Of a DNA stretch of 64,000 nt, positions 1 to 64,000 are shown piece after piece. Numbering within the stretch: the first letter of the stretch is position 1; each line of letters opens with the position of its first letter. The position numbers and the translations under genes are program-made. The notes beneath the pieces were generated by a model. That model saw only the letters and a list, made by a program, of their open reading frames with translations, did not search any database and had not been told where the DNA came from. The stretch is from Pseudomonas putida (GTDB lineage: Bacteria; Pseudomonadota; Gammaproteobacteria; Pseudomonadales; Pseudomonadaceae), in contig NZ_JANHLD010000001.1 of assembly GCF_028682455.1 (NCBI RefSeq), positions 620,001 to 684,000 on the forward strand, read 5' to 3'.

Positions 1-248
1 TCAGCGGCCAGGGCCTTGAGGCGTTCGGCGTACTCGTGGGCAGCCTTGATGTCGTGGATCGAGCAGGGGCCGATCACCACGAACAGGCGGTGGTCCTTGC
101 CGTCGAGGATATTGCGCACCACTTCACGGCCCGCAGTCACGGTCTTGAGCGCAGTGGCGCTCAGGGGAATTTCCTTCTTGAGCTGATCGGGGGTGATCAA
201 GGTCTCGTTGGAGGCAACGTTTAGGTCATCGATCGGTAAATCAGCCAT
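1..248 (-). CDS. aroF: 3-deoxy-7-phosphoheptulonate synthase (DAHP synthase), N-terminal part
   Basis: Condenses phosphoenolpyruvate and erythrose 4-phosphate, the first step of the shikimate pathway in the cytoplasm. Only the first 82 residues lie in the window; the gene continues beyond the left edge. The ATG at 246-248 opens a protein starting MADLPIDDLNV and reaching the family motif LFVVIGPCSIHD at about residues 54-65, the phosphoenolpyruvate-binding region of class I (AroF/G/H-type) enzymes. The Pseudomonas N-terminal extension ahead of the barrel is visible. Which feedback isozyme this is (Tyr-, Phe- or Trp-sensitive) cannot be decided from this part, so the symbol is tentative. Confidence 0.9.
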   Translation of the reverse strand, partial: MADLPIDDLNVASNETLITPDQLKKEIPLSATALKTVTAGREVVRNILDGKDHRLFVVIGPCSIHDIKAAHEYAERLKALAA

Positions 249-417
249 CGTGTTACTCGTCAGGTCACGGGTGCCGGCCGCCAGCGATCCCCGTGCGGCG
301 GAGCAGCATGATTGTACGCAGCGGGGAGCCGAACCTTAGCGCGTTACACCGTGGCTAGACAATGGGCAGAGCCCGCTTTCCTGCGTGTGAAAGCCCGCAG
401 GGGCAGGGTTTTTGTCG

Positions 418-864
418 TTAAATGAGAATCTGTCGGGTATGGGTGGCTTCAAGGCTTGCCTCGGAGAACTCGCCCGCGTGCACGCTGACCCATTGGCAGG
501 CGAGGGTGTCGAGGTCGGGCGGGGTGGTTTCGTCGAGGGACTGCTGCTGGTAAAGATGCTGGATCTGGCAGACCTGCTCACTCATTCGCGCCCCGAACAG
601 TGCCTGTTCATCGACAAAGGCAATGCCGACCCGATAGCCGTCCTGGTGTTTCTGGCACCAGGCCACATAGCCTGGGTAGCGTGCCGACTCACCGAGCGAG
701 GGAATGAACATTTCAATGGCCATGCCCCGGCGGTAGGCGCGGGGGTGGTTGCAGGCGATACCGCCCAGGCTGATAGTGTGCAGGCGCTGGCGAAACAGGC
801 TGGGTGACTGGCGTAGGGCCAGTTCGACCGGAACATCGTCCGGGTGTGTCAGGTATCCACGCAT
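418..864 (-). CDS. PilZ domain protein (148 aa)
   Basis: A small soluble protein of the PilZ-like family. It starts MRGYLTHPDDVPVEL; the stretch SLGGIACNHPRAYRRGMAIEMFIPSLG (residues about 32-58) matches the PilZ D/N-x-S-x-x-G region, and YVAWCQKHQDGYRVGIAFVD matches the second beta strand pattern. The usual RxxxR c-di-GMP-binding motif is not clear at the N-terminus, so ligand binding is uncertain. It is a single gene between DAHP synthase and the divergent panE, with a separate promoter region in the 865-980 gap. The fold call is fairly sure; partner and role are unknown. Confidence 0.7.
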   Translation of the reverse strand: MRGYLTHPDDVPVELALRQSPSLFRQRLHTISLGGIACNHPRAYRRGMAIEMFIPSLGESARYPGYVAWCQKHQDGYRVGIAFVDEQALFGARMSEQVCQIQHLYQQQSLDETTPPDLDTLACQWVSVHAGEFSEASLEATHTRQILI

Positions 865-980
865 GATCGACTCCGTGTCGATTTTTTGACCTTGTTCGCC
901 TCAGTATAGTGAAGGTTGGAAAAGCGGTTGATTTGCGTGTCAAAAAAATGAACAAACAATAAGCAATCGAGGAGAGCAGC

Positions 981-1970
981 ATGAGCACCAGCAGTCCGCG
1001 TATCGGCGTCATCGGAACCGGCGCCATTGGCGGCTTTTATGGGTTGATGCTGGCACGGGCCGGGTTTGACGTGCACTTTCTTCTGCGCAGCGAGTTCGAA
1101 GCGGTCAATACCCGGGGATTGCGGGTCGAGAGTGCCGTGCACGGCACGCTGCAGATGCCGGTACAGGCCTACGCCGATGCCAGCGATATGCCGCCGTGCG
1201 ACTGGTTGCTGGTGGGCGCCAAGACCACCAGCAATGCCGAACTTGCCCCTGTGATCGCCCAGGCTGCGGCGACTGATTGCAAGGTCGTGCTATTGCAGAA
1301 CGGCCTGGATGTGGAAGAACGGTTGCGCCCGTTGTTGCCTGCCAACCTGCACCTGCTCGGTGGCCTGTGCTTTATCTGCGTCGATCGGCAGGCGCCAGGG
1401 GTTGTGCGTCACCAGGCCCTGGGCGCGGTGCACCTGGGCTATCACAGTGGCCCGGCGGCGGACGCCGCCGCGCGCCAGTATATTGTCGAAGCCGGGGCCG
1501 ACCTGTTTCGCGCGGCCGGTATCGACTCACAGGCCATGGGTAACCTTGCCCAGGCGCGCTGGCAGAAGCTGGTGTGGAACGTGCCTTACAACGGCTTGTC
1601 GGTGCTGCTCAAGGCCAGCACCACGGCGCTGATGGGCAATCCGCACAGTCGGGCATTGATCCAGGCGTTGATGGCCGAGGTGGTCGAAGGGGCGCGCTCA
1701 TGTGGCCATGAGTTGCCTGAGGGCTATGCTGAGCATCTGTTCGCGGTAACCGAAAAAATGCCCGACTACTGGCCGAGCATGTACCACGACTTTACCGGGC
1801 AGCGACCGCTGGAACTGGAGGCGATCTATGCTCAACCCCTGGCCCAGGCGCGGGAAGCAGGCTGCAGCTTGCCGCGGATCGAGGCCCTGTATCAGGCGCT
1901 GGCGTTTATCGAACGGGGTAATCGCGGGGCAGGCTCGCACCCACAGGCCCCGGGAGGGCGCAACGAATGA
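981..1970 (+). CDS. panE: 2-dehydropantoate 2-reductase
   Basis: Reduces ketopantoate to pantoate with NADPH in the pantothenate/CoA pathway. The 329-residue product opens with a Rossmann nucleotide-binding motif, GVIGTGAIGGFYGLMLARAG (residues about 9-28). The middle has the family segment LVGAKTTSNAEL, followed by LLQNGLDVEERL. The C-terminal helical domain contains the KLVWNVPYNGLSVLL stretch with the conserved Lys-Asn pair. The ATG at 981 follows a strong GAGGAG ribosome site. Its stop overlaps the start of the 5'-nucleotidase gene (ATGA at 1967-1970), so the two are co-transcribed. Pseudomonads carry several PanE paralogues, so the physiological substrate could be another 2-keto acid. 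Confidence 0.85.
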   Translation: MSTSSPRIGVIGTGAIGGFYGLMLARAGFDVHFLLRSEFEAVNTRGLRVESAVHGTLQMPVQAYADASDMPPCDWLLVGAKTTSNAELAPVIAQAAATDCKVVLLQNGLDVEERLRPLLPANLHLLGGLCFICVDRQAPGVVRHQALGAVHLGYHSGPAADAAARQYIVEAGADLFRAAGIDSQAMGNLAQARWQKLVWNVPYNGLSVLLKASTTALMGNPHSRALIQALMAEVVEGARSCGHELPEGYAEHLFAVTEKMPDYWPSMYHDFTGQRPLELEAIYAQPLAQAREAGCSLPRIEALYQALAFIERGNRGAGSHPQAPGGRNE

Positions 1971-2875
1971 GCAAGAACCTGGGCGATAAACTGGTCATTG
2001 CCATCTCCTCGCGGGCGCTGTTCGACCTTAGCGAGAGCCATCGCATCTACCTGGCGCAGGGGGTCGAAGCCTACCGCCAATACCAGATCGACCATGAGGA
2101 CGAAGTGCTCGCGCCCGGCGATGCCTTCCCCCTCGTGCAAAAGTTGCTGGGCCTCAATGCCCATCTTGGCCAGCCGCGGGTCGAAGTGGTTTTGGTGTCG
2201 CGCAACAGTGCCGACACGGGCTTGCGGGTGTTCAACTCCATCGAACACCACGGCCTGGGCATCTACCGCGCAGCGTTCGTCGGCGGGCGCAGCCCATATC
2301 CGTACCTGGCGGCCTTTGCTTGCCACCTGTTCCTCTCCACCGATGCCGATGATGTACGCAGCGCCCTGGAGGCCGGGTTCGCCGCAGCGACCATTCTTTC
2401 CGGTGGTGCGCAGCGGGCCAACAGCGATGAATTGCGCATCGCCTTCGATGGCGATGCGGTGCTGTTTTCCGATGAATCCGAGCGGGTATATCAGCTGGGT
2501 GGGCTCGAGGCGTTTCAGGCCAGCGAACGCCAGTCGGCCCGCGAACCGCTGCGGGGAGGGCCGTTCAAGCCATTCCTGGCCGCGCTCAATCGCTTGCAGA
2601 AGGAGTTTCCCGAAGGTACCTGCCCGATCCGCACGGCGCTGGTGACGGCCCGTTCGGCGCCGGCCCATGAGCGGGTCATTCGCACCCTGCGCGAATGGGA
2701 TATCCGCCTGGATGAGTCGTTGTTCCTCGGCGGCCTGGACAAGTCGGCATTCCTCGAAGCCTTCGCCGCCGATGTGTTTTTCGACGACCAGGCCGGCCAT
2801 TGCGAGCGGGCCCGCAGCGTGGTGGCAACCGGTCATGTCCCCCATGGAATCAGCAACGAACCGACCCTGGGCTGA
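1967..2875 (+). CDS. Cytosolic 5'-nucleotidase family protein
   Basis: 302-residue member of the bacterial cytosolic 5'-nucleotidase family (PF06189 type), expected to dephosphorylate nucleoside monophosphates. It starts MSKNLGDKLVIAISSRALFDL. The family fingerprints include a SRNSADTGLRVFNSIEHHGL block (about residues 77-96) and a C-terminal acidic motif VFFDDQAGHCERAR (about 276-289). It is translationally coupled to panE by an ATGA overlap, an arrangement that may only reflect shared transcription. No signal peptide or membrane segment is seen. The family call is good; substrate preference is not readable. Confidence 0.75.
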   Translation: MSKNLGDKLVIAISSRALFDLSESHRIYLAQGVEAYRQYQIDHEDEVLAPGDAFPLVQKLLGLNAHLGQPRVEVVLVSRNSADTGLRVFNSIEHHGLGIYRAAFVGGRSPYPYLAAFACHLFLSTDADDVRSALEAGFAAATILSGGAQRANSDELRIAFDGDAVLFSDESERVYQLGGLEAFQASERQSAREPLRGGPFKPFLAALNRLQKEFPEGTCPIRTALVTARSAPAHERVIRTLREWDIRLDESLFLGGLDKSAFLEAFAADVFFDDQAGHCERARSVVATGHVPHGISNEPTLG

Positions 2876-2968
2876 GGCTTTTGCGCCTGGCGCCGGACGG
2901 AACGGCGCGTTACACGGGCGCTGCTAAGCTGAAGCTTGCTCTGCCCAGGCGGCAGTCGAGGAGGTCGA

Positions 2969-3466
2969 ATGATCCGTTCCATGCTCTATGCCACCGACCT
3001 CGGTGTATACGCACCTTTTGTCATGCAACACGCCCTCGCACTGGCGCGCACCTTCAATGCAGAGCTCTATGTGATTCATGCCGTGGAGCCCATGGGGCAG
3101 TTCGCCGAGTCGCTGCTGCAAAGCTACCTGGACGAACGCACCCTCGACGAGTTGCATAGCCAGGGGGTCAACAGTGTCATGGCCAACATCGAGCAACGGG
3201 TGCTGGACAATTTTCGCGACGAGCTCGGCGAGGAGGCCGACCTTGCATTGATCAAGGCAGTGCGCGTGCGCCAGGGCGATCCCGCCCAGGTGATTCTCGA
3301 GCAAGCCCAGCGCCTGAGTGTCGACCTGCTGATCTTCGGCAGCCACAGCCAGGGGGCGGGTGTCGATATTCCCATTGGCCGCACCGCTGTGCGCTTGCTG
3401 CAGTTGTCGCCGGTGCCGGTGTACATGGTGCCATTGGCGCAGCACTTGGGGCGTAGGAAGGTATAG
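2969..3466 (+). CDS. Universal stress protein (single UspA domain)
   Basis: 165-residue UspA-fold protein. I chose the ATG at 2969 because it follows a GAGGAGG ribosome site and yields the standard Usp start MIRSMLYATDLG; an upstream extension in the same frame lacks this. The C-terminal part DLLIFGSHSQGAG, followed by GRTAVRLLQLSPVPVYMVP, fits the G-x2-G-x9-G nucleotide-binding pattern with changes, so ATP binding is possible but not certain. It stands alone between the 5'-nucleotidase and cysB. Such proteins are usually induced by stationary phase or respiratory stress. Confidence 0.85.
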   Translation: MIRSMLYATDLGVYAPFVMQHALALARTFNAELYVIHAVEPMGQFAESLLQSYLDERTLDELHSQGVNSVMANIEQRVLDNFRDELGEEADLALIKAVRVRQGDPAQVILEQAQRLSVDLLIFGSHSQGAGVDIPIGRTAVRLLQLSPVPVYMVPLAQHLGRRKV

Positions 3467-3479
3467 CGGGGCGTTGTAA

Positions 3480-4566
<1,087 letters not shown>

Positions 4567-4600
4567 AGCTTCAGGTTCCAAGCTCCAAGCTCTAAGAGAA

Positions 4601-4628
4601 AGCAGTCCGCGTGCGGGCTGCTTTTTTC
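4601..4628 (+). terminator. Rho-independent terminator of cysB
   Basis: AGCAGTCCG / CGGGCTGCT form a 9-bp stem (one G-T pair) with a CGTG loop, followed directly by TTTTTT, 35 bases after the cysB stop. Confidence 0.85.
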
Positions 4629-4656
4629 TTGTGGCTTGAAACCTACAGCTTGCAGC

Positions 4657-5391
4657 TCAAGTCTTTGCGATCAGATTGCCGGCGTGCAGCCCGCATTCCT
4701 TCTGGGTGGATTCCTCCCACCACCAGCGGCCTTCACGCTCGTGCTGGTTCGGCAGTACCGGGCGGGTGCACGGCTCGCAACCGATGCTGATGAAGCCACG
4801 CTCGTGCAGGCTGTTGTACGGCAACTCCAGCATGCGAATGTAGCCCCAGACTTCCTCGCTGCTCATCTGTGCCAGCGGATTGAACTTGTACAGCGGGCGC
4901 TCAGGCGTGGAGAAGGCGCCGTCGATTTCCAGCGCGGCCACCTGGCTACGGGTGCCTGGGCTCTGGTCGCGGCGCTGGCCGGTGGCCCAGGCGCTGACCG
5001 TGCCCAGTTTGCGTCGCAGCGGTTCGATCTTGCGGATGCCGCAGCATTCGCCATGGCCGTCCTTGTAGAAACTGAACAGGCCCTTTTCCTTGACGAAGGG
5101 GTCGAGTTTGCTGCGGTCGGGGGAGAGGATCTCGATCGGCAAGTTGTAATGCTCGCGCACCTGATCGATGAAACGGTAGGTTTCCGGGTGCAGGCGGCCA
5201 GTGTCGAGGCTGAATACCTTGACGTTCTTGTTCAGCTTCCAGGCCATGTCCACCAGCACCACGTCTTCGGCGCCGCTGAAGGAGATCCACAGGTCATCGC
5301 CAAAGTGCTCGAAGGCGAGCTTGAGGATGTCTTGCGGGGACTTGTTGGCGTAGGTCGCGGCCAGGGCGGCGACGTCGAAGGGTTGGCTCAT
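4657..5391 (-). CDS. cysH: Assimilatory adenylyl-sulfate (APS) reductase
   Basis: Reduces adenylyl sulfate to sulfite in cysteine synthesis. The ATG at 5389-5391 ([10 protein letters not shown]) is preferred over one six codons upstream because GGAAG lies at the right distance. At 244 residues it has the PP-loop motif [17 protein letters not shown] (about 35-51). The two cysteine pairs ECCGIRK and GCEPCTRP hold a [4Fe-4S] cluster and mark an APS-type rather than PAPS-type reductase. The C-terminal ECGLH has the catalytic cysteine. It is convergent with cysB, which should activate it. Confidence 0.95.
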
Positions 5392-5520
5392 CAGGCGGCT
5401 TCCGGTCATTGAATGGCGCTTGGCGCTCGTAATGTGCCGATCTTAACAAAAATTGCCCGGGCAGACGCCTCGCATGTAGAGTGCGGCTTCCCATTTTTGG
5501 CGTTGTTCGAGGAGTGTGCT

Positions 5521-6138
5521 GTGGAAATTGCCTGTCTCGACCTGGAAGGCGTATTGGTCCCGGAAATCTGGATCGCCTTCGCGGAAAAAACCGGAATCGA
5601 ATCGCTGCGGGCTACCACCCGCGATATTCCCGACTACGACGTGCTGATGAAACAGCGTCTGCGTATTCTGGACGAGCACGGTCTCAAGCTGTCCGACATC
5701 CAGGCGGTCATCGCCACGCTCAAGCCGCTGGACGGCGCCATTGAGTTCGTCGACTGGCTGCGCGAGCGCTTCCAGGTGGTGATCCTTTCCGACACCTTCT
5801 ACGAGTTCTCCCAGCCGCTGATGCGTCAGCTGGGCTTCCCGACCCTGCTGTGCCATCGCCTGATCACTGATGACACCGACCGCGTGACCGGCTATCAGTT
5901 GCGCCAGAAAGATCCCAAGCGCCAGTCGGTGCTGGCCTTCAAGAGCCTGTACTACCGGGTGATCGCCGCCGGCGACTCGTACAACGACACCACCATGCTG
6001 GGTGAGGCCGATGCCGGGATCCTGTTCCATGCACCGGAGAACGTGATCCGCGAATTCCCGCAGTTTCCGGCCGTGCATGACTTCGAGGCACTGAAGAAGG
6101 AGTTCATCAAGGCTTCGAACCGGTCGTTGAGTCTGTAG
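5521..6138 (+). CDS. thrH: Phosphoserine/homoserine phosphotransferase ThrH
   Basis: HAD-family enzyme with phosphoserine phosphatase and phosphoserine:homoserine phosphotransferase activity in P. aeruginosa. Translation should start at GTG 5521 (MEIACLDLEGVLVPE), preceded by GAGGAG; this gives 205 residues, the length of the characterised enzyme. Visible HAD motifs are DLEG (motif I, about residues 7-10), VILSDTFYEF (motif II, about 85-94) and GDSYNDTTML (motif IV, about 150-159). It is monocistronic, with a REP pair directly after the stop. Confidence 0.93.
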   Translation: MEIACLDLEGVLVPEIWIAFAEKTGIESLRATTRDIPDYDVLMKQRLRILDEHGLKLSDIQAVIATLKPLDGAIEFVDWLRERFQVVILSDTFYEFSQPLMRQLGFPTLLCHRLITDDTDRVTGYQLRQKDPKRQSVLAFKSLYYRVIAAGDSYNDTTMLGEADAGILFHAPENVIREFPQFPAVHDFEALKKEFIKASNRSLSL

Positions 6139-6145
6139 CGGCCCC

Positions 6146-6203
6146 TCGCGGGGCAAGCCCGCTCCTACAGGCAATGTGTGTAGGAGCGGGCTTGCCCCGC
6201 GAT
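6146..6203. repeat. REP pair (BIME) between thrH and pabB
   Basis: Two inverted copies of the P. putida-type REP (CGCGGGGCAAGCCCGCTC and GAGCGGGCTTGCCCCGCG) separated by about 10 bases. They lie between the convergent thrH and pabB stops and can form a strong hairpin. Confidence 0.9.
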
Positions 6204-6207
6204 GCAT

Positions 6208-7551
6208 TCAAAGCCCCTGCAACGTCTCGAGCAACACCTTCACCTTGGTAATCGACTCCTCGTACTCCGCCTGCCAGTCCGAGTCGGCTACCACCGCACC
6301 ACCGCCCCAGCAACATACCTGACCGTCCTTGACCAGCAAGCTGCGGATGGCAATCGAGCTGTCCATCTCGCCACGCACGTCCACATACAGCAACGAGCCG
6401 CAGTACAACGCCCGACGGCTGGGTTCCAGCTCGTCGATGATCTGCATGGCGCGGATTTTTGGTGCGCCGGTGATCGAGCCCCCAGGGAAGCTGCCGGCGA
6501 TCAGGTCCAGGGCGTCCTTGTCGGCAGCCAGGCGGCCGGTGACGCTGCTGACCAGGTGATGGACGTTGGGGTAGCTCTCCAGGCTGAACAGCTCCGGCAC
6601 CTTCACCGAGCCCACCTCGCAGGTGCGACCCAGGTCGTTGCGCAGCAGGTCGACGATCATCAGGTTCTCGGCACGGTCCTTTTGGCTGGCCAGCAGTTCG
6701 GCGCCGTTGCGGGCGTCTTCGGCGGCATCTGCACTGCGTGGCCGGGTACCCTTGATCGGGCGGGTTTCTACCTGGCCGGCGCTGACCTGGATAAAACGCT
6801 CCGGTGAGAAGCTCAGCAGGGCGCTGCCGTCAGCCAGCAGCTGGAAACCCGAGTAAGGCGTCGGGCAGGCCCGGCGCAGTGCCTGGTAGGCGTGCCATGG
6901 GTCGCCCTGGCACGGTGCGCGAAAACGCTGGGTGAGGTTGATCTGGTAGCAGTCACCGGCATGGATGTACTGCTGCACCCGGTCGAACGCACTGCGATAG
7001 TCCTCGGCGCTGATGTCGCCACGCATGGGCGCCTGCAGTGAAAAGTGCGCTTGGTCTTGCCCGGCCGGTGCTTCGAACAGCGCGATCAGGCGCTGGCGCT
7101 CGGCATTGACAAGGCTTGGGTGAAACACCAGCTGGCTCTGCTTGCACTGGTGGTCGCTGATCAGTGCCCAGGCGTAGAGCCCAAGGTGGGCGTCCGCCAG
7201 GCCCAGGTCGTCGACGGCCAGGCTCGGCAAATGCTCAAGGCGTCGGCCGAAATCGTAGCTGAGATAGCCGATCAGGCCGCCGGCAAAGGGCAGCTCAGCG
7301 CCCGGGGGCAAGTCGGCATGGCCCAGTTGCCCAAGGCTCTGGCGCAGGCGTTGCAGGTAGGTTTCACCGCTCTCGCGGGTCTGCGGTGCCAGGTTTTGCA
7401 GCGGCCAGGCGCTGAGCAGGTCGTAGCGGCCGCGTTCGGCGCCCGGGCGTGCGCTGTCGAGCAGTACGGCACCAGGCGCCTTGCGGATGCGTGTGAAGTA
7501 GGCCGCAGGGTCGGCGAGATAAGGCAGGGGGTGGAGCGTACAGGTCGGCAT
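6208..7551 (-). CDS. pabB: Aminodeoxychorismate synthase component I
   Basis: Converts chorismate and ammonia to 4-amino-4-deoxychorismate for folate synthesis, working with PabA. 447 residues, the usual length. The N-terminal tryptophan-site-like domain (FAGGLIGYLSYDFGRRLE) is followed by the chorismate-binding domain with YIHAGDCYQINLTQRF (about residues 190-205), RPIKGTRPRS (265-274), ENLMIVDLLRNDLGR (295-309) and GSITGAPKIRAMQIIDELE (353-371). The PIKGT lysine is the covalent catalytic residue in PabB; anthranilate synthase has alanine there, so this is PabB rather than TrpE. Confidence 0.95.
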   Translation of the reverse strand: MPTCTLHPLPYLADPAAYFTRIRKAPGAVLLDSARPGAERGRYDLLSAWPLQNLAPQTRESGETYLQRLRQSLGQLGHADLPPGAELPFAGGLIGYLSYDFGRRLEHLPSLAVDDLGLADAHLGLYAWALISDHQCKQSQLVFHPSLVNAERQRLIALFEAPAGQDQAHFSLQAPMRGDISAEDYRSAFDRVQQYIHAGDCYQINLTQRFRAPCQGDPWHAYQALRRACPTPYSGFQLLADGSALLSFSPERFIQVSAGQVETRPIKGTRPRSADAAEDARNGAELLASQKDRAENLMIVDLLRNDLGRTCEVGSVKVPELFSLESYPNVHHLVSSVTGRLAADKDALDLIAGSFPGGSITGAPKIRAMQIIDELEPSRRALYCGSLLYVDVRGEMDSSIAIRSLLVKDGQVCCWGGGAVVADSDWQAEYEESITKVKVLLETLQGL

Positions 7552-7634
7552 GCAAGTGAACAGCTATGAATGCGGGGGAGGCGATTGTAGTCCTGTGCAG
7601 GAACTGCGCCTAGCGCTGACTGCGACCGTGAGTG

Positions 7635-7674
7635 CCTGGCCCGCGTCAGCCAGTATTGGTTGGCGCGGGCCAGG
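7635..7674. other. Strong hairpin between pabB and the ATP-grasp operon
   Basis: CCTGGCCCGCG and CGCGGGCCAGG form a perfect 11-bp outer stem, with a shorter inner CAGCCA/TGGTTG pairing. It lies just past the stop of the ATP-grasp gene, upstream of pabB. There is no T-run on the minus strand, so it is a poor intrinsic terminator; it may stabilise the operon's 3' end. Confidence 0.55.
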
Positions 7675-7683
7675 TGTTTGCAC

Positions 7684-8664
7684 TCAGGTGGACGGTACGT
7701 GGCCGAACAGTGCCTGGGCGAAGCGCACGCGCTCCTCGGCGGTTTCCTGCTTGCCGTCTTTGGCCAGTTGCTCCAGGTGCGCCTCGATGGCGTGGGTGCG
7801 CTTGGTCAGGCCGCAGTCGTTGGCGATCTGGATGTTCAGGCCCGGGCGGGCATTGAGCTCGAGGATCAATGGGCCCTTGTCCTGGTCCAGCACCATGTCG
7901 ACACCGATGTAGCCCAGGCCGCACAACTCGTAGCAGCCGGCCGCCAGCTTCATGAAGCCATCCCAGTTCGGCAGTTGCACGCCATCCACTGCGTTGGTGG
8001 TGTCCGGGTGCTTGCTGATGATGTTGTTCAGCCAGGTGCCGCGCAGGGTCAGGCCGGTGGCCAGGTCGACACCGACGCCGATGGCGCCCTGGTGCAGGTT
8101 GGCCTTGCCGCCGGACTGGCGGGTCGGCAGGCGCAGCATGGCCATCACCGGGTAGCCCATCAGCACGATGATGCGGATGTCCGGCACACCTTCGTAGCTG
8201 ATGCTCTTGAAGATCTGGTCGGGGGTGACCCGGTACTCGATCAGGGCGCGGTCGCGGTGACCGCCCAGGGAGTACAGGCCCGTGAGGATGCTGGAGATCT
8301 GGTGCTCGATCTCCTCATGGCTGATGATCTTGCCCGAGACCGTGCGGTAGCGGTCCTCGAAGCGATCGGCAACTACCAGGATGCCGTCACCGCCGGCACC
8401 CTGGGCAGGCTTGACGACGAAGTCGTTGCGCCCGCCGATGATCTCGCCGAGTTTGTCGATCTCTTTCTCGGTGGAAATGATCCCGTACATTTCCGGCACA
8501 TGGATGCCGGCCTTGATGGCGCGTTCCTTGGTGATGATCTTGTCATCGACGATCGGGTACAGGTGGCGCTTGTTGTACTTGAGGACGTAGTCCGCATTGC
8601 GCCGGTTGATACCCATGATGCCCCGGGCCTCCAGGGCTTTCCAGGTTTTCCAGAGTCCGATCAT
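7684..8664 (-). CDS. ATP-grasp alpha-L-glutamate ligase-like protein
   Basis: 326-residue ATP-grasp protein related to RimK-type ligases, annotated in pseudomonads as alpha-L-glutamate ligase-like. It shows the ATP-binding glycine loop FVVKPAQGAGGDGILV (about residues 82-97) and the metal-binding end GPLILELNARPGLNIQIAN (about 265-283). The first enzyme motif starts at MIGLWKTWKALEARGIMGINRRN. It is the last gene of a three-gene operon; its ATG shares one base with the stop of the transglutaminase-7TM gene (TGATG). Family knowledge suggests it joins an amino acid to a carboxylate by an amide bond; the substrate is unknown. It is soluble and so cytoplasmic. Confidence 0.82.
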   Translation of the reverse strand: MIGLWKTWKALEARGIMGINRRNADYVLKYNKRHLYPIVDDKIITKERAIKAGIHVPEMYGIISTEKEIDKLGEIIGGRNDFVVKPAQGAGGDGILVVADRFEDRYRTVSGKIISHEEIEHQISSILTGLYSLGGHRDRALIEYRVTPDQIFKSISYEGVPDIRIIVLMGYPVMAMLRLPTRQSGGKANLHQGAIGVGVDLATGLTLRGTWLNNIISKHPDTTNAVDGVQLPNWDGFMKLAAGCYELCGLGYIGVDMVLDQDKGPLILELNARPGLNIQIANDCGLTKRTHAIEAHLEQLAKDGKQETAEERVRFAQALFGHVPST

Positions 8665-10196
8665 CAGGCGTCAGCCTTCACGAAAGCCTTGAAGCGCACC
8701 AGCTCCGTCAGGCGGTAGCCGCGGTAGCGACCCATCGCCAGCATGAAGCCCACCAGGATCAACAGTACCGCCGGGAAGGTGAAGACGAAGTACACCAGCT
8801 CCGGCACGCTCATCAGCAGGTGAGCCAGGGAGGCGGCGAACAGGGTGCCGATGGCGACTTTCATCGCATGGCCACCGCCACGTTCTTCCCAGGTGATCGA
8901 CAGGCGTTCGATGGTCATGGTCAGGATCACCATCGGGAACAGGGCAACCGACAGGCCGCGTTCCAGGCCCAGCTTGTGGCTGAACAGGCTGATGGCGGCG
9001 ATCAGTACCACCACGAAAGTCAGGACCACCGACAAGCGCGGCAGCATCTGCAGCTTGAGGTGTTCGAGGTAGGAGCGTAGCGACAGGCCAAGCGCGGTGA
9101 TCACCGTGAACAGGATGATACCGAAGCCCAGCTGGGTCTCGCGGAAGGCCAGGGCGATCAGCACCGGGGTGAAGGTACCCAGGGTCTGGATGCCGATCAG
9201 GTTGCGCAGTACCAGGATCACCAGCACGCCGATCGGGATCATCACCATGATCATGAAGGTCTGCTGGGTCTGCAGGGGCAGGCCGTAGAGCGAGTATTCG
9301 AGGAAGTCGGCGTCGGTGTTCTCGTCGGTCAGCTTGGCCAGGCGGATGGCGTTCATCTCGCTGTTGTTGAGGCTGAAGCTGACGTTGGCTTTCTTGCCGC
9401 CGTCGACGGTGATCAGGTTGTCGTCACCGGTCCACCACAGCAGGCGGTCGGTCGGCAGGCCCTGCTCGCCGGTATCCGGGTTGAAGTACAGCCAGTCGGT
9501 GCCGTTGAAGCTGCGCAGCCACAGCTCAGGGGTTTGCGGCTGGTCGGCGACCAGGCGGATGGTGTGGACCTTTTCGACCGGCACGTGGGCGATGGACAGC
9601 AGCAGGTCGATGACCTTGGCCTTGTTCAGCGACGAGGTATCGCCGGCCAGCAGCAGCTTGACGTTGTCGTCGTTGAGGTTGTTGACCCGCTTGATGGTCT
9701 CGCTGACAAAGGTCTCGACGTCGGCCGAGTGCTGGCGGATGGGCGCCATCAGGGCTTCGGCGGCGATCTTCTCCGGGCCTTCGACGGCGAGGCTGTCGCG
9801 GAAGGTCGGGCCCTTGATCTTGGCTTTTTCGGTGCTGTAGCGCTTGGTCAGGACCAGGCGGTAGTACAGGGTCTGGTTGCCGCTGGCGCGACGGGCCGAC
9901 CAGGTCACCTTGCGGTTGCCGTCGACGCGGTTGACGCTGACCCCGTAGTTGTTGGAGATGAAGCTCTCGTTGAGGCTGACATAGTCACGGCTCAGCGGTG
10001 GCACGAACATCTGTACCTTGACCGGGTCCTTGGGGTTGGCGACGAACTCGACCTTGGCATCGATGTTCCACAGGTCGTCGGTTTCGTCTTCGGTCACCGG
10101 GATGCCGAGGAAGAAAATCTGATAGGCCGTGACAATGATGCCCAGTAGCACCAGTACGGTGATCAGGACTTTCAGATGAAGGGTAAGAGAGCGCAT
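8664..10196 (-). CDS. Inactive transglutaminase-like protein fused to seven membrane helices
   Basis: 510 residues. One N-terminal membrane anchor (about residues 8-30), then a large periplasmic transglutaminase-like domain (about 35-300) with no obvious Cys-His-Asp triad. The C-terminal part (about 312-495) is a run of hydrophobic helices such as TFMIMVMIPIGVLVILVLRN and GFGIILFTVITALGLSL. This matches the family described as inactive transglutaminase fused to 7 TM helices (PF14400/PF14402 type). It is sandwiched between a retropepsin-like protease gene (5 bases upstream) and the ATP-grasp gene (1-base overlap). The arrangement suggests a membrane platform that links periplasmic peptide handling to cytoplasmic ligation, which is inference. 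Confidence 0.82.
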   Translation of the reverse strand: MRSLTLHLKVLITVLVLLGIIVTAYQIFFLGIPVTEDETDDLWNIDAKVEFVANPKDPVKVQMFVPPLSRDYVSLNESFISNNYGVSVNRVDGNRKVTWSARRASGNQTLYYRLVLTKRYSTEKAKIKGPTFRDSLAVEGPEKIAAEALMAPIRQHSADVETFVSETIKRVNNLNDDNVKLLLAGDTSSLNKAKVIDLLLSIAHVPVEKVHTIRLVADQPQTPELWLRSFNGTDWLYFNPDTGEQGLPTDRLLWWTGDDNLITVDGGKKANVSFSLNNSEMNAIRLAKLTDENTDADFLEYSLYGLPLQTQQTFMIMVMIPIGVLVILVLRNLIGIQTLGTFTPVLIALAFRETQLGFGIILFTVITALGLSLRSYLEHLKLQMLPRLSVVLTFVVVLIAAISLFSHKLGLERGLSVALFPMVILTMTIERLSITWEERGGGHAMKVAIGTLFAASLAHLLMSVPELVYFVFTFPAVLLILVGFMLAMGRYRGYRLTELVRFKAFVKADA

Positions 10197-10201
10197 CGGG
10201 A

Positions 10202-10738
10202 TTACTCTGCGGTGTGAGCGTCAGGGGCGCAGGCAGGTTTGCCGGCCGCGTATTTAAGGCTTGGGTCGACCAGTGCATCGAAGTGCTTGAGCGCCTCCGA
10301 GCCGATCAGCAGCGGGTACTGGAACGCACTGCGGTCGGTGAGGTTCACTTCGATGACGCGTTTGGCCGTCCCCATGCAGATGTTCATTTCAATCACTGGA
10401 CGGGCGGTGTAGGCCTTGCCTTCGTCCGGGTTGTAATCGCCGGCGCGGCGCTTGATCTTGCTGACGCGGGCCAGGGGTCGTTCTATCGGATGCGCGTGGG
10501 CGGCGTCAATTGCCAGGTAGAAGCGCACCCAGGACTCGCCGTTGCGCTTGAAGCGCTTGATGTCGCGGGCGCTGAGCGAGGCGGTCTTGGCCCCGGTATC
10601 GAGCTTGGCGGCAACCTCAAGGTCGATATCGGCAAGGCGGGCGTATTCATTAAGGCCGTACACGGTCTTTTCTGCGGCCTGGCTCGGGGCAGGCAGGAAG
10701 AACAGGCTGAACAACAGTGGGAGGGGCGTAAGTCTCAT
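10202..10738 (-). CDS. Exported RimB-like / retropepsin-like (ATP-dependent zinc) protease
   Basis: 178 residues from the ATG at 10736-10738, chosen because it opens a signal peptide (MRLTPLPLLFSLFFLPAPSQAAEK); a longer in-frame start at 10810 would bury it. The mature domain begins VYGLNEYARLADID and contains LDTGAKTASLSA, the aspartyl-protease-like D-T-G-A signature of the family named 'ATP-dependent zinc protease' (PF05618). The block FQYPLLIGSEAL is the second conserved region. It is the first gene of the operon with the transglutaminase-7TM and ATP-grasp genes. The family name is historical; the fold resembles retropepsins. Confidence 0.8.
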   Translation of the reverse strand: MRLTPLPLLFSLFFLPAPSQAAEKTVYGLNEYARLADIDLEVAAKLDTGAKTASLSARDIKRFKRNGESWVRFYLAIDAAHAHPIERPLARVSKIKRRAGDYNPDEGKAYTARPVIEMNICMGTAKRVIEVNLTDRSAFQYPLLIGSEALKHFDALVDPSLKYAAGKPACAPDAHTAE

Positions 10739-10945
10739 AAATCCTGGCGCGGTGCTGTGCGATGTTCGGGTCAAGGCCACTGGCAGTACTGCGCAAGCTT
10801 CCTCGTTCATCTGTCAGCAACACAAATTGATGACAGGCACACTATTCATGCCTCGTGTGAGGCGCGGCATTCTATCACGCTGGTGTGCTGGCGCCAGCGG
10901 CTGCACTCTGACAACGCTGGGGGTAGTGAAGTTCGTTCTTAGACG

Positions 10946-10957
10946 ATTGTCGACAAT
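10946..10957. promoter_or_regulatory. GntR operator candidate 1
   Basis: Perfect 12-bp palindrome ATTGTCGACAAT in the gap before the GntR gene. FadR-subfamily GntR proteins bind short dyads of this type. A second copy of the core lies 73 bp downstream. Confidence 0.65.
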
Positions 10958-11018
10958 GTTCATTTTGTCTTTGACTCTTGCTGTCGATTTGGCTAGTTTT
11001 GGCCACATTGATTTACGA

Positions 11019-11030
11019 GGTGTCGACAAT
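11019..11030. promoter_or_regulatory. GntR operator candidate 2 at the start codon
   Basis: GGTGTCGACAAT repeats 10 bases of the upstream operator (TGTCGACAAT, 11021-11030), with palindromic core TGTCGACA, directly next to the GntR ATG and between its GAGG ribosome site and start. Binding here would block the gene and, by read-through, the prp operon. Confidence 0.6.
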
Positions 11031-11741
11031 ATGCTGGACACAGCCCAAGCCCCCGGCGCAGTAGCAGAGGATTCGGAAACCCTCTCCGAAAACGTCTTCC
11101 GGCGCATCCAGGCGGCTATCGTCAAGGGCGAGATCGCCCCGGGCAGCAAGATCTCCGAGCCTGAGCTGGCGCGTACCTACGGCATCAGCCGCGGGCCGCT
11201 GCGCGAGGCCATCCACCGCCTTGAAGGCCAGCGCCTGCTGGTGCGCGTGCCTCATGTCGGGGCGCGGGTGGTGTCGCTCAATCACGCCGAACTGATCGAA
11301 CTCTACGAAATCCGTGAATCCCTGGAAGGCATGGCCTGCCGCCTGGCGGCCGAGCGTATGAGCGTAGCCGAGATCGAAGAGCTGCGACGGGTGCTCGATA
11401 CCCACGAGCGCGACGCCACCTTCCAGGCAGGCCTTGGCTACTACCAGCAGGAAGGCGACTACGACTTTCATTACCGCATCATCCAGGGCAGCGGTAACCG
11501 TACCCTGGTACAGATGCTCTGTGGCGAGCTGTATCAACTGGTGCGCATGTACCGCATCCAGTTCTCCGCCACGCCCAATCGGCCGCGCCAGGCGTTCGCC
11601 GAACACCACCGGATTCTCGATGCCATCGCCGACCGTGACGGCGAACTGGCCGAGCTCTTGATGCGCCGTCATATCGGCGCCTCCAAACGCAACATCGAGC
11701 GTCATTACCTGGACGCTACCAGCCCACGAGGTGAGTCATGA
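11031..11741 (+). CDS. GntR-family (FadR subfamily) regulator of the methylcitrate operon
   Basis: 236 residues from ATG 11031 ([14 protein letters not shown]); the frame is open much further upstream, but this ATG has a GAGG site and removes translated junk. The winged helix (about residues 18-86) contains [30 protein letters not shown]. The C-terminal FCD domain has the metal/ligand residues in [14 protein letters not shown] and [12 protein letters not shown]. It overlaps prpB by ATGA and heads the prp operon, so it very likely represses prp and responds to a methylcitrate-cycle intermediate. Enterobacteria use the unrelated sigma-54 activator PrpR here. Confidence 0.88.
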
Positions 11742-12628
11742 GTCAGAAAAGCAGTCCCGGCCAGCGTTTTCGCGATGCCGTCGCCGCCGAGCACCCGTTG
11801 CAAGTGGTCGGTGCGATCAATGCCAACCATGCGCTGCTGGCCAAGCGTGCCGGTTTCAAGGCCATCTACCTGTCGGGTGGGGGCGTAGCCGCCGGTTCCC
11901 TGGGCCTGCCGGACCTGGGTATCACCGGCCTGGATGATGTGCTCACCGACGTGCGCCGCATCACCGATGTCTGCGACCTGCCGCTGCTGGTGGATGTCGA
12001 CACCGGTTTTGGTTCCTCGGCCTTCAACGTGGCCCGCACCGTCAAGTCGATGATCAAGTTCGGCGCAGCAGCCATCCACATCGAAGACCAGGTCGGCGCC
12101 AAGCGCTGCGGCCACCGTCCGAACAAGGAAATCGTCTCCCAGCAGGAGATGGTCGACCGCATCAAGGCGGCGGTAGACGCCCGTACCGATGACAGCTTCG
12201 TGATCATGGCGCGTACCGACGCCCTGGCCGTCGAAGGCCTGGAAGCGGCCCTGGACCGCGCTGCCGCGTGCATCGAGGCCGGTGCCGACATGGTGTTCCC
12301 GGAAGCGATCACGGAACTGGCCATGTACAAGACCTTCGCCGACCGCGTGAAGGCGCCGATCCTGGCCAACATCACCGAATTCGGTGCCACCCCGCTGTAC
12401 ACCACCCAGGAGCTGGCCTCGGTCGATGTTTCCCTGGTGCTGTACCCGCTGTCGGCGTTCCGCGCCATGAACAAGGCCGCCGAGAACGTCTACACCGCGC
12501 TGCGTCGCGACGGCACGCAGAAAAACGTCATCGACACCATGCAGACTCGCATGGAGCTGTACGACGCCATCAACTATCACGCGTTCGAGCAAAGCCTCGA
12601 CGCCCTGTTCGCCCAGAAGAAGGGTTGA
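11738..12628 (+). CDS. prpB: 2-methylisocitrate lyase
   Basis: Cleaves 2-methylisocitrate to pyruvate and succinate, the last step of the 2-methylcitrate cycle. 296 residues, typical for PrpB. It shows the isocitrate-lyase superfamily metal motif [10 protein letters not shown] (about residues 82-91) and the catalytic cysteine loop [10 protein letters not shown] (about 122-131). Its ATG overlaps the GntR stop (ATGA). A single REP separates it from prpC. Confidence 0.96.
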
Positions 12629-12641
12629 ACGTCTCAAACCC

Positions 12642-12665
12642 GTAGGAGCGGGCTTGCCCCGCGAT
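12642..12665 (+). repeat. Single REP between prpB and prpC
   Basis: One REP copy with core GAGCGGGCTTGCCCCGCG, inside the operon. It may stabilise the upstream prpB transcript. Confidence 0.85.
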
Positions 12666-12707
12666 TAGCCAGATATCCAATAACAAATTCAAGAGTGGAG
12701 AAAAACA

Positions 12708-13835
12708 ATGGCCGAAGCAAAAGTACTCAGTGGTGCCGGCCTGCGTGGTCAAGTGGCCGGGCAAACCGCACTGTCGACCGTGGGCCAGGCCGGTGCCGGT
12801 CTGACCTACCGTGGCTATGACGTCCGTGAACTGGCCGAGCACGCCGAGTTCGAAGAAGTCGCCTACCTGCTGCTCTACGGCGAACTGCCAGGCGCGGCCC
12901 AGCTGGCCGAGTACAAGGGCAAGCTCAAGACCCTGCGCGACCTGCCGCAAGCATTGAAAGAAGTGCTGGAGCGCATTCCGGTTACTGCCCACCCGATGGA
13001 CGTGATGCGTACCGGTTGCTCGGTACTCGGCACCCTGGAGCCGGAGCTGAGCTTCGACCTGCAGCACGAGAAGACTGACCGCCTGCTGGCACTGTTCCCG
13101 GCGATCATGTGCTACTGGTACCGCTTCAGCCATCATGGCGTGCGCATCGACTGCACCAGCGACGAAGACACCATCGGCGGCCACTTCCTGCACCTGCTGC
13201 ACGGCAAGAAGCCGAGCGAGCTGCACGTCAAGGTGATGAACGTCTCGCTGATCCTCTACGCAGAGCACGAGTTCAACGCCTCGACCTTCACCGCCCGCGT
13301 GTGTGCCTCGACCCTGTCGGACCTGTACTCCTGCATCACCGCGGCCATCGGCTCGCTGCGCGGTCCGCTGCACGGTGGCGCCAACGAAGCGGCGATGGAA
13401 ATGATCGAGCTGTTCAAGACCCCGCAGGAAGCCATCAACGGCACCCTCGGCATGCTCGAGCGCAAAGACAAGATCATGGGCTTTGGCCATGCGATCTACA
13501 AAGAGTCCGACCCACGTAACGAAGTGATCAAGGGCTGGTCGAAAAAGCTTGCTGACGAAGTGGGCGACACCGTGCTGTACCCGGTGTCCGAAGCCATCGA
13601 CAAGACCATGTGGGAACAGAAGAAACTGTTCCCCAACGCAGACTTCTACCATGCCTCGGCGTATCACTTCATGGGCATCCCGACCAAGCTGTTCACGCCG
13701 ATCTTCGTCTGCTCGCGCCTGACCGGCTGGGCGGCGCATGTGTTCGAACAGCGTGCCAACAACCGCATCATCCGTCCGAGCGCCGAGTACACCGGCGTTG
13801 AGCAGCGCAAGTTCGTGCCAATCGAACAACGCTGA
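12708..13835 (+). CDS. prpC: 2-methylcitrate synthase
   Basis: Condenses propionyl-CoA with oxaloacetate to 2-methylcitrate. 375 residues, the short PrpC/citrate-synthase type II length. Visible landmarks are GLTYRGYDVRELAEHAEFEEVAYLLL (about residues 32-57), the catalytic histidine regions GPLHGGANEAAMEM (about 221-234) and GFGHAIYKESDPRN (about 261-274), and a C-terminal aspartate/arginine region. The ATG follows GAGTGGAGA. Separate citrate synthase (gltA) is expected elsewhere; context in prp decides the specificity. Confidence 0.96.
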   Translation: MAEAKVLSGAGLRGQVAGQTALSTVGQAGAGLTYRGYDVRELAEHAEFEEVAYLLLYGELPGAAQLAEYKGKLKTLRDLPQALKEVLERIPVTAHPMDVMRTGCSVLGTLEPELSFDLQHEKTDRLLALFPAIMCYWYRFSHHGVRIDCTSDEDTIGGHFLHLLHGKKPSELHVKVMNVSLILYAEHEFNASTFTARVCASTLSDLYSCITAAIGSLRGPLHGGANEAAMEMIELFKTPQEAINGTLGMLERKDKIMGFGHAIYKESDPRNEVIKGWSKKLADEVGDTVLYPVSEAIDKTMWEQKKLFPNADFYHASAYHFMGIPTKLFTPIFVCSRLTGWAAHVFEQRANNRIIRPSAEYTGVEQRKFVPIEQR

Positions 13836-13862
13836 GCAATCGGCTGGCGCTCCCTCCTGCGG

Positions 13863-13934
13863 GTGGGAGCGGGCTTGCCCCGCGATAGCGATCGATCAAG
13901 TGCATCGCTTCGCGGTACAAGCCCGCTCCCACGG
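13863..13934. repeat. REP pair between prpC and acnD
   Basis: A right-hand REP (GAGCGGGCTTGCCCCGCG) and a diverged inverted partner (CGCGGTACAAGCCCGCTC) about 30 bases apart, in the 157-base gap inside the operon. Confidence 0.85.
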
Positions 13935-13992
13935 CAGCAAGGAGGGGTAGCCGGATTGCCTCCCGACCCTACCGTGATTGAGTCCCTGTGCC

Positions 13993-16581
13993 ATGAATAC
14001 TGAATTTCGCAAGAACCTGCCGGGCACTGGCCTGGATTATTTCGACGCCCGTGCGGCTGTCGACGCCATCAAGCCCGGCGCCTATGACCGTCTTCCCTAT
14101 ACCTCGCGCGTACTGGCCGAAAACCTGGTACGCCGCTGCGATCCGGCGACCCTCAACGACTCGCTGAGCCAGCTGATCGAGCGCAAGCGCGACCTGGACT
14201 TTCCCTGGTTCCCGGCGCGCGTGGTCTGCCACGACATTCTCGGCCAGACCGCCCTGGTCGACCTGGCCGGCCTGCGGGACGCCATCGCCGACAAGGGCGG
14301 TGACCCGGCCCAGGTCAACCCGGTGGTACCGGTGCAATTGATCGTCGACCACTCCCTGGCCGTGGAGTGCGGTGGTTTCGACCCGCAGGCGTTCGAGAAG
14401 AACCGCGCCATCGAAGACCGTCGCAACGAAGACCGTTTCCACTTCATCAACTGGACCAAGAAGGCGTTCAAGAACGTCGACGTGATCCAGCCCGGCAACG
14501 GCATCATGCACCAGATCAACCTGGAGAAGATGTCGCCGGTGATCCACGCCGAACGGGGCGTGGCCTATCCCGATACCTGCGTCGGTACCGACAGCCACAC
14601 CCCGCACGTCGATGCCCTGGGTGTGATCGCCATCGGTGTGGGCGGCCTGGAAGCCGAGAACGTCATGCTCGGCCGTGCGTCCTGGATGCGCCTGCCGGAA
14701 ATCGTCGGTGTCGAGCTGTCGGGCAAGCCGCAACCGGGCATCACCGCCACCGACGTGGTACTGGCCCTGACCGAATTCCTGCGCAAGGAAAAGGTCGTCG
14801 GTGCCTACCTCGAGTTCTACGGCGAAGGCGCCCGTGCCCTGACCCTGGGCGACCGAGCCACCATCTCCAACATGGCCCCGGAATACGGCGCTACTGCGGC
14901 GATGTTCTCCATCGACCAGCAGACCATCGACTACCTCAAGCTCACCGGCCGTGAAGACGCGCAGGTCAAGCTGGTGGAAACCTACGCCAAGGTCGCCGGC
15001 CTCTGGTCCGACAGCCTGGCCAACGCCGAGTACGAGCGTGTGCTGCGCTTCGACCTGTCCAGCGTCGTGCGCAACATGGCTGGCCCGTCCAACCCGCATG
15101 CGCGAGTCGCCACCAGCGACCTGGCCAGCAAAGGCATCGCCGGACAGTGGGAAGAAGTGCCGGGGCAAATGCCCGATGGCGCAGTGATCATCGCTGCCAT
15201 CACCAGCTGCACCAACACCAGCAACCCGCGCAACGTAATCGCCGCCGGCCTCCTGGCGCGCAATGCCAACAAACTTGGCCTGGCCCGCAAGCCATGGGTG
15301 AAATCGTCCCTGGCGCCCGGCTCCAAGACCGTTGCCCTGTACCTCAAGGAAGCGGGCCTGGACGATGAGCTGGAGCAGCTCGGTTTCGGCATCGTGGCCT
15401 TCGCCTGCACCACTTGCAACGGCATGTCCGGTGCGCTGGATCCAACTATCCAGCAGGAAATCATCGACCGTGACCTGTATGCCACCGCTGTTCTTTCGGG
15501 CAACCGCAACTTCGACGGCCGTATCCACCCGTACGCCAAGCAGGCGTTCCTGGCCTCGCCGCCACTGGTAGTGGCCTACGCCATCGCCGGCACCATCCGC
15601 TTCGACATCGAGAAGGATGTGCTGGGCGTGGTCGACGGCAAGCAAATCCGCCTCAAGGACATCTGGCCGAGCGACGAAGAGATCGACGCAGTGGTCAAGG
15701 CGGCGGTCAAGCCGGAGCAGTTCCGCCAGGTCTACATCCCGATGTTCACCATCGAAGAAGACACCGGTCCCAAGGTCCCACCGCTGTACGACTGGCGCGA
15801 GATGAGCACCTACATCCGCCGTCCGCCGTACTGGGAAGGTGCGCTGGCCGGTGAGCGTACGCTCAAGGGCATGCGCCCGCTGGCCGTGCTGCCGGACAAC
15901 ATCACCACCGACCACCTGTCGCCGTCCAACGCCATCATGCTCGACAGCGCCGCCGGCGAATACCTGGCGAAAATGGGCCTGCCGGAGGAAGACTTCAACT
16001 CCTACGCCACCCACCGTGGCGATCACCTGACCGCCCAGCGCGCCACCTTCGCCAACCCGAAACTGTTCAACGAAATGGTTCGCGAAGACGGCAAGGTCAA
16101 GCAGGGTTCGCTGGCGCGGATCGAGCCGGAAGGCAAGGTCACGCGCATGTGGGAAGCGATCGAAACCTACATGGATCGCAAGCAGCCGCTGATCATCGTT
16201 GCCGGTGCCGACTACGGCCAGGGCTCGTCCCGCGACTGGGCAGCCAAGGGCGTTCGCCTGGCGGGTGTCGAGGCCATCGTCGCCGAAGGCTTCGAGCGTA
16301 TCCACCGCACCAACCTGGTGGGCATGGGCGTCCTGCCACTGGAGTTCAAGTCGGGTGTGAACCGCAAGACCCTGGACATCGACGGTACCGAAACCTACGA
16401 CGTGGTGGGTGAGCGCACGCCGCGCGCAACCCTGACCCTGGTGATCACCCGTCGTAACGGCGAGCGCCTGGAAGTCCCGGTCACCTGCCGCCTGGATACC
16501 GCCGAAGAAGTGTCGATCTACGAAGCGGGCGGGGTGCTGCAGCGCTTTGCCCAGGACTTCCTCGAATCGGCGACTGCCTGA
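13993..16581 (+). CDS. acnD: Fe/S-dependent 2-methylcitrate dehydratase AcnD
   Basis: Aconitase-family enzyme that dehydrates 2-methylcitrate, with PrpF, to 2-methyl-aconitate. 862 residues from ATG 13993 (MNTEFRKNLPG), preferred to an upstream in-frame TTG. The cluster cysteines lie in ITSCTNTSNPRNV (about residues 404-416) and CTTCNG (about 472-477). Substrate and swivel motifs VGTDSHTPHVDALGV and GADYGQGSSRDWAAKG are intact. It lies between prpC and prpF, which separates it from housekeeping acnA. Confidence 0.95.
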   Translation: MNTEFRKNLPGTGLDYFDARAAVDAIKPGAYDRLPYTSRVLAENLVRRCDPATLNDSLSQLIERKRDLDFPWFPARVVCHDILGQTALVDLAGLRDAIADKGGDPAQVNPVVPVQLIVDHSLAVECGGFDPQAFEKNRAIEDRRNEDRFHFINWTKKAFKNVDVIQPGNGIMHQINLEKMSPVIHAERGVAYPDTCVGTDSHTPHVDALGVIAIGVGGLEAENVMLGRASWMRLPEIVGVELSGKPQPGITATDVVLALTEFLRKEKVVGAYLEFYGEGARALTLGDRATISNMAPEYGATAAMFSIDQQTIDYLKLTGREDAQVKLVETYAKVAGLWSDSLANAEYERVLRFDLSSVVRNMAGPSNPHARVATSDLASKGIAGQWEEVPGQMPDGAVIIAAITSCTNTSNPRNVIAAGLLARNANKLGLARKPWVKSSLAPGSKTVALYLKEAGLDDELEQLGFGIVAFACTTCNGMSGALDPTIQQEIIDRDLYATAVLSGNRNFDGRIHPYAKQAFLASPPLVVAYAIAGTIRFDIEKDVLGVVDGKQIRLKDIWPSDEEIDAVVKAAVKPEQFRQVYIPMFTIEEDTGPKVPPLYDWREMSTYIRRPPYWEGALAGERTLKGMRPLAVLPDNITTDHLSPSNAIMLDSAAGEYLAKMGLPEEDFNSYATHRGDHLTAQRATFANPKLFNEMVREDGKVKQGSLARIEPEGKVTRMWEAIETYMDRKQPLIIVAGADYGQGSSRDWAAKGVRLAGVEAIVAEGFERIHRTNLVGMGVLPLEFKSGVNRKTLDIDGTETYDVVGERTPRATLTLVITRRNGERLEVPVTCRLDTAEEVSIYEAGGVLQRFAQDFLESATA

Positions 16582-16655
16582 GGTGAGCCGGGCCGGCTCC
16601 CACCGGCCCGGTATCCGTCTTACGTTTGCGTGTTTTTACTCAGGACAAGATTCCC

Positions 16656-17846
16656 ATGGCTCACGTACCGCAGATCAAGATTCCCGCCACCTACATCCGT
16701 GGCGGCACCAGCAAAGGCGTGTTCTTCCGCCTGCAGGACCTGCCCGAGCGCGCCCAGGTACCGGGCGCTGCCCGTGATGCGCTGCTGCTGCGCGTGATCG
16801 GCAGCCCCGACCCGTACGGCAAACAGATCGATGGCATGGGCGGTGCAACTTCCAGCACCAGCAAGACCGTGATCCTCGCGCGCAGCAGCAAGCCCGAGCA
16901 CGATGTCGACTACCTGTTCGGCCAGGTGTCGATCGACAAGGCGTTTGTCGACTGGAGCGGCAACTGCGGCAACCTCTCGGCAGCGGTCGGCTCCTTTGCC
17001 ATCAGCGCGGGCCTGGTCGATAGCAGCCGTGTGCCGCACAACGGCATCGCCACCGTGCGTATCTGGCAAGCCAACATCGGCAAGACCATCGTCGCCCACG
17101 TCCCGATCACCCACGGTGAAGTGCAGGAAACCGGCGATTTCGAACTGGACGGCGTGACCTTCCCGGCCGCCGAAGTGCAGCTCGAATTCATGGACCCCGC
17201 CGCCGACGAAGACGGTGAGGGCGGTTCGATGTTCCCTACCGGCAACCTGATCGACGATCTGGAAGTGCCTGGTGTCGGCACCCTCAAGGCGACCCTGATC
17301 AACGCCGGCATCCCGACCATCTTCATCCAGGCCGAAGCCATCGGCTACACCGGCACGGAGCTTCAGGACGCGATCAACAGCGACCCGCAGGCACTGGCTC
17401 GTTTTGAAACTATCCGTGCCCACGGTGCGGTGCGCATGGGCCTGATTGCTCATGTCGACGAAGCCGCCAAGCGCCAGCACACCCCCAAGGTCGCGTTCGT
17501 GGCACCGCCTGTGGCGTATCAGTCGTCCAGCGGTAAAACCGTGGCCGCCGGCGACGTTGATCTATTGGTACGGGCGCTGTCGATGGGCAAGTTGCACCAC
17601 GCCATGATGGGCACCGCCGCCGTGGCCATCGGCACCGCCGCGGCAGTGCCGGGCACGCTGGTGAACCTCGCGGCCGGTGGTGGCGAGCGTAGCGCCGTAC
17701 GTTTCGGACACCCGTCGGGCACCTTGCGCGTTGGCGCCGAGGCTCGCCAGGTGAACGGTGAGTGGACTGTCACCAAAGCAATCATGAGCCGCAGCGCTCG
17801 CATACTGATGGAGGGCTGGGTGCGTGTACCCGGTGATGCCTTCTAA
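16656..17846 (+). CDS. prpF: AcnD-accessory protein / 2-methylaconitate isomerase PrpF
   Basis: Isomerises the AcnD product (trans to cis 2-methylaconitate) so that aconitase can rehydrate it. 396 residues from ATG 16656 ([21 protein letters not shown]). The diaminopimelate-epimerase-like fold is supported by GGTSKGVFF near the start, [14 protein letters not shown] (about 102-115, with the Cys of the active site region) and SGTLRVGA near the C-terminus. It follows acnD by 74 bases in the same operon. Confidence 0.95.
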
Positions 17847-17893
17847 CGGTTAGCGGCGCTTGGCTCCCTGTTTACCCAACAGAGAGATGTGAA

Positions 17894-19378
17894 ATGAGTG
17901 CCAACGTTGATCTGAACAACCGCCCCGACTACGACCGGATTCTGCAGGACATTGCAGACTACGTCCTGAACTACACCGTCGTATCCGGGGAGGCGCTGGA
18001 CACGGCGCGCAATTGCCTGATGGACACCCTGGGCTGCGGCCTGCTGGCGTTGCGCTTCCCTGAGTGCACCAAGCACCTGGGGCCGCTGGTGGACGGTACG
18101 GTGGTGCCGCATGGTGCGCGGGTACCGGGTACAAGCTATCGCCTTGACCCGGTCAAGGCGGCCTGGGACATCGGTTGCATCGTACGTTGGCTCGACTACA
18201 ACGACACCTGGCTGGCTGCCGAGTGGGGGCATCCCTCGGACAACCTTGGCGGCATCCTGGCCGTGGCTGACCACCTTTCACAAAAGCGTGTCGCCAATGG
18301 CGAGGCGCCCTTGAGCATGCGCACGGTGCTCGAAGCCATGGTCATGGCCCACGAGATACAGGGTGTCATCGCTCTGGAGAACGCCTTCAATCGCGTCGGC
18401 CTCGATCACGTGCTACTGGTCAAGGTGGCGTCCACGGCGGTGTGCGCCAAGCTCATGGGCGCCAACCGCGAGCAGCTCCTGTCGGCACTTTCCCATGCCT
18501 TCGTTGACGGCCAGGCACTGCGGACCTACCGTCATGCCCCCAATGCCGGCTCGCGCAAATCCTGGGCGGCGGGGGACGCCTCCAGCCGAGGCGTGCGCCT
18601 GGCCGATATCGCCCTGCGTGGCGAAATGGGTGTGCCCGGGGTGCTCACGGCGCCGCAGTGGGGCTTCTACGATGTACTGTTCAGCCACACCAACAAGGAC
18701 CTGGCGCTCAAGCCTGAATGCAAGCGTGTCTTCAGCCTCTCCCAGCCGTTTGCCAGCTATGTGATGGAGAACGTGCTATTCAAGATCAGCTTTCCTGCCG
18801 AGTTCCATGCCCAGACCGCCTGTGAGGCGGCGGTGGCCTTGCATCCGCAGGTGCGCAACCGCCTGCATGAAATCGACCGGATCGTCATCACCACCCACGA
18901 GTCGGCGATCCGCATCATCTCCAAGGTCGGCACGCTGGCCAATGCTGCTGACCGCGATCACTGCATCCAGTACATGACCGCCGTGCCGCTGATTTTCGGC
19001 AACCTGGTGGCCGAACACTACGAAGACGAATTCCATGCCGCCCACCCGACCATCGACCGGCTGCGCGAGAAAATGGAGATCGTCGAAGACCCGCGATTTA
19101 CCCGTGAATACCTGGAGGCCGACAAGCGTTCTATCGCCAACGCGGTGCAGGTGTTCTTCAGCGATGGGTCGAGTACCGAGCGGGTGGTGGTCGAGTACCC
19201 GATTGGCCACCGCCGGCGTCGCGCCGAGGGTATTCCGTTGCTCGAGGAGAAGTTCAAGGCCAACCTTGCGACGCGCTTTGCCGGGCAGCGGGTGAGCGAG
19301 ATCTTTGCGTTGTGCAAGGACCAGGCGATGCTTGAGGCGACGGCGGTACACCGGTTCGTTGACCTGTTGGTGATCTGA
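17894..19378 (+). CDS. prpD: 2-methylcitrate dehydratase PrpD (MmgE/PrpD family)
   Basis: Cluster-free 2-methylcitrate dehydratase of 494 residues. The family blocks [23 protein letters not shown] (about 37-59), [31 protein letters not shown] (about 94-124) and [21 protein letters not shown] (about 216-236) are intact. The operon therefore encodes both dehydration routes, AcnD/PrpF and PrpD. The gene ends about 150 bases before a bidirectional terminator shared with acnB. Confidence 0.95.
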
Positions 19379-19524
19379 GGGCGCGCATCCTGGGGCAGGC
19401 CGCGATCGGCTGCGAAGTGGTCGTGGGTCAGGCAATCCCGAGCGTGCTGGCTGTACTGACCTCTCGCGGGAATGGCTGATCAAGACAGTTGCTCCCCCCC
19501 TGGAGGCCACCGGTGCCGTGGGCA

Positions 19525-19557
19525 CAAAAAACCCCGCCGATTGGCGGGGTTTTTTTA
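19525..19557. terminator. Bidirectional terminator between prpD and acnB
   Basis: CCCCGCC GATT GGCGGGG with AAAAAA on the left and TTTTTTT on the right, so it can act in both directions for the two convergent units. Confidence 0.92.
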
Positions 19558-19569
19558 CGCTAAGTCAGC

Positions 19570-22170
19570 TTAGGCTTGAACGACCGGGATGTTGGCGTTC
19601 GCAGCGGCTTCACGGAACTCGGCGATCTGGTCGAAGCTCAGGTAGCGGTAAACGTCGGCAGCCATGCTGTCGATGTTCTTCGCGTATTCCATGTACTCCT
19701 CGACGGTTGGCAGCTTGCCCAGGATCGAGGCAACGGCAGCCAGTTCGGCGGAAGCCAGGTATACGTTGGCACCATCACCCAGACGGTTCGGGAAGTTACG
19801 GGTCGAAGTCGACACAACAGTCGAGTTCGCCGCTACACGTGCCTGGTTACCCATGCACAGCGAGCAGCCCGGCATTTCCATGCGCGCGCCAGCTTTGCCG
19901 TAGATGCCGTAGTAGCCTTCTTCGGTCAGCTGGTGAGCGTCCATCTTGGTTGGAGGGGACAGCCACAGGCGGGTCGGGATCGAGCCTTTGACCTTCTCCA
20001 GCAGCTTGCCGGCAGCGCGGAAGTGACCGATGTTGGTCATGCACGAACCGATGAACACTTCGTCGATCTTCTCACCCTGGACGGTGGACAGCAGACGGGC
20101 GTCGTCCGGGTCGTTCGGTGCGCAGAGCACAGGCTCGTTGATGTCGGCCAGGTCGATCTCGATGATCTCGGCGTACTCGGCGTCCTTGTCGGCTTCCAGC
20201 AGAACCGGATTGGCCAGCCAGGCTTCCATCGCTTGGGCACGACGCTCCATGGTACGAGCATCGCCGTAGCCTTCGCTGATCATCCAGCGCAGCAGGGTGA
20301 TGTTCGACTTCAGGTACTCGGCCACTGCCTTTTCCGGCAGCTTGATGGTGCAGCCGGCAGCGGAACGTTCGGCCGAGGCGTCGGACAGTTCGAACGCTTG
20401 CTCGACAGTCAGCTCGTCCAGGCCTTCGATTTCCAGGATGCGGCCGGAGAAGGCGTTGATCTTGCCTTTCTTCTCGACAGTCAGCAGGCCGTTCTTGATG
20501 CCGTAGTAAGGGATGGCGTGTACCAGGTCACGCAGGGTGATGCCGGGTTGCAGCTTGCCCTTGAAGCGAACCAGTACCGACTCCGGCATGTCCAGCGGCA
20601 TGACGCCGGTGGCAGCGGCGAAGGCGACCAGGCCGGAACCGGCCGGGAACGAGATGCCGATCGGGAAGCGGGTGTGCGAGTCACCACCGGTACCGACGGT
20701 ATCCGGCAGCAGCATGCGGTTCAGCCAGCTGTGGATGATACCGTCGCCTGGACGCAGCGACACGCCGCCACGGGTGCGGATGAAATCCGGCAGGGTGTGG
20801 TGGGTGTTGACGTCGATCGGCTTCGGATAGGCCGCGGTGTGGCAGAACGACTGCATGACCAGGTCGGCAGAGAAGCCTAGGCACGCCAGGTCCTTGAGCT
20901 CGTCACGGGTCATCGGGCCAGTGGTGTCCTGGGAGCCGACGGTGGTCATCTTCGGCTCGCAGTAGGTGCCTGGACGAACGCCAGTCACGCCGCAGGCCTT
21001 GCCGACCATTTTCTGGGCCAGGGTGTAGCCCTTGCCGGTGTCGGCAGGCTGCTCAGGCTTCTGGAACAGGTCGGAAACCGGCAGGCCCAGTTCGGTGCGG
21101 GCTTTGTCGGTCAGGCCACGGCCAACGATCAGCGGGATACGGCCGCCAGCGCGGACTTCGTCGAGCAGCACCGGGGTCTTCAGTTCGAAGGTGGTGATGA
21201 CGTCGTCGGTACCGTGCTTGCAGACTTTGCCGGCATGCGGGTACACGTCGATGACGTCGCCCATGTTCAGGTTCGAGACATCGAACTCGATCGGCAGGGC
21301 GCCGGCGTCTTCCATGGTGTTGTAGAAGATCGGGGCGATTTTCGAGCCGAAGCAGAAGCCACCGGCGCGCTTGTTCGGTACGTGCGGGATGTCGTCGCCG
21401 AAGAACCACAGCACCGAGTTGGTGGCGGATTTACGCGAAGAACCGGTACCGACCACGTCACCGACGTAGGCAACCGGGAAGCCTTTGGCCTTGACTTCTT
21501 CGATCTGCTTGAGCGGGCCGATGACGCCTTGTTGCTCAGGCACGATGCCGTCACGGGCCATTTTCAGCATGGCCAGGGCGTGCAGCGGGATGTCAGGGCG
21601 CGACCAGGCGTCCGGGGCAGGGGACAGGTCGTCGGTGTTGGTTTCGCCTGGGACCTTGAAGACGGTCAGGCTGTATTTTTCAGCGATGGCAGGCTTGCTG
21701 GTGAACCACTCACCGGCGGCCCAGGATTCCAGTACGGCCTTGGCGTGGACATTGCCCGCCTTGGCTTTTTCGGCGACGTCGTGGAAGGCATCGAACATCA
21801 GCAGGGTGTGCTTGAGTTGTTCGGCGGCGACGGCGGCGAGTTCGGCGTCATCCAGCAGCTCGACCAGGGTGGCGATGTTGTAGCCGCCCTGCATGGTGCC
21901 CAGCAGCTCTACGGCACGTTTCTTGTCGATCAGCGGGGAAGTGGCTTCGCCCTTGGCGATAGCGGAGAGGAAACCGGCCTTGACGTAGGCGGCTTCGTCC
22001 ACTCCTGGTGGAACGCGGTTGGTGATCAGGTCGACGAGGACGGCTTCTTCGCCAGCAGGGGGGTTCTTCAGCAGCTCGACCAGGCCTGCGGTTTGTTCGG
22101 CGTTAAGCGGCTGGGGCACGATACCCTGGGCGGCACGCTCTTCGATGTGTTTGCGGTAGGCTTCAAGCAC
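19570..22170 (-). CDS. acnB: Aconitate hydratase B
   Basis: TCA-cycle aconitase, which also rehydrates 2-methyl-cis-aconitate in the methylcitrate cycle. I place the start at GTG 22168-22170 (protein [16 protein letters not shown]), which matches AcnB N-termini and follows GAGGG; an ATG 16 codons upstream would add an unsupported tail. This gives 866 residues. Order is HEAT-like domain, swivel domain ([14 protein letters not shown]), then catalytic domains with [31 protein letters not shown]. Cluster cysteines are in [12 protein letters not shown] and [11 protein letters not shown]. Confidence 0.96.
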
Positions 22171-22289
22171 AGTTATTACCCTCATCAGTGGTCCCAAATG
22201 GGTGTCCGGGACGCTCATCCAGAAAGTCCGGCACCCGTGCGCAATACGGCTTCTTGGGCCGCGTAGCCAGGGTTGCAGGAAATCCTCAC

Positions 22290-22427
22290 AGAAGCTGCTT
22301 TCAAAGTTTTACGCCTGTAGAACGGAGGCTGATGAGGGCTGGCGCGGGACATGCGACAGGCGAATATCCCGGGCCAACGCCGTTCTACCGGATGAACTGT
22401 GCTCGTGACGCTTTGAAAACAGCTTCT
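22290..22427. repeat. Nested inverted repeat upstream of acnB
   Basis: The 406-base gap between acnB and the DUF1289 gene holds an element bounded by AGAAGCTGCTTTCAAAG (22290-22306) and its inverted copy CTTTGAAAACAGCTTCT (22411-22427; one mismatch over 17). Inside lies a second exact inverted pair, GTAGAACGG (22317-22325) and CCGTTCTAC (22380-22388). It is not a REP. It could be a small MITE-like element or a structured leader/promoter element of acnB. The rest of the gap shows nothing I can name. Confidence 0.7.
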
Positions 22428-22576
22428 AACGGACATTGGCGCCTTAAAAAGGCCGGGTGATTCTACGGTAAAAACTGGATAAAGGTAAGGCGCGCTGTAG
22501 GACTTTAACGAGTGACCCCCGTTAGACAAAGGGCTAACATGGCAGCCTGTTCCACCGCCAAGCTGCTGTCTTTTTC

Positions 22577-23044
22577 ATGTCCAATCAGTCAATAAAAACG
22601 CCTTGTGTCGGCCTCTGTTCCACGGTTTACGGGGATCTGGTGTGTCGCGGCTGCAAGCGTTTTCATCATGAAGTGATCAACTGGAACGGCTACAACGACG
22701 ACGAAAAGCGTGCGGTGTGGCTGCGCCTCGAGCAATTGCTGGTGCAGGTCATGATCGCCAAACTTGAGGTCTTTGATGCCACGCGCCTGCGCCTGCAGCT
22801 GGAGCAGCGCAAGATCCGCTTCGTGCCGCACCAGTCCGAATACTGCTGGGCCTACCAGTTGATCGCCCGCGGCGCGCGGGTTATCCGCGATCTCGAGGCC
22901 TATGGCATGGTGCTGTTGCCGGAGTTTCGCGACTGGGAACTGCCGCAGTTGCGCGACGCCATTGATCGGGAATTCTTCCTGCTGTCCGAGGCGCACTACC
23001 AGCGTTATATCGCGCCGGGCTTTCTGAAGGATGCATTGGGCTAG
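22577..23044 (+). CDS. DUF1289 domain protein
   Basis: 155-residue protein starting MSNQSIKTPCVGLCSTVYGDLVCRGCKRFHHEVINW. The four cysteines in CVGLCSTVYGDLVCRGC (about residues 10-26) are the DUF1289 signature and look like a metal or Fe-S site. The region after about 60 is helical and charged, longer than in minimal DUF1289 proteins, and is common in pseudomonads. Function is unknown. It is transcribed divergently from acnB across the inverted-repeat element. Confidence 0.8.
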   Translation: MSNQSIKTPCVGLCSTVYGDLVCRGCKRFHHEVINWNGYNDDEKRAVWLRLEQLLVQVMIAKLEVFDATRLRLQLEQRKIRFVPHQSEYCWAYQLIARGARVIRDLEAYGMVLLPEFRDWELPQLRDAIDREFFLLSEAHYQRYIAPGFLKDALG

Positions 23045-23050
23045 ACGTAA

Positions 23051-23097
23051 CGCGGGGCAAGCCCGCTCCTGCAGTAGGAGCGGGCTTGCCCCGCGAT
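23051..23097. repeat. REP pair between DUF1289 and universal stress genes
   Basis: Back-to-back inverted REPs, CGCGGGGCAAGCCCGCTCCT and its complement, separated by only a few bases. They lie between two convergent stops and may act as a transcript end. Confidence 0.9.
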
Positions 23098-23101
23098 GGC
23101 T

Positions 23102-23965
23102 TCAGCCTTGTGCCAATTCGGTCAGGTGTACCCGCGCCTCTTCACTCTTGAGTACCAGTACATCGCTCTCCAGCGAATCGAGTACCACCTCGGCGGTGTT
23201 GCCGATCAGCGCGCCAGAGATCCCGGTGCGGGCCACGGTACCGATCACCGTCACCACGGCGTCGTACTTTTTCGCGGTGTAGGGGATCAACACATCCGCC
23301 GGGCCTTCGGCCACATGCAGGCGATCGTCCTTGATATCGAACTCTGCCTGGAAGGCACTGCATTCCTCGCGATAACGCTGCTCGATGGTTTCCTTGAGTT
23401 GATACACCGGATCGGCCGCCGACAGCATCGGTGACGGATGCGCGCTGATCACGTGCAGGTTGCCCTTGGCCAGGTTGGCGATCTCATAGCCGTGGTCGAT
23501 GATGTTCTTGTGCAACAGGCGGTGCGCTTCGTCATGGTTGCCCACGTCGACTGCAGCCAGGATCACGCCGCCAGTCCAGGGGCGCTCGTGCTTGACCATC
23601 AACACCGCGCACGGGCACTGGCGCAGCAGTTTCCAGTCGCTGGGAGTGAGCAGCGCCTTTTTCAGCGGGTTGTCCGGGCGATGCTCCTTGATCACCAGGT
23701 CGCAGCCCTCGGCTTGCTGCACATCGATGATCGATTCGTGCAGGGTGTCGTGCCAGGCCTGCTCGTGGGTCACGTTGTCGAAGCCATCGTCATGCAACTG
23801 GCTGGCCAGCAGGCTGAGCAGGGCGCTGTGGTCCTGCTTCTTGTCGCACATCAGCAGGTGCAGGCGTGCGCCTGTGGCACCACCAATCAGTTTGGCCCGG
23901 GTCAGGGCGCGGCTGTGGGCATGTTCGGGATCGAGTACCACCAGGATGCTGCGTACTTCTTGCAT
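23102..23965 (-). CDS. Tandem universal stress protein (UspE-like)
   Basis: 287 residues made of two Usp domains. The first starts MQEVRSILVVLDPEHAHSRAL (about 1-145) and the second GGVILAAVDVGNHDEAHRLL (about 150-287). The second ends VVTVIGTVARTGISGALIGNTAEVVL, close to the G-x2-G-x9-G ATP motif. A perfect ANR/FNR box lies 68 bases upstream of the ATG, so oxygen-limited induction is likely, as known for several P. aeruginosa Usp proteins under Anr. Confidence 0.88.
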   Translation of the reverse strand: MQEVRSILVVLDPEHAHSRALTRAKLIGGATGARLHLLMCDKKQDHSALLSLLASQLHDDGFDNVTHEQAWHDTLHESIIDVQQAEGCDLVIKEHRPDNPLKKALLTPSDWKLLRQCPCAVLMVKHERPWTGGVILAAVDVGNHDEAHRLLHKNIIDHGYEIANLAKGNLHVISAHPSPMLSAADPVYQLKETIEQRYREECSAFQAEFDIKDDRLHVAEGPADVLIPYTAKKYDAVVTVIGTVARTGISGALIGNTAEVVLDSLESDVLVLKSEEARVHLTELAQG

Positions 23966-24032
23966 GAGCGTGAACTCCCTTCAGAAATGGCGACCAATGC
24001 CTGACTATAGTCGGCGCCAAGTGCAATGGGCG

Positions 24033-24046
24033 TTGATACATATCAA
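24033..24046. promoter_or_regulatory. ANR/FNR box upstream of the tandem universal stress gene
   Basis: TTGATACATATCAA matches the TTGAT-N4-ATCAA consensus at every position. Its centre is about 74 bases upstream of the universal stress start codon, which suits a class II-type activation site at about -41 with a short leader. It is also about 82 bases upstream of miaE on the other strand. Confidence 0.82.
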
Positions 24047-24078
24047 GCATAGTCACTGGTGATCGCCACCGCCGCCGG

Positions 24079-24084
24079 TATAAT
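24079..24084 (+). promoter_or_regulatory. Possible miaE -10 element
   Basis: Perfect TATAAT hexamer 37 bases upstream of the miaE ATG. No good -35 hexamer is seen at 16-18 bases upstream, so the call is tentative. Confidence 0.45.
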
Positions 24085-24121
24085 CGCCGGTCTTGCCGTT
24101 GCCCTGCCTGTTTGTGAGCCT

Positions 24122-24727
24122 ATGTCCCTTATTCCCGAAATCGATGCCTTTCTTGGTTGCCGTACGCCTGATGCCTGGGTCCAGGCGGCCCTCGCCGACC
24201 AGGAAACCCTGTTGATCGACCACAAGAACTGCGAGTTCAAGGCTGCCAGCACCGCGCTGAGCCTGATGGCCAAGTACAACACCCACCTTGACCTGATCAA
24301 CATGATGTCGCGCCTGGCCCGCGAGGAGCTGGTGCATCACGAGCAGGTGCTGCGCCTGATGAAGCGGCGCAAGATCGGCCTGCGCCCCTTGTCGGCCGGA
24401 CGCTATGCCTCGGGGCTGCGCCGGGTGGTGCGGACCCACGAGCCGGTCAAGCTGGTCGACACCCTGGTGGTCGGGGCCTTTATCGAGGCGCGCAGTTGCG
24501 AGCGCTTTGCCGCCCTGGTGCCGCACCTGGACGAAGAACTGGGCAAGTTCTACCACGGCCTGCTCAATAGCGAGGCCCGCCACTACCAGGGGTACCTCAA
24601 GCTGGCACACCAGTACGGTGATGCGGCCGATATCGAGCGTGTGGTGGAGAAGGTCAGGGCGGTGGAAGCCGAGCTGATCAGTTCGCCAGACGAAGAGTTC
24701 CGGTTTCACAGCGGTATTCCTGCCTGA
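24122..24727 (+). CDS. miaE: tRNA-(ms2io6A)-hydroxylase
   Basis: Non-haem di-iron monooxygenase that hydroxylates the isopentenyl group of ms2i6A37 in tRNA. ATG 24122 gives 201 residues (MSLIPEIDAFLGCRTPDAWV). The di-iron ligands are readable in a four-helix layout: LIDHKNCEFKAAS (about 31-43), LAREELVHHEQVLRLM (about 64-79), GAFIEARSCERF and LLNSEARHYQGYL (about 138-150), giving the E-x-x-H pairs. An upstream in-frame ATG adds an unlike hydrophobic stretch and was not used. Confidence 0.92.
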   Translation: MSLIPEIDAFLGCRTPDAWVQAALADQETLLIDHKNCEFKAASTALSLMAKYNTHLDLINMMSRLAREELVHHEQVLRLMKRRKIGLRPLSAGRYASGLRRVVRTHEPVKLVDTLVVGAFIEARSCERFAALVPHLDEELGKFYHGLLNSEARHYQGYLKLAHQYGDAADIERVVEKVRAVEAELISSPDEEFRFHSGIPA

Positions 24728-24746
24728 CCTGGGTTCGCTGAACCTG

Positions 24747-24820
24747 CGTGGGAGTCGGCGTTGCCGGCGATGATCTGAAAAACGACCGCGAGACGGTCGA
24801 TCGCTGGCAATGCCCCCACG
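24747..24820. repeat. Second-type REP pair after miaE
   Basis: CGTGGGAGTCGGCGTTGCCGGCGATGATC and an inverted partner ending GATCGCTGGCAATGCC, the GCTGGCAAxCCAGC REP type common in P. fluorescens-like genomes. It lies about 20 bases after the miaE stop and may serve as its 3' end. Confidence 0.7.
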
Positions 24821-24906
24821 AAATTCATCCTTAATAATTGCCCCATCAGGGGAGCGAACTTGCCTTGAGCCATTAATAAGCTAGCTAATTAATGCCTTGA
24901 CGTTAG

Positions 24907-24947
24907 CTGCTTAAGCAGTAACATTATGTTACTAACTGCCTAAGCAG
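24907..24947. promoter_or_regulatory. MarR operator region (three nested palindromes)
   Basis: CTGCTTAAGCAG (24907-24918, perfect), GTAACATTATGTTAC (24918-24932, perfect) and CTGCCTAAGCAG (24936-24947, one mismatch). The two CTGC dyads are 29 bp apart, about three helical turns, and end 12 bases before the MarR ATG. This is the layout expected of an autoregulated MarR efflux operon. Confidence 0.75.
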
Positions 24948-24959
24948 GTATCTCCTGTC

Positions 24960-25457
24960 ATGCCGCACTACACCCCCGAGAACTTCCAGTCCTGCACCCT
25001 CGGCCTGTTGCTGGCCCGCGCTGCGCTGGTCAAGGACCGCATCCTCGACAGCCACTTGCAGGCCTTTGGCGTGACCGCCGCGCAATTCAAGGTGCTGATC
25101 ATCGTCGCCCAGTACGACGTCGATACCCCCGCCGAGCTGTGCCGCTTCCTGGCCCTGGACAGCGGATCGATGACGCGCATGCTCGATCGCCTGGAGCAGA
25201 AGGACCTGATCGTGCGTCGACGTTGCCCTGACGATCGCCGCCAGGTTCGCCTGGAACTGAGCGAAGAGGGCCAGAAGCTCGCCGACCAGCTGCCGCATGT
25301 CGGGGCTGCGGCCATGAACGAACTGCTGGGCGTATTGGCAGCGGATGAGCTGGCAAGCCTTGAAGGCCTGTTGACCAAGATCCTGCTCGCCGCCGGTGAC
25401 ACCCTGACTGCGCAGCGCACTGCTGCGGCGCAGCCTTCCATTTCAGAAAACGCGTAA
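24960..25457 (+). CDS. MarR-family repressor of the adjacent efflux operon
   Basis: 165-residue winged-helix regulator starting MPHYTPENFQSCTLGLLL. The MarR core includes FGVTAAQFKVLIIVAQYDVDTPAELCRFLALDSGSMTRMLDRLEQKDLIVRRRCPDDRRQVRLELSEEGQ (about residues 38-106), with recognition helix and DDRR wing. It sits 15 bases ahead of an HlyD-type gene and behind the palindromes, so it most likely represses this operon in the style of EmrR/FarR. The inducing drug or phenolic is unknown. Confidence 0.9.
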   Translation: MPHYTPENFQSCTLGLLLARAALVKDRILDSHLQAFGVTAAQFKVLIIVAQYDVDTPAELCRFLALDSGSMTRMLDRLEQKDLIVRRRCPDDRRQVRLELSEEGQKLADQLPHVGAAAMNELLGVLAADELASLEGLLTKILLAAGDTLTAQRTAAAQPSISENA

Positions 25458-25472
25458 GCCAAGGTATTCGAT

Positions 25473-26675
25473 ATGGCCATTGCCAACACTCCGGACCCTG
25501 CTGGCGCCACGCAGGACCTCGACAACTCCCGCAAGCGCAAGACCTGGCTGCTCGGCCTGCTGCTTCTGATCGTCGTGGTCGGTAGCGCCGTCTGGGCCTG
25601 GCATGAACTGTACGGACGCTGGAACGAAGAGACCGACGACGCCTACGTCAATGGCAACGTGGTGGAAATCACCCCGCTGGTGACCGGCACCGTGGTCAGT
25701 ATCGGCGCCGATGATGGCGACCTGGTGCATGAAGGCCAGGTGTTGATCGAGTTCGACCCGAGCGATGCCGAGATCGGCTTGCAGGCGGCCCAGGCCGAGC
25801 TGGCCCGTGCCGTGCGCCGGGTGCGCGGGCTGTACAGCAATGTCGACGGCATGAAGGCCCAGGTGGCAGCGCGCCAGGCCGAACAGACCAAGGCCCAGGA
25901 AAACTACACCCGGCGCAAGACTTTGGCGGCTGGCGGGGCGATCTCGCTTGAAGAACTGTCCCACGCTCGTGACGATCTGGCCTCGGCGCAGAACGCCCTG
26001 ATCAATGCCCGTCAGCAACTCAATACCACCACCGCACTGGTCGATGACACTGTGGTGTCGTCTCACCCCGAAGTGATGGCCGCCGCCGCCCAGCTGCGCC
26101 AGGCCTACCTGGCGGCTGCCCGCACCACCCTGGTGGCGCCAGTGACCGGCTACGTGGCCAAGCGCACCGTACAGCTGGGCCAGCGCCTGGAACCGGGGAC
26201 CGCGACCATGGCGGTGATTCCGCTGGACCAGTTGTGGATCGGCGCCAACTTCAAGGAAACCCAGTTGCGCAACATGCGCATCGGCCAGCCGGTGGACATC
26301 GTCGCCGACCTGTACGGCAGCGAGGTCAAGTACAGCGGCACCATCGACAGCCTGGGCGCCGGAACCGGCAGTGCCTTTGCCTTACTGCCGGCACAGAACG
26401 CCACGGGTAACTGGATCAAGATCGTCCAGCGGGTGCCGGTACGCATTCATATCAATGCCGAGCAATTGGCGAAGCATCCACTGCGCATCGGCCTGTCGAC
26501 CCAGGTCACCGTCGACCTGCATGATCAGAGCGGCCCGGTGTTGGCCCAGTTGCCACCGCAAAAGGCCTCGTTCACCACCAAGGTGTATGACCGCCAGTTG
26601 GTCGAAGCCGACGCCATGATCACCCGGCTGATCCACGACAACAGCGCAGCGGCCAGCAAGACGGCGGCGCGATGA
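25473..26675 (+). CDS. HlyD/EmrA-family membrane fusion protein
   Basis: 400-residue periplasmic adaptor of a tripartite drug-efflux system. One N-terminal membrane helix (KTWLLGLLLLIVVVGSAVWAW, about residues 23-43), then the biotinyl-lipoyl-like half NGNVVEITPLVTGTVVSIGADDGDLVHEGQVLIEFD (about 60-95), an alpha-helical hairpin (about 100-205), and the second lipoyl half LVAPVTGYVAKRTVQLGQRLEPGTATMAVIPLDQLWIGANFKE. It overlaps the transporter gene by ATGA. No outer-membrane channel gene is in this operon, so it must borrow one. Confidence 0.9.
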   Translation: MAIANTPDPAGATQDLDNSRKRKTWLLGLLLLIVVVGSAVWAWHELYGRWNEETDDAYVNGNVVEITPLVTGTVVSIGADDGDLVHEGQVLIEFDPSDAEIGLQAAQAELARAVRRVRGLYSNVDGMKAQVAARQAEQTKAQENYTRRKTLAAGGAISLEELSHARDDLASAQNALINARQQLNTTTALVDDTVVSSHPEVMAAAAQLRQAYLAAARTTLVAPVTGYVAKRTVQLGQRLEPGTATMAVIPLDQLWIGANFKETQLRNMRIGQPVDIVADLYGSEVKYSGTIDSLGAGTGSAFALLPAQNATGNWIKIVQRVPVRIHINAEQLAKHPLRIGLSTQVTVDLHDQSGPVLAQLPPQKASFTTKVYDRQLVEADAMITRLIHDNSAAASKTAAR

Positions 26676-28201
26676 GCAACACTGCGTCATTCACGCCGCC
26701 CAGCCTGTTGCTGACCACCATCGGCCTGTCGCTGGCGACCTTCATGCAGGTGCTCGACACCACCATCGCCAACGTGGCCTTGCCGACCATCGCCGGCAAC
26801 CTGGGCGTGAGCGTGGAGCAGGGCACCTGGGTGATTACCTCGTTTGCGGTGAGCAATGCCATCGCCTTGCCGCTGACCGGCTGGCTGAGCCGACGCTTCG
26901 GCGAGGTCAAGCTGTTCATCTGGGCCACTCTGCTGTTCGTGCTGGCCTCGTTTCTGTGCGGTATCGCCCGCTCGATGCCGGAGCTGGTCGGCTTTCGCGT
27001 GCTGCAAGGTATCGTCGCCGGCCCGCTGTACCCGATGACCCAGACCCTGCTGATTGCGGTCTATCCCCCGGCCAAGCGGGGCATGGCCCTGGCCCTGCTG
27101 GCGATGGTCACGGTGGTGGCGCCGATTGCCGGTCCGATTCTGGGGGGGTGGATCACCGACAGCTATAGCTGGCCGTGGATCTTCTTCATCAACGTGCCCA
27201 TCGGCCTGTTCGCCGCGGCGGTGGTGCGCCAGCAGATGCGCACGCGACCGGTCAGTACCAGCCGCCAGCCCATGGACTACGTCGGGCTGCTGTGCCTGAT
27301 CATCGGCGTGGGCGCCTTGCAGATCGTGCTGGACAAAGGCAACGACCTGGATTGGTTCGAGTCGAACTTCATCGTTGTCGGCAGCCTGATTTCGGTGGTG
27401 TTCATTGCCGTGTTCATCATTTGGGAGCTCACCGACAAACACCCGGTGGTCAACCTGCGGCTGTTCGTGCACCGCAACTTTCGCATCGGCACCATCGTGC
27501 TGGTGTTCGGTTATGCAGGCTTTTTCGGCATCAACCTGATCTTGCCGCAGTGGCTGCAGACCCAAATGGGCTATACCGCCACCTGGGCCGGGTTGGCCGT
27601 GGCGCCGATCGGTTTGTTGCCTGTGCTGATGTCGCCCTTTGTCGGCAAGTACGCGCACAACTTCGACCTGCGCGTGCTGGCGGGCCTGGCCTTCCTGGCG
27701 ATCGGCACCAGCTGTTTCATGCGCGCAGGCTTCACCAGCGAGGTGGACTACCAGCACATCGCCCTGGTGCAGTTGTTCATGGGGATCGGCGTGGCGCTGT
27801 TCTTCATGCCGACCTTGAGCATCCTGCTCTCGGACCTGCCACCGCACCAGATTGCCGACGGCTCGGGCCTGGCCACCTTCCTGCGTACCCTGGGCGGCAG
27901 CTTTGCCGCCTCGCTGACCACCTGGATCTGGATTCGCCGGGCCGACCAGCACCATGCGTACCTGAGTGAAAGCATCAGTACCTATGAGCCGGCCACCCGT
28001 GAAGCGCTCAACCACCTGGGCGGGGCGAACGGGCAGTCGTATGCGCAGCTGGAACGGATGCTCAGCAGTCAGGCGTACATGATGTCGACGGTGGATTACT
28101 TCACCCTGATGGGCTGGGTGTTTGCAGGGTTGATTCTGCTGGTGTGGCTGGCCAAGCCGCCGTTTGCGGCCAAGGCCGGGCCTGCTGCGGCAGGGCACTG
28201 A
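26672..28201 (+). CDS. EmrB/QacA-family MFS multidrug transporter (DHA2)
   Basis: 509-residue, 14-helix proton-driven exporter of the DHA2 family. Motif D-like LDTTIANVALPTIAGNLGVS (about 26-45), motif A WLSRRFGEVKLF (about 70-81) and motif C MVTVVAPIAGPILGGWITDSYSWPWIFFINVPIG (about 145-178) are intact. It begins within the HlyD stop codon (ATGA), so adaptor and transporter are made together. Homologues export phenolic or hydrophobic toxic compounds; the actual substrate cannot be read. Confidence 0.9.
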   Translation: MSNTASFTPPSLLLTTIGLSLATFMQVLDTTIANVALPTIAGNLGVSVEQGTWVITSFAVSNAIALPLTGWLSRRFGEVKLFIWATLLFVLASFLCGIARSMPELVGFRVLQGIVAGPLYPMTQTLLIAVYPPAKRGMALALLAMVTVVAPIAGPILGGWITDSYSWPWIFFINVPIGLFAAAVVRQQMRTRPVSTSRQPMDYVGLLCLIIGVGALQIVLDKGNDLDWFESNFIVVGSLISVVFIAVFIIWELTDKHPVVNLRLFVHRNFRIGTIVLVFGYAGFFGINLILPQWLQTQMGYTATWAGLAVAPIGLLPVLMSPFVGKYAHNFDLRVLAGLAFLAIGTSCFMRAGFTSEVDYQHIALVQLFMGIGVALFFMPTLSILLSDLPPHQIADGSGLATFLRTLGGSFAASLTTWIWIRRADQHHAYLSESISTYEPATREALNHLGGANGQSYAQLERMLSSQAYMMSTVDYFTLMGWVFAGLILLVWLAKPPFAAKAGPAAAGH

Positions 28202-28210
28202 GGAAAAAGC

Positions 28211-28273
28211 ATCGCTGGCAGGCCAGCGCCCACAGGGTTGCTACATGACCTGTGGGGCTGGATTGCCAGCGAT
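28211..28273. repeat. Second-type REP palindrome between emrB-like and lpxH
   Basis: ATCGCTGGCAGGCCAGC and GCTGGATTGCCAGCGAT with inner CCCACAGG/CCTGTGGG form a hairpin of about 25 bp between two convergent stops. It is the GCTGGCA-type REP, distinct from the GAGCGGGCTT type. Confidence 0.75.
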
Positions 28274-28281
28274 CGGCGCTA

Positions 28282-29004
28282 TCAGGGGAAGGCAAATGGC
28301 TGCAGTTGAAACCCTTGTTCATCCACCTCCAGCGCCCAGCCCTGGCGATCCCAGTCGCCCAGCACGATTCGCCGTGCCGGTTGACCATCGACCAGCAGTT
28401 TGTGAATCGCCGGACGATGGGTGTGCCCATGCACCAGCGTGCGCACGCCGTACTGGGCCATGATCCGCGGCACTTCCTCCGGGGTCACGTCGACGATATC
28501 GGTGGCCTTCATCCGCGTTTGCGCGCGGCTTTCGCTGCGCAGCTTGCGCGCCAGTTTCTGCCGGGTGCCCAGCGGCAGGTGCCGCAGGATCCACAGGCTC
28601 ACCGGGTTGCGCAGGTAGCGGCGCAGTTTCATGTAGGCCAGGTCCAGGGTGCAGAGGCTGTCGCCATGCATCAGCAGCACCGGCTCACCGCCCATTTCCA
28701 CCACGCTCGGGTCGGCCAGCAAGGTTGCGCCTGCGGCCTTGCAGAAGGCCTCGCCAATCAGGAAGTCGCGGTTGCCGTGCATCAGCAATACCTGCGTGCC
28801 GCTGTCGCTCAAGGCGCGCAGGGCCTGGCAGATGCCGGTCTGGAAGGGGGTCATGCCATCGTCGCCGATCCACGCCTCGAAGAAGTCACCGAGGATGTAC
28901 AGCGCCCGGGCATGGCGGGCACGTCCGTCGAGCAGATCAAGAAACGCCCGGGTAATGTCCGGGCGTTCTTCTTGCAGGTGCAGATCAGAGATCAGCAGTA
29001 TCAC
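28282..29004 (-). CDS. lpxH: UDP-2,3-diacylglucosamine diphosphatase
   Basis: Peripheral membrane hydrolase releasing UMP to form lipid X in lipid A synthesis. 240 residues. The calcineurin-type metal motifs are in order: [11 protein letters not shown] (about 6-16), [12 protein letters not shown] (about 39-50), HGNRDFLIG (about 77-85), [11 protein letters not shown] and GHTHRPAIH (about 193-201). Its start overlaps the ppiB stop by four bases, so both are one operon. Confidence 0.95.
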
Positions 29005-29501
29005 TCAATGATCTCTGCTTTCTCGATGATCACGTCGTCCTTCGGCACATCCTGGTGGCCAGCCTTGGAACCTGTGGCAACGCCTTCGATCTTGTCGACG
29101 ATGTCCTGGCCTTCGGTCACTTCGCCGAACACCGCATAGCCCCAGCCCTGCACGTTCTTGCCGCTGTGGTTGAGGAAGTCGTTGTTGGAGGCGTTGATGA
29201 AGAACTGCGCCGAGGCCGAATGCGGCTCCATGGTACGGGCCATGGCGATGCTGTACTTGATGTTTTTCAGGCCGTTGTCCGCTTCGTTCTGGATGCTGGC
29301 GCGGGTTTTCTTCTGGCTCATGCCTGGCTCGAAACCGCCGCCCTGGATCATGAAGCCCTTGATCACACGGTGGAACACGGTGTTGTCGTAGTGGCCTTCT
29401 TTCACGTACTGAACGAAGTTCTCGACGGTTTTAGGGGCCTTTTCGGCGTCCAGTTTCAGGATGATGTCGCCGTGGTTGGTGCTCAGTTTGACTTTGGACA
29501 T
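29001..29501 (-). CDS. ppiB: Peptidyl-prolyl cis-trans isomerase B (cyclophilin)
   Basis: Cytoplasmic cyclophilin of 166 residues, without signal peptide. Active-site segments [21 protein letters not shown] (about 41-61) and [24 protein letters not shown] (about 88-111) are intact. It is first in the ppiB-lpxH operon and divergent from glnS. Confidence 0.94.
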
Positions 29502-29737
29502 GCTGGAATTCGCTCTTTCAAGGCATTTGAAATAGGGTCGCGCCGCAACGCGATGTAAACCTGACGCACAGTCTACAACCCGCGATACGTGGCTCGCGGC
29601 AGTTTTTTTGCATTGCCGGTCGAATATCCCGCCAGTTTGTCGGCAGGGCGCTGTCGGCAGCTCGACCGCTTCGGCTATGATAAGCGCTTTGATTCAGTCG
29701 GCCTACCCAGGCCGTGTACCCGTATTTCAAGGATCCT

Positions 29738-31441
29738 ATGAGCAAGCCCACTGCCGACACCGCTCCCAACGCCGCTGCCAAAGGCGCGCCCGCCGTCCCT
29801 GCGAACTTCCTGCGTCCGATCGTGCAGGCCGACCTGGACTCGGGCAAGCACACCAGCATCGTCACCCGTTTCCCGCCAGAGCCCAACGGTTACCTGCACA
29901 TCGGCCATGCCAAGTCGATCTGCGTGAACTTCGGCCTGGCCCAGGAGTTCGGCGGAGCCTGTCACCTGCGTTTCGATGACACCAACCCGGCCAAAGAGGA
30001 CCAGGAGTACATCGACGCCATCCAGAGCGATGTCAAGTGGCTGGGCTTCGAGTGGACCGGCCCTGTGCGCTACGCCTCGGAGTACTTCGACCAACTGCAC
30101 GACTGGGCCGTGGAGCTGATCAAGGCCGGTGACGCCTACGTCTGCGACCTGACTCCCGAGCAGTCCAAGGAATACCGTGGCAACCTGACCGAACCTGGCA
30201 AGAACAGCCCGTTCCGCGAGCGTTCGGTCGAGGAGAACCTGGACCTGTTCGCCCGTATGAAGGCCGGCGAGTTCAAGGACGGCGAGCGCGTGCTGCGCGC
30301 CAAGATCGACATGGCGTCGCCGAACATGAACATGCGCGATCCGATCCTCTATCGCATCCGCCATGCCCACCACCACCAGACCGGTGACAAGTGGTGCATC
30401 TACCCCAACTACGACTTCACCCACGGTCAGTCGGACGCCATCGAGGGCATCACCCACTCCATCTGCACCCTGGAGTTCGAAGGCCATCGTCCGCTGTACG
30501 AGTGGTTCCTGGACCACCTGCCGGTGCCGGCCAAGCCGCGCCAGTACGAGTTCAGCCGCCTGAACCTGAACTACACCATCACCAGCAAGCGCAAGCTCAA
30601 GCAACTGGTTGACGAACAGCACGTCAACGGTTGGGACGACCCGCGCATGTCGACCCTGTCGGGCTTCCGTCGCCGCGGCTACACCCCGGCCTCGATCCGC
30701 AACTTCTGCGAAATGATCGGCACCAACCGTTCCGACGGCGTGGTCGACATGTCGATGCTCGAATTCAGCATCCGCGAAGACCTCGACCGCACCGCGCCAC
30801 GCGCCATGTGCGTGCTGCGCCCGCTTAAAGTGGTCATCACCAACTACCCGCAGGACCAGGTCGAGAACCTCGAACTGCCGCGCCACCCGAAAGAAGACAT
30901 GGGCGTGCGCGTATTGCCGTTCGCCCGCGAGCTCTACATCGACCGCGACGACTTCATGGAAGAGCCGCCAAAGGGCTACAAGCGCCTGGAACCCGCCGGT
31001 GAAGTGCGCCTGCGCGGCAGCTACGTGATCCGCGCCGACGAGGCCATCAAGGATGCCGACGGCAACATCGTCGAACTGCGTTGCTCGTACGACCCGGACA
31101 CCCTCGGCAAGAACCCTGAAGGCCGCAAGGTCAAGGGCGTGATCCACTGGGTACCGGCGGCTGCCAGCGTCGAATGCGAAGTGCGCCTGTACGACCGTCT
31201 GTTCCGCTCGGCCAACCCCGAGAAGACCGAAGATGGCGGCACCTTCCTCGACAACATCAATCCCGATTCGCTGCAGGTACTCACCGGTTGTCGTGCGGAA
31301 CCTTCCCTGGGCCAGGCCCAGCCAGAAGACCGCTTCCAGTTCGAGCGCGAAGGCTACTTCTGCGCCGACCTGAAAGACTCCCAGCCGGGTCGCCCGGTAT
31401 TCAACCGGACCGTGACCCTGCGCGATTCGTGGGGCAGCTGA
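29738..31441 (+). CDS. glnS: Glutaminyl-tRNA synthetase
   Basis: Class I aminoacyl-tRNA synthetase charging tRNA-Gln. ATG 29738 ([13 protein letters not shown]) gives 567 residues; an in-frame upstream start would add eight codons without a ribosome site. HIGH motif: [15 protein letters not shown] (about 46-60). KMSKS-like motif: [10 protein letters not shown] (about 281-290). C-terminal anticodon-binding beta barrels are complete. A short disordered alanine-rich N-terminal extension precedes the catalytic domain. cysS follows after nine bases. Confidence 0.97.
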
Positions 31442-31450
31442 GGAACGCTC

Positions 31451-32833
31451 GTGCTTACCATCTACAACACGCTTAGCAAAACCAAGGAAGTCTTCAAGCC
31501 GCTCGAAGGCAACAAGGTGCGCATGTACGTCTGCGGCATGACTGTGTACGACTACTGCCACCTGGGCCACGGCCGCAGCATGGTCGCCTTCGACCTGGTC
31601 ACCCGTTGGCTGCGCTACAGCGGCTACGACCTGACCTACGTGCGCAACATCACTGACATCGACGACAAGATCATCAACCGGGCCAACGAGAACGGCGAGT
31701 CGTTCGACGCGCTGACCGCCCGCATGATCGACGCGATGCATGAGGACGAGCGCCGCCTGAACATCCTGCCGCCGGACCAGGAGCCGCGTGCCACCGACCA
31801 TATCGCCGGCATGCACGCGATGATCCAGACCCTGATCGACAAGGGTTATGCCTATGCGCCCGGCAATGGCGACGTGTACTACCGCGTCGGCAAGTTCGTC
31901 GGCTACGGCAAGCTGTCGCGCAAGAAGATCGAAGACCTGCGCATCGGTGCGCGCATCGAGGTCGACGAAGCCAAGCAGGATCCGCTCGATTTCGTCCTGT
32001 GGAAGGGCGTCAAGCCGGGCGAGCCGAGCTGGGAATCGCCATGGGGCCCGGGCCGTCCGGGCTGGCACATCGAGTGCTCGGTGATGTCCACCTGCTGCCT
32101 GGGTGAAAGCTTCGACATCCACGGCGGCGGCAACGACCTCGAGTTCCCGCACCACGAGAATGAAATCGCCCAGAGCGAGGCCGCCACGGGCAAGCAGTAC
32201 GCCAACTCGTGGATGCACTGCGGCATGATTCGCATCAATGGCGAGAAGATGTCCAAGTCCTTGAACAACTTTTTCACCATTCGCGATGTGCTCGACAAGT
32301 ATCACCCAGAGGTGGTCCGCTACCTGCTGGTGTCGAGCCACTATCGCAGCTCGATCAACTACTCCGAAGACAGCCTGCGCGAGTCCAAGGGTGCCCTGGA
32401 GCGTTTCTACCACGCCCTGCGCGGCTTGCCGCGGGTCGAGGCCAAGGGTGGCGAGACGTACGTCGACCGCTTCACCCTGGCGATGAACGACGACTTCGGT
32501 ACCCCCGAAGCCTGTGCCGTGCTGTTTGACCTGGTGCGAGAAATCAACCGCCTGCGCGATAGCGAGCCAGAGGCCGCAGCTGGCTTGGCGGGTCGCCTGC
32601 GTGAGCTGGGTGACTTGCTGGGTGTGCTGCAACTGGATGCCGACGACTTCCTGCGCGCCGGTGCCGAAGGCAAGGTCGATGCGGCTGAAGTCGAGGCCCT
32701 GATCCAGGCGCGCCTGCAGGCGCGTGCCGACAAGAACTGGGCTGAATCCGACCGGATCCGTGACCAGATCACCGCCATGGGTGTGGTGCTGGAAGACGGC
32801 AAGGGTGGGACCACCTGGCGCCTGGCCGACTGA
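31451..32833 (+). CDS. cysS: Cysteinyl-tRNA synthetase
   Basis: 460-residue class I synthetase; start GTG 31451 ([15 protein letters not shown]), nine bases after glnS. HIGH region [17 protein letters not shown] (about 27-43), with the first zinc cysteine; further zinc ligands in [35 protein letters not shown] motif [11 protein letters not shown] (about 263-273). The C-terminal domain ends [17 protein letters not shown] pair follows the stop. Confidence 0.97.
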
Positions 32834-32837
32834 CCGA

Positions 32838-32887
32838 TCGCGGGGCAAGCCCGCTCCTACACGGTAGGAGCGGGCTTGCCCCGCGAT
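32838..32887. repeat. REP pair between cysS and the sensor kinase
   Basis: Inverted REPs CGCGGGGCAAGCCCGCTC and GAGCGGGCTTGCCCCGCG separated by about ten bases. If the kinase frame is restored (see that entry), its stop codon falls inside this repeat at 32857-32859. Confidence 0.9.
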
Positions 32888-34261
32888 GAGGCCCGACAAT
32901 TCACCACCAACCTCGCCCCCCAATTCGCTATTCCCCACCTCCAGCCCGAAGCCATGCAAATCAACGATCGCCGCAACGATCGACAGCCCTAGCCCGAACC
33001 CCGGGTGGCGATGGCCTTCCTCGCTACGGTAGAAGCGCTTCAACACCGCCCCGCGCTCGTCTTCGGGAATCCCCGGCCCGCTGTCCTCGACCTCGATCTG
33101 CACATCCCCAGCATCACTGCTGGCGCGCATACGCACCTGGCCGCCTGCGGGGGTGAACTTGATGGCATTGCCCAGCAAATTGGCCAGCGCTTCGAACAGC
33201 AACTCGCGATCGCCATGCAGCGGCGGCAACTGCGCTGGCACCTCGAGGCTCAGCTGAATTTCACCGTCCTCGGCCAGCGGCAGGTAGAAGTCATGCATCT
33301 CCAGCAGCAGCGCCCGCGGGTCCAGTTCGACAAAGCCGGCACGACGCTGGCGGTCTTCCAGTTCGCTGATCCGTAGCAGGCCGCGAAAGCGCGCCATCAG
33401 CGTGTCGGTGTCACCAATGGCCTGTTCCAGCGCCTCGGCCTGGGGCGATTCGTCGCCGGCCTGCTGGCGGATGCGGTAGAGCTGGGCGCGCAGGCGGGTC
33501 AGCGGAGTGCGCAGGTCGTGGGCAATGTTGTCGCACACGCCCTTGACCTCGTGCATCAGCCGTTCGATGCGGTCGAGCATGGCGTTGACGATCGCGGCCA
33601 GCATGTCCAGCTCGTCACGGCGCTGCGACAGCGGCAGGCGTCGGGTCAGGTCGCCGGCGACGATCTGCTCGGCGGTGGCCTGGATCGCGCGGATGCGCTT
33701 GAGCGGCCGTCGACGCAGCAGGTACCAGCCGGCGATGCCGGGAATGATCGTCAAGGAAAGGCCCCAGAGCAGGGCATGAAGGATGATGCGGGTGACCACG
33801 AACAGCGATCCGTTGTCGCGTACCAGGATCAGCCAGCGACCATCGCGCACCTTGATGGCCACCGCATCGCAGCTGTCGCGTGGCAGGTGCGGGTCGTCGG
33901 CGTCCAGGCAACGGTTCAGCTCATGGATCTTGCCGTCCAGGCCCAGCTCCGTCGGTACCTGGCGTATCTGTCCGCCCAAGGGGTTGAACTGCGCGTCGAA
34001 CAGGCCGTAGGCGTCGAAGCTGCGCTCTTCGAAAGCCTGGCTCGCGATCAGGGCATCGTCCAGCTGCTTGCCACTCATGTGCGCGAACAGGTGCTGGCGC
34101 TGCAGCAGCGAATGGCGGGTGAGTTTGTTCAAATAGCCCGAGACCTCGAAATACAGCACTCCCATGAGGATGCTGCTCCAGGCCACGAACAGAAAACTGT
34201 ACAGCGCAAGCAGGCGACTGGTGGACGAACTCCAGCCCTTAGACGGGTTCGGCAATGGCAT
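32857..34261 (-). pseudogene. Two-component sensor histidine kinase with a C-terminal frameshift
   Basis: Inner-membrane kinase: TM1 about residues 16-36, periplasmic sensor (about 40-155) with CLDADDPHLPRDSC, TM2 about 157-180, HAMP, then H-box NIAHDLRTPLTRLR with phospho-acceptor His248, N-box LANLLGNAIKFTP, and G-boxes DSGPGIPE and GFGLGLSIV. All catalytic boxes are intact. After the terminal GNSELG, a run of six G (32916-32921 on the plus strand as C) puts the gene out of frame: as written, the frame stays open for about 1,080 codons antisense to cysS and glnS. Removing one G restores GARLVVNCRA and a stop at 32857. It overlaps its regulator by 23 bases. It may be a real mutation, phase variation or a sequencing error; function is probably little affected. 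Confidence 0.82.
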
Positions 34262-34919
34262 AGCCCGAGCCCCGTACGGTCCGAATCAGCGGGGTCTGGC
34301 CTGCGGCATCGATCTTCTTGCGCAAGCGGCCGATATGCACGTCGATCAGGTTGGTGCCGGGGTCGAAGTGATACCCCCAGACTTCCTCGAAAATCATCAT
34401 CCGGGTTATCACCTGGCCGGCATGACGCATGAGAAATTCCAGCAACTTGTACTCGGTGGGCAGCAGGTTGAGGGTGTGCTCGCCGCGCCGGGCTTCATGG
34501 CTGATCAGGTCCAGCTCCAGGTCGCCGACTTGCAGGCGGGTCTGCGCCAGCGGCACGCTGTTGCGGCGCAAAAGCACTTCGACCCGGGCGGCCATTTCGT
34601 CGGAGGCAAAGGGTTTGGTCAGGTAGTCGTCGCCACCGGCACGCAGGCCGCGTACCCGTTCGTCGACATCCGAGAGGGCGCTGATCATCAGGATCGGCGT
34701 GGCAATCTTGAGGTTGCGCAGAGTCGTGACGATGGTCAGGCCGTCGAGCTCGGGGAGCATGCGGTCCAGGGTGATCAGGTCGTAACCGCCGGCAATGGCC
34801 TTGGCCAGGCCTTCGCGGCCGTTGTCGGCCCAATCCACTTCCAGGCCATGGCTGGAGAGTTCGGCGACGATTTCTTGTGCGGTGACCGCATCGTCTTCGA
34901 TAGTCAGTACGCGGGGCAT
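34239..34919 (-). CDS. OmpR-family response regulator
   Basis: 226 residues from ATG 34917-34919 (MPRVLTIEDDAVTA); an upstream in-frame ATG adds 25 unlike residues. Receiver domain with acidic pocket EDD (8-10), phospho-acceptor Asp52 (LITLDRMLPELDG) and Lys in YLTKPF; winged-helix DNA-binding domain from about 130, with TEYKLLEFLMRHAGQVITR and RLRKKIDAAGQ, ending VRGSGYAIAEPV. It is first in a two-gene operon with the sensor kinase. The inducing signal is not readable; metal or membrane stress is typical of this sub-branch. Confidence 0.92.
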   Translation of the reverse strand: MPRVLTIEDDAVTAQEIVAELSSHGLEVDWADNGREGLAKAIAGGYDLITLDRMLPELDGLTIVTTLRNLKIATPILMISALSDVDERVRGLRAGGDDYLTKPFASDEMAARVEVLLRRNSVPLAQTRLQVGDLELDLISHEARRGEHTLNLLPTEYKLLEFLMRHAGQVITRMMIFEEVWGYHFDPGTNLIDVHIGRLRKKIDAAGQTPLIRTVRGSGYAIAEPV

Positions 34920-34994
34920 GCTATTACCTGGGCGGCGAGTAGAGACTTGATTGTGCCAAAGAATAGGCGGTACCCGGGTTAAAGAAAAATTCAT

Positions 34995-35609
34995 CTGGGC
35001 AACGCCTCCCCCTCTTATGGGCGGCAGGGTCTTGGGGGTAGGTTTTGGACCAGGCCTACCCGATGCTCGGACAGGTCCTGCATCTTCGATTTGGGTGCTC
35101 TTGCAAGCTTGCAGTCGTTACTACTTTACAAATGCTAATAGACATCTTGAATGCTGCCTTGAGCATTGAGGGGGCTACTTCAATGCAGAAGTTTGGTGAT
35201 GTGTTCCTTGGGTCGCTGCCAGGATATATGAAAGAATTGAAAATTCCTGGTCGATCGATGGGGAATGGTTTTAGAAGTCCGCCTCTGCGCGCTAACTTTG
35301 AGTCTGTCGCTGAAATCCAGAGAGCGATGCGTGAAGTGTGTGGCGGAGCATAAGTCTGCAATCACTTCCTGTGAGTATAAAAGCTCCATAATGCACGCCA
35401 TGATGATTTCCACCAGGCCGGTATTGCGTATCGATGTTATCGGTCTGCGCAATGCAAAGGGATTTAGTGGCTTCTGGTCGCTGTTTTTTAGCGTTGCGGT
35501 TCGACCCCAAGTTCGGCTATAGAGATGTCGGTTTTCGAAAGAATGTTATTGTTCGATTAATTTCAATGCGTGTCGAAATTTGAATTGGCTATTCAAACTG
35601 GGTAATTTC
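34995..35609 (+). other. AT-richer stretch without a confident gene
   Basis: 615 bases between the regulator and the TauE-like gene, lower in GC and with codon-like periodicity weaker than its neighbours. The best candidate is an open frame at 35132-35353 (+), 73 codons, with product fragments DVFLGSLPGYMKELKIPG and ANFESVAEIQRAMREVCGG. I do not recognise it and see no good ribosome site; it may be a remnant. Overlapping frames on both strands look random. This region, with the next gene, appears to be a horizontally acquired insert. Confidence 0.4.
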
Positions 35610-36381
35610 ATGGATTATGAATACACTCTGGTTGCGCTGGGCTTCTTTGCATTTTGCGGTGGTTTAATAGATGCGGCAGTGGGGGGGAGGGGGGCTAGTT
35701 CAAGTGCCGGCGCTCTTGCATGCTTTGCCGCAATGCAGCGTGGCGACTGTTTTTGGAACCAATAAGCTCGCGGTGCTCGCAGGGAATCTTTCTTCTGTCT
35801 TCAGCTATACAAAAAGAATAGAGATTGTGTGGAAGCTCCTGCTTCCTACGCTGGCTTCGGCATTCGTGTTTGCATTGCTAGGCGCTTTCTCTGTCTCGCT
35901 CATACCGAAAGCGTTTATGGAGCCCGTTGTTCTAGTTGTTCTGATAGTGATGGCTATCTATTCCTTTATTAAAAAGGATTTGGGGCGGGTTCATGCGCGC
36001 ATAGAGTGTGGGGACAAGGAAGTGCTGTTGGGGGTGTTTTTTGGAGGGCTGATTGGTTTCTATGACGGGATTTTTGGTCCGGGGAGTGGGAGTTTATTGC
36101 TTTTTCTGTTTGTTAAGTATTTTGGCTTCGATTTCTTGAACGCCTCCGCTTCGGCAAAGCTGGTGAATCTAGGGACGTTTAGCGCCGCGTTGCTCTTTTT
36201 TATTCCGTCGGGGCACGTGTTATGGGCGATCGGTGGGATGGTGGCTGTGTGCAATATCGCCGGTTCACTTACGGGGGGGGTTTTGGCATTGCGGTATGGC
36301 AGTGGTTTTATTCGGGTATTTTTTCTGGTCTTGCTTATATTTCTTATCGGCAGAATGGGCGTGTCCATGTTGATAAGATAA
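35610..36381 (+). pseudogene. TauE/SafE-family permease, frameshifted in a G-run
   Basis: Eight-helix transporter family (sulfite/organosulfonate-type exporters). The first frame reads MDYEYTLVALGFFAFCGGLIDAAVGG from ATG 35610, then breaks at GGGGGGGAGGGGGG (35681-35694); the second frame continues LVQVPALLHALPQCSVATVFGTNKLAVLAGN to the stop at 36381. Deleting one G joins them as AAVGGGGLVQVP, the exact family motif, and gives about 256 residues, full family length. The second family repeat FGGLIGFYDGIFGPGSGSLLLFLFV is intact. So this is a complete gene with one extra base: recent inactivation, phase variation or a read error. Base composition is lower in GC than its neighbours, which supports transfer. 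Confidence 0.82.
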
Positions 36382-36428
36382 GGGCATGCCATTGCTGGCA
36401 TGCCCTTCAGTCATCGCTCATCAATGCC

Positions 36429-37448
36429 TCAGGCGACCTTGACGATCCAGCCAGCCGGCGCCTCAACGTCGCCGCTCTGGATACCGGTCAGCTCCTGATA
36501 AAGCTTCTGGGTCACCGGGCCCACTTCGGTTTCGCTGTGGAACACATGCAGCTCACCGTTGTACTGGATGCCGCCGATCGGGGTGATCACCGCCGCGGTA
36601 CCGCAGGCGCCAGCTTCCTTGAAGCGCTTGAGGTCATTGATCAGCACGTCGCCTTCGATCACCTTCAGGCCAAGACGCGACTCCGCCAGCTCCATCAGCG
36701 ACAGACGGGTGATACCCGGCAGCACGGAAGCGGATTTTGGCGTGACGAACTCGTTGTTGGCGGTGATACCGAAGAAGTTGGCCGAGCCGACTTCCTCGAT
36801 CTTGGTGTGGGTCAGCGGGTCAAGATAGATGCAGTCGGCGAAACCGGCCTGCTTTGCCTTGTAGCCTGGCTGCAGGCTGGCTGCGTAGTTGCCGCCGACC
36901 TTGGCGGCACCGGTGCCTTGTGGCGCGGCGCGGTCGTAGTCGGAGATCAGGAACTTGTGCGGGGTCATGCCGCCCTTGAAGTACGAGCCAACCGGAATCG
37001 CGAAGATCGAGAAGATGAACTCCGGGGCGGTACGCACGCCGATGTTGTCGCCTACGCCGATCACGAACGGACGCAGGTACAGGGCACCCTTGCCATACGG
37101 CGGCACGAAGCGTTCGTTGGCCTTGACCACTTGTTTGCAGGCCTCGATGAACACATCGGTAGGCACCTGCGGCATCAGCAGCCGATCGCAGCTGCGCTGC
37201 ATGCGCAGGGCGTTCTGGTCAGGGCGGAACAGGTTGATCGAACCATCCTTGCAGCGGTACGCCTTCATGCCTTCGAAGCATTGCTGGCCATAATGCAGCG
37301 CGGTCGAGCCTTCGCTGATGTGCAGTACGTTGTCTTCGGTCAGGGTGCCCTTGTCCCACTCGCCATTGCGGAAGTAGGACAGGTAGCGCTTGTCGGTCTT
37401 GATGTAGTCGAAGCCCAGCTTGTCCCAGTTAATGCTTTCGTTACTCAT
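36429..37448 (-). CDS. ilvE: Branched-chain amino acid aminotransferase
   Basis: PLP fold-type IV transaminase for Leu, Ile and Val. ATG 37446-37448 (MSNESINWDKLGFDYIKTDKRYLSYF) gives 339 residues of the longer BCAT-type subgroup. Landmarks are HYGQQCFEGMKAYR (about 54-67), RPFVIGVGDNIGV, and YLDPLTHTKIEEVGSANFFGI; the PLP lysine is in QPGYKAKQAGF (about 193-203). The upstream in-frame extension is not translated in known homologues. Confidence 0.93.
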   Translation of the reverse strand: MSNESINWDKLGFDYIKTDKRYLSYFRNGEWDKGTLTEDNVLHISEGSTALHYGQQCFEGMKAYRCKDGSINLFRPDQNALRMQRSCDRLLMPQVPTDVFIEACKQVVKANERFVPPYGKGALYLRPFVIGVGDNIGVRTAPEFIFSIFAIPVGSYFKGGMTPHKFLISDYDRAAPQGTGAAKVGGNYAASLQPGYKAKQAGFADCIYLDPLTHTKIEEVGSANFFGITANNEFVTPKSASVLPGITRLSLMELAESRLGLKVIEGDVLINDLKRFKEAGACGTAAVITPIGGIQYNGELHVFHSETEVGPVTQKLYQELTGIQSGDVEAPAGWIVKVA

Positions 37449-37589
37449 GGCACCCTCGAATGGTTGGCATATGCCTGATGGCTCAGGCGGCTGAAATAGC
37501 GCACGCAGCCACGATAATACATCCCGTGCAGATCGGAAACGCCCAGTCATAGATTGGACCATGGTCGCAGTGAAAATCAGCGCAAATCG

Positions 37590-38225
37590 TCACCCGCCAA
37601 GCTCGCGCAGCAGTACCAGGCGCGCGCCGAAGCCGATCAGCAGGGTGCCGAACAAGCGGTTCTGCAGCTTCTGTTTCCAGGGGCTGGCAGCCACCCAGCG
37701 ACCCAGGCGATCACCGCTCAGGGCATAGACGCTGTCAAAGCCCAGGCCGACCACCACCAGCACCGTGCCGAGAATGGCAAATTGCTGGCTGATCGACCCC
37801 GCATGCGGGCTGATGAACTGCGGCAGCAACACCGAACAGAACAGCAGCGCCTTGGGATTGAGCAGGTTGGTCAGCAGGCCCTTTTTCAAGGCAGCCGACC
37901 AATGGCCAGGCTGGCGGGCCTCTGCCGTGCTCGTCGGCAGTGTCGAGACCTTGGCGCACAGCAACTGCCAGCCCAACCAGGCGAGGTACAAGCCACCGGC
38001 GATGCTCAGCAGGTCGAAGGCCCACGGGTGAGTGCGCAGCAGTGCCGCCAGCCCCAGGGCGGCCAGGGTGACGTGGGCGGCACGGGCCAGGGCCAGGCCC
38101 AATGCGGTCATCAGGGCCTGGCGGCGGCCTTCGCTGGCGCCGGTGTTGAGCAGCAGGAACATATCCGGGCCGGGCACCAGGTACACCACCAGCAGGGCTG
38201 CGATAAACAAGCTGTATTGAGTCAT
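37590..38225 (-). CDS. LysE/RhtB-family amino acid exporter
   Basis: 211-residue inner-membrane protein, about six helices, starting MTQYSLFIAALLVVYLVPGPDMFLLLNTGASEGRRQAL. The PGPDM motif (about residues 18-22) and GLLTNLLNPKALLFCSVLLPQFI (about 115-137) define the RhtB/LysE family. A divergent Lrp-type gene 135 bases away is its probable regulator, a common pairing for amino acid exporters. The exported amino acid is unknown. Confidence 0.88.
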   Translation of the reverse strand: MTQYSLFIAALLVVYLVPGPDMFLLLNTGASEGRRQALMTALGLALARAAHVTLAALGLAALLRTHPWAFDLLSIAGGLYLAWLGWQLLCAKVSTLPTSTAEARQPGHWSAALKKGLLTNLLNPKALLFCSVLLPQFISPHAGSISQQFAILGTVLVVVGLGFDSVYALSGDRLGRWVAASPWKQKLQNRLFGTLLIGFGARLVLLRELGG

Positions 38226-38359
38226 CTGCCCATCTCCGGCAATTCACGACGAGGTAAAAATTCTATGCCGGGAGAGGCTGGCAGGTGCTTGCGAATGTTG
38301 CGTGGGCTGCAGGGTGTATTGATATAAAATGCCAGGATCAGTAAAGGAATATACCGATC

Positions 38360-38845
38360 ATGCCAAAAATTACCCTGGATGCTTTTGACCGCAAGATTCT
38401 CGACGCCCTGCAGCGCAACGCGCGTCTGAGCAATGTGGAGCTGGCCGAAATGATCGGCCTGTCTGCGTCACCCTGCCTGCGCCGGGTACGCCTGCTGGAA
38501 GAGGCGGGGATGATCAAGGGCTATGCCGCCCAGCTGGATCGCGACGAAGTGGGCCTGGGGCTAACGGTGTTCGTCGGGGTCAAGGTCGAGCGCCACCACG
38601 AACCGGCTGCCCAGGCTTTCCAGCAAGCGGTACTGGCCTTGCCTGAAGTGATTGCCGCGCACCTGGTGTCGGGCGAGTCGGACTTCCTGCTGCAGGTGGT
38701 GGTACCGGACCTGCGCAGCTACGAACGTTTTCTGATCGACACCCTGCTCAAGCTGCCGGGGGTCAGTGATATCCGCAGCAATTTCGCCATCCAGACGGTC
38801 AAGCCCCATGGGCCGCTACCGTTGGGCCATTTGGCCGCACATTGA
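38360..38845 (+). CDS. Lrp/AsnC-family regulator
   Basis: 161 residues. The N-terminal helix-turn-helix DAFDRKILDALQRNARLSNVELAEMIGLSASPCLRRVRLLEEAGMIKGYAA (about 6-56) and a C-terminal RAM ligand domain (about 68-150, with HLVSGESDFLLQVVVPDL) are both intact. It is divergent from the LysE-type exporter, so it probably activates export on sensing an amino acid, as in the ArgP/LysE and Lrp/LysE pairs known elsewhere. Confidence 0.9.
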   Translation: MPKITLDAFDRKILDALQRNARLSNVELAEMIGLSASPCLRRVRLLEEAGMIKGYAAQLDRDEVGLGLTVFVGVKVERHHEPAAQAFQQAVLALPEVIAAHLVSGESDFLLQVVVPDLRSYERFLIDTLLKLPGVSDIRSNFAIQTVKPHGPLPLGHLAAH

Positions 38846-38977
38846 GCTGGACAGACTGCAAAGTCGGGAGCACCATAAATTCAACGAAGCTTTGCCCGCT
38901 GACCTCGATACGTACCACGACCGCCGCCAATCGCGGGGCAGGTACGATAGTTTGAACACCAGGCAGCAGGGTAAACC

Positions 38978-39012
38978 AAGGCCCCGTCCAGCAATGGACG
39001 GGGCCTTGTCGT
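38978..39012. terminator. Terminator between the Lrp gene and the ABC-F gene
   Basis: AAGGCCCCGTCC and GGACGGGGCCTT form a perfect 12-bp stem with a six-base loop, between two convergent genes. T/A runs are short (TTGTCGTTT), but the stem is strong and nearly symmetrical. Confidence 0.75.
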
Positions 39013-39013
39013 T

Positions 39014-40603
39014 TCAGCGCCCCAGCCGCCACTCGCCGTCCAGCCCCAGCTGCTGCAAGAACACCCTGTCGTGGGAGGCCACCAGCAGGGCGCCGCGGTA
39101 CTGGCGCAGCATGCTTTCCAGGGCGGTGAGGGAGGGCAGGTCGAGGTGGTTGCTCGGTTCATCGAGCAGCAACAGCGGCACCGGGGTGTCGCCATAGAGC
39201 ACGCCCGCCAGCGCCGCCTTGAGCCGTTCGCCGCCACTGAGCAGGCCGCTGGGCAGTTCCACCCGATCAGCACCCAGTCCCAATTGCGCAAGGCGCGTGC
39301 GCAGGCTGCTTTCATCCAGGCGCACGGTGCATTGGCGCAGGTAGTCGAGCACCGATTGCGTGGCAGGTAACAGGTTGCAGTACTGATCGAGGTAGGCGAC
39401 TTCAACGCGAACCTCGACGTGGCCGCAGCGGGGTGCGAGGAGACCTGCCAGCACCTTGAGCATCGTCGACTTGCCGCTGCCATTGGCACCGATCAGCGCG
39501 ACCCGATCGCCGCTGTACAGGCAACCGTCCAATGGTGACTGCAGCGGGTCGCCGAACGGCAGGCGTACCGCCTGCAGCGTTACCAGCGGGCTGCCCGCCT
39601 GCCGCGTAGGGGCCGGTGCCTGGAGGGCGATGGTGTTGCTGGCCTCCACCCGCCGGGCAGCTTCACGCACTTTCTGCGCCATTGCCTGCCGGGTGGCCTG
39701 ATGGTCGCGCTGCAGTTTGCCGGCGGTGGCTTCGCTGCGTTCCTGCCTGCGATCCAGGAGTATCTTCGCCTGGTTGCTGTCGCGCGCCTCCCGGCCAGCC
39801 CTGGCCTGGCGCCGTTCCAGCCGCTCGCGTTGCTGCTGCAGCTCGCGGGCCTGGCGCTGGCGTTCCAGCTTCAGGCGCTCCAGCGTGCGTTCGGCCTGGG
39901 CGCTTTGCTCGGCCTTGCACTGGGCATACACGCTGTAATTGCCGCCGTAACTGGCCAGGCCAAGGGGCGAAAGCTCGACGATCCGCTGCATGTGCGCGAG
40001 CAGTTCGCGGTCATGGCTGATCACCAGCAAGCCCTTGTTCCACTCTCTCAGCAGGGTAAGCAGTTGGGCGCGCCCGGGGCCGTCCAGGTGATTGCTCGGC
40101 TCATCGAGGATCAGGTAGTCGGCCTCGCTGAGAAATGCCCCGAGCAAGGCCACGCGGGTGGCCTGCCCGCCGCTCAAGGTGGCGACCGGCCGATCTGCAT
40201 CCAGTTGTTCCAGCCCATGGCGCGCCAATTGCGCTTGCAGGCGCTCGCGCATATCCCAGCGTTCGCCCACGGCGTCGAAGTCGGCTTGCGAGCAACTGCC
40301 GGCCTCGATGCGGCGCAAGGCATCGAGCACCTCGCCGACCTGGGCCAGTTGCGCCACGGTGGTGTCGGGGCCGGCCAACTGCTGCGCCAGGTAATGCACC
40401 CGGCCAGTGGCGCGGCAGTGCCCAGAGGTGGGCGCCAGGCCCCCGGCGAGGATTTGCGCGAGGATGCTCTTGCCCACGCCATTACGCCCGACCAGGCCCG
40501 TGCAGCGCTGGTCGAAGCATTCATTCAGGTCGGTAAACAACGGCCTGCCATCGGGCAAGGCAAAGGCGACGCGATCGAGCGTCAGAATCGAGACAGGGGT
40601 CAT
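39014..40603 (-). CDS. ABC-F family ATPase
   Basis: 529 residues from ATG 40601-40603 (MTPVSILTLDRVAFALPDGRPLF), preceded by GGAG at seven bases; the next ATG upstream overlaps that site. Two ABC domains without membrane segments: Walker A GRNGVGKSILAQIL and GANGSGKSTMLKVL, signatures ATLSGGQATRVALLGAFL and GLLSGGERLKAALAGVL, Walker B YLILDEPSNHLDGP and LLLLDEPSNHLDLP. A charged arginine/glutamine-rich linker (about 230-300) is the ABC-F P-site region. These proteins act on ribosomes; whether this one protects against an antibiotic or tunes translation is unknown. Confidence 0.88.
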   Translation of the reverse strand: MTPVSILTLDRVAFALPDGRPLFTDLNECFDQRCTGLVGRNGVGKSILAQILAGGLAPTSGHCRATGRVHYLAQQLAGPDTTVAQLAQVGEVLDALRRIEAGSCSQADFDAVGERWDMRERLQAQLARHGLEQLDADRPVATLSGGQATRVALLGAFLSEADYLILDEPSNHLDGPGRAQLLTLLREWNKGLLVISHDRELLAHMQRIVELSPLGLASYGGNYSVYAQCKAEQSAQAERTLERLKLERQRQARELQQQRERLERRQARAGREARDSNQAKILLDRRQERSEATAGKLQRDHQATRQAMAQKVREAARRVEASNTIALQAPAPTRQAGSPLVTLQAVRLPFGDPLQSPLDGCLYSGDRVALIGANGSGKSTMLKVLAGLLAPRCGHVEVRVEVAYLDQYCNLLPATQSVLDYLRQCTVRLDESSLRTRLAQLGLGADRVELPSGLLSGGERLKAALAGVLYGDTPVPLLLLDEPSNHLDLPSLTALESMLRQYRGALLVASHDRVFLQQLGLDGEWRLGR

Positions 40604-40776
40604 ACGACACTCCATAAAATGCCAGCAACGTCCCCGGCAAAGGGGGATGAAGACGGGCCGTCAAACAGACGGCGGCATTAATGGCGCATCGGACTACACC
40701 TCGGGAAAACACAAGTGGGGTACAGCTTAAGGGCGCAGGCGACGCGGGTAAAGCGCCGCCCAATACAACGGTGTGA

Positions 40777-41142
40777 TCAACCCTCGATCTGCTGACAGAA
40801 CCGCAGGCGATTGCCGAACGGGTCGGCGATTTCCATTTGCAGGCCCCAGCCGACGTGCTGCGCTTCGGGGCGCGAGTAGCCGTACTGCTTGGCAATCAGC
40901 TCGCGCTGCAGGGCTTCGATATCTTCGACACGGGCAAACACGGTAGAGCCTGGCGTGCTGTCGCCGTGGTGTTCGCTCAGGTGCAAAATCAAGCCGTCAC
41001 GATGGACCTGGGCGTAGAGGGGCAGGTCGGGTTCGAAGCGGTGTTCCCAGTCGAGGGTGAAGCCGAGAAAGCCCAGGTAGAACTCCTTGGCCTTTTCCAC
41101 CGAAAAAATGCGCAGAACCGGAATGGCGGGGGCGAGGTGCAT
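40777..41142 (-). CDS. Glyoxalase/bleomycin-resistance superfamily (VOC) protein
   Basis: 121 residues, starting MHLAPAIPVLRIFSVEKAKEFYLGFLGFTLDWEHRF. The bleomycin-resistance-like layout is clear: FYLGFLGF near the start, LHLSEHHGDSTPG (about 53-65), and MEIADPFGNRLRFCQ at the end. Metal-binding residues of glyoxalase I are not all evident, so it may be a binding protein rather than an enzyme. It is a single gene. Confidence 0.8.
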   Translation of the reverse strand: MHLAPAIPVLRIFSVEKAKEFYLGFLGFTLDWEHRFEPDLPLYAQVHRDGLILHLSEHHGDSTPGSTVFARVEDIEALQRELIAKQYGYSRPEAQHVGWGLQMEIADPFGNRLRFCQQIEG

Positions 41143-41186
41143 TGCGAAGATCCATAAGATAATTGGAAAGCTGGATCATAGTCTGT

Positions 41187-41250
41187 TGGAGCGGGCTTGC
41201 CCCGCGATAGCGAACTGTCTGCTACATCGCATCGCGGGCCAAGCCGGCCT
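41187..41250. repeat. REP pair between the VOC gene and oprB
   Basis: GAGCGGGCTTGCCCCGCG and a diverged inverted partner (CGCGGGCCAAGCCGGC) about 30 bases apart. Confidence 0.85.
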
Positions 41251-41272
41251 CTTTGTAGATCGAGGCGGTGGG

Positions 41273-42526
41273 TTAGAACGTGGCCTTGACCTGCAGGCCC
41301 AGCACCAGGGCATTGTCGATCTGCTCACCCGAAAACGCTCCTGGCTCGATGATGTATTGCACATCCGGGCGCAAGGTCAGCCAGGGGGTGGCCTGATAGC
41401 CGTAGCTCAACTCGATCAGTTGTTCGGCGCTGTCCAGGTTGGCGAATGCCTCGCCATTGGCCAGCGCGGCGTCCTGCTGCACGTCGCGGCTGCGCGGATT
41501 GGGCACGGCGCGGCCGTAGCCCAGGGCGACGGTATCGCGGGGGCGGCCTTCGAAGGGCTTGTACAGCACGACGCCTGTGCCATACCAGCTCTTGAAGGGC
41601 GATGCTGCCGCACTGGCCGCCGAGTATTGGCCGAAGGCGTGCAGGCTGCGGCCCGTCGAGGCTCGAGAGGTCCACACAGCCTGGTCGATCAGCAGGTAAT
41701 GACCGCCACGCCCGGCCACTTCATCGTCGCTGCCGATGCGCTTGGCGTCGGAGCTGTCGTAGTAGTAGCCGAGCTTGTATTCCCCTGGCAATTCGCCGGC
41801 ATGCTTGTACACCAGCTCGATCGGTACCACGGTGCCGGTGGTGTGCTTGGGCCCCAGGTGCCAGGCGCGGCTGGAGTTGCCATTGCTCTGGGGGTCGACA
41901 TTGAACGCGGCAACGCGCAGTTGCCAGGCCGGCGACAGGTCGTATTTGACCCGCGCGCCGAGGTGGGCGTTGGGGTAGTTGGTCCAGCCGCTGCCGCCCG
42001 ACATGTTCAGCGGGTGCCCGCAGAACCCTGCGTTCATGAAGTTGCACAGGATGCCGCTGTCCAGCCCGCCGAGGTCGTTGCCCATGGCCATGTAGCCGAG
42101 CTTGACGTTCAGCGCCGGGGTAAACAGGGTGCGCTCGTAGCTCAGTTCGGTCAGGCGGGTGTAGAGGCCGCCGTAGTTCTCCTGGATCGGCAGGCGGTTG
42201 CCCACCAGGTCTTCGGAGGCGCTGTTGCCGCGTCGGTCGTTGACGGTGAGTTGGACCTTGCCGCCGTCGTCCAGGCCGTACAGCTTTTGCAGATCGAACT
42301 GCACACCGAGCTTGATGTTCTGCGAGTAGCGCGCCGAGCGGTGCAGGCCGCCGTTGGCGTTGTAGGCGGTCTCGCCGCTGTAGTCACCGGTGAACTTGAT
42401 GCCTTGTTCGTCCAGCTGGTGGCGAAGGCCGCCCCAGTCGCCGGTGAGGGTGTTGTCCTGGGCCAGGGTAGTGGTGCTGACAAGGGCGGTAAGCAGGCAG
42501 GAGGTAAAGCGCAAAGCGGAGGACAT
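41273..42526 (-). CDS. oprB: Carbohydrate-selective porin OprB
   Basis: 417-residue outer-membrane porin for glucose and related sugars. Signal peptide MSSALRFTSCLLTALVSTTTLAQ (1-23), mature start DNTLTGDWGGLRHQLDEQGI, which is the OprB family opening, and a C-terminal aromatic residue (LQVKATF) for barrel assembly. Its neighbour upstream is the PQQ glucose dehydrogenase gene, transcribed the same way with a REP pair between, so sugar uptake and periplasmic oxidation are physically linked. Confidence 0.93.
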   Translation of the reverse strand: MSSALRFTSCLLTALVSTTTLAQDNTLTGDWGGLRHQLDEQGIKFTGDYSGETAYNANGGLHRSARYSQNIKLGVQFDLQKLYGLDDGGKVQLTVNDRRGNSASEDLVGNRLPIQENYGGLYTRLTELSYERTLFTPALNVKLGYMAMGNDLGGLDSGILCNFMNAGFCGHPLNMSGGSGWTNYPNAHLGARVKYDLSPAWQLRVAAFNVDPQSNGNSSRAWHLGPKHTTGTVVPIELVYKHAGELPGEYKLGYYYDSSDAKRIGSDDEVAGRGGHYLLIDQAVWTSRASTGRSLHAFGQYSAASAAASPFKSWYGTGVVLYKPFEGRPRDTVALGYGRAVPNPRSRDVQQDAALANGEAFANLDSAEQLIELSYGYQATPWLTLRPDVQYIIEPGAFSGEQIDNALVLGLQVKATF

Positions 42527-42555
42527 CGAGGGGTATTCCTGAATCTTTTTGGGGC

Positions 42556-42604
42556 GATCGCGGGGTAAGCCCGCTCCTACTGCAGGAGCGGGCTTGCGCC
42601 GCGA
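42556..42604. repeat. REP pair between gcd and oprB
   Basis: CGCGGGGTAAGCCCGCTC and GAGCGGGCTTGCGCCGCG, inverted, about six bases apart. Confidence 0.88.
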
Positions 42605-42616
42605 AAAGGAGTTGAA

Positions 42617-45034
42617 TCAAGGCAAGGCGTAAGCCATCACATAGTCGCCGCGATCCGTGGACTGGCGCGCGCCACCGGCGGTAATCACGATGTACTGCTT
42701 GCCGGTCTTCGGCGACACGAAGGTCATCGGGCCGCCCTGGCTGCCCACGGGCAGGCGGGCTTTCCAGACTTCTTCACCGTTACCGCTGTTGAAGGCGCGC
42801 AGGTAGAAGTCCTGGGTGCCGGCAATGAACACCAGGCCACCCTGGGTCGACAGGGTGCCGCCGAGGGTCGGCAGGCCGATCTTGATCGGCAGGTGCATGC
42901 GGATGCCCAGCGGGCCGGTATCCTCGACGGTGCCCACCGGCACTTGCCAGGCGATTTTCTGCGTCTTCATGTCGATGGCGGTGAGAGTGCCGAACGGCGG
43001 CGCCTGGCACGGAATACCGGCCACCGACAGGAAGCGGTTCTTGTTCACCGCATACGGCGTGCCCTTGAGCGGAACCGCGCCCATCCCGGTGTTCAGCGCC
43101 TCGCCACCGGAGGCGGCCTGGCCCTTGTTCTGCGAGGGGATCATCTGGATCCACAGGCCCAGGCGCATATCGTTGACGAAGATGAAGCCATGCACCGGGT
43201 CGGTGGAGAGGCTGCCCCAGTTCATGCCACCCAGCGAGCCTGGGAAGCTCAGCGACAGGTCGGTGCCGGGCGCTGTGTACAGGCCGTCGTAGCGCATTTT
43301 CTTGAAGTCGATGCGGCACAGCAGCTGGTCGAAGGGCGTGGCGCCCCACATGTCCGATTCGGTCAGTTGTTGGGCACCGATCTGCGGCATGCCCACCGAC
43401 TTGGGCTGGGTTGGCGAGTAGGGTTCGTTGGGGATGTTGCCGGCCTTGACCGGTACTTCATCGACCTGGGTCAGCGGCTTGCCGGTGGCGCGGTCGAGCA
43501 CGAAGATCTGCCCGGCCTTGGTGCCGATCACTACTGCAGGCACCGACTGGCCATCGGCCTTGGTGAAGTCGATAAGGCTCGGTTGCATCGGCAGGTCGAA
43601 GTCCCAGAGATCGTTGTGCACGGTCTGGTACACCCACTTTTCGGCACCGGTGCTGGCGTCCAGGGCCAGCACCGAGGCGCCGTACTTGTGGTTCAGCGCG
43701 GTGCGCTCCACGCCATAGATGTCGGTGGACGAGCTGCCCATGGGCAGGAACAGGGTGTTCATGGCCGGGTCGTACGACATCGGTGCCCAGCTGTTGGGCG
43801 TGCTGCGCACGTAGGTGGCGTCGCCTGCCGGGGCGTTGCGATCTTCGGGGTTGCCCGGGTCGAAGGCCCAGCGCATCTTGCCGCTGACCACGTCAAAACC
43901 ACGGATCACGCCGCCGGGCATGTCGGTTTGCACGTTGTCGGCAATGCGCCCGCCAACCACCACGGTGGTGCCGGCCATCAGCGGCGCCGACGACAGTTGA
44001 TAGTAGCTGTCTGGCACATTGCCGAGGCCGGCCTTGAGGTCCACCTGGCCGTTGTCGCCAAAGCCCTGGCAGAACTCTCCGGTGTCGGCATCGACCGCGA
44101 TCAGCCGGGCGTCGATGGTGTTGGTCAGCAGGCGGCGCTGGCAGTTGGCAGCGGCCGGTACGCTGGCGGCAATGATCGCCGAGCTGTCAGGCTGGGTCGG
44201 TTGGGCAATGGGGGCGGTAGCATCGAAATACGCCATGCCGCGGCACCGTTGCCACACCGCCGACTTGGCATTGATCTCGTTCTTCCACAGCTCTTTACCG
44301 GTATCGGCATCGAGGGCGATCAGGTTGTTGTGTGGGGTGCAGATAAACACCTTGTTGCCGACCTGCAGCGGAGTCAGCTGGTCTTCGGCGCCGTTGCCGT
44401 CGCTGATGGCGACGTCACCGGTGTGGTAGGTCCAGGCCACTTGCAGCTTGTTGACGTTTTCGCGGTTGATCTGGTCGAGCGCTGCGAAGCGGCTGCCGCC
44501 CTCGGTGTTGCCGTAGTGGGCCCAGTCTTTCTGCGCGGTGGCAGGGTCCACCGGAGTGATACCAGGGCCGGTGCCGGTCGGCGCCACGCTTGGATGGGCG
44601 ACGAACATATTGCCCACCGCAATCACCAGGGCGACGGCGAGCACGCCCGCCACTCCATAGGCACCCCGGCCCGGGGTGGCGCCGCTGGCACGGGCCAGCA
44701 GCGGATAGACCAGCGCGACCACAAAACCGATGGCGCCAAACATGAACAGGCGCGAGAACAGCGGCCAGAATGCCAGCCCCACATCGGCCAGGGCCCAGAT
44801 CGCCGTGGCCACCAGGAAGGCGGCGAACAGCCAGGCGCCGGCAGGCTTGCGCCGGGCAATCAGCAGGCCGGAAACAGCCATCGCCAGGCCGCCGAGCAGG
44901 AAGTACCAGGAGCCACCCAGGCCGGCCAGCTTCACACCGCCGGCGGCGAGTGCAAGGCCGAGCAGGGTGATGATCACGCCCAGGCCAACCAGGATGAATG
45001 AGGAGGCGCCAGCGGCGCGCGGTGCGTGCTTCAT
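42617..45034 (-). CDS. gcd: PQQ-dependent membrane glucose dehydrogenase
   Basis: Oxidises glucose to gluconolactone in the periplasm and passes electrons to ubiquinone. 805 residues. Five N-terminal membrane helices (about residues 13-150: FILVGLGVIITLLGLALAAGGV ... GVAGVLAVALVIAVGNMF), then an eight-blade PQQ propeller with repeats such as VFICTPHNNLIALDADTGKELW, ASVLALDASTGAEKWVYQT and GLVFIAGTQDFYLRAFNSGNGEEVW. A typical end is GKQYIVITAGGARQSTDRGDYVMAYALP. With the next gene it gives the direct oxidative glucose route of pseudomonads. Confidence 0.96.
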   Translation of the reverse strand: MKHAPRAAGASSFILVGLGVIITLLGLALAAGGVKLAGLGGSWYFLLGGLAMAVSGLLIARRKPAGAWLFAAFLVATAIWALADVGLAFWPLFSRLFMFGAIGFVVALVYPLLARASGATPGRGAYGVAGVLAVALVIAVGNMFVAHPSVAPTGTGPGITPVDPATAQKDWAHYGNTEGGSRFAALDQINRENVNKLQVAWTYHTGDVAISDGNGAEDQLTPLQVGNKVFICTPHNNLIALDADTGKELWKNEINAKSAVWQRCRGMAYFDATAPIAQPTQPDSSAIIAASVPAAANCQRRLLTNTIDARLIAVDADTGEFCQGFGDNGQVDLKAGLGNVPDSYYQLSSAPLMAGTTVVVGGRIADNVQTDMPGGVIRGFDVVSGKMRWAFDPGNPEDRNAPAGDATYVRSTPNSWAPMSYDPAMNTLFLPMGSSSTDIYGVERTALNHKYGASVLALDASTGAEKWVYQTVHNDLWDFDLPMQPSLIDFTKADGQSVPAVVIGTKAGQIFVLDRATGKPLTQVDEVPVKAGNIPNEPYSPTQPKSVGMPQIGAQQLTESDMWGATPFDQLLCRIDFKKMRYDGLYTAPGTDLSLSFPGSLGGMNWGSLSTDPVHGFIFVNDMRLGLWIQMIPSQNKGQAASGGEALNTGMGAVPLKGTPYAVNKNRFLSVAGIPCQAPPFGTLTAIDMKTQKIAWQVPVGTVEDTGPLGIRMHLPIKIGLPTLGGTLSTQGGLVFIAGTQDFYLRAFNSGNGEEVWKARLPVGSQGGPMTFVSPKTGKQYIVITAGGARQSTDRGDYVMAYALP

Positions 45035-45131
45035 ATCGAAAAAAACTCGAAAGGGGGGTGGCCGAATTATACCCTTAGCAAGCTAATTAACAAGTTAGTA
45101 CATAATTTGCCGATGCTTGCGCGCAGGGTCG

Positions 45132-45587
45132 CTACAGCAGAGAGACTAGTTGCGGATCCAGCGATAGGGGCAGCGCTTCGAGCAATGCCAGGGTCACCGG
45201 CAGCTTGAAGCGCCTGGGGCCGGCACTGCCCGGATTGAGATACAGGCGCTCGCCCCGCCATTCGATCAGGGGCTTGTGCGAGTGGCCGGTGATCACCAGG
45301 CGGATGTCGTCATCGAGCAGTGCCGGCACATCGGCAATGTCATGCACCAGCAGCACGGGCCAGCCGTTGAGTTCGAAACGCAAATGGTCGGCAAGGCTGT
45401 CTGCCCAGGGAAGGTTCAGGTCATTGTTGCCGCGCACTACCTGCAATGGCGCGATGGTCGCCAGTTGCCGAAGGATCTCCGGCTTGCCGATATCGCCGGC
45501 ATGGATGATCCGCTCGCAACCGCCCAGCGCATCCAGTGCTTCGGGGCGTAGCAGGCCATGGGTATCGGAGATCACGCCAACCTTCAT
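45132..45587 (-). CDS. YfcE/MJ0936-type metallophosphoesterase
   Basis: 151 residues from ATG 45585-45587 (MKVGVISDTHGLLRPEALDAL); longer in-frame openings upstream run into the LysR gene on the same strand. Metal motifs: GVISDTHG (4-11), IIHAGDIG (31-38), VRGNND (about 54-59), LVHDIAD and VITGHSHKPLIEW (about 99-111). The family hydrolyses phosphodiesters such as bis-pNPP or 2',3'-cyclic nucleotides; the natural substrate is unknown. Its start lies 20 bases after the LysR stop. Confidence 0.85.
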   Translation of the reverse strand: MKVGVISDTHGLLRPEALDALGGCERIIHAGDIGKPEILRQLATIAPLQVVRGNNDLNLPWADSLADHLRFELNGWPVLLVHDIADVPALLDDDIRLVITGHSHKPLIEWRGERLYLNPGSAGPRRFKLPVTLALLEALPLSLDPQLVSLL

Positions 45588-45607
45588 GCAGGGCTCCCGG
45601 AGCAGGT

Positions 45608-46486
45608 TCAGGTTGCTGTCAGTGTACCCACAGCGGGCAGGTTGTCGTGCAGCCAGGTGGTAAAGCTGCGTGCCATTGGATCGTGCTCGCTGTCGCGGTG
45701 GGTCAGCAGCGCCCAGTTCGGGCCGCGGATGGTCTGTTCCACCAAGGGCTGCAACAGCCCGCTGGCACGTGCCTGCCGGCTGAGCAGTTCGCTGACCAGG
45801 GCGATGCCCAGCCCCGCGGCCGCGGCATCGAGCAGCAGGCCGGGGTCGGAAAAATTCAGGCCCTGGTCCTGCTGGCCGACATCGATGCCGGCCTCCACCG
45901 CCCAGTGGCTCCAATCCATTTCCCGCTCGCCATGCAAGGTGGTGCGCTGCTCGCAGGGCAGGGCCCGTACGCTGGGGTGGCACGCCGGATACAGGCGGTC
46001 GGCGTGCAGCACTTTGAAGCTGCATTCGGCCTGGGCACTGATGTCATCGCGTACCGCCAGGTCGATGGTCTGGCTGGCCATGTCCGGTACTTCGTCGGTG
46101 GTGAAAATCCACAAATCCACTTGCGGATACTGGCGGCGAAACTCGCCCAGTCGCGGCAACAGCCAGTGTCGGGCGAACGCCGGGGTGGTGTTGAGCACCA
46201 GTTGATTGGGCTTCTGGTACTGGCCCAGGCGGCGGATGCCCACGGCCAGTTGCTGCAGCATCGCCTGGGTGGTGCTGAGCAGGTCGTGCCCTGCATCGGT
46301 CAGGCTGACGCTGCGCCCGCTGCGGAAAAACAGTGGCTGTTCCAGATAGGCCTCGAGGCTGCGGATCTGCTGGCTGATCGCCGATTGGGTCAGGTGCAGT
46401 TCTTCGGCAGCCTTGTGAAAGCTGCCCAGCCGGGCGGCTGCTTCAAAGCCGCGTAGGCTGCTCAGTGGGGGCCAGTGCTTGAGCAT
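45608..46486 (-). CDS. LysR-family regulator of the agmatine operon
   Basis: 292 residues, starting MLKHWPPLSSLRGFEAAARLGSFHKAAEELHLTQSAISQQIRSLEAYLEQPLF, a GcvA-like helix-turn-helix (about 20-50). The effector domain begins at about 90. It is divergent from aguA, with a dyad TGATAAGTTGTCCTAATCA lying right at its own start codon. By context it should control agmatine/polyamine catabolism. Confidence 0.88.
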   Translation of the reverse strand: MLKHWPPLSSLRGFEAAARLGSFHKAAEELHLTQSAISQQIRSLEAYLEQPLFFRSGRSVSLTDAGHDLLSTTQAMLQQLAVGIRRLGQYQKPNQLVLNTTPAFARHWLLPRLGEFRRQYPQVDLWIFTTDEVPDMASQTIDLAVRDDISAQAECSFKVLHADRLYPACHPSVRALPCEQRTTLHGEREMDWSHWAVEAGIDVGQQDQGLNFSDPGLLLDAAAAGLGIALVSELLSRQARASGLLQPLVEQTIRGPNWALLTHRDSEHDPMARSFTTWLHDNLPAVGTLTAT

Positions 46487-46505
46487 TGATAAGTTGTCCT
46501 AATCA
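46487..46505. promoter_or_regulatory. LysR operator candidate
   Basis: TGATAAGTTGTCCTAATCA: arms TGATAAG and CTAATCA pair at six of seven positions and include a T-N11-A motif. It touches the LysR ATG (autoregulation) and lies about 115 bases upstream of aguA. Confidence 0.55.
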
Positions 46506-46618
46506 GTTTTCTGCAAAATCCATCGTTTGTTAGCCCGTTTTTACAGCCGTAGCATGCATGCCAAGACCGCCAAGGCAGTTTTCATTGAACACAATGGCTT
46601 AACTCAAGGGTATTTGTC

Positions 46619-47671
46619 ATGCAGCAGAACAACGTGCTTAACGATGGGTGGTGGATGCCGGCAGAGTGGGCCCGGCACGCGGCGACCTGGATGGTCTGGC
46701 CCCACAACCAGGCGCTGTGGGAATCGGGCTGGGGCGTGACCCTGGCGCAGGTGCAGGAAGACTTCGCACGGGTGGCCAATGCCATCGCCCGCTTCGAGCC
46801 GGTCAGACTGGTGGTCGACCCTGCTGCTGTCGGCAGTGCCAAGGCCCTGTGCGGGCCGAACATCGAGTTGATCGAACTGGCGGTGAACGACAGCTGGTGC
46901 CGGGACTCGGGGCCAAGCTTCGTGTGCCACCCGCAGCATGGCGTGGCGGGGGTGAGCTGGCGCTTCAATGCCTGGGGCGGCAAATCGGCCCATGACCTGG
47001 ACGAAGGCCTGGCCCGTCGCGTGCTCAATGGCCTGGGCCTGCCGTGCTTTGGCACGCCGTTGAGCAACGAAGGCGGCGCCATTCATGTCGACGGCCAAGG
47101 CACGCTGATCACCACCGAGTCGGTGTTGCTAAACCCCAATCGCAATCCGGGCGTGAGCAAGGCCGAGATGGAGGAGATCTTCAGCCGCCTGTTGGGCATC
47201 AAGAAAACCATCTGGTTGCCGGGCGACCCCGGCTACGTGACCGGCGACATGACCGACGGCCATGTCGATGGTGTGTGTGCCTTCGCCCGCCCTGGCGTAC
47301 TGCTGGTGGACGCCACCCATGACCAGGGCTCGGTGTACGCCGGGGTAGCGCGGGAAAATCGTCGTGCGCTGGAGCTGGCCACCGATGCCCAGGGCCGCCA
47401 CTTCGAGCTGATCGAACTGTATGAGGCCAGCGAAGCGGTAGACACCGACGCCGAAGTGTTCTGCGCCTCCTACACCAATTTCTACATCGCCAATAACGCG
47501 ATCATCATGCCGGCCTATGGCATCGACGCCGACCAGGCAGCGGCTGACGTGCTGGCGCAGGCGTTCCCGGGGCGCGAGGTGGTACCGGTGCGCATCAACC
47601 ACCTGGCCCATGGCGGCGGCGGGGTGCATTGCATCACCCAACAGCAGCCGGCCTGGCCGGTGCAGGGGTGA
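46619..47671 (+). CDS. aguA: Agmatine deiminase
   Basis: Converts agmatine to N-carbamoylputrescine. 350 residues, close to the family's usual 360-370. Active-site parts are present: WHxx-type N-terminal Trp region MPAEWARHAATWMVWPHN, WCRDSGPSFV (about 98-107), EGGAIHVDGQGT (about 152-163), DGHVDGVCAFARPG, and the catalytic Cys in GGGGVHCITQQQPA near the end. It is first of four genes in the agmatine operon; aguB starts four bases after its stop. Confidence 0.93.
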   Translation: MQQNNVLNDGWWMPAEWARHAATWMVWPHNQALWESGWGVTLAQVQEDFARVANAIARFEPVRLVVDPAAVGSAKALCGPNIELIELAVNDSWCRDSGPSFVCHPQHGVAGVSWRFNAWGGKSAHDLDEGLARRVLNGLGLPCFGTPLSNEGGAIHVDGQGTLITTESVLLNPNRNPGVSKAEMEEIFSRLLGIKKTIWLPGDPGYVTGDMTDGHVDGVCAFARPGVLLVDATHDQGSVYAGVARENRRALELATDAQGRHFELIELYEASEAVDTDAEVFCASYTNFYIANNAIIMPAYGIDADQAAADVLAQAFPGREVVPVRINHLAHGGGGVHCITQQQPAWPVQG

Positions 47672-47675
47672 TGCC

Positions 47676-48584
47676 ATGAGCCTGTTGACCGTAGCCACCA
47701 CCCAGATGCCCTGCACCTGGAACCTCGGGCAGAACCTCGACCACGCTGAGCAACTGGTGCGTGAGGCCGCAGCCAAGGGCGCCCGGCTGATCCTGCTGCA
47801 GGAGTTGTTTGCCACGCCGTACTTCTGCATCGAGCAAAGCCACAAGCACCTGGCGCTGGCCGAGGAGTACCGCGACAGCAAGGTGCTCAAGCGCTTCGCC
47901 GCGCTGGCCCGGGAGCTCGAGGTCGTCCTGCCGCTGAGCTGGTTCGAGCGGGCCGGCAATGCCTGGTTCAACTCCCTGAGCGTGGCCGATGCAGACGGGC
48001 AGTTGCTGGGTGTGTATCGCAAAACCCATATCCCCAATGCCATCGGTTATCAGGAAAAGGAGTACTTCAGCCCCGGCGATACCGGTTTCAGGGTCTGGGA
48101 CACGGCGGCCGGGCGCATCGGCGTGGGGATCTGCTGGGACCAGTGGTTCCCCGAGACTGCCCGCTGCCTGGCATTGATGGGCGCCGAGATCCTGCTGTTT
48201 CCCACAGCCATCGGCTCGGAGCCCGGCTGTGAAGGGCTGGATACGCGTGATCACTGGCAAATGGCGATGCGCGGCCATGCCGCCGCCAACATCCTGCCGG
48301 TGGTGGCGGCCAATCGGGTCGGCCGAGAAGTGGCGACCACCGATGCGAACCTGCAGATGGACTTCTATGGCTCGTCGTTTATCTGCGACCACAAGGGCAA
48401 GCTGCTGGTAGAGGCCGACCGTGGCAGCACCGGTGTGTTGCTGAGCAGCCTGGACCTGGCTGCGATGGCCGAAGAGCGCCTGAGCTGGGGCATTTACCGC
48501 GACCGCCGCCCGGAGATGTACGGACCGCTGTTGAGCCAGGACGGCCGTCACCTCAATGCTCGCTGGAACCGCCAAGGAGTCTGA
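47676..48584 (+). CDS. aguB: N-carbamoylputrescine amidase
   Basis: Carbon-nitrogen hydrolase (nitrilase fold) releasing putrescine, CO2 and ammonia. 302 residues from ATG 47676 (MSLLTVATTQMPCTWNLGQNLDHAEQLV), preceded by GCAGGGG. Catalytic triad: Glu in LILLQELFATPYFC (about 38-51), Lys in GVYRKTHIPN (about 112-121), Cys in GVGICWDQWFPE (about 149-160). It follows aguA by four bases. Confidence 0.94.
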   Translation: MSLLTVATTQMPCTWNLGQNLDHAEQLVREAAAKGARLILLQELFATPYFCIEQSHKHLALAEEYRDSKVLKRFAALARELEVVLPLSWFERAGNAWFNSLSVADADGQLLGVYRKTHIPNAIGYQEKEYFSPGDTGFRVWDTAAGRIGVGICWDQWFPETARCLALMGAEILLFPTAIGSEPGCEGLDTRDHWQMAMRGHAAANILPVVAANRVGREVATTDANLQMDFYGSSFICDHKGKLLVEADRGSTGVLLSSLDLAAMAEERLSWGIYRDRRPEMYGPLLSQDGRHLNARWNRQGV

Positions 48585-48585
48585 T

Positions 48586-49689
48586 ATGCACGCTGCCAAC
48601 AAACGCCTGCTGTGCGCGCTGGGCCTTGCCCTGGGTTGCATCATCACGCCGCTGCACGCTGAAGAGAAAACCCTGCGGCTGTACAACTGGGCCGATTACT
48701 TTGCTCAAGACACCCTGGCCAGGTTCAGCGCCGAAACCGGTATCAAGGTGATCTATGACGTCATGGATGGCAGTGAAACCCTTGAGGCCAAGTTGATGGC
48801 TGGCGGTAGCGGCTATGACCTGATCTTTCCCGGCGATACCGTGGCCGAGCGGTTGATGCGTGCTGGCAGCCTGAAGGTGTTGGATCAATCCAGGCTCAAC
48901 GCCATGAACGACATCGAACCTGGCCTGCAAAAGCTGCGCACGCACTATGTGCATTCAAGCCCTGCCACCGTGCCCTACACCTGGGGCACCATCGGCCTGA
49001 CCTACAATGCCGAGCAGATCAGCCAGCGCATGCCCGACGCCCCCGTCAACAGCCTGGACATGCTGTTCAAGCCGGAGCTGGCGGCCAAGTTCGCCGACTG
49101 CGGCATTTCGATGATCGACTCGCCCGATGAAGTGCTGGCCGTGGTGCTCAACTACCTGGGTCGCGAGCCGCGCAGTGGTCGGCGTGAAGACCTGGCCGCC
49201 GCCAGTGAGGTATTGCTCAAGATCCGGCCTTACATCCGCAAGTTCCAGTCCCAGCCGGTGACCGACCTGGTCAACGGCAACCTGTGCCTGTCGCTGGGCT
49301 ACAGCGGCGACATGACCCAGGCGCAGCGTACCGCCGACAGCGCTGGCAAAACCACCCGATTCGAGTACCGCGTTCCAAAAGAGGGGACTACCGTGTGGAT
49401 GGACACCATGGCGATTCCCGTGGACGCCAGGCATCCGGAGTACGCCTATGCCTTCATCAATTTCGTCATGCGCCCGGAAAACATGGCCGCCATCAGCAAT
49501 TTCACCGGCTACCCCACCGCCAACGCCAAGGCGCGCCCGGATGTCGATGCGAGCATGCGCAACAACCCCGACATCTACCTCGACGATGCCACCTATGAGC
49601 GGCTGATTCCGGGCCAGGACATTCCCCAGGCCGACATGCGCGCCCGCATGCGTACCTGGACCAAGTTCAAGACCGCCACCGCGCAGTAA
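48586..49689 (+). CDS. Periplasmic polyamine-binding protein (PotF/SpuD type)
   Basis: 367 residues from ATG 48586, one base after the aguB stop. Signal peptide MHAANKRLLCALGLALGCIITPLHA (1-25), then EEKTLRLYNWADYFAQDTL, the family opening with the polyamine-site aromatic residues. Further motifs are GYDLIFPGDTVAERL and VPYTWGTIGLTYN. No permease or ATPase gene is in the operon, so it either lends ligand to an ABC system encoded elsewhere or acts as a sensor. Position between two agmatine enzymes suggests agmatine or putrescine as ligand, which is inference. Confidence 0.9.
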   Translation: MHAANKRLLCALGLALGCIITPLHAEEKTLRLYNWADYFAQDTLARFSAETGIKVIYDVMDGSETLEAKLMAGGSGYDLIFPGDTVAERLMRAGSLKVLDQSRLNAMNDIEPGLQKLRTHYVHSSPATVPYTWGTIGLTYNAEQISQRMPDAPVNSLDMLFKPELAAKFADCGISMIDSPDEVLAVVLNYLGREPRSGRREDLAAASEVLLKIRPYIRKFQSQPVTDLVNGNLCLSLGYSGDMTQAQRTADSAGKTTRFEYRVPKEGTTVWMDTMAIPVDARHPEYAYAFINFVMRPENMAAISNFTGYPTANAKARPDVDASMRNNPDIYLDDATYERLIPGQDIPQADMRARMRTWTKFKTATAQ

Positions 49690-49719
49690 GCGTGCGAGCA
49701 ACTATTCAAGGATCCACCT

Positions 49720-50841
49720 ATGACCACACGTCGTGACTTCATCAAACAGGCTTCGGTCGTTGCCGGAATGGGCGCCGCCGCAGCCCTGGGGCTTGGCCTG
49801 GGCCCCTTGCGCGCGCAGGCAAGCGTGGGCACCTGGCGCATGCCCGATGAGGGTGACCGGCACCAGCGGGCTTTCGTGGCCTTTGGTGCCCAGGAGGCGA
49901 TCTGGGAAGACTTCACCTCCGACGTGCAAGCAGCCATTGGCCTGATCGCCCGTACCATCGCCGGTTATGAGCCGGTGACGGTATTCTGTCGCCAGCATGA
50001 GCGGGAGCTGGCCCGGCAACACTGCGGCACGACCAACATCACCTATGTCACCACCGAGCTGGACGATGTGTGGATGCGTGATACCGGCGCCAATTTCGTC
50101 GTTGACGGCGAGGGCGCCCTGGGTGCGGTGGATTTCAACTTCAACGGCTGGGGCAACAAACAGCAGCACGATGAGGATGCGCAATTGGCCGGGTTGGTGG
50201 CCGACACCGTGGATGCGCACTACATCCAGAGCGAGCTGGTGGGCGAGGGCGGTGGTATCGAAGTGGACGGCCACGGCACCGCGATCATGACCGAAAGCTG
50301 CTGGATCAACCGCAACCGCAACCCCGACTGGAGCAAGGCCGAGGTCGAGAAAGAGCTCAAGGCGCGCCTGGGCTTGCGCAAGATCATCTGGCTGCCCGGC
50401 ATCAAGGGCAAGGACATCACCGATGCCCACGTCGACTTCTACGCACGCTTCGCCAAGCCGGGCGTAGTCATTGCCAACCTCGACAGCGACCCGGACTCCT
50501 ACGACCACGCCGTGACGCTGGCGCACCTGGAGATTCTCAAACAGGCTACCGATGCCGATGGCCGGCCACTACAGGTGCTGACCCTGTCGCCACCGCTCAA
50601 GCCGCGAAAAAGCAAGTTCAGCAAGAACAACCCCGACTTTGCCGCTGGCTATATCAACTACTTCGTCGTCAATGGCGCGGTCATTGCCCCCGAGTTTGGT
50701 GACAAGGCGGCGGATGTTGCTGCCTATGAACTGTTGTCGCAGTGCTACCCCGACCGTGAGGTGGTGCAACTGAACATCGATGCCATTGCCGCTGGCGGCG
50801 GAGGTATCCATTGTGTGACCAGCCATCAGCCGCAGGTTTAA
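49720..50841 (+). CDS. Tat-exported agmatine deiminase paralogue
   Basis: 373 residues. The N-terminus MTTRRDFIKQASVVAGMGAAAALGLGLGPLRAQA is a twin-arginine signal (RRDFIK) with a probable cleavage after ALRAQA-type residues at about 34. The mature domain is a peptidylarginine-deiminase-type fold with DVWMRDTGANFVVDGEG, EGGGIEVDGHGTAIMTESC, DAHVDFYARFAKPG and catalytic Cys in GGGGIHCVTSHQPQV, so it should be active in the periplasm or outside. Together with aguA, aguB and the binding protein the order resembles the agu2ABCA' operon reported from P. aeruginosa PA14. Its stop overlaps the opposite-strand barrel gene. Confidence 0.9.
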   Translation: MTTRRDFIKQASVVAGMGAAAALGLGLGPLRAQASVGTWRMPDEGDRHQRAFVAFGAQEAIWEDFTSDVQAAIGLIARTIAGYEPVTVFCRQHERELARQHCGTTNITYVTTELDDVWMRDTGANFVVDGEGALGAVDFNFNGWGNKQQHDEDAQLAGLVADTVDAHYIQSELVGEGGGIEVDGHGTAIMTESCWINRNRNPDWSKAEVEKELKARLGLRKIIWLPGIKGKDITDAHVDFYARFAKPGVVIANLDSDPDSYDHAVTLAHLEILKQATDADGRPLQVLTLSPPLKPRKSKFSKNNPDFAAGYINYFVVNGAVIAPEFGDKAADVAAYELLSQCYPDREVVQLNIDAIAAGGGGIHCVTSHQPQV

Positions 50842-51584
50842 AACACCAGGCCCAGCTTGGCGCCATATTCGTTGCGGGTTTGTTTGTCGAAGTTGGTGAT
50901 GAGGAACTGGCCGTCGAGGTCGTATTTGAAGTGGCTGTAGTACAGGGTGGCGACAACCGGGAAGTCTCCCTGTTGATTGAACAAGACGTGAAGTTCGGCA
51001 TAGGGGTTGCTGGTGTCTTTCAAGTCCAGGGTGTCGCTGCCGACGCGACTTATTTCCAATCGCGAATCGCCATCAATTGTTTTGCGAACACCTGCTTCCA
51101 ATCTCACGGTGGCATTATCGAATTGATGGTTATAGCCAATTGCAACTTTGGCGAAGGGTGTGCGGCTGGTGAGTTCAATGTCGTACTTGCTGTAGTCGGG
51201 ATGAAAGCGGTTCCATTTGTAGCCGGCGCCAATCAAGGCGTCTATAAAGTTGCTGTCATCCAGCGCCACGCGCCAGCCAAGGTCGACGTCAGCCTGGGCG
51301 TCCTTGACCCGCTCACCCTGACGTTCCACATACTGGCCGCTCAACTCGGCCTGGTATACCAGGCCGGTGTGTGCAGTCAGCTTGTTGCCGAAGTTGATGA
51401 ACAGCCCGCCCTCGGGGATATATTCGGTATCTGTTGAAGTCCGCCCCTTGAATTCCAATTCGCTATAGCTGCCGATCAAGCCGACGCCCAGTACCGGATC
51501 GGTTGTGGTCGCAGCCATAGTTAAGACAGGCACGAAACCTGCGAGCGTGGTGGTAACGGCGGCAGCAATTATTGTTGTTTTCAT
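50838..51584 (-). CDS. Outer-membrane beta-barrel protein of unknown function
   Basis: 248 residues from ATG 51582-51584 (MKTTIIAAAVTTTLAGFVPVLTMAATTTDP), preceded by AAGGTG; a GTG three codons upstream is less likely. It has a signal peptide of about 26 residues and alternating amphipathic strands (VLGVGLIGSYSELEFKGR, HTGLVYQAELSGQYVE, FAKVAIGYNHQFDNATVRLEAGV). It ends GAKLGLVF with the C-terminal Phe of barrel proteins. It resembles YfaZ/OmpW-like small barrels of about eight to ten strands but I cannot name the family. It is convergent with the exported deiminase, sharing four bases at the stops. Confidence 0.75.
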   Translation of the reverse strand: MKTTIIAAAVTTTLAGFVPVLTMAATTTDPVLGVGLIGSYSELEFKGRTSTDTEYIPEGGLFINFGNKLTAHTGLVYQAELSGQYVERQGERVKDAQADVDLGWRVALDDSNFIDALIGAGYKWNRFHPDYSKYDIELTSRTPFAKVAIGYNHQFDNATVRLEAGVRKTIDGDSRLEISRVGSDTLDLKDTSNPYAELHVLFNQQGDFPVVATLYYSHFKYDLDGQFLITNFDKQTRNEYGAKLGLVF

Positions 51585-51924
51585 CAGCAACACCTTCGGC
51601 GCACCAAGGGTCCGTTGCGGACCTGTTAATTAGCAACATAGCTGCTCTTTTTTTAAGTGCAGGGCTTTGTTGTAAAAATAATGGCCACTGGCTAGGTGGT
51701 GAGGCAGGACGCAGGCGGTAGCCATGTTCTGGCAGTTTGTCTACCCGTTTGTTTATTAACTAAAAGTTACATTTCGCCTGGATTGTTGTGGATCCAATTT
51801 TAATCGGGTAGTTGTTGGTTGAAATAAATTGACGCCAATACTCAGTGCGCTATTTATTGTTTTTGAAGTATCAACTGCTCTTTTTAAAGCGAAATTGTTT
51901 ATCGAGAGTCCATTGATTGGCCGT
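51585..51924. other. AT-rich gap without a gene
   Basis: 340 bases upstream of the barrel gene and downstream of the LysR gene on the same strand. The part from about 51740 to 51920 is markedly AT-rich, with many TTTT and AAAT words. It likely holds the barrel gene promoter. I see no convincing open frame, repeat or terminator. Confidence 0.5.
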
Positions 51925-52827
51925 TTAATCACCCAGTCCTCGGCCAGCCTTGTCGAGCAACCACCCCCGGAATGCTTCCAGCGCGGGTAATGCCTGGTTG
52001 CGCGGCGGATACACCAGGTAATAGCTGCGCGCACTGGCATACGGCAGGGTCGGGCTGCACAGTTCGCCGTTGGCAAGCTCTTCGGTGATCAGGATGCGCG
52101 GTACCAGGCCGATGCCGATGTCGGCGCGTACGGCCTGGATCAGGTGCGAGGTAAGTTCGAAGCTCGGTCCCAGGCGCATGGCCTGGTGCGCCAGGCCATG
52201 GTGGGTGAACCACTCGCCCCAGGCGTTGGGGTTGTTGGCGACGCTGAGCAGTACCTGCTGGCTGATGTCTTGGGGGCTCCAGGCCGGGCGGGTGGCGGCC
52301 AGGGTGGGGGAGAGGATCACCATCAGCTCTTCGGCATGCAGGCGATGGCAGATCAGCCCTGGCAAGTCGGCGGTGGCCACCACGATGGCGGCGTCGATGC
52401 CGCTGGTGGCGAAGTCCACCGGTTCGATCCTCGAATTGATATGCACCATCACTTCCGGGTGGCTGCGGTAGAACGCATGCAGGCGCGGCAACAGCCATTT
52501 CGAACCGAAGGTGGGCAAGGTCGCCAGGCGCAGGCTGCCGCCGCCGGCCTGATGGGCGATGGCGTGCAGGGTGGCGCTGCGCACCCGGCCCAGCGCCTCG
52601 ACGATTTCGCGCTGGTACAGGCGCCCGACATCGGTGAGCTTGACCGTGCGGCCTTCGCGGCGAAACAGCATGACCCCCAATTGCTGCTCCAGGGCCTGGA
52701 CCTGGCGACTGACGGCGCTCTGGGTCAGCGACAGCTCGACGGCGGCGCGAGTGTAGCTTTCATGCCGGGCGGCGGCTTCGAAGGCCAGCAGTAACGACAT
52801 CGAGGGGGTGAGGTTGCGGTAATTCAT
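51925..52827 (-). CDS. LysR-family regulator next to the D-2-hydroxyacid dehydrogenase
   Basis: 300 residues. The N-terminus MNYRNLTPSMSLLLAFEAAARHESYTRAAVELSLTQSAVSRQVQALEQQLGVMLF has a standard LysR helix-turn-helix (about 25-50). The effector domain includes LATLPTFGSKWLLPRLHAFY. It is divergent from the large FAD/Fe-S oxidoreductase gene across 152 bases, so it probably controls that gene in response to a 2-hydroxy acid. Confidence 0.88.
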   Translation of the reverse strand: MNYRNLTPSMSLLLAFEAAARHESYTRAAVELSLTQSAVSRQVQALEQQLGVMLFRREGRTVKLTDVGRLYQREIVEALGRVRSATLHAIAHQAGGGSLRLATLPTFGSKWLLPRLHAFYRSHPEVMVHINSRIEPVDFATSGIDAAIVVATADLPGLICHRLHAEELMVILSPTLAATRPAWSPQDISQQVLLSVANNPNAWGEWFTHHGLAHQAMRLGPSFELTSHLIQAVRADIGIGLVPRILITEELANGELCSPTLPYASARSYYLVYPPRNQALPALEAFRGWLLDKAGRGLGD

Positions 52828-52979
52828 TCGTAAAAGTCATCAAAGGTTGCGGGATTATCCGTTTGTGCCGGGCGCAAGGGTGCGGGATCATTGGCATCAT
52901 CCACTACCTGGCGGTGTACTGACCATACCGTTTCAGCACGTATTCCTGATTAGCCCGACATAAATGAGGCCGTCCCCCG

Positions 52980-55900
52980 ATGATCGCCCGACTGACTGGC
53001 ACTGCGCCGGCCACTCTGTACCCTGATTTTCTCGATGCCCTGCGCAGTGCAGGTTTTCGTGGCCAGCTCAGCGCTGACTACGCCACCCGCACGGTGCTGG
53101 CCACCGACAACTCGATCTACCAGCGCCTGCCCCAGGCCGCGGTGTTTCCCGTGGACGCCGACGACGTCGCCCGCATTGCCACGTTGATGGCAGAGCCGCG
53201 CTTCAAGGCGGTCAAGCTCACCCCCCGTGGCGGCGGCACCGGTACCAATGGCCAGTCGCTGACCGACGGTGTGGTCGTCGATCTGTCGCGGCATATGAAC
53301 ACCATCCTCGAAATCAACGTCGAGGAACGTTGGGTGCGGGTGCAGGCCGGTGTGGTCAAGGACCAGCTCAATGCCGCGCTCAAGCCCCATGGGCTGTTCT
53401 TCGCCCCGGAGCTTTCGACCTCCAACCGTGCCACCGTCGGCGGCATGATCAATACCGACGCCAGCGGCCAGGGCAGCTGCACCTACGGCAAGACCCGCGA
53501 CCACGTGCTGGAGCTGCACAGCGTCTTGCTGGGCGGCCAGCGCCTGCACACCCGGCCCTTGAGCGATGCCGAGCTCGAGGCTGCCTGTGCCGAGCCCGGG
53601 CGTGCCGGTGAGGTGTACCGCACCGCCCGGCAGATCCAGGAAACCCAGGCCGAGCTGATCGAACGGACCTTCCCCAAGCTCAACCGCTGCCTGACCGGCT
53701 ATGACCTGGCGCACCTGCGCGACGAGCAGGGTCGCTTCAACCTCAATAGCGTGCTGTGCGGTGCCGAAGGCTCGTTGGGCTATGTGGTCGAGGCCAAGCT
53801 CAATGTGCTGCCGATCCCCAAGTACGCGGTGCTGGTCAACGTGCGCTACACCAGCTTCATGGACGCCCTGCGCGACGCCAATGCACTGATGGCGCACAAG
53901 CCGCTGTCGATCGAGACCGTCGACTCCAAGGTACTGATGCTGGCGATGAAGGACATCGTCTGGCACAGCGTTGCCGAATACTTCCCCGCCGATGCCGAGC
54001 GCCCGACCCTGGGCATCAACCTGGTGGAGTTCTGCGGTGATGACCCGGCCGAGGTGAATGCGCGGGTACAGGCGTTTGTCGCCCACTTGCAGGCCGACCA
54101 AGGGGTCGAGCGCCTGGGCCACACCCTGGCCGAAGGCGCCGAGGCGGTGACGCGGGTCTACACCATGCGCAAGCGCTCGGTGGGCCTGTTGGGCAACGTC
54201 GAAGGTGAAGTGCGCCCGCAGCCGTTCGTGGAAGATACTGCGGTGCCGCCAGAGCAACTGGCCGACTACATTGCTGATTTCCGTGCGTTGCTCGACAGTT
54301 ATGGCCTGGCCTACGGCATGTTCGGCCACGTCGATGCCGGTGTGCTGCACGTGCGCCCGGCCCTGGACATGAAAGACCCGGCCCAGGCCGCACTGGTCAA
54401 GCCGATTTCCGACGCCGTGGCGGCGTTGACCCTGCGCTACGGTGGCCTGCTGTGGGGCGAGCATGGCAAGGGCCTGCGTTCGGAATACGTGCCCGAGTAC
54501 TTCGGCGAGTTGTACCCGTCGCTGCAGGCGCTCAAGGGCGCGTTCGACCCCCACAACCAGCTCAATCCCGGCAAGATCTGCACCCCGCCAGACAGCGCCC
54601 AGGGCCTGATCAAGGTCGACGAGGCACCGCTGCGTGGCGACTACGACCGCCAGATCGACGAGCGCGTGTGGCAGAGCTTTGGCAGCGCCGTGCACTGTAA
54701 CGGCAACGGCGCCTGCTACAACTACGACCCCAACGACGCCATGTGCCCGTCATGGAAAGCCACCCGCGAACGCCAGCACTCGCCCAAGGGCCGTGCCTCG
54801 CTGATCCGCGAATGGCTGCGCCTGCAGGGCGCCGCCAGTATCGACGTGCTGGCCGTGGCCAAGGGCAAGACGGCCTGGCTCAAGGGTCTGCCGACGCGCC
54901 TGCGCAACAACCTGGCGCGCAGCAAGGGCGAGGCGGACTTTTCCCATGAGGTGTACGACGCCATGGCCGGCTGCCTGGCGTGCAAGTCCTGCGCGGGCCA
55001 GTGCCCGATCAAGGTCAACGTACCGGAGTTTCGCTCGCGCTTCCTCGAGCTCTACCACGGGCGCTACCAGCGGCCGCTGCGTGACTACCTGATCGGCTCG
55101 CTGGAGTTCAGCATCCCGTACCTGGCCCATGCGCCCGGGTTGTACAACGCGGTAATGGGGTCGAAGTGGGTGAGCAAACTGCTGGAGCGTCATGTCGGCA
55201 TGCTCGACAGTCCCTTGATCAGCCGCTACAACCTGCAGGCCACACTGACTCGCTGCAACGTGCGCATGGCCAGTATCCCGGCACTGCGCGAACTGACCCC
55301 GGCCCAGCGCGAGCGCAGCATCGTCCTGGTCCAGGACGCCTTCACCCGCTATTTCGAGACACCGGTGCTGGCGGCCTTTATCGACCTGGTCCACCGCCTG
55401 GGGCACCGCGTGTACCTGGCGCCCTACAGCGCCAATGGCAAGCCGCTGCATGTACAGGGCTTCCTGGGTGCCTTCAACAAAGCGGCGATCCGCAATGCCC
55501 GTCAGCTCAGCGCCCTGGCCGAGTGCGGCGTGCCGCTGGTGGGCCTGGACCCGGCGATGACCCTGGTCTACCGCCAGGAGTACCAGAAGGTGCCGGGCCT
55601 GGGCGGCTGCCCGACCGTGCTGCTGCCCCAGGAGTGGTTGATGGACGTACTGCCCGAGCAGCCGACCCGCGCCACGACCACCTACCGGCTCATGGCCCAC
55701 TGCACCGAGAAGACCAACGTCCCGGCCAGCACCCGCCAGTGGGAACAGGTGTTCGCCCGCCTGGGTCTGAAGTTGTCCACCGAAGCCACCGGCTGCTGCG
55801 GTATGTCCGGTACCTACGGCCACGAAGCCCGCAACCAGGACACCTCGAAGGTGATCTTCGAGCAGTCCTGGGCGGGCAAGCTGGACAAGGAGGGCGAAGC

Positions 55901-56000
55901 CCTGGCGACGGGATATTCCTGCCGCAGCCAGGTCAAGCGTCAGGCCGACCGCACGCTGCGCCATCCGCTGGAAGTGGTGCTGCAGCAGCTCAACGCCTGA
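52980..56000 (+). CDS. ydiJ: Two-domain FAD/Fe-S D-2-hydroxyacid dehydrogenase (YdiJ type)
   Basis: 1006-residue fusion. Residues about 1-520 are an FAD-binding (GlcD-type) oxidase with VKLTPRGGGTGTNGQSLTDGVVVDLSRHM and HVDAGVLHVRPALDMKD. Residues about 560-1006 are an Fe-S reductase half: CLACKSCAGQCPIKVNVPEFRSRF (about 661-684), with a single clear CxxCxxCxxxC cluster, and a heterodisulfide-reductase-like end with ATGCCGMSGTYGHEARNQ (about 937-954). This architecture matches E. coli YdiJ, a D-2-hydroxyglutarate dehydrogenase, whose job is to recover the 2-hydroxyglutarate made by SerA. The divergent LysR gene probably controls it. Confidence 0.9.
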   Translation: MIARLTGTAPATLYPDFLDALRSAGFRGQLSADYATRTVLATDNSIYQRLPQAAVFPVDADDVARIATLMAEPRFKAVKLTPRGGGTGTNGQSLTDGVVVDLSRHMNTILEINVEERWVRVQAGVVKDQLNAALKPHGLFFAPELSTSNRATVGGMINTDASGQGSCTYGKTRDHVLELHSVLLGGQRLHTRPLSDAELEAACAEPGRAGEVYRTARQIQETQAELIERTFPKLNRCLTGYDLAHLRDEQGRFNLNSVLCGAEGSLGYVVEAKLNVLPIPKYAVLVNVRYTSFMDALRDANALMAHKPLSIETVDSKVLMLAMKDIVWHSVAEYFPADAERPTLGINLVEFCGDDPAEVNARVQAFVAHLQADQGVERLGHTLAEGAEAVTRVYTMRKRSVGLLGNVEGEVRPQPFVEDTAVPPEQLADYIADFRALLDSYGLAYGMFGHVDAGVLHVRPALDMKDPAQAALVKPISDAVAALTLRYGGLLWGEHGKGLRSEYVPEYFGELYPSLQALKGAFDPHNQLNPGKICTPPDSAQGLIKVDEAPLRGDYDRQIDERVWQSFGSAVHCNGNGACYNYDPNDAMCPSWKATRERQHSPKGRASLIREWLRLQGAASIDVLAVAKGKTAWLKGLPTRLRNNLARSKGEADFSHEVYDAMAGCLACKSCAGQCPIKVNVPEFRSRFLELYHGRYQRPLRDYLIGSLEFSIPYLAHAPGLYNAVMGSKWVSKLLERHVGMLDSPLISRYNLQATLTRCNVRMASIPALRELTPAQRERSIVLVQDAFTRYFETPVLAAFIDLVHRLGHRVYLAPYSANGKPLHVQGFLGAFNKAAIRNARQLSALAECGVPLVGLDPAMTLVYRQEYQKVPGLGGCPTVLLPQEWLMDVLPEQPTRATTTYRLMAHCTEKTNVPASTRQWEQVFARLGLKLSTEATGCCGMSGTYGHEARNQDTSKVIFEQSWAGKLDKEGEALATGYSCRSQVKRQADRTLRHPLEVVLQQLNA

Positions 56001-56011
56001 CGCTCCTGCAG

Positions 56012-57196
56012 TCAGGGGTAGAACAGCACCAGGCCGAACACTGCAAACACGACCAGGTGCATGAGGCCCTGGATCGGTGAGGTCTTCTGGCTGTTGAAGC
56101 TGAGCATGGTCAGCACAACGGTGATGATGAAGAGCAGGATCTCGGTATTGGAAATCCCCATCACTACCGGCTTGTTGGTGAGCATGCCAATCACCAGCAC
56201 CGCCGGCACCGTGAGGCCTACGGTGGAAACGAACGCGCCCAGGCACAGGTTGATCGCCCGCTGCATTTCGTTGTTGATCGCCGCCTTCACTGCGGTAATG
56301 GACTCGGGGGTGAAGACAATGATCGCGATCAATACACCGCCCACCGCAGTGGGCGCGCCGACGGCCTCGATGCCGTAGTCGGTTACCACGGCCAGGTAAT
56401 GCGCCAGCAACACAATGGGCAGTATCAAGCCGAGCAGCACCAGGGAACGTATCAGGATCTCTTTGCTGTCGAGCGAGGTGTGCTCGTCGGTACGCGGCGC
56501 ATCGCTGTGCGATTGCGGCTGGGCAATGCTCATGTGTCCGGCAGGTGGCTGCATGAAGAAGCGCCGGTGGCTGCGCATTTGCATCCACAGGAACGCTGCA
56601 TACAGCGTCAGGGTCAGTACCGAGATGCCAACTGCCTGGGTAACGCTGAACTCGCCGGCGCTGGAGGTGTAGTTGGGCAGTATCAAGGCAATCCCGGTGA
56701 GCAGCACGATCATCGAGATATAGGCATTGGCGCCCTGGATATTGAACGCCTGCTCGCCGTTGCGCACAGCGCCGGCGATCAGGCAGATACCAATGACCAG
56801 GTTCATGATGATCATCATCACGGCGAAGATCGAATCCCGGCCGATGCTCGGGAAATCCCCCGGCCCGAGCAGGACCGAGGCGATCAGGATCACTTCGATC
56901 GATACGATCGATAACGTCAGGATCAGGGTGCCGTAGGGTTCGCCAAGCTGCTGCGCCAGGTGATCGGCTTCGTGTACCACACCGAATGACGCCATCAGGA
57001 TGGTGAAGAACAGCAGCAGGAACACCCAGGTCGAGGTCAACGAGTTCAGGGTGCTGCCCAGCAGGTCTGCGCCCATCAGCATGAACAGGCCGACCACCAG
57101 CCAGGCGCCGGCCAGCCGCATCCAGGTCGAAAGCGCAATGAGTGGGCGTTTGATCGCCTCGTCGAACAGGGTGTCGTGACGGGGTGCTGTGGTCAT
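56012..57196 (-). CDS. CaCA-family cation/proton antiporter (ChaA-like)
   Basis: 394 residues from ATG 57194-57196 (MTTAPRHDTLFDEAIKRPLIALSTWM), preceded by GGGAGG. About eleven helices. The two Na/Ca-exchanger repeats are visible: AQQLGEPYGTLILTLSIVSIEVILIASVLLG (about 83-113) and IAIIVFTPESITAVKAAINNEMQRAINLCLGAFVSTVGLTVPAVLVIG (about 290-337), each with acidic ion-site residues. The linker QPPAGHMSIAQPQSHSDAPRTDEH is histidine-rich and cytoplasmic. Its ATG lies four bases after the stop of the NuoA-like gene, so the two are one operon. Confidence 0.87.
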   Translation of the reverse strand: MTTAPRHDTLFDEAIKRPLIALSTWMRLAGAWLVVGLFMLMGADLLGSTLNSLTSTWVFLLLFFTILMASFGVVHEADHLAQQLGEPYGTLILTLSIVSIEVILIASVLLGPGDFPSIGRDSIFAVMMIIMNLVIGICLIAGAVRNGEQAFNIQGANAYISMIVLLTGIALILPNYTSSAGEFSVTQAVGISVLTLTLYAAFLWMQMRSHRRFFMQPPAGHMSIAQPQSHSDAPRTDEHTSLDSKEILIRSLVLLGLILPIVLLAHYLAVVTDYGIEAVGAPTAVGGVLIAIIVFTPESITAVKAAINNEMQRAINLCLGAFVSTVGLTVPAVLVIGMLTNKPVVMGISNTEILLFIITVVLTMLSFNSQKTSPIQGLMHLVVFAVFGLVLFYP

Positions 57197-57200
57197 GGCG

Positions 57201-57638
57201 TTAGCCTCCCTGCGAGCAGGATGGATGTTTGGCCTCATGGGTTTTGCCCCGGGGCTTTTTTGCGACGCCGCCATTGAGGGCGCCCATTGCGCCTTCATAG
57301 ACCAGCCCGAGCAGCAGGATGCCGGCGAAGATAGTCGCCCCGATGAATCCGGCCCAGCCTGTTTCCCTCACTGAGACGGCATAGGCAAATAGAAACAGCG
57401 CCTCGGCCTCGAAGATCACGAACAAGATCGCAACCAGGTGGAATTTGGCCGATAGCCGCAGGCGGGCATTGCCCACGGGCAGCATGCCCGATTCGAAGGG
57501 CTCGTTCTTGCTCCGTCCCCAGGCCTTGCCGCCCAGGAAGCTGGAAATACCCAGCATCAGCAGGCAAAGCGTGACAACGCCCAGCAGGAAGACGCCGAAC
57601 GCCCAGTTGTGCGAAATGGTGGCTGTTGTCTCTGTCAT
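57201..57638 (-). CDS. Orphan NuoA-like (NADH dehydrogenase subunit A) paralogue
   Basis: 145 residues, start ATG 57636-57638 ([22 protein letters not shown]). Three membrane helices (about 14-33, 64-86, 95-114). The loop [63 protein letters not shown] is a clear NuoA/ND3 signature, with the FD-x-E motif changed to FEAE. The usual C-terminal GALDW is replaced by GALNGG and a basic tail. There are no other nuo genes nearby; it forms an operon with the antiporter. It is therefore not the complex I subunit in its normal setting. Either it serves the antiporter or it is a spare NuoA. Confidence 0.85.
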
Positions 57639-57937
57639 TGTTCAGTCCCCGGTATGAATGGATCAACGTGACGTTGGTCATTGAAAGCTTCAGGTGGGGG
57701 CTGGCTAACCACAGGCGCACGGGTCTGACGGGCAGAATCGAAAACGCTGCGCGGGCGAGAAGTACAGGGGAAGGGTAGGGAGTGCGGATACATCGGTCAC
57801 GGCTTGCTTCCTTGGAAGTCCAGGGCCGTCCCCGATCAGTATTCGAGCCTGAGGTCGTCCTCAGGTGAGCGTGTCATGTAGCGAGCGGGACTGTACTGAT
57901 TTTTCCCGCCGATGCCAATGCTTGTGTCCGTCGGCGT
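57639..57937. other. 299-base leader region of the NuoA-like/antiporter operon
   Basis: Between ppx and the NuoA-like gene, both on the minus strand. It has one perfect hairpin, CCTGAGG-TCGT-CCTCAGG (57849-57866), just after the ppx gene, without a T-run. No open frame on either strand is convincing. The length would suit a regulated leader, but I could not match a known riboswitch. Confidence 0.5.
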
Positions 57938-58873
57938 TCAGCGCTGTTGCATCAACCCGTGCAACAAACCAAACCTGAGCCCGGGCTCGGACGGCGTCAT
58001 CTCGGTGATCCCGAACGCCTTGAAGGCTGCCAGCATGATTGCCAATCCGCCGGGCAAGACGTTCTGGCGATGGGGTTGCAGGCCGCCCAGGCGGGTGCAG
58101 TTCACATGCCCGGCATCGAGCAGCAGCACCGCCAGGCGCAACAGGCCGCGATAGGTGATACCGCCTTCGCCGCAGTCGTTCAAGGCATTGGCCCTGAGCA
58201 CCTTGGCCAGCATCCGGGCGGTGCCCGACGAGCCGATTGCCTGCTGCCAGCCCAGGTGACGATAGCGACGGGCAACTTTCTCGAATTGCATCGTGGCGCT
58301 GCGCTCGGCATCCAGCAGGGCCTGTGCCGATACCAGGCCGCCCGGGAAAAACCGTGTGCTCCACGTGCCGCTGCCGATGGTAAGGCTTTCGGTCAGCAGT
58401 GCCTGCTCGCCCCGGCCCAGTATCAGCTCGGTGGAGCCGCCGCCGATGTCCACCACCAGGCGCATGGTATCGGACGCTGGGATGCGATGGCTGACGCCGG
58501 CATACACCAGCTTGGCTTCTTCTTCGCCCGAAATCACATCGATGGGAAAGCCCAGGTGACGCTGGGCATCGCTCAAGAACAGCCGGGCATTGGCGGCTTC
58601 GCGCACCGCGCTGGTGGCCACGGCGCGCACGCGCCCGGGCTCGAAACCGCGCAGTTTCTTGCCAAACCGGGCGAGTGCTTGCCAGCCCCGGTCCAGCGCC
58701 AGTTCATCCAGGGCGCCAGCGCGCAGACCCTCGGCCAGGCGGACGGGTTCGCGCAAGGATTTCACCTCTTCGATCACCCATTGACGGTTCCGCTTGACCG
58801 GTTGGCCGATCATCATGCGAAACGCATTGGACCCCAGGTCAATGGCCGCAAACAGGGAGGTGTCGCCTTTCAT
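57938..58873 (-). CDS. Short Ppx/GppA-family exopolyphosphatase
   Basis: 311 residues, the one-module form, about 190 residues shorter than E. coli Ppx/GppA. ASKHA-fold motifs: FAAIDLGSNAFRMMIG (about 8-23), VRAVATSAVREAANA (about 82-96), DVISGEEEAKLVYAGV, VVDIGGGSTELILG (about 139-152) and GSSGTARMLAK. It hydrolyses polyphosphate or pppGpp; which is unclear for the short form. A full-length ppx is expected elsewhere in the genome. Confidence 0.88.
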   Translation of the reverse strand: MKGDTSLFAAIDLGSNAFRMMIGQPVKRNRQWVIEEVKSLREPVRLAEGLRAGALDELALDRGWQALARFGKKLRGFEPGRVRAVATSAVREAANARLFLSDAQRHLGFPIDVISGEEEAKLVYAGVSHRIPASDTMRLVVDIGGGSTELILGRGEQALLTESLTIGSGTWSTRFFPGGLVSAQALLDAERSATMQFEKVARRYRHLGWQQAIGSSGTARMLAKVLRANALNDCGEGGITYRGLLRLAVLLLDAGHVNCTRLGGLQPHRQNVLPGGLAIMLAAFKAFGITEMTPSEPGLRFGLLHGLMQQR

Positions 58874-58962
58874 CGAGTGTTCCTTGCACGTTCATCGGTA
58901 GCGCTCGAAAGCATGTCCGATGATCTTGCCACTCGATCCATGACGCGTTGATGACAGCGCTA

Positions 58963-58986
58963 TCGCGGGGCAAAGCTGCTCCTACA
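58963..58986. repeat. Single degenerate REP upstream of ppx-like gene
   Basis: ATCGCGGGGCAAAGCTGCTCC, a worn REP that overlaps the stop codon of the 27-residue frame. Confidence 0.65.
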
Positions 58987-59065
58987 GGGGGGAGATGGTG
59001 CCCAACGCGCCGATGCCGATCGCCAGCACCAGAAAGCCAACCACGAAAAATGCAAGCTTGCCCAT
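58982..59065 (-). CDS. 27-residue membrane microprotein
   Basis: ATG 59063-59065 with GGAG at seven bases, stop TAG at 58982-58984. The product begins MGKLAFFVVGFLVLAIGIG and ends TISPL: one hydrophobic helix of about 22 residues with a lysine at position 3, so likely a single-pass inner-membrane peptide. It is too short for automatic calling. Its stop falls in a REP. Hydrophobicity, a good ribosome site and the lack of overlap with other genes support it; homology was not tested. Confidence 0.6.
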   Translation of the reverse strand: MGKLAFFVVGFLVLAIGIGALGTISPL

Positions 59066-59181
59066 ATGAACTCCGAATTGAACAGGAAAGAGGCAAACGC
59101 GCCTTACAGGGCTTTATTGTCGGAGTCTCAGGCAATGCATTACAGATGCAGATAACGCAGAAAAATACGGATCAGAATAAA

Positions 59182-59215
59182 AACGCCCCGACCCGAAACC
59201 TCGGGTCGGGGCGTT
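59182..59215 (-). terminator. Intrinsic terminator of katG
   Basis: AACGCCCCGACCCGA and TCGGGTCGGGGCGTT form a perfect 15-bp stem with a four-base loop, followed on the minus strand by TTTTATT, 13 bases after the katG stop. Confidence 0.9.
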
Positions 59216-59227
59216 GTGGCGCTCCTC

Positions 59228-61507
<2,280 letters not shown>

Positions 61508-61589
61508 CTATCACGGACAGGCAAGCGAAGCGGCAATCTCGTTATCGGCTTGAGGCCCACTGCGGGAGAGGGCGGCTGTCGCCGCTTGG

Positions 61590-61660
61590 TGACCGCCTTC
61601 CCAGAAGCCATCCGGCCGGATCAGTGCAGCGATAAATATAGGCTAGTCGTGGAGAAGGGC
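61590..61660. promoter_or_regulatory. Probable katG promoter region
   Basis: About 100-170 bases upstream of katG, AT-rich ATAAATATAGG on the plus strand (TATATTTAT on the minus strand) gives -10-like hexamers. I could not align a full OxyR ATAG-N7-CTAT site by eye. Confidence 0.3.
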
Positions 61661-61751
61661 GAGGGCTAATAGCGGGAGTATTGGAGGGTGATAGAGCTGC
61701 TGCATATATAAGAGCGGGCTTGCCGTTCAGTCCGTTGTGGTCAGCGATTGC

Positions 61752-61848
61752 CCCGCCACATGCTGCGCCTGTGGGGTGACTATGCCCTGGGCGGGTCGTT
61801 GGAGCGCAGCCGCGCAACTTCATGGTGTCGGTCAAGGCGAGCTTCTAA
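61752..61848 (+). pseudogene. Remnant of a TonB-dependent receptor 3' end
   Basis: Two pieces of a receptor C-terminus: RHMLRLWGDYALGG in one frame (about 61755-61795), then PRNFMVSVKASF and a stop (61810-61848) in another. Intact siderophore receptors read PRH...LWxDYxL, then some 100 residues, then GAPRNFMVSVKASF at the end. So an internal deletion has joined and frameshifted them. The rest of the 448-base gap between katG and the next receptor holds REPs and the katG promoter. Confidence 0.7.
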
Positions 61849-61855
61849 CGCAGGC

Positions 61856-61922
61856 AGGAGCGGGCTTGCCCCGCGATAGCGATCTATCTGACACATCGCA
61901 TCGCGGGGCAAGCCAGCTCCGA
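61856..61922. repeat. REP pair before the TonB-receptor stop
   Basis: GAGCGGGCTTGCCCCGCG and inverted CGCGGGGCAAGCCAGCTCC about 29 bases apart. A truncated copy (GAGCGGGCTTGCC) lies at about 61712-61724. Confidence 0.88.
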
Positions 61923-61934
61923 CCATCGTCCCTT

Positions 61935-64000
61935 TTAGAATGTGCCGCGCAGGGTCAGCATGTAGTTGCGCGGCGCCCCGTACCAGTTGCCGCCATCGCT
62001 GGAGTTGACCGTCTGGTAGTAGGTCTTGTCGAACAGGTTGTTGGCATTGACCTGCGCGGTCCAGTGCTGGTCGATCTTGTATTCGACCAGGCTGTTCCAT
62101 ACGGCATAGCCGGACTGCTCGAACGAGTACGCCTCTGCCGAGCTCAGGCTGCCGTCAGGCAGGCGGTGCTGTACGAAGCCGCTCTTGTAGCTGTCGCTCT
62201 GGATGGTCGCACCCAGGCCAACTTTCCAGCGTTCCAGCTCGCCCGGCAGTTGGTAGGTGGTGAAGAACTTGAACAGATGCTTGGGCGTTTGCGTGCTCAT
62301 CGGCTTGCCGTCGTTGGCCGAGTCGCCTGCGGTGCGCTGTTTGTTGAGGTTCAGCGTGTAGCCGACGATGGCCTGCCAGCCCGGCGCCAGTTCACCGGAT
62401 AGCTCGGTATCGATGCCCTTGCTCACCACTTCGCCGGAGGCGGTATAGAAGCCGTTGCCGGTACTCACCGCCTCGTTCTGGCGCTTGGTGTAGTACAACG
62501 CCGAGGAGAGATTCAGGGCACCGCCGAGCAGTTCGCCCTTGGTACCGAACTCATAGGTTTCACCCTCGATCGGGTCCAGTGGGTGACCGCTCTGGGATTT
62601 ATACGCGGTCTGGGGCGAGAAGATCTCGGCGTAACTGGTGTACAGCGACCATTGTTCGGTCACCTCCAGCACCAGGGCGCCAAATGGAGTGACTTCGCCG
62701 CGGTTGCTTTCCTTGACCCGGTTATCGGCGTTGAAGCTCGGCACCACGGTGCGCACGTTGTCGCGGTAGTCCGAATAGCGCGCGCCCAGGGTCAGGTGGA
62801 GCGGGTCGGCAAGCTGCGCCTTGAGGGTGGTGTAGGCGCCGGATTTTCGCTGGTTCCAGTCCGGGTTGTAGTAGTAGATCCCGGGTGTGGGCGGTTTGGG
62901 CATGGAGCCGGCGTCGCCGGTGTTGATGTCGAACGGTACGTTGATGGCGCTGGGTGTGGTCAGGTCGCTGTGGTCGGAGTAACTGCGCATGACTTCGGCG
63001 TAGTCGGCACCGACCAGCAGTTCATGTTGCAGGCCGAAGGCGTTGAATTTACCGGAGACGTTGGTATCGAACAGGTCTTGCTCAATGCTGTAGCCACGGA
63101 TGAAACGCGAGAAGATCGTGCCATTGGTGACGTTCGGGGTGACCGAGCTCTTCACCTCGCCGATGTCCTGGGTGGAGTCGAATTTGCTCTTCGTGTAGCT
63201 GGTGTTGATCTTCCAGTTGTCGTTGAAGGCGTGCTCGACCTTGGCGAAGTACTCGGTACGCTTGTAGTTGTTGGCTGACCAGTCGGCAGCCAGCGAGGTG
63301 CTGCGCGAGGCGCCAAGTTCTGTACCGTCCTTGTAGCGCACCAGCCCCCGGTCCCAATAGCCATCCATGTCGCGCCATTCGTAGGTACCGCCCACTGTCA
63401 GCAGGGTTTCCGGCGTCAGGTCGGCTTCCAGGGTGCCGAACACCACGTGCTTCTCGCTGTCGGCATTGTCGTAGAAGTACTTTTTGTCTTCATACGACAT
63501 GGCCATCCGGCCGCGCAGGGCGCCATCGAAACCCAGGGGGCCGGTAACATCCACTTCGGTACGGTAGTTGTCCCAGCTGCCTGCCGACTGGCTGACCTTC
63601 AGTTGGTCGTAGGCCAGCGCACGCTTGCGAACCAGGTTGATGCTGCCACCGGGGTCGCCGGTACCGCCATACAGGCCATCGGAACCGCGCAGCACCTCGA
63701 CGTGATCGTAGGCGGTCATGTCTGGCAGGGTGTCGAAGGCCTCGTTGCGCAGCATCGGCGCACCGCCATCCGTCTGGATGCTGCGAATCACAAAGCCCCG
63801 GGAGTAGATCTCGTTCTTCGAGTCGTTGCCGCCCACTACGGTGATGCCGGTGGTCTGGTCGAGCACCTGGGTCAGGCTGCTCAGGTTCTGGTCTTCCATG
63901 CGCTGCTTGCTCATGACCGAAACCGATTGCGGCGTTTCACGCAGGCTGCGCGGTGTCTTGCCTCCTGCACCGATGGCGCCGGAGGTGTAGGAGCCGGTGT
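61935..64000 (-). CDS. TonB-dependent siderophore receptor, N-terminus beyond the window
   Basis: At least 688 residues of an outer-membrane ferric-siderophore receptor; the frame is open to the right edge, where it reads TGSYTSGAIGAGGKTPRSLRETPQSVSVM, the region just before the plug domain. Plug motifs are LTQVLDQTTGITVVGG, FVIRSIQTDGGAP and DHVEVLRGSDGLYGGTGDPGGSINLVRKR. The barrel ends NLFDKTYYQTVNSSDGGNWYGAPRNYMLTLRGTF, with the C-terminal Phe. The missing N-terminus probably holds the signal peptide, possibly a secretin-like signalling domain. Expected to be Fur-regulated. The siderophore is not readable. Confidence 0.93.
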   Translation of the reverse strand, partial: TGSYTSGAIGAGGKTPRSLRETPQSVSVMSKQRMEDQNLSSLTQVLDQTTGITVVGGNDSKNEIYSRGFVIRSIQTDGGAPMLRNEAFDTLPDMTAYDHVEVLRGSDGLYGGTGDPGGSINLVRKRALAYDQLKVSQSAGSWDNYRTEVDVTGPLGFDGALRGRMAMSYEDKKYFYDNADSEKHVVFGTLEADLTPETLLTVGGTYEWRDMDGYWDRGLVRYKDGTELGASRSTSLAADWSANNYKRTEYFAKVEHAFNDNWKINTSYTKSKFDSTQDIGEVKSSVTPNVTNGTIFSRFIRGYSIEQDLFDTNVSGKFNAFGLQHELLVGADYAEVMRSYSDHSDLTTPSAINVPFDINTGDAGSMPKPPTPGIYYYNPDWNQRKSGAYTTLKAQLADPLHLTLGARYSDYRDNVRTVVPSFNADNRVKESNRGEVTPFGALVLEVTEQWSLYTSYAEIFSPQTAYKSQSGHPLDPIEGETYEFGTKGELLGGALNLSSALYYTKRQNEAVSTGNGFYTASGEVVSKGIDTELSGELAPGWQAIVGYTLNLNKQRTAGDSANDGKPMSTQTPKHLFKFFTTYQLPGELERWKVGLGATIQSDSYKSGFVQHRLPDGSLSSAEAYSFEQSGYAVWNSLVEYKIDQHWTAQVNANNLFDKTYYQTVNSSDGGNWYGAPRNYMLTLRGTF

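Follow-up and report, generated by a model that had tools for sequence, protein, structure and literature searches.

A guanidine-II riboswitch precedes an orphan NuoA altered at the complex I switch residue in Pseudomonas, suggesting an inducible alternative subunit

Six Pseudomonas genomes carry, apart from the nuo operon, a second NuoA (hereafter NuoA') that is headed in every case by a guanidine-II riboswitch and that differs from canonical NuoA at exactly the residue described as the switch point of complex I. The presence of the same gate change in every riboswitch-linked copy suggests that in the presence of guanidine the cell swaps one component of its respiratory pump, and a guanidine-sensing RNA in front of a NuoA changed at this very residue links two separate fields. 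While the NuoA family itself is known, the riboswitch-linked control and the lineage-specific gate change appear, to judge from the sequences compared here, to be new; we found no paper on a guanidine-riboswitch-linked NuoA, and an earlier mention in the 2017 guanidine-II validation paper is possible. All evidence presented below is computational and the genome sample is non-exhaustive.

The orphan nuoA gene and its operon

The window, that is the whole stretch of 64,000 nucleotides of Pseudomonas putida DNA that was analysed, belongs to a genome of 6.28 Mb in eight contigs and holds the following features.

56012-57196, minus strand: CaCA-superfamily cation/H+ antiporter of 394 aa, second gene of the operon (PF01699, 89 bits against a cut-off of 24.9)
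57201-57638, minus strand: NuoA paralogue (NuoA') of 145 aa (PF00507, 92.6 bits against a cut-off of 23.3)
57408-57410, minus strand: codon of E77 (GAG), equivalent to D79 of E. coli NuoA; E in 6/6 NuoA', D in 60/60 canonical NuoAs
57426-57428, minus strand: codon of I71, equivalent to M73 of E. coli NuoA; I in 6/6 NuoA', M in 60/60 canonical NuoAs
57705-57800, minus strand: putative short upstream open reading frame with GTG start, 31 codons and a stop, directly behind the riboswitch
57807-57813, minus strand: Shine-Dalgarno sequence AAGGAAG with its complement CTTCC ahead (expression platform), in 6/6 leaders, with one base changed in Pseudomonas sp. BGr12
57822-57866, minus strand: guanidine-II (mini-ykkC) aptamer whose two hairpins have the loops ACGA and ACGG (Rfam RF01068 at 37.7 bits against a gathering score of 32)
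57890-57918, minus strand: putative sigma-70-like promoter, TTGGCA (57918-57913), 17-nt spacer and TACAGT (57895-57890), recognised by eye in the leader alignment

The original prediction had described a NuoA/ND3-type subunit standing without any other complex I gene and separated by four bases from a CaCA antiporter, and this description holds. In a profile search the protein passes the curated PF00507 (NuoA/ND3) cut-off by a wide margin, the signature motif on which the identification had been based is present, and E. coli NuoA (3rko_A) is matched with an E value of 1.1e-41. The open reading frames at 52-62 kb, inspected by eye, include no other apparent nuo gene, and nuoB does not stand next to NuoA'. 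The antiporter frame starts at 57196 and NuoA' ends at 57201. An AlphaFold2 model of NuoA' places helices at residues 2-39, 58-91 and 94-121, with low confidence (mean pLDDT 58.8). Elsewhere in the same genome there is exactly one other NuoA, on contig C5, where it heads a full nuo operon (gene names assigned by eye from the open reading frames).

Recurrence of the riboswitch and NuoA'

When the contigs of 84,980 species were scanned for the window protein and the best 80 of 436 relatives were kept, NuoAs with FE instead of FD at the switch position (FE-type) were found in P. putida 31303 (88%), P. vranovensis (90%) and Pseudomonas sp. BGr12 (71%), and in the remaining 77 of these best 80 the switch position is Asp and nuoB adjoins the gene. 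Among 398 sampled Pseudomonas genomes, a second NuoA at E <= 1e-20 is present in six (the window's own genome, G089, G271, G013, G082 and G224), and four hold an FE-type NuoA', namely the own genome (G000), G013, G271 and G089, the last of which is taken as 31303. The total is thus six NuoA', all from Pseudomonas: those of the window, P. putida 31303, P. vranovensis, G271, BGr12 and G013. No further FE-type NuoA was recognised in 369 genomes of the class, with the second NuoAs of 13 genomes left out, and the NuoA matches on plasmids, 34 records, are all below 60% identity and include no near relative.

The other two second NuoAs were rejected as further cases. In G082 the second NuoA is a fragment of canonical type (FDIEAL) where the contig ends, and SrbA is present at its locus as it is at several canonical loci; the one in G224 (P. 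tumuqii) is a broken copy just before the canonical nuoA, decayed and with internal stops (G224:C12, about 56219-56557).

All six NuoA' genes are preceded by an Rfam RF01068 match above the gathering score. By a simple rule of our own, a guanidine-II-like hairpin pair lies at most 400 nt upstream of 6/6 NuoA' as against 0/60 canonical genes, and in the same 66 rows nuoB comes next in 60/60 canonical NuoAs as against 0/6 NuoA'; it also comes next in 28 of 29 further loci of the class. Searched with Rfam, 20 whole canonical loci, including the canonical loci of the six species, contain no guanidine-II riboswitch. Each of the six genomes has two kinds of gene, one canonical nuoA (FD, M73) and one riboswitch-linked NuoA (FE, I73).

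The leader and its expression platform

The riboswitch upstream of NuoA' had escaped the original prediction. It is the sole Rfam match above gathering in the 64-kb window, no second guanidine-II was found beside it in the own genome, and its aptamer ends 183 nt before the NuoA' start codon on the same strand. The putative promoter ends 23 nt before the aptamer; three close relatives have an identical -35 box and TAAAGT or TACAGT as the -10 box, with a spacer of 18 in 31303.

In five of the six leaders the riboswitch stands directly before a short open reading frame, so that control of NuoA' must run via coupling or readthrough, and the short GTG frame may encode a leader peptide or serve as a coupling device. 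The equivalent GTG opens short frames of 31-54 codons in four relatives, overlapping the NuoA' start in 31303 and G013, while in BGr12 the NuoA' start is itself a GTG, served by the riboswitch Shine-Dalgarno sequence and located 20 nt behind the aptamer. Three of the five short frames end in a similar peptide, FCPSxPCACG.

In the predicted fold of the unliganded window leader, CUUC pairs with GAAG and the bases of P2 pair with the GTG region. The unliganded leaders of the window, 31303, P. vranovensis and G271 are all predicted to leave P2 open, with most of the Shine-Dalgarno sequence paired with CTTCC (z of -2.5 to -3.8); the BGr12 leader has a similar but weaker predicted fold (z -1.39), and the predicted fold of the G013 leader is no better than those of shuffled sequences (z -0.95). 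For E. coli gdx, whose riboswitch likewise has ACGA and ACGG loops, guanidinium has been reported to expose the Shine-Dalgarno sequence and to switch translation on (PMC13064478), although the unliganded state of the gdx riboswitch is drawn in that paper differently from the folds predicted here. The RNA class and the two ACGR hairpins at NuoA' are the same as in the known guanidine-II regulon of gdx/SMR exporters and guanidine carboxylases, and release of the Shine-Dalgarno sequence by P2, as in that regulon, is plausible. What sets the present locus apart is that the regulon consists of an exporter or a degrading enzyme, whereas here the riboswitch precedes a respiratory subunit.

Residues changed in NuoA'

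Residues were compared in 66 rows (60 canonical NuoAs, three of them not from Pseudomonas, and six NuoA') together with E. coli NuoA. Exactly two residues are fixed in all six NuoA' and absent from the 60 canonical proteins, M73I and D79E (E. coli numbers). Asp is also found at position 79 in 32/32 further NuoA loci (29 of the class and three from Pseudomonas) and in all 122 readable match rows that are not riboswitch-linked, duplicates included and six unreadable rows left out. The original prediction had pointed to two differences from canonical NuoA, FEAEAL in place of FDxEAL and the replacement of the terminal GALDW by GALNG and a basic tail. Both are present in the window protein and the change of D to E recurs in 6/6, but the loss of GALDW, seen in five of the six, is not general, and since G013 retains this motif its loss is ruled out as a mark of NuoA'.

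D79 was described in 2026 as a 'carboxylate switch point' or kinetic gate in the E-channel of E. coli complex I, where it gates proton transfer from NuoH E157 to NuoK E36 (PMC13324432). According to the same source, D79N leaves about 20% of activity with assembly unharmed; D79E does not occur in its text.

NuoA' belongs to the NuoA/ND3 family (PF00507; 3rko_A). Of 64 near-invariant canonical columns (>=97%), 44 are kept in all six NuoA', including every such column of the TM1-2 loop (motif RSKNxPFESG), a loop that has been reported to meet the peripheral arm (PMC8357420), and positions E81, E51 and K46 are conserved. NuoA' departs from the canonical family in lying outside a nuo operon, in its riboswitch linkage, in D79E and M73I and, in five of six copies, in the lost GALDW.

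A 'YE' in TM3 (position 117) was rejected as a guanidine mark, since the P. mendocina group has it in its canonical NuoA and so do many loci of the class. E117 together with Gly102 occurs in 6/6 NuoA' and in the canonical NuoAs of the P. mendocina group and its kin (L016, L034, L047, L123 and L126), and most other Pseudomonas NuoAs have E102 and L117, a paired charge shift along the TM3 helix.

Phylogeny and selection

In a tree of 75 of 88 NuoA proteins, from which rows shorter than 120 aa and L152 were left out, the six NuoA' form one clade (95/91). With the D/E site masked and nine more long rows left out, which brings the tree to 66 rows, the clade has a support of 90/83, below the star of the tool. 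Within the clade, the grouping of the four CaCA-linked copies and BGr12 is firm (100/98 and 100/96). The dN/dS of NuoA' is 0.09-0.17 in five of the six copies (G013 was left out), indicating purifying selection, and that of the CaCA gene is 0.07-0.16. The original prediction had proposed a tree against canonical NuoA and would have been refuted by a gene falling among canonical copies with no recurrent antiporter neighbour, or by a genome lacking the normal nuoA; what was found is a clade of its own, a normal nuoA heading its operon on contig C5 and an antiporter neighbour that recurs in part.

An inducible alternative subunit of complex I

We propose that NuoA' is a guanidine-induced alternative NuoA that enters complex I and retunes its proton gate under guanidinium stress, with the antiporter as an optional partner, and we give this reading an even chance of being correct. 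The sequences show the riboswitch linkage, the single clade, the purifying selection, the exact residue change and the presence of both NuoAs in each genome, and from these we infer guanidine control of the operon, incorporation of NuoA' in complex I, a physiological benefit and a role of the antiporter.

Guanidinium would bind the aptamer and restore P2, thereby freeing the Shine-Dalgarno/GTG region, and NuoA' would be translated, together with the CaCA antiporter where this is present. NuoA' would then replace canonical NuoA in complex I, bringing Glu for Asp79 and Ile for Met73, and the swap might keep the proton gate working, or render it less sensitive, with guanidinium present. Guanidinium, as a small planar cation, would be drawn in by the membrane potential and attracted to carboxylates, and the antiporter might extrude cations, possibly including guanidinium, in exchange for protons.

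A spare subunit swapped into complex I had been named in the original prediction as the plainer alternative to an antiporter partnership. The swap does fit better, given that the TM1-2 loop and 44 of the 64 near-invariant columns are kept throughout, but the spare is less plain than had been thought, because it is linked to a riboswitch and its proton-gate residue has changed in a lineage-specific way. The antiporter-partner reading stood in part: the gene pair is real, the protein is non-canonical and a CaCA gene adjoins it in four of the six genomes, but the element that recurs in all six is the riboswitch instead.

The exchange of complex I-type subunits according to conditions has a precedent in the alternative NDH-1 complexes of cyanobacteria with their inducible NdhD/NdhF isoforms. 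There, however, the pump and CO2-uptake modules are changed, whereas NuoA' is a subunit of the E-channel, altered at a gate residue and placed behind a riboswitch. Several points speak against the swap, among them that the loss of GALDW in five of six copies could impair the assembly of complex I, that D79E is a conservative change, and that NuoA' is rare (4/398 sampled Pseudomonas genomes). The short frame that separates riboswitch and NuoA' in five leaders, the poor predicted folds of the G013 and BGr12 leaders and the lower clade support after masking also count against it. If the swap is true, it would provide a natural working variant of the complex I gate and point to a target at which the action of guanidine can be tested, as well as, by analogy, that of biguanides and other drugs of the guanidine type.

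Two variants of the swap may be proposed, one of tolerance, in which the gate is kept working, and one in which the pump is slowed and less guanidinium is taken up. A further reading is that guanidine, which is a natural metabolite, poisons bacterial complex I at its E-channel carboxylates and that some Pseudomonas answer by a riboswitch-triggered exchange of NuoA, which would amount to target replacement and, if true, to a guanidine response distinct from export and degradation. We advance it tentatively, its chances falling somewhat short of even. The swap itself draws on reports that guanidine is toxic to bacteria (PMC12186494) and that biguanides inhibit mammalian complex I and contact its carboxylates, guanidinium being named as a chaotropic analogue (PMC7614227). 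Against this, biguanides and galegine have also been reported to act on complex IV instead (PMC9265089). In the literature searched we found no direct inhibition of bacterial complex I by guanidinium, the biguanide data being those of the mammalian enzyme only.

The second variant of the swap appears unlikely to us. Here NuoA' would enter complex I and slow or loosen proton pumping, thus lowering the membrane potential and with it the electrophoretic uptake of guanidinium. The reduced activity of D79N at unharmed assembly (PMC13324432) would agree with such an effect, as would the report that the membrane potential concentrates positively charged biguanides up to 1,000-fold in mitochondria (PMC7614227). 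However, the carboxylate is retained in D79E, and the strong purifying selection together with the conservation of E81, E51 and K46 suits an active enzyme.

The CaCA antiporter

The window antiporter has the Na_Ca_ex domain in common with the CaCA2/ChaA-type proteins (TIGR00846, E. coli ChaA, YfkE 4kjr and the vacuolar calcium ion transporter 4k1c) and matches 4k1c and 4kjr by sequence. Unlike these proteins, it scores below the curated cut-offs (189.8 against 317.45 for TIGR00846 and 177.8 against 505 for ChaA) and belongs to an operon with a guanidine riboswitch at its head. It is 62.6% identical to a 'calcium:proton antiporter' of Aminobacter.

A search for NuoA genes outside nuo operons and for their CaCA neighbours, as the original prediction had suggested, gave a divided result. 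The antiporter adjoins NuoA' in four of the six genomes (window, 31303, P. vranovensis and G271), but there is no CaCA gene within 5 kb of NuoA' in BGr12, and G013 has neither a CaCA gene near NuoA' nor a close copy in its genome. Since these two copies lack an adjoining antiporter, it is not partnership with a dedicated antiporter that recurs, and this was rejected as the main explanation; the constant unit is the riboswitch with NuoA', and the CaCA gene is not constant. In the four genomes that have both genes, the cassette occupies the same site, between a FAD-linked oxidase/D-2-hydroxyglutarate dehydrogenase-like gene and a ppx-like gene (named from their sequences), and in 31303 this site is interrupted by other DNA of up to about 3.7 kb. 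A short REP-like element lies at 61856-61923 of the window, and several repeats are found in the matching stretch of G271.

These observations bear directly on the proposal in which a free NuoA' gates the CaCA protein, the pair forming an exchanger for guanidinium (or Ca2+/K+) outside complex I. The four-base spacing and the presence of both genes together at one and the same chromosomal site in four genomes would be in keeping with it, and so would the finding that, among 249 Pseudomonas genomes, a close CaCA copy (E <= 1e-60) occurs only with the NuoA' cassette, in the own genome and in G089 (G271 lies outside the 249). The two genomes in which NuoA' does without the antiporter, as well as the loop for the peripheral arm that NuoA' retains, speak against it, and we consider it quite improbable.

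The nearest plasmid homologue of the window CaCA is the 62.6% match, on plasmid paAMD1 of Aminobacter niigataensis MD1 (L234, 9932-11116); the 21 kb around it contain no Rfam match and no annotated NuoA, and no Rfam riboswitch was found around the Aminobacter and Methylobacterium plasmid homologues.

Guanidine-II riboswitches elsewhere in the genus

The guanidine-II riboswitch is present in 377/398 Pseudomonas genomes. In two sets of loci the genes behind it were grouped by BLAST, and a profile search served as a check on one carboxylase, one SMR and the MFS-type gene. The first set, which is not random, being made up of the 30 best-scoring loci and the window's own, comprises 28 carboxylases, two SMR genes and the own NuoA'. 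The second, likewise not random, consists of 30 other loci in 25 genomes that had been picked because of a low score or a second NuoA, and comprises 19 SMR exporters, seven carboxylases, three NuoAs and one MFS-type gene. A gdx orthologue is found in all six NuoA' genomes (the own copy at C1:30574-30876), so that NuoA' would come in addition to export rather than take its place.

The company of this riboswitch also bears on the proposal that NuoA' works by itself as a small exporter or channel for guanidinium, Gdx-like and unrelated to complex I. It draws on the fact that most other guanidine-II riboswitches examined precede a carboxylase or an SMR exporter. However, gdx is already there in each of the six genomes, the Multi_Drug_Res (SMR) domain is absent from NuoA' and from the CaCA protein alike, their Pfam matches being PF00507 and PF01699 only, and a lone ND3 protein of three predicted helices, its complex I loop intact, would hardly be expected to act as a carrier, all of which makes this proposal very improbable. 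Least probable of all is an accident, in which a spare nuoA without any role of its own came to lie behind a riboswitch by chance, as the rare distribution of NuoA' and the commonness of the riboswitch in the genus would allow, given the low dN/dS, the retention in six species with and without CaCA and the fixation of D79E and M73I.

The gdx leaders of these genomes differ in their state. That of the own genome (L194, 5880-5990, on C1) holds the second guanidine-II hairpin only (GGGACGGCCC), with a REP-like palindrome in the expected place of the first, and an Rfam search of this leader relaxed to E 10 yields no riboswitch. The gdx leader of G271 has likewise been taken over by a REP-like palindrome, and the riboswitch is intact in the gdx leaders of P. 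vranovensis, 31303, BGr12 and G013.

A further locus, L188 (G059:C3:28595-30013), has two guanidine-II-like matches that narrowly miss the gathering score and lie about 1.4 kb from each other; the first precedes an MFS transporter gene resembling the Cmx/CmrA efflux pumps, below the curated cut-off.
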